This document shows positions 1 to 15,120 of a stretch of DNA of 15,120 nt, piece by piece (within the stretch, counting starts at the first letter, position 1; the number at the start of each line of letters is the position of its first letter). The notes under the pieces are model-generated. The model was not told the origin of the DNA, ran no database searches, and saw nothing but the letters and a program-made list of their open reading frames with translations. Source of the stretch: a bacterium. Its GTDB lineage: Bacteria > JAMOTN01. Where the stretch lies: the NCBI GenBank assembly GCA_027062325.1, contig JAMOTN010000078.1, positions 1 through 15,120 of the forward strand, given 5' to 3'. The position numbers were made by a program, and so were the translations under genes.

Positions 1-151
1 CAGGTGTAACATCAATCACTCTCTTAACAATCTCTCCGTTCACAGAAACCAAGCCTTCTTTAATAAGCTCTTTTACCTGTCTGCGAGTTCCATATCCTGC
101 CAAAGCCAAAGCCTTATCAAGGCGCATTTTTCGAGAAGTTTTTCCCTTCAT
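1..151 (-). CDS. S4-domain pseudouridine synthase (RsuA/RluB-like), N-terminal part only
   Basis: The minus strand encodes about 50 residues beginning MKGKTSRKMRLDKALALAGY and running off the left edge. The pattern RLDKALALAGYGTRRQVKELI followed by GLVSVNGEIV is the S4 RNA-binding fold that opens the RsuA/RluB/RluE family of 16S/23S rRNA pseudouridine synthases. The catalytic domain lies outside the window, so the family is inferred from the S4 part alone; another S4 protein remains possible. The ATG at 149-151 is preceded by a GAGGGTG ribosome binding site (complement of 157-163). The gene is divergent from lysS and shares a roughly 120-base intergenic region with it. Confidence 0.75.
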   Translation of the reverse strand, partial: MKGKTSRKMRLDKALALAGYGTRRQVKELIKEGLVSVNGEIVKRVIDVTP

Positions 152-204
152 CCCATCACCCTCTTTAATTTGAAAGCAAACATTCAAAATCCCGATAATA
201 CTTT

Positions 205-233
205 TTACTGTTAGCTTGTTTTAATGTTATCAT
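205..233 (+). promoter_or_regulatory. lysS: Candidate sigma-70-type promoter for the lysS cluster
   Basis: TTACTG at 205-210 and TATCAT at 228-233 are separated by 17 bases and lie 41 bases before the lysS ATG. Both hexamers deviate from consensus, so this is only a plausible match in AT-rich DNA. On the opposite strand a TATTAT (complement of 195-200) could be the -10 box of the divergent S4-domain gene, but I found no good -35 partner for it. Confidence 0.35.
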
Positions 234-273
234 ATTACGAGATACACTCTATCAGCAAAGGAGTGTGAATAAA

Positions 274-1809
274 ATGCAGGATTTGTACAAATTTGAAAAC
301 TACGTTCATCCCGAATTTTACAAGAAATTGCTTGATCTAAAAGAGTTAGGAGAAAATCCTTACGACATTAAAAGTTTTGAAAAAACCGACATAATTCAAA
401 TCCGCCAAGAGGCTGAGGTTGAACTTGGAAAAAGTTACAAAACAGCCGGTAGAGTTAAAGCGATAAGACGTCATGGAAAAGCAATGTTTTTCGACATAGA
501 AGATTCAACCGGAAAAATTCAAATTTATCTCAAGGCAGATGTTGTGGGAAAAGATAAGTACAAATTCATAGCTGACCACATGAAAGTTGGTGATATAGTC
601 GGCGTTGAAGGAGAAACTTTCATAACTAGGACAGGAGAGTTATCAATTCAAACAAAATACATAATGTTTCTATCTAAAGTCTTACGTCCCTTACCAGAAA
701 AGTGGCATGGTCTAAAAGATGCTGAAATCCGCTATCGTCAACGCTATTTAGATCTACTCGTTAACAAAGAGGTGTTCAACAACTTCAAAAAAAGATTTGA
801 AATGCAATGGGAAACTCGTTCTTTTATGGCAGAATGGGGATTTATAGAAGTGGAAACCCCTATACTTCAACCTATTGCTGGAGGAGCAGCCGCAAAACCT
901 TTTGTTACATATCACAACTTTCTGGAACTTGAACTATTCTTAAGAATTGCCCCTGAGCTCTACCTAAAGCGTTTGTTAGTTGGAGGATTCGAAAAAGTTT
1001 TCGAAATGGGAAGAGTTTTTAGAAACGAAAACATTTCAAATAGACACAACCCAGAATTCACAATGCTTGAAGCATATGCTGCATATAAAGATTACACGTA
1101 CATGATGCAACTCACCGAAACCTTAATCGCAACACTTGCTGAAAAAATTCGTGGCAGCTTCAAGATTCCATTTGTAAAAGAGGAAAACGGCAAAAGAATT
1201 GAATATGAAGTGGATTTAACACCTCCTTTCCAGGTAAAAACCTACCTTGAAGTAGCCTCTGAAGCTGCAGGTGAGGAGATTACTGAAGAAACTCCAAATG
1301 ATAAGTTGATAGATATTGCAAAGCAAATGGAAATTGAATTAACAGGAAACGAAAGCTGGGGAGAACTCGTGGAGTTGATTTATTCGGAGGGTGAGAAAGG
1401 AATTACACAACCCACATTCATAATAGACTATCCCATTGATATATCACCTCTGGCAAAACGCAAAACTGAAAAATTAACAGAGCGTTTTGAACTTATAATA
1501 AATGGTTGGGAATTGGCAAATGCATTTTCGGAACTCAACGATCCAGAAGATCAATTTAATCGCTTCATGCAACAGCTAGAGAGAGCAGGTGTAGACAAAG
1601 ATCGTGATTTTCACAGATTTGATGCCGACTACGTGCTAGCACTTTGCTATGCTATGCCACCTGCAGCAGGATTAGGAATAGGAATCGATAGACTTGCTGC
1701 TTTAATAAATGGCCTTAGCTCTATCAAAGAAGTAATTCTCTTCCCAACTATCAAACCTCAAATTAATCTCAAACTCGAAGAGGATAAAGAGGTGGATGCA
1801 GGTGCGTGA
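274..1809 (+). CDS. lysS: Lysyl-tRNA synthetase, class II
   Basis: This 511-residue enzyme charges tRNA-Lys with lysine using ATP in the cytoplasm. An OB-fold anticodon-binding domain covers roughly residues 55-150 (GRVKAIRRHGKAMFFDIED). The class II catalytic core follows, with RIAPELYLKRLLVGGFEKVFE leading into motif 2 (MGRVFRNENISNRHNPEFTM, about 243-262) and motif 3 GLGIGIDRLAAL near 467-478. GWELANAFSELNDPEDQ is the usual LysS-specific segment. Length is normal for bacterial LysRS2. I prefer the ATG at 274: AAAGGAG at 257-263 sits 10 bases upstream, whereas an in-frame GTG at 265 would be only one base from it. It is the first gene of the plus-strand cluster, and its stop lies 4 bases before the next start. 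Confidence 0.97.
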   Translation: MQDLYKFENYVHPEFYKKLLDLKELGENPYDIKSFEKTDIIQIRQEAEVELGKSYKTAGRVKAIRRHGKAMFFDIEDSTGKIQIYLKADVVGKDKYKFIADHMKVGDIVGVEGETFITRTGELSIQTKYIMFLSKVLRPLPEKWHGLKDAEIRYRQRYLDLLVNKEVFNNFKKRFEMQWETRSFMAEWGFIEVETPILQPIAGGAAAKPFVTYHNFLELELFLRIAPELYLKRLLVGGFEKVFEMGRVFRNENISNRHNPEFTMLEAYAAYKDYTYMMQLTETLIATLAEKIRGSFKIPFVKEENGKRIEYEVDLTPPFQVKTYLEVASEAAGEEITEETPNDKLIDIAKQMEIELTGNESWGELVELIYSEGEKGITQPTFIIDYPIDISPLAKRKTEKLTERFELIINGWELANAFSELNDPEDQFNRFMQQLERAGVDKDRDFHRFDADYVLALCYAMPPAAGLGIGIDRLAALINGLSSIKEVILFPTIKPQINLKLEEDKEVDAGA

Positions 1810-1813
1810 TAAG

Positions 1814-3613
1814 ATGGGGAATAATCTAAACAAAACATGTCCAGAATGCGGTTTTTCAAATCCAGCTGAGGCTGTATTTTGTCAAAATTGTGGCAAGAGA
1901 TTAGATGGTTCATGTCCAAATTGCGGTCACTTAAATTCCACAGATGCCAACTTTTGTATTAAATGTGGTACCCGTCTCTCAATGACATCAAAAGGATTCG
2001 TAGTTAGAATTTCCGATTACATTGCACGCATTATTCCTGAAAAAAATAGAATTCTCATGCAGTTTGATACTCCTGCTCCAACAAAGCATACCAAAGGAAC
2101 TCAACTTCAACAACAGCATATACAAATTGACGAGACAATAATTGAAGGTCTTTTTAATAAACTGACAGCTGTCGTCGCCACACAAATTGAAAAACAGCTT
2201 AATGAAATCTTTTCTGAACTTACAAAACAAATCAAAGAAAATGCTGAAAGTTTAAACCAAATCACTAAAAAAATAATTGAGCGAGAAGAAAAACTCCTAA
2301 ATATGGAAGATAAACTCAACAACTTAGCTGCTCAACTCAACCAACTAAAGTCCATCTTACCTCCAGTATCGTCCACAGATGATACAATGCTTGAAAAATC
2401 TGAAAAAAAAGATCAAGAGGAATCCTCAAAAGAGTCTCAAAAAGCAGCAGAGGTAAGTGAGAAAACTTATACACCTGAAAAAACTCTAGAACCATCTTCT
2501 GAACAAACGGATATAAAAGAGGTTTCTATTTCTTCAGAAGACAGCGACGTTATAGAACCTGAATTAGTCAAAGAACAATCTACCACATCCATAGAAGAGG
2601 ATTCTTCAACTGAGGATCCTTGGAAAGACATTTTCATATCAGAACCCTCTGAAACAAAAGAATCACCCAAAACTATGGGAGTAGGAGAAAACACCAAATC
2701 ATATCAAAACAGGTCTCTCGAAAAATCAGTACCTCAAGAAACTTCCCAAGAAATTTCTACTCTTCTCATCACCGTTGACAGCAATGACTGTACCATGAAA
2801 ATAATTGACACCAATGGTGACATAATAAAGTTTGCAGGAAGTCGCGGGGATGGTCCGGGTGAATTTAGAAACCCAAAAAAAGTTGCTGTATATCCAGACT
2901 CAAACTTAGTAGCCGTATCAGATTTTGCTAATAAAAGAGTTCAAATTTTCTCTCTCCCTAATCTTGAATTAATTGGCTCAATAGACAACTTAGAATTTCC
3001 AACAGGATTAGCCTTTTTTGATAAGCAATTATTCGTCATAGAGAGCTGGCTCGGCTCAATCGCTGTATTCGATTTTTCAAGCTCCTCTATTCCAACTTCT
3101 CCAGTTGTAAACCTAGGTGGCAAAGGAATAGAACCTGCTCAATTCGAAACTCCTGAAGATTTGCATATCACCAAAGACGGATCAATAATTATTGCTGACA
3201 GTGGTAATAATAGAGTCCAAAAACTCTCAAAAGATTTTACTCCAATTTGGCTAGTTACATCAGATCAAATTCCCGAAGGTTTTGATCACCCCAAAGGAGT
3301 ATTCGAATACAACGGAGAAGTATTTGTTGTCGATACTGGAAACAGTCGCATTGTCGTTCTGGATTCAAAAGACGGTATGCTGAAAAGAATTATCGGTAAA
3401 TTTGGAAAAGATGAAGGTGGTTTAAATTCTCCATCAGCCGTGTGCGTTGCCAACAATAAAATTTTCGTAGCAGATACATGGAATAACCGCATAACAACGT
3501 TTACAATCGATGGAATTCCTCAGCAGCCAATTGGAGAACTACAAAGCATATTCGAAGGCATAAGTGATGTGGAAGCTGTATCTTCAAATTTGATCTTTAC
3601 GGAGGTGGCGTAA
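1814..3613 (+). CDS. Double zinc-ribbon / coiled-coil / NHL beta-propeller protein of unknown function
   Basis: I recognise the domains but not the gene. From the ATG at 1814 it has 599 residues. Two zinc ribbons come first: C9/C12/C23/C26 and C34/C37/C48/C51, each CPxCG...FCxxCG. A helical, probably coiled-coil segment spans about 105-182. A low-complexity linker rich in Ser, Glu, Thr and Lys covers about 183-315. The C-terminal 280 residues contain five NHL-type units (for example GEFRNPKKVAV, then VSDFANKRVQIFS, ADSGNNRVQKLS, VDTGNSRIVVLD, ADTWNNRITTFT). The terminal strands could close a sixth blade. I see no signal peptide or membrane segment, so it is probably cytoplasmic, with the propeller as a protein or ligand platform. 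The start is supported by AGGTG at 1800-1804; an in-frame ATG at 1796 overlaps lysS and sits one base from its own SD-like sequence. Its stop overlaps the acylphosphatase start (TAATG). Confidence 0.88.
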   Translation: MGNNLNKTCPECGFSNPAEAVFCQNCGKRLDGSCPNCGHLNSTDANFCIKCGTRLSMTSKGFVVRISDYIARIIPEKNRILMQFDTPAPTKHTKGTQLQQQHIQIDETIIEGLFNKLTAVVATQIEKQLNEIFSELTKQIKENAESLNQITKKIIEREEKLLNMEDKLNNLAAQLNQLKSILPPVSSTDDTMLEKSEKKDQEESSKESQKAAEVSEKTYTPEKTLEPSSEQTDIKEVSISSEDSDVIEPELVKEQSTTSIEEDSSTEDPWKDIFISEPSETKESPKTMGVGENTKSYQNRSLEKSVPQETSQEISTLLITVDSNDCTMKIIDTNGDIIKFAGSRGDGPGEFRNPKKVAVYPDSNLVAVSDFANKRVQIFSLPNLELIGSIDNLEFPTGLAFFDKQLFVIESWLGSIAVFDFSSSSIPTSPVVNLGGKGIEPAQFETPEDLHITKDGSIIIADSGNNRVQKLSKDFTPIWLVTSDQIPEGFDHPKGVFEYNGEVFVVDTGNSRIVVLDSKDGMLKRIIGKFGKDEGGLNSPSAVCVANNKIFVADTWNNRITTFTIDGIPQQPIGELQSIFEGISDVEAVSSNLIFTEVA

Positions 3614-3885
3614 TGAAGCGCCTCAATATCATAGTCTCAGGTCGAGTTCAGGGAGTAGGTTTCAGATACTTTACTCAAAGTATTGCATCTTCTCTGGGAT
3701 TAACAGGATGGGTTAAAAATCTGCCAAACGGCCAAGTAGAAATTGAAGTTCAAGGTGATAAAGAGTTACTCAATGAGTTTAAAAAAAGGATTTCAAAAGG
3801 TCCTTCTCTAGCAAGAGTTGACAACATAGTTGAGAAAGAAATACCGGTTCAAGGAGGTGAGAGTACCTTTTCAATAAGGTACTGA
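3613..3885 (+). CDS. acyP: Acylphosphatase
   Basis: This 90-residue protein hydrolyses the carboxyl-phosphate bond of acyl phosphates such as acetyl phosphate or carbamoyl phosphate. It shows the full signature: GRVQGVGFRYF with catalytic Arg18, then GWVKNLPNGQVEIEVQG with catalytic Asn36. Length matches the roughly 90-100 residue family norm. The ATG overlaps the upstream stop by one base (3611-3615), with GGAGGTG at 3601-3607 inside the end of the upstream gene, so translation is probably coupled. It sits 5 bases before era. The physiological substrate is unclear in bacteria generally. Confidence 0.95.
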   Translation: MKRLNIIVSGRVQGVGFRYFTQSIASSLGLTGWVKNLPNGQVEIEVQGDKELLNEFKKRISKGPSLARVDNIVEKEIPVQGGESTFSIRY

Positions 3886-3890
3886 AGATC

Positions 3891-4787
3891 ATGAGGAAAA
3901 GATGTGGATTCGTTTCAATTGTTGGCCCTACAAACGCAGGAAAAAGTACTATTATTAATGCACTATTGGGAACTGAGCTGTTGATAACCTCTTCTAAGCC
4001 ACAAACAACTAGAAAACGCGTAAGAGCAATAGTCACACGTGAAGATTACCAAATCATATTTGTGGACACGCCAGGTCTCCATAAACCGCTTCATCTACTG
4101 GGTGAATTTCTGATAGACGAAGCAAAAAAATCTTTAAAAAACATAGATTGTATTGTCTACGTAAAAGCAGCAGATGAACCTGAAGTCAAACCGTTTGAAA
4201 GAGAAGTTCTCAGCTTTCTTAAAACGCTAAACATGCCAAAGCTTTTTGTTCTTAATAAGATGGATGTTGTAAAAAAAGACAGGGCAAAAGAAATTCTCGA
4301 AGACTTAAAAGAAGAATTAGATTTCTTTGACTCATACCTAATGGTCAGCGCAAAGCGCCGTGAAAATATAGACGTTTTGGAACAATGGATTGCAGCTCAT
4401 CTTCCAGAGGGAGAATTTCTATTTCCAGCTGACATAACCAGTGATATCACTGTGAGAGAATTAGCAGAGGAGTATATAAGAGAAGCTATAATAAAACACG
4501 TACATCAAGAGGTCCCTCACTCCGTGGCTGTTGTAATTGAGGAGTTCAAAGAACGCGGTGACACCACTTATATAAGCGCCAATATATACGTCGAACGCGA
4601 TGGTCAAAAGGCTATAATAATAGGCAAAGGCGGACAGATGATAAAAAAGATTGGTAAAGTTGCGAGGGAGAGGATCGAGATGCTACTGGGCACAAAAGTA
4701 TACCTTGAGTTGTGGGTCAAGGTGAGAGAAGACTGGCGTTATAAAAAAGGTGCGTTGGCTGAGTTTGGCTATAAAAGAAGAGACTAA
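3891..4787 (+). CDS. era: GTPase Era, 16S rRNA-binding ribosome assembly factor
   Basis: Era binds the 3' end of 16S rRNA and helps 30S subunit maturation in a GTP-dependent manner. The 298-residue protein has the G1 loop GPTNAGKST (12-20), SKPQTTR switch region (35-41), G3 DTPG (59-62), G4 NKMD (122-125) and the G5 segment VSAKRR. The C-terminal KH domain follows, with IIGKGGQMIKKIG as its RNA-binding loop. Length is standard. The ATG at 3891 follows the acylphosphatase stop by 5 bases, with a modest AAGGT ribosome binding site 10 bases upstream. All key residues are present, so it should be functional. Confidence 0.97.
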   Translation: MRKRCGFVSIVGPTNAGKSTIINALLGTELLITSSKPQTTRKRVRAIVTREDYQIIFVDTPGLHKPLHLLGEFLIDEAKKSLKNIDCIVYVKAADEPEVKPFEREVLSFLKTLNMPKLFVLNKMDVVKKDRAKEILEDLKEELDFFDSYLMVSAKRRENIDVLEQWIAAHLPEGEFLFPADITSDITVRELAEEYIREAIIKHVHQEVPHSVAVVIEEFKERGDTTYISANIYVERDGQKAIIIGKGGQMIKKIGKVARERIEMLLGTKVYLELWVKVREDWRYKKGALAEFGYKRRD

Positions 4788-4813
4788 CCAAAAGCAGTAC
4801 AAGGAGGTTTCTT

Positions 4814-6151
4814 ATGTCTTTTGCACAAACTCAAACAGAAAATCTGGCAGCACTCCTTAAAAAGTACTCTGATAACCCAGAGAAAATAAGAGAAATTGCA
4901 GAGGAGTATAGAATTGAAGACATAGCAGAAGCTTTGGAAGAACTTGATGAGGATACTCAAATAAAAGTTGCATCTGCACTTCCAACAGAAGATATTGCAG
5001 AGTTACTTTCCGAGATTGACGAAGAAGAAAGTGAAGATTTGATAAAAAATCTTGATGCCATGCTTCTTGTTGATGCAGTTCATGAAATGAGTCCCGACGA
5101 GATTGCAGAACTGGTCAGAGAACTGGATCCAGAAACTGCTTCCCTTCTTCTAAGCAAAGTTGAAAACGATAAACGCGAAGACGTATGTAAACTTCTAAAT
5201 TTCCCACCAGATTCAGCAGGATCATTGATGACTCCTGAAATTGTTGTAATACCAGATCACCTAACTGTGGCAGAAGCTTTACCTATTGTTAAAAAACAGC
5301 TTGAGCATGCAAAAATCGAAGACAGAATCTTCATTGTTGACAAAGCTGGACGCCCTGTTGGTGTAATATCTCTTGCTGAGTTAATACTTGCCGATCTAAC
5401 TGAGAAAGTTTCAAAGTTAGTAGAAGACAAACCTATTGTAGTAAAAGCCACAGATGACAGAGAAGTTGCCGCTAACCTTGCCCTAAAATACGAGCTTCGA
5501 GTTGTTCCCGTAGTTGACGATACTGGAAAGCTAATAGGGGCCATTCCTTTTGATGAAATTCTATACACCGTTGAGGAAGAGACAGAAGAAGACATGTTAA
5601 AGATGGTGGGAGCGAGTGATCCAGAAGAAGAAAGCCCCATAAAAGCTTCATTGGCACGCCTTCCATGGTTAATTGTAAATCTCTTTGGTGGACTCCTGGC
5701 AGGCAATGTCATCAAGTTATTTCAAAACGTTCTTTCAAAATCCATTGCTCTTGCTTTTTTCGTTCCAGTAATAACAGGAATGGGTGGTAACGCTGCTTTG
5801 CAAACTGCAACGACAGTTGTTCGGGGTCTCGCAACGGGTGAGGTTAAGTTATCAGAAATTTGGGAGACGCTATTCAAAGAGGTTGTGGTAGCCTTTTTTG
5901 TTGGAGCAGGATGCGCTTTAATCGCGGGGAGCGCCGCTTTAATAATGCAGGGAGAGATAAAAATTACTCTGATCGTTGGAACAGCAATGTTTACGGCAAT
6001 TTCAATAGCAGCAATTGTTGGGACAGTACTCCCAATGTTTTTCGAAAAAGTCGGAGTAGACCCTGCTATTGCAACAGGACCGTTTGTAACAACCTCAAAC
6101 GATATAATAGGAATATTCATATATTTCACTGTCGCAAAAATTTTACTTTGA
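4814..6151 (+). CDS. mgtE: Magnesium transporter MgtE
   Basis: MgtE is a homodimeric Mg2+ channel of the cytoplasmic membrane, gated by its own cytosolic Mg2+-sensing domains. The 445 residues follow the family layout. An acidic helical N domain covers about 10-125, with repeated EDIAE/DEIAEL units. A CBS pair covers about 130-255, starting at DSAGSLMTPE. The acidic plug-helix region (VEEETEEDMLKMVGASDPEEES) is followed by about five membrane helices from residue 284. The conserved PVITGMGGNAALQTAT and the late TTSNDIIG, whose Asp430 matches the pore aspartate of the family, are both present. AAGGAGG at 4801-4807 is 6 bases before the ATG. Only 26 bases separate it from era, so there is no room for a Mg2+ riboswitch leader. 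Confidence 0.96.
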   Translation: MSFAQTQTENLAALLKKYSDNPEKIREIAEEYRIEDIAEALEELDEDTQIKVASALPTEDIAELLSEIDEEESEDLIKNLDAMLLVDAVHEMSPDEIAELVRELDPETASLLLSKVENDKREDVCKLLNFPPDSAGSLMTPEIVVIPDHLTVAEALPIVKKQLEHAKIEDRIFIVDKAGRPVGVISLAELILADLTEKVSKLVEDKPIVVKATDDREVAANLALKYELRVVPVVDDTGKLIGAIPFDEILYTVEEETEEDMLKMVGASDPEEESPIKASLARLPWLIVNLFGGLLAGNVIKLFQNVLSKSIALAFFVPVITGMGGNAALQTATTVVRGLATGEVKLSEIWETLFKEVVVAFFVGAGCALIAGSAALIMQGEIKITLIVGTAMFTAISIAAIVGTVLPMFFEKVGVDPAIATGPFVTTSNDIIGIFIYFTVAKILL

Positions 6152-6177
6152 TAAGGCATGGGGGAGGTCGCACTTCA

Positions 6178-6366
6178 GTGTTTTCCTCTGTTATTTTCAC
6201 TACTTTAGCTATATTGCTCGTTTGTATAATAGTTATTCTATTTATTCCCATTAAACTCGAACTGTTTGTTGACACCAACTCAAATTTTCCATTTAATGTT
6301 AGAGTAAAAGTAGCAGGTTTAGAGATATATGCATATCCGAAATCTCAATCTCAAAAGGACAGGTGA
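6178..6366 (+). CDS. Small single-pass membrane protein, possible DUF2953 N-terminal remnant
   Basis: A GTG at 6178 opens a 62-residue frame that fills the gap between mgtE and the dehydrogenase. Residues 4-24 form a hydrophobic helix (VIFTTLAILLVCIIVILFIP), followed by KLELFVDTN, then FNVRVKVAGLEIYAYPK and a polar end. A membrane anchor followed by a short beta-rich segment ending in G-L-E-I-Y resembles the start of DUF2953 proteins, which are usually several times longer; this likeness is from memory and tentative. GGAGG at 6162-6166 lies 11 bases upstream, a rather long spacing. The stop is 4 bases before the next ATG and the SD of the next gene lies inside its end, which supports translation. 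It could be a real small protein or a decayed gene. Confidence 0.55.
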   Translation: MFSSVIFTTLAILLVCIIVILFIPIKLELFVDTNSNFPFNVRVKVAGLEIYAYPKSQSQKDR

Positions 6367-6370
6367 TAAT

Positions 6371-7405
6371 ATGAAAGTACTCTGGAACAATGACGGAGTG
6401 GAATTCCTTAAAAAATTCAAACCGAGACTCGTTGTTGCTCCACTCGCTGTACAAAAAATGGATTTGTTCTGGGATATAGTAGAATACATCGGATACCCTG
6501 AAGTTTTCTTAGTATCTGAGTGCACAGAAGACAACTTTTCTAAAGTTTATAACTTTAAAGAAAAAGTAGCTGCTTTTGGCGGTGGCAAAGCAATCGATAC
6601 TGGAAAAGCCGCTCTTTATGCAGGATTTGATTTTGTATCAATCCCAACAACACTCACTTGCTGTGCAGCAGCCAGTAATCACACAGTCATAAATAATCCA
6701 GATGGATCATACAAACGCACTCTTCCCAAGACTCACTACCCAAACGCAGTAATAATAATAAAGGAATTTTTTGAAAATCTCCCCCGTCAACAGATAACCG
6801 CAGGAGTTGCAGACGCAGTAGCAAAGTACTTTGAGATGAAAATTGGAGTAACTTGGCTAAATTCAATCTCCCTTTATAAAAAAGACGCAAAGAAACTTGA
6901 ATCAAATTATTCCTCTATGGTTGCCAAAGCTCAAAACATATTATCATACTTTGCTCGCAAAAAAGGACCTCTACACATAACAGATAATATGATAAAAAAA
7001 TGCGTAATAGAACCAGCCTTTGGTTTTGTAACGGTAGCTCATGCAATAGCGGATGCACTCGCCCACTTTTATCCCCTCTCCCTTCACGGCAACAGAGTAA
7101 GTCTTGGTATAGAAATTATGATAGATTGGGCAATAAAAAATAAACTTGCAAATGTTCAACTTAAAAGAAGGTGGGAAACTATCGCACAAAAGTATTCTCT
7201 TCCTCGCCTTCTCAGAGAAATCGCTTTTGAGCATGTTCACAATACCAATTCAAGTTACGTATCAGTCCATCCTCTGGCAAAAAAGCAAAAGAATTTTTCA
7301 TTTGAAGAATTCGTAAACAAATTGTTTGATCCAAATTCCACGTTTCCTCAGATTAAGGAACTCAAAACCTCTTTTAAACAATTCGTATTTTTCAAAGAAA
7401 ATTGA
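6371..7405 (+). CDS. GldA-like metal-dependent (iron-containing) alcohol/glycerol dehydrogenase family protein
   Basis: The 344-residue protein belongs to the dehydroquinate synthase-like / Fe-ADH superfamily, which oxidises or reduces alcohols with NAD(P). The dinucleotide-binding loop GGGKAIDTGK is at 70-79, followed by SIPTTLTCCAAASNHTV (90-106), like the PT-x-x-x-T-C-A-A segment of glycerol dehydrogenases. Probable metal ligands are Asp148 (AGVADAVAKYFE), His224 (VAHAIADAL) and His239 (LSLHGNRVSLG). The substrate is not determined; glycerol, glycerol-1-phosphate or another polyol are all possible. I start at the ATG at 6371 because AGGTG at 6361-6365 is 5 bases upstream; an earlier in-frame ATG at 6329 lies inside the small membrane protein gene. 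It is the last gene of the cluster and converges on dtd, 13 bases apart. Confidence 0.85.
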   Translation: MKVLWNNDGVEFLKKFKPRLVVAPLAVQKMDLFWDIVEYIGYPEVFLVSECTEDNFSKVYNFKEKVAAFGGGKAIDTGKAALYAGFDFVSIPTTLTCCAAASNHTVINNPDGSYKRTLPKTHYPNAVIIIKEFFENLPRQQITAGVADAVAKYFEMKIGVTWLNSISLYKKDAKKLESNYSSMVAKAQNILSYFARKKGPLHITDNMIKKCVIEPAFGFVTVAHAIADALAHFYPLSLHGNRVSLGIEIMIDWAIKNKLANVQLKRRWETIAQKYSLPRLLREIAFEHVHNTNSSYVSVHPLAKKQKNFSFEEFVNKLFDPNSTFPQIKELKTSFKQFVFFKEN

Positions 7406-7418
7406 TCAGGACTTTAAA

Positions 7419-7862
7419 TCAAAACTGCCTGTCCAACCATATTGTAACAGGTCCATTATTAACAAGCTCTATCTCCATGTGAGCCCCAAATTCACCAAAC
7501 ACACATTCAACCTCTTGCGAAATCTTTAATTTGAACTCATCCCACATCTTTCTCGCTTCATCAGGATTCATAGCATTAGAAAAGCTAGGACGTGTTCCTT
7601 TCTTAACATCTGCTGCCAAGGTAAACTGGGAAACTGCAAGAATTTTTCCTCCAACATCCTTAACCGAAAGATTCATCTTTCCCTGCTCATCTTCAAAAAT
7701 CCTTAAATTTAAAATTTTAGAAACAAGCCAATCCAACTCCTTCGTTCCATCTCCCCTCACAAAACATATCAACGCCACAATCCCTCTTTCTATCTTACCT
7801 ACAAATTTTCCATCAACTTTTAAACTTGCTCTATCAACACGTTGCAATACCGCTCTTACCAT
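7419..7862 (-). CDS. dtd: D-aminoacyl-tRNA deacylase
   Basis: DTD removes D-amino acids (and glycine mischarged on tRNA-Ala) from tRNA in the cytoplasm. The 147-residue protein starts MVRAVLQRVDRASLKVDGK, as is usual for the family. It carries the catalytic SQFTL motif (AVSQFTLAADVKKGTRPSF) and the cross-subunit Gly-Pro motif in NNGPVTIWLD near the C-terminus. Length is standard. The ATG at 7860-7862 has AGAGGGG (complement of 7869-7875) 6 bases upstream. It lies 30 bases after the prfB stop and is the last gene of the minus-strand cluster. Confidence 0.96.
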   Translation of the reverse strand: MVRAVLQRVDRASLKVDGKFVGKIERGIVALICFVRGDGTKELDWLVSKILNLRIFEDEQGKMNLSVKDVGGKILAVSQFTLAADVKKGTRPSFSNAMNPDEARKMWDEFKLKISQEVECVFGEFGAHMEIELVNNGPVTIWLDRQF

Positions 7863-7892
7863 TTGCTTCCCCTCTCTGCATAGTGATTAGCC

Positions 7893-8999
7893 CTATACTT
7901 CTTTCTCTTCACTACCAAACATCTTACCAGTCTTTGCCCAATGAAGATACGCATATATGAAATCATCTATATCCCCATCCATAACAGCCTCAACATTTCC
8001 AACAGTATATAAAGTCCGGTGATCTTTTACCATTCTGTACGGTTGAAACACGTAAGAGCGAATTTGATGTCCCCAGCCAATCTCTGTCTTTTCTCCTTCA
8101 AGCTTCTTTTTTTCTTCCTCTGCCTTCTTACGGTAATATTCATAAAGACGGGCTTTCAATATCTTCATAGCATTCTTCTTATTCGCAAACTGACTCCTCT
8201 CCTTCTGGCAAGTTACAACAATCCCCGTAGGAATATGGGTAATCCTAACAGCTGTCTCAACCTTATTAACATTTTGACCTCCATGCCCACTTGCTCTAAA
8301 AGTCTCAACCTTCAAATCCTCTTCGCGTATCTCAACATCAACTTCGTCATCCAACTCGGGCATAACATTTACCGAAGCAAAGCTTGTATGACGTCTAGCA
8401 GCAGAATCAAAAGGAGAAATTCTAACCAAACGATGCACTCCTCTTTCACCTTTTAAGTAACCATAAGCATATTCACCCTTAACTAAAAAAGTAACACTCT
8501 TTATTCCAGCAACATCCCCTTCCAACCAATCGAGTATCTCAACAGAAAATCCCTTTCTCTCAGCCCACCTCGTGTACATTCTAAAGAGCATCTGTGCCCA
8601 ATCCTGAGATTCAGTTCCACCTGCTCCAGGATGTATGGAAACTATAGCATTATTTTGATCATACTTGTCATCCAAAAGTAATCTCAATTCAAGATCTCTA
8701 TAAAGTTTCTTCACTTCTTTGAGTAAATCAGTTGCCTCTTTTGCCATTTCTTCATCCTCAAGTGCAAGTTCTGAGGCAACTTTTAAATCCTCAAGAGATG
8801 AAGCCAAGCGCCTATACATTTCATGTACCTCTTTGGCAGCTTTAAATTCTCTTTGAAGACGCGCAGCTTTCTTAGGATTAGACCAAACTGCCGGATCAGA
8901 AAGCCTTTTTTCTAATTCTGCCAAATCTATTCTTTCCACAAATCCCCTTATCCCTTTTACTCCCTTTTCAAGCTCTGCTATTTCAATTGCGTAATCCAT
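7893..8999 (-). CDS. prfB: Peptide chain release factor 2 (RF2), no programmed frameshift
   Basis: RF2 recognises UGA and UAA stop codons and triggers peptide release. From the ATG at 8997-8999 it has 368 residues. The RF2-specific anticodon-like tripeptide SPF is present ([16 protein letters not shown]), as is the catalytic GGQ at about 240-242 in [19 protein letters not shown]. The N-terminal helical domain begins [20 protein letters not shown] and continues straight into [19 protein letters not shown]. The in-frame UGA and the CUUUGA slip site found here in many bacteria are absent, so a single uninterrupted frame encodes it. An upstream in-frame GTG at 9011 is less likely because GAGGTGG (complement of 9003-9009) fits the ATG and overlaps that GTG. 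It follows hpt by 27 bases. Confidence 0.96.
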
Positions 9000-9026
9000 A
9001 GCCCACCTCACCTTTCAAAATCAAAC

Positions 9027-9566
9027 CTAATTCTCAACATACGCTACAAAAGGTAAATTTCTCCATACCTCATCCAAATCCAAACCGTAACCGTAAACAA
9101 ACTTATCTTCAATATCAAAACAACAGAACTTAACATCCACATCGTATTTTAATGAAGCTGGCTTTCTAAGTAACGTAAACACCTCGCATGAAGCGGGCGA
9201 CATTACTTCAAAATAATCCTTCAAAAACTTCACTGTAAGACCTGTATCAACAATATCCTCCACTATTAAGACATGACGATTTTTCATATTCTCATCCACA
9301 CCAAATATGAGATTAACCTCCCCCGTACTCTTTCTCCCAGAGTAACTTTTCAACCTTATAAAATGCATAGTTAACGGCAAATTTAACCTCTTAGCAAGCT
9401 CTGTTGCCACAAAGTAAGCTCCTTTTAGCACCACTACAAAAGCAAGAGGATTATTTTCTGTAACAAGGGTAGAGTAATACTTTTCAACCTCCCCTGCAAC
9501 TTCATCTAAACGTCTCTCAATCTCTTCCTTCGTAAGCAAAATCTTTTTATGCTTCATTTCCTTCAC
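9027..9566 (-). CDS. hpt: Hypoxanthine phosphoribosyltransferase
   Basis: This purine-salvage enzyme transfers the phosphoribosyl group of PRPP to hypoxanthine (often also guanine). About 179 residues show the type I PRTase PRPP loop VLIVEDIVDTGLTVKFL, the early VVLKGAYFVATELAKRL segment, the flexible-loop SYSGRKSTGEV and the C-terminal GYGLDLDEVWRNLPFVAYVE that is typical of bacterial HPRTs. The start is uncertain. In-frame candidates are GTG 9578, TTG 9572, GTG 9566 and ATG 9557. I chose GTG 9566 because AGAGGTG (complement of 9576-9582) is 9 bases upstream; ATG 9557 would give the more usual short N-terminus MKHKKILLTKEEI. The upstream DUF6485-like gene ends at 9581, giving near overlap. 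Confidence 0.94.
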   Translation of the reverse strand: MKEMKHKKILLTKEEIERRLDEVAGEVEKYYSTLVTENNPLAFVVVLKGAYFVATELAKRLNLPLTMHFIRLKSYSGRKSTGEVNLIFGVDENMKNRHVLIVEDIVDTGLTVKFLKDYFEVMSPASCEVFTLLRKPASLKYDVDVKFCCFDIEDKFVYGYGLDLDEVWRNLPFVAYVEN

Positions 9567-9580
9567 TCTCAACTTCACCT

Positions 9581-9799
9581 CTAAAGATTTAATTCAAGCC
9601 CCTCTTCTTCAATCATTCTCTTGAAAGCATCCACACTTCTATCCCACGTTCTCTCCCACTTGTCAGTAAAAAAACACCCCGGGAACTCCCCCATTGAAAG
9701 ATGATAGTGTAAGCATTCACAACACGTTCCTTTTTTAGAACAAGGAGTATAAGAACAATTGCAGTACTTCATATTGTCATCTATATGTTTACATTTCAT
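9581..9799 (-). CDS. Small cysteine-rich protein, DUF6485-like
   Basis: A 72-residue cytoplasmic protein with eight cysteines (3, 13, 15, 20, 26, 27, 29, 42), several histidines (5, 31, 33) and a C-terminal amphipathic helix ([16 protein letters not shown]). The core [17 protein letters not shown] resembles what I recall of DUF6485, a family without an assigned function; the Cys/His spacing suggests a metal site or Fe-S cluster, which is inference. The ATG at 9797-9799 has a strong GAGGAGGG (complement of 9806-9813) 6 bases upstream. It sits 17 bases after a second, smaller protein with the same CCxC-x12-C core and directly before hpt. Confidence 0.82.
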
Positions 9800-9816
9800 A
9801 GCAATCCCTCCTCAAC

Positions 9817-9981
9817 TTATTTAAGCAATCTTTTAGCACAAGGTGGGAGACTTTTTTGATTTTTAAAATGTCTTATACAAAGGCAACACACACCACGATA
9901 GGGAGTTTCATCTTCAGTTGCTGGACACCTCTTCAAATTTTTCTCGTACATGACGCAATCTCTACCGAAAACTTTCGCCAT
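9817..9981 (-). CDS. 54-residue cysteine-rich protein, paralogue-like companion of the DUF6485-like protein
   Basis: This gene is short and easily missed. The ATG at 9979-9981 has AAGGAGGGG 5 bases upstream, one of the best ribosome binding sites in the window, and the frame ends with TAA at 9817-9819. The 54 residues begin MAKVFGRDCVMYEKNLKRCP and carry cysteines at 9, 19, 32, 33, 35 and 48. The core VCCLCIRHFKNQKSLPPC has the same CC-x-C-x12-C spacing as its downstream neighbour ([18 protein letters not shown]). The neighbour's C-terminal helix is missing. It lies 26 bases after the htrA stop and 17 bases before the DUF6485-like start, so it is probably co-transcribed. Function is unknown; metal or Fe-S binding is a guess from the cysteines. 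Confidence 0.78.
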   Translation of the reverse strand: MAKVFGRDCVMYEKNLKRCPATEDETPYRGVCCLCIRHFKNQKSLPPCAKRLLK

Positions 9982-10007
9982 TTTTACCCCTCCTTACTAT
10001 CAGTTTC

Positions 10008-11702
10008 TTACTTCAACTCAATATTTATCTCCACTCCATCACTCTTCTTGAGCAAAATTTTAGCAGGCTTCTTCAAATTCTTCCACATATCAATTGTAGG
10101 CTTTTTCCCATTTATCTTCTCTATAACATCTCCAATTTCAAACACATCATTGTCGCTTGCAACTACTTTAAGTCCATTCTTTTCCGGAATTACAGACACC
10201 TTTAAATCTTTATTGTAATTTGTATACCTCTTTAGAATTTTCCTCACATAATTTTCATCAACAGTCGACATGTTGTATATAAACATACCCGGCGATATGT
10301 TAAACTCCAATTCAAATAACATTCCACTCCTCTCAAATATTATCTTTCCCTTTCCATTCTTTACCACTTTCTTAACATCATTAACCGTAGATGGAACCTT
10401 TCCATTAACTGCAATTATCTTATCTCCAACTTGTAAGCCAATCCTACTTAACGCCGAGTTTACATCCTTTAAAACTACTCCGGGGAATTTATAAGAAGCC
10501 GTCCCTACAACACTACCTACCTGACCAGAGTTTGAAGGCTTACTACCTCCCAATACTCCAAATCTCTTCTTAATCTTGTCTATCAAAGTATGCAAAGGCA
10601 ACTTGCTCCCTACACTCTGAGGAGTATTATCCTCATCTCCAAACTCCGAACCAAGCTTCACATTTGCTGTGTAAAAACGTCCTTCTCTCCAATACCTAAT
10701 TTTTACAACATCTCCCGGCCTATACATTCTTATGACCTTTCTCAAATCAGCAGGTGAAGATATATCCGCATCATCTACCTTTACAATTACATCCCCTTCT
10801 CGCAATCCAGCCTCATCAGCAGGACTTCCTGAAACCACATCTGCAATCACAGCTCCACCCTCTGCAGGATAACCTAACTTTTGAGCAATTCGAGCAGTAA
10901 TTGGATAAGTGTACACCCCAAGGAATGCAAACCGTGCATGCCCATAGTTTAAGAAATCCTCCACAAAACGTTTAGCTACATTTATTGGAATAAGAAAACC
11001 AATTCCATGAGCAGGCGCAAGAATAGCCGTTGCAATTCCAATTACTTTTCCATCCAAATCAACTACTGGTCCACCGCTGTTTCCCACATTTATGGCAGCA
11101 TCTGTCTGGAACAAATCAACCATAACATTTCCCTGAACATTCAACCTTCTTCCTTTTGCACTTATAACTCCAAACGTCACCGTTCTTTCCAAACCAAACG
11201 GATTACCAATTACCAACACAAACTGCCCAACCTCTACATTATCCGAATCTCCAAGCTCTACAACAGGTGGTTCAAAATTTCCAAGATTTTTTAATTTAAG
11301 AAGGGCTATATCGTATTCTTTACTTAAACCTACAACTTCTGCTTCAAAACGATGAAACCTATCAAATGTAGCGTATATCTTATCTGCCCCCTCAACAACA
11401 TGAGCGTTTGTAACAACTAGTCCACTCTTATCTATGACAAATCCACTACCCGTTCCTATCTTTTGTTTATAAACACGAGGTTTCGGATTGAAAAACATAT
11501 CATCATTGAAAAATTGTTCAAACAACTCATCAAGCGATGGATAAGAATATGCATAGCTGTATTTTTCCGTTTCGATCAAAACCACTGCGTCTTTAACTTT
11601 TTTTACAATTTGGGGTAAATCCTTAAGATCAACTGCATAAGCCGAGCAAAAGCTACACACAGCAAGTAGAAATATTATAAACAACTTCCCCCCTCTTAAC
11701 AT
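10008..11702 (-). CDS. HtrA/Do family periplasmic serine protease with two PDZ domains and a possible third
   Basis: An exported trypsin-like protease/chaperone that handles misfolded envelope proteins. A signal peptide covers residues 1-23 (RGGKLFIIFLLAVC, cleavage probable after CSAYA). The protease domain has GTGSGFVID and the triad His101 (VTNAHVVEG), Asp131 (EYDIALLKL) and Ser209 (VGNSGGPVVD). PDZ1 spans about 256-350 (SPADEAGLREGDVIVKVD) and PDZ2 about 375-475 (GLQVGDKIIAVNG). A final segment of about 90 residues contains VFEIGDVIEKINGKKPT, which looks like a degenerate third PDZ. At 564 residues it is longer than typical DegP/DegQ (about 450-480). The ATG at 11702 has GGGAGGC (complement of 11711-11717) upstream. 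The transporter gene ends 28 bases earlier, so the two are likely co-transcribed. Confidence 0.93.
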   Translation of the reverse strand: MLRGGKLFIIFLLAVCSFCSAYAVDLKDLPQIVKKVKDAVVLIETEKYSYAYSYPSLDELFEQFFNDDMFFNPKPRVYKQKIGTGSGFVIDKSGLVVTNAHVVEGADKIYATFDRFHRFEAEVVGLSKEYDIALLKLKNLGNFEPPVVELGDSDNVEVGQFVLVIGNPFGLERTVTFGVISAKGRRLNVQGNVMVDLFQTDAAINVGNSGGPVVDLDGKVIGIATAILAPAHGIGFLIPINVAKRFVEDFLNYGHARFAFLGVYTYPITARIAQKLGYPAEGGAVIADVVSGSPADEAGLREGDVIVKVDDADISSPADLRKVIRMYRPGDVVKIRYWREGRFYTANVKLGSEFGDEDNTPQSVGSKLPLHTLIDKIKKRFGVLGGSKPSNSGQVGSVVGTASYKFPGVVLKDVNSALSRIGLQVGDKIIAVNGKVPSTVNDVKKVVKNGKGKIIFERSGMLFELEFNISPGMFIYNMSTVDENYVRKILKRYTNYNKDLKVSVIPEKNGLKVVASDNDVFEIGDVIEKINGKKPTIDMWKNLKKPAKILLKKSDGVEINIELK

Positions 11703-11730
11703 AGCTCTACGCCTCCCTTCATTAGATAAG

Positions 11731-13227
11731 TTAATTCTTACTACCTCTTCTTGCTGCCCTCTTGGTAGCCCCAGAAGGCATCCAAAGTATCAAAGCAAAC
11801 ACAAGTGTCATCAAAGTAACAGTAATTCCAACAGCCAGAGCTGAGGTTGGATAACCACCGTAACCGTGTATCAAATTTTTCAATATATCATTGACAATCA
11901 AGTAACCTACAAAGCCTGGAACAACAAACATCATAATTTTCCAAAATGTCCCAACCTTTACAAATTTAGCATTCTGATCAACAAAATCTTTTATCTTATC
12001 AAGCCCAACTTCTGCTAAAAGGAACATGACCTCTAAGTAAACTACAAACATTACAGCCATCATCATGTAGTTGTCAACAATGTCTAACCAATACAATCCT
12101 GCTCCTGTTGAGAATATCAAACTCCCAACGATCCCTGCTAACATCAATATACTAGCTGCAAATTTTCTACTCACTCCAAACTTATCAACAAATGCAGAAA
12201 CAAAATTTTCAAACAGGGAAATAGCACTTGTTATACCAGCCGCCAAAAGCAAGAAGAAAAATACGGCACCAAATAAAACTTTTCCCTTTGGTATGAGATT
12301 TATAGCTTGAGGATAAACTACAAATGCCAACCCTGGCCCTCCCTTGATAACAGTTGCAGGATCTTTACCAAGGGTTCCTGCCATGTAGCCAATGGTTGCA
12401 AAAATTGCAATACTTGCAAACATAGAGTAGAAACCATCAGCCAAAGCAGTAATAAGAGCATTTGTAGTTGTATCACTATCTTTAGGAAGATAACTAGCAT
12501 ACGTAACCATTATTCCAAAACCAACCCCAACAGAGAAGAAAACCTGTTTTAATGCATCAATCCAAACGTGAGGATCCTTGAGTTTGGTAAAATCCGGAGT
12601 AAAGTAAAGTTTTAACCCTGCAGAAGCGTTGGGAAGAGTAACAGACCAAACAACAAACAACACTGTCATTATGAAAAGAGCTGGCATCAATACTTTGTTT
12701 GCCTTTTCAATACCATCTTTAATTCCTCTTACAACTATGAACCATACAAATACCCAGAAAAATGCTGCTCCTATAAATATTGGCCACTTTATTCCTCCTA
12801 TATTCCACGCACCCGAAGTCAAACCTAAAAACACCTTGTGGAAGAAAGAATCTGTCTCAGCTCCCCAACTTAGTTTGAATGAGTAAAGAAAATAATTCAA
12901 ACACCAAGATAAAACTACCATATAATAAAAACCAACTCCGAATGAGGTTAAAATAACAGGCCACCATCCGAGCCACTCCCACTTTTTAGATACAGAGCCA
13001 AAAGCAAGTGGGGTAGCTTTCCCAGTCTTTTGTCCCAATGCCATCTCAAATATCAAAAGAGGAACACCTATTGTTAAAAGTGCAAAAATATAAGGAATCA
13101 AAAAAGCCCCTCCACCATTTCGATAAGCCATATATGGAAACTTCCACAAATTTCCCAATCCTATAGCACTACCTATAGCTGCAAATAAAAATCCCAAGCG
13201 CGAACCCCAATTAGCACGTACCTGCAC
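11731..13227 (-). CDS. Sodium-dependent transporter, NSS/SNF family
   Basis: A LeuT-fold Na+ symporter of the cytoplasmic membrane, likely for an amino acid; the substrate cannot be told from sequence. The 498 residues start with RANWGSRLGFLFAAIGSAIG, then LGNLWKFPYMAYRNGGGAF, the conserved unwound TM1 / Na+ site region of the family. Other family features are the TM3 segment FGVGFYYMVVLSW, the TM6-like VFFSVGVGFGIMVTYASYLP, and a long series of hydrophobic helices (about 11-12). I start at the GTG at 13225-13227, because AGGAGGGG (complement of 13234-13241) is 6 bases upstream. An in-frame ATG at 13269 has no ribosome binding site and would add an unlikely 14-residue extension. It heads the minus-strand cluster. 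Confidence 0.93.
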   Translation of the reverse strand: MQVRANWGSRLGFLFAAIGSAIGLGNLWKFPYMAYRNGGGAFLIPYIFALLTIGVPLLIFEMALGQKTGKATPLAFGSVSKKWEWLGWWPVILTSFGVGFYYMVVLSWCLNYFLYSFKLSWGAETDSFFHKVFLGLTSGAWNIGGIKWPIFIGAAFFWVFVWFIVVRGIKDGIEKANKVLMPALFIMTVLFVVWSVTLPNASAGLKLYFTPDFTKLKDPHVWIDALKQVFFSVGVGFGIMVTYASYLPKDSDTTTNALITALADGFYSMFASIAIFATIGYMAGTLGKDPATVIKGGPGLAFVVYPQAINLIPKGKVLFGAVFFFLLLAAGITSAISLFENFVSAFVDKFGVSRKFAASILMLAGIVGSLIFSTGAGLYWLDIVDNYMMMAVMFVVYLEVMFLLAEVGLDKIKDFVDQNAKFVKVGTFWKIMMFVVPGFVGYLIVNDILKNLIHGYGGYPTSALAVGITVTLMTLVFALILWMPSGATKRAARRGSKN

Positions 13228-13267
13228 TTCAATCCCCTCCTGATACTGAAAATATACTAAATTAGCC

Positions 13268-13297
13268 ATTACAGCACACCATCACACATTTACACAA
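13268..13297 (-). promoter_or_regulatory. Weak candidate promoter for the transporter-htrA cluster
   Basis: On the minus strand TTGTGT (complement of 13292-13297) and TGTAAT (complement of 13268-13273) are 18 bases apart and lie about 41 bases before the GTG start of the transporter. The intergenic stretch is very AT-rich, so chance matches are common. An alternative pair further upstream (TTGCTT with TTATAT) has a 20-base spacer. Some promoter is expected here because the flagellin terminator precedes the gene. Confidence 0.2.
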
Positions 13298-13343
13298 TTA
13301 AATATAAAACACATCATTTTAAAATCCAAGCAAAAATTTTTCA

Positions 13344-13376
13344 AAAAATAAAAAAGGGCGCCCTTTGAGGACGCCC
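13344..13376 (-). terminator. Intrinsic terminator after the flagellin gene
   Basis: Read on the minus strand, GGGCGTCC (complement of 13369-13376), loop TCAAA, then GGGCGCCC (complement of 13356-13363) form an 8-bp GC-rich stem with one G-U pair. It is followed directly by TTTTTTATTTTT (complement of 13344-13355). This is a textbook rho-independent terminator, 42 bases past the flagellin stop. It should separate flagellin transcription from the downstream transporter cluster. Confidence 0.9.
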
Positions 13377-13418
13377 ACAAATTCACCTCCTGTTATTTCA
13401 AGGAATATCTTTTTAGGT

Positions 13419-15120
13419 TTATCCTCCTCCAAGAAGCTGAAGAACCATCTGTGGCCTTTGATTAGCCTGGGCAAGAATTGCCGTCCCCGCCTGTGATAGG
13501 ATTTGTTCCTTAGTCATCTCTGCAGTTGCCTCAACGAAGTCTGTATCTCTAATACGGCTTTCTGCTGCTTGTAAGTTCTCATAAGCGTTCCTTAAGTAGT
13601 CAATTCTCTTTTGCAATCGGTTCATTAATGCACCCAACTTACTTCTCTCTTCCGACACTGTAGCTATAGCTTTATCAAGCTTTCCTATTACTTCTTCAGC
13701 AGAAGCAGAGGACAATACATTCAAATCATCTATCCCAAGAGCTTTAGCCCTCATATCACCTATCGACAACTCCAACACCTGATCCTGATTAGGTCCAACG
13801 TGCAACTGGAAGCGTGACTTACTACCTACGTAAAGCTCACCCTTTTCGGTATCAATTATTATCTTTCCATCTTGTCCTGTTGCATTCGCATTATTTATAC
13901 TGAACACCAAATCGTCAAACGGCACACCATCGGCGTTTACTCTGACCATTACACCATCTGCTGTTACCTGAAGAGCATTTGTAGGATCGGATTCATCCCA
14001 TATACTTACCACAGCATTTGAACCGTAATCTGTTGCATTAGCTGTAGAACCACTGGTATCCGACATATAAAGTTTTAAATACTGAGCAGATCCATAATCA
14101 GTTCTTCTTACAACAACACTGTTAGCATGGTAACTTGCCTCAATCCCAAGAGAACCGTACATGGACGTTACGTATTGGGCCACACTCTGCGCTGTCATTC
14201 CACTAAGTACAAATACAGCCGAGCCTTTATTGGTAATAAGACTTAGCTTTACTCCTTCTGTATTTGTAACTTCAATTCCAACAACTGAAGCCCTTCCAGC
14301 ACTATGCAAGAGTGCCCAACCATAACTTCCTTCTTGCGTTCCTACACCAACACTCTTAAGATCAAAGCTTACACCTGTTGCTCCACTTTTTACCCATTTT
14401 ACAATACTTGTTGTCGCATCTAACTCAAGTCTTATTCCATCAAACGGTTGATTTGGAGAGTCTACTACTAAGTAATTCCCATCAGCCTCAAATATTCCAT
14501 TTACCCCAGCACTTGTAAGCGAGGAGAGTTTAACCAGTGCATCGGCCCCATAAGCTGATAAAGTATCTCCCACCTGCGACACAGCAAAACCAAAAGCCTT
14601 ACTATCATTATCAGTAGCAGAAATCACTATTCTCGCATCCTCTCCATACTCATCGCCATATAGATATAATCTGTTGTTACTTGCCTTTGCAATAACTCCA
14701 ACATCCAACGCATTTATCTTCTCTGCCAAATCATGAGCACTCTCTCCACTTTCCTTATGTATCAAGTAACCATTTATTTTTATGCTAGCCTCAACACTTA
14801 TGTTTACTGAACTGTCAGCCCCTATAAATGCTTTTTCTGCCGCTCTCATTATCTCAACGTGGTAACGCCCAGCCTGAGTATTATCGCTCTTTCCTATAAA
14901 CTTAATCAACTCATTTGTACTCGTAAGTTTTGCTCCACCAAGAGAACCATCCAAAAGTTTCTTTGTATTAAACTCAGTAGTATTGGCAATTTTATCAACT
15001 TCATCTATCAACTGATTAATTTCGTCTTGAATAGCTTTTCTGTCATCTAGAGTGTTTGTGTCATTAGCTGCTTGAATGGATAGCTCTCTTATACGCCTTA
15101 AAATCTCATGAAGCTGCCCC
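13419..15120 (-). CDS. Flagellin, large, N-terminus cut by the window edge
   Basis: Flagellin is exported by the flagellar type III system and polymerises into the filament. About 567 residues are visible and the frame is open to the right edge; what looks like a start near 15011 is an internal TTG (Leu) codon. The visible N-terminal part (RIRELSIQAANDTNTLDDRK, QDEINQLIDEVDKIANTTEF, NTKKLLDG) is the conserved D1 helix. The C-terminal D1/D0 part includes GDMRAKALGIDDLNV, AESRIRDTDFVEATAEMTKE, and ends QANQRPQMVLQLLGGG. Between them lies a variable surface region of about 350 residues with a flagellin IN-like unit (INGYLIHKESGESAHDLAEK and following). No cysteine occurs in the visible part. Perhaps 60-80 N-terminal residues are missing, so the full protein would be about 630-650 residues. 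An intrinsic terminator follows. Confidence 0.95.
   Translation of the reverse strand, partial: GQLHEILRRIRELSIQAANDTNTLDDRKAIQDEINQLIDEVDKIANTTEFNTKKLLDGSLGGAKLTSTNELIKFIGKSDNTQAGRYHVEIMRAAEKAFIGADSSVNISVEASIKINGYLIHKESGESAHDLAEKINALDVGVIAKASNNRLYLYGDEYGEDARIVISATDNDSKAFGFAVSQVGDTLSAYGADALVKLSSLTSAGVNGIFEADGNYLVVDSPNQPFDGIRLELDATTSIVKWVKSGATGVSFDLKSVGVGTQEGSYGWALLHSAGRASVVGIEVTNTEGVKLSLITNKGSAVFVLSGMTAQSVAQYVTSMYGSLGIEASYHANSVVVRRTDYGSAQYLKLYMSDTSGSTANATDYGSNAVVSIWDESDPTNALQVTADGVMVRVNADGVPFDDLVFSINNANATGQDGKIIIDTEKGELYVGSKSRFQLHVGPNQDQVLELSIGDMRAKALGIDDLNVLSSASAEEVIGKLDKAIATVSEERSKLGALMNRLQKRIDYLRNAYENLQAAESRIRDTDFVEATAEMTKEQILSQAGTAILAQANQRPQMVLQLLGGG

Follow-up and report, generated by a model that had tools for sequence, protein, structure and literature searches.

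An ordinary DUF6485 protein and a strongly diverged, tail-less relative encoded side by side in a bacterial gene run

Two very small cysteine-rich proteins encoded next to each other raise the question whether they are related and, if so, whether they share one function, act jointly or have gone separate ways. Such a pair occurs in the window, the whole stretch of 15,120 nucleotides of bacterial DNA that was analysed. An earlier note had placed two adjacent minus-strand genes of 54 and 72 codons between htrA and hpt, and both open reading frames are found there, intact and with ATG starts, at positions 9817 to 9981 and 9581 to 9799, respectively. Upstream lies the gene for an HtrA-like trypsin/PDZ serine protease (10008 to 11702); downstream follow an hpt-like phosphoribosyltransferase gene (9027 to 9578), which starts 2 nt beyond the stop of the 72-codon gene, and a prfB-type release factor gene (7893 to 9011), all on the minus strand. 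The gap between htrA and the 54-codon gene (9982 to 10007, 26 nt) contains the Shine-Dalgarno (SD) site AGGAGG of the latter, and the gap between the two small genes (9800 to 9816, 17 nt) contains the site GAGGAGG of the 72-codon gene, so that the strong SD ascribed to each gene is indeed present as an AGGAGG-type site before the ATG (AGGAGGGGTAAAA-ATG and GAGGAGGGATTGCT-ATG). Since the frames are intact, the SD sites strong and the gaps from htrA to the hpt-like gene only 26, 17 and 2 nt, a single operon fits, and the small genes are likely to be co-expressed within a tightly packed htrA-54-72-hpt-prfB run. Codon scores do not discriminate in this case: the 54-codon gene reaches -0.08, as do 10 of 51 spurious ORFs or better, and the real 72-codon gene only -0.12. 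Elsewhere in the window, positions 1796 to 3613 of the plus strand encode a 605-residue protein that appears unusual in joining N-terminal double zinc ribbons to an NHL-type beta-propeller at the C-terminus.

The core CCxC-x12-C with a proline before its last cysteine, already recognised as common to the two small proteins, is present in both (C26, C27, C29 and C42 in the 72-residue protein; C32, C33, C35 and C48 in the 54-residue protein), the last cysteine being preceded to give Pro-Gly-Cys and Pro-Pro-Cys in the two. The larger protein is readily placed. With the Pfam model PF20095 (DUF6485) it scores 38 bits, above the gathering cut-off of 24 bits, and it has the full family set of eight invariant cysteines, an invariant histidine and an E-x-T-[YW]-D-R-S tail, here with tryptophan (E-x-T-W-D-R-S). 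In 75 aligned family members C3, C13, C15, C20, C26, C27, C29, C42 and H33 (numbering of the 72-residue protein) are invariant, and so are Pro40, Phe44, Glu49 and Arg54. By score, cysteines, histidine and tail alike, it is an ordinary member of DUF6485. The invariance of the cysteines and the histidine is as expected for metal ligands, and it suggests that proteins of this family bind metal. The predicted model is that of a small helical protein (pLDDT 92.8, a high confidence), for which Foldseek matched neither a PDB entry nor a viral structure or model. A sequence search of the PDB with the single protein gave nothing significant; a profile gave a weak likeness to the zinc finger of ribosomal protein eL37 alone (at YH...C.FP....TY..S, best E = 0.024). 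The cysteine pattern of DUF6485 differs from the C-x2-C...C-x2-C zinc ribbon of eL37, and no eL37 chain was found by Foldseek with the predicted helical model. Kinship with this zinc finger was rejected, and the resemblance is most likely due to chance or convergence.

The smaller protein has no match to any Pfam, NCBIfam or PADLOC defence model, does not reach the Pfam gathering cut-off, and is not found in phage records; when PF20095 was searched against the whole genome, the 72-residue protein was the sole match. The remark that this gene is easily skipped thus holds for family-based annotation, since neither Pfam nor NCBIfam recognises its product. With a DUF6485 profile made from 28 homologues, both window proteins being left out, it scores 33.8 bits, while 2000 shuffles of its sequence with the cysteines fixed averaged 3.3 bits and reached 21.9 bits at most, which argues for homology to the family. 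A profile-profile comparison by hhalign assigned a probability of 96%, and a search of the whole genome with the family alignment returned the 54- and 72-residue proteins as its only two matches. Furthermore, the core aligns to the family without gaps over C-x9-C-x12-CC-x-C-x12-C, together with N-L-K, G and L-P positions. By these comparisons the 54-residue protein is a real, very diverged relative of DUF6485 that is homologous to its neighbour.

It differs from the Pfam family in falling outside the model, in its tandem placement and in what it lacks. In a 38-row alignment it keeps C9, C19, C32, C33, C35 and C48, that is, six of the eight invariant cysteines, as well as the family Asn, Gly and Pro, while Ala and Thr stand at the second cysteine of the CxC and at the next cysteine. 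Each protein does possess a histidine near the core, as the earlier note had it, but the two are not equivalent: the column of the invariant histidine (H33 in the 72-residue protein) is occupied by Phe39, and His38 of the smaller protein lies one column earlier. The E-x-T-[YW]-D-R-S tail is absent, which leaves the set of cysteines, histidine and tail incomplete, and the 17 nt that follow the gene leave no room for a remnant of it. The predicted model is also weaker (pLDDT 76.8). At 21%, the identity to the 72-residue protein is below that to each of 36 other members (23-42%), and a tree on 42 core columns allows the two to be sisters or not (AU p = 0.44), with an extremely long branch for the smaller protein. 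Low identity and tree together make a recent tandem copy unlikely as its origin; it may stem from an old duplication or be a relative that was acquired separately. The proposal of a duplication with a common metal function has therefore stood in part: shared ancestry is borne out by profile and hhalign, whereas the lost ligands and tail, the identity and the tree lend no support to a plain duplication in which both copies hold one kind of metal site. For an equal, duplicated function, too, these losses and the 21% identity make the case less likely.

One way to account for them is that the 54-codon gene is a decaying duplicate of DUF6485, a pseudogene whose frame is still open by chance. Decay would agree with the disappearance of the tail and of three invariant residues, two cysteines and the histidine, with the very long branch, and with the occurrence of the protein in its source genome only among 386. 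Yet at 21-42% identity its frame is still open and preceded by a strong SD, and six of eight cysteines persist along with the family Asn, Gly and Pro; it can be reasoned that such drift would be expected to erase most of these features. Decay seems unlikely, if by no means negligible; a reduced protein that still functions is the preferred reading.

Core versions without a tail also occur elsewhere. In two other genomes there are core-only proteins of 44-46 residues with all eight cysteines (locus L143 in genome G162, L144 in G183); further searches within the phyla of these two covered 2-3 genomes. They end just past the last core cysteine, as the 54-residue protein does, but differ from it in keeping the histidine besides all eight cysteines and in being single, not tandem. 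Their existence indicates that a core without a tail is a real form. At this length they could slip past many gene callers. Remoter forms of the cysteine core, CPCTNYECARHGVCCDC and CPCPSDCKRRGDCARC (L145 in G227, L146 in G240), are embedded in longer frames with other tails, which suggests that the core may be a reusable module.

DUF6485 is present in 122 of the 386 genomes, nearly always in single copy. COX1, the haem-copper oxidase, was found in 9 of these 122 genomes versus 155 of the 264 others (odds ratio 0.056; Fisher p = 5e-24, which is indicative as genomes are not phylogenetically independent), so that 113 of the 122 are devoid of a haem-copper oxidase. DUF6485 is furthermore in none of the 20 listed genomes that lack POR. 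It is an anaerobe-associated family; its near-confinement to genomes without haem-copper oxidase is new here, and the link with COX1 is the most informative clue to function. Plasmid records contain one canonical member, in a single record annotated 'cytosolic protein'. No paper naming DUF6485 or PF20095 was present in the library searched. The source genome, of 1.65 Mb, has no COX1 and three POR-family matches. None of the genomes searched is related to it more closely than at the level of the domain, so that it looks like a deeply isolated lineage.

Could the two small proteins work jointly, either within one heteromeric metal protein or with one of them passing metal to the other? Their genes are adjacent, homologous, of similar size and each preceded by a strong SD, as might be expected of partners. 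However, in almost every other genome canonical DUF6485 works alone, being single-copy and having no conserved neighbour. Among 135 loci with a family match, two credible members lie side by side in this window only, and no second genome with a tandem arrangement was found; the co-occurrence looked for by profile search did not emerge, and the earlier idea of a working pair gains no comparative support. Across 79 loci, no conserved neighbour or operon partner was detected and the surrounding genes are mixed, unrelated housekeeping genes; the commonest neighbour families, HflX GTPase and GlmS, owe their frequency mostly to synteny that a single group of loci has in common. In one genus (G003, locus L157, 4687-5450; also G291) an iorB-like (POR gamma) gene immediately precedes DUF6485 on its upstream side. 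IorB was rejected as a partner because it is not among the recurring neighbour families of the 79 loci. Joint action of the two proteins appears rather improbable. That the smaller one is an unrelated cysteine-rich protein which converged on CCxC-x12-C is hardly credible: the missing Pfam or NCBIfam match and the mere 21% identity to its neighbour would permit it, but the profile score lies far above the cysteine-fixed shuffles and the ungapped core alignment extends to the N-L-K, G and L-P positions.

We consider it reasonably probable that the 72-residue protein is a small cytosolic protein of anaerobes with a metal site, and that it is accompanied by an old paralogue with fewer ligands; metal binding, co-expression and specialisation are the parts that we infer. 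The eight cysteines and the histidine of DUF6485 would serve as ligands of a structural or redox site, probably for one or two tetrahedral zinc ions or an Fe-S cluster, in a protein used by anaerobic bacteria. The 54-residue protein would be an old, fast-evolving paralogue reduced to the cysteine core. With six of the eight cysteines it probably keeps only part of the metal site, and a specialised or accessory relative seems likelier than a redundant copy. Both genes would be expressed from the one htrA-54-72-hpt-prfB run. It could further be imagined that the smaller protein founds a functional subfamily with a reduced ligand set, which cooperates with canonical DUF6485 in anaerobe-specific metal handling, and that DUF6485 is a signature protein of certain anaerobic lifestyles with a fold unseen in the PDB; we regard this as doubtful.

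Taken for what it is, the finding consists of a known, uncharacterised family and one unusual diverged paralogue. The latter illustrates how a small gene can go unnoticed by family libraries, and it is a natural variant showing which ligands and which tail may be dispensable. DUF6485 itself is spread across many bacterial phyla with eight cysteines and one histidine fixed in the aligned members, and its link to oxidase-free genomes would make it a testable, anaerobe-linked candidate metal protein.
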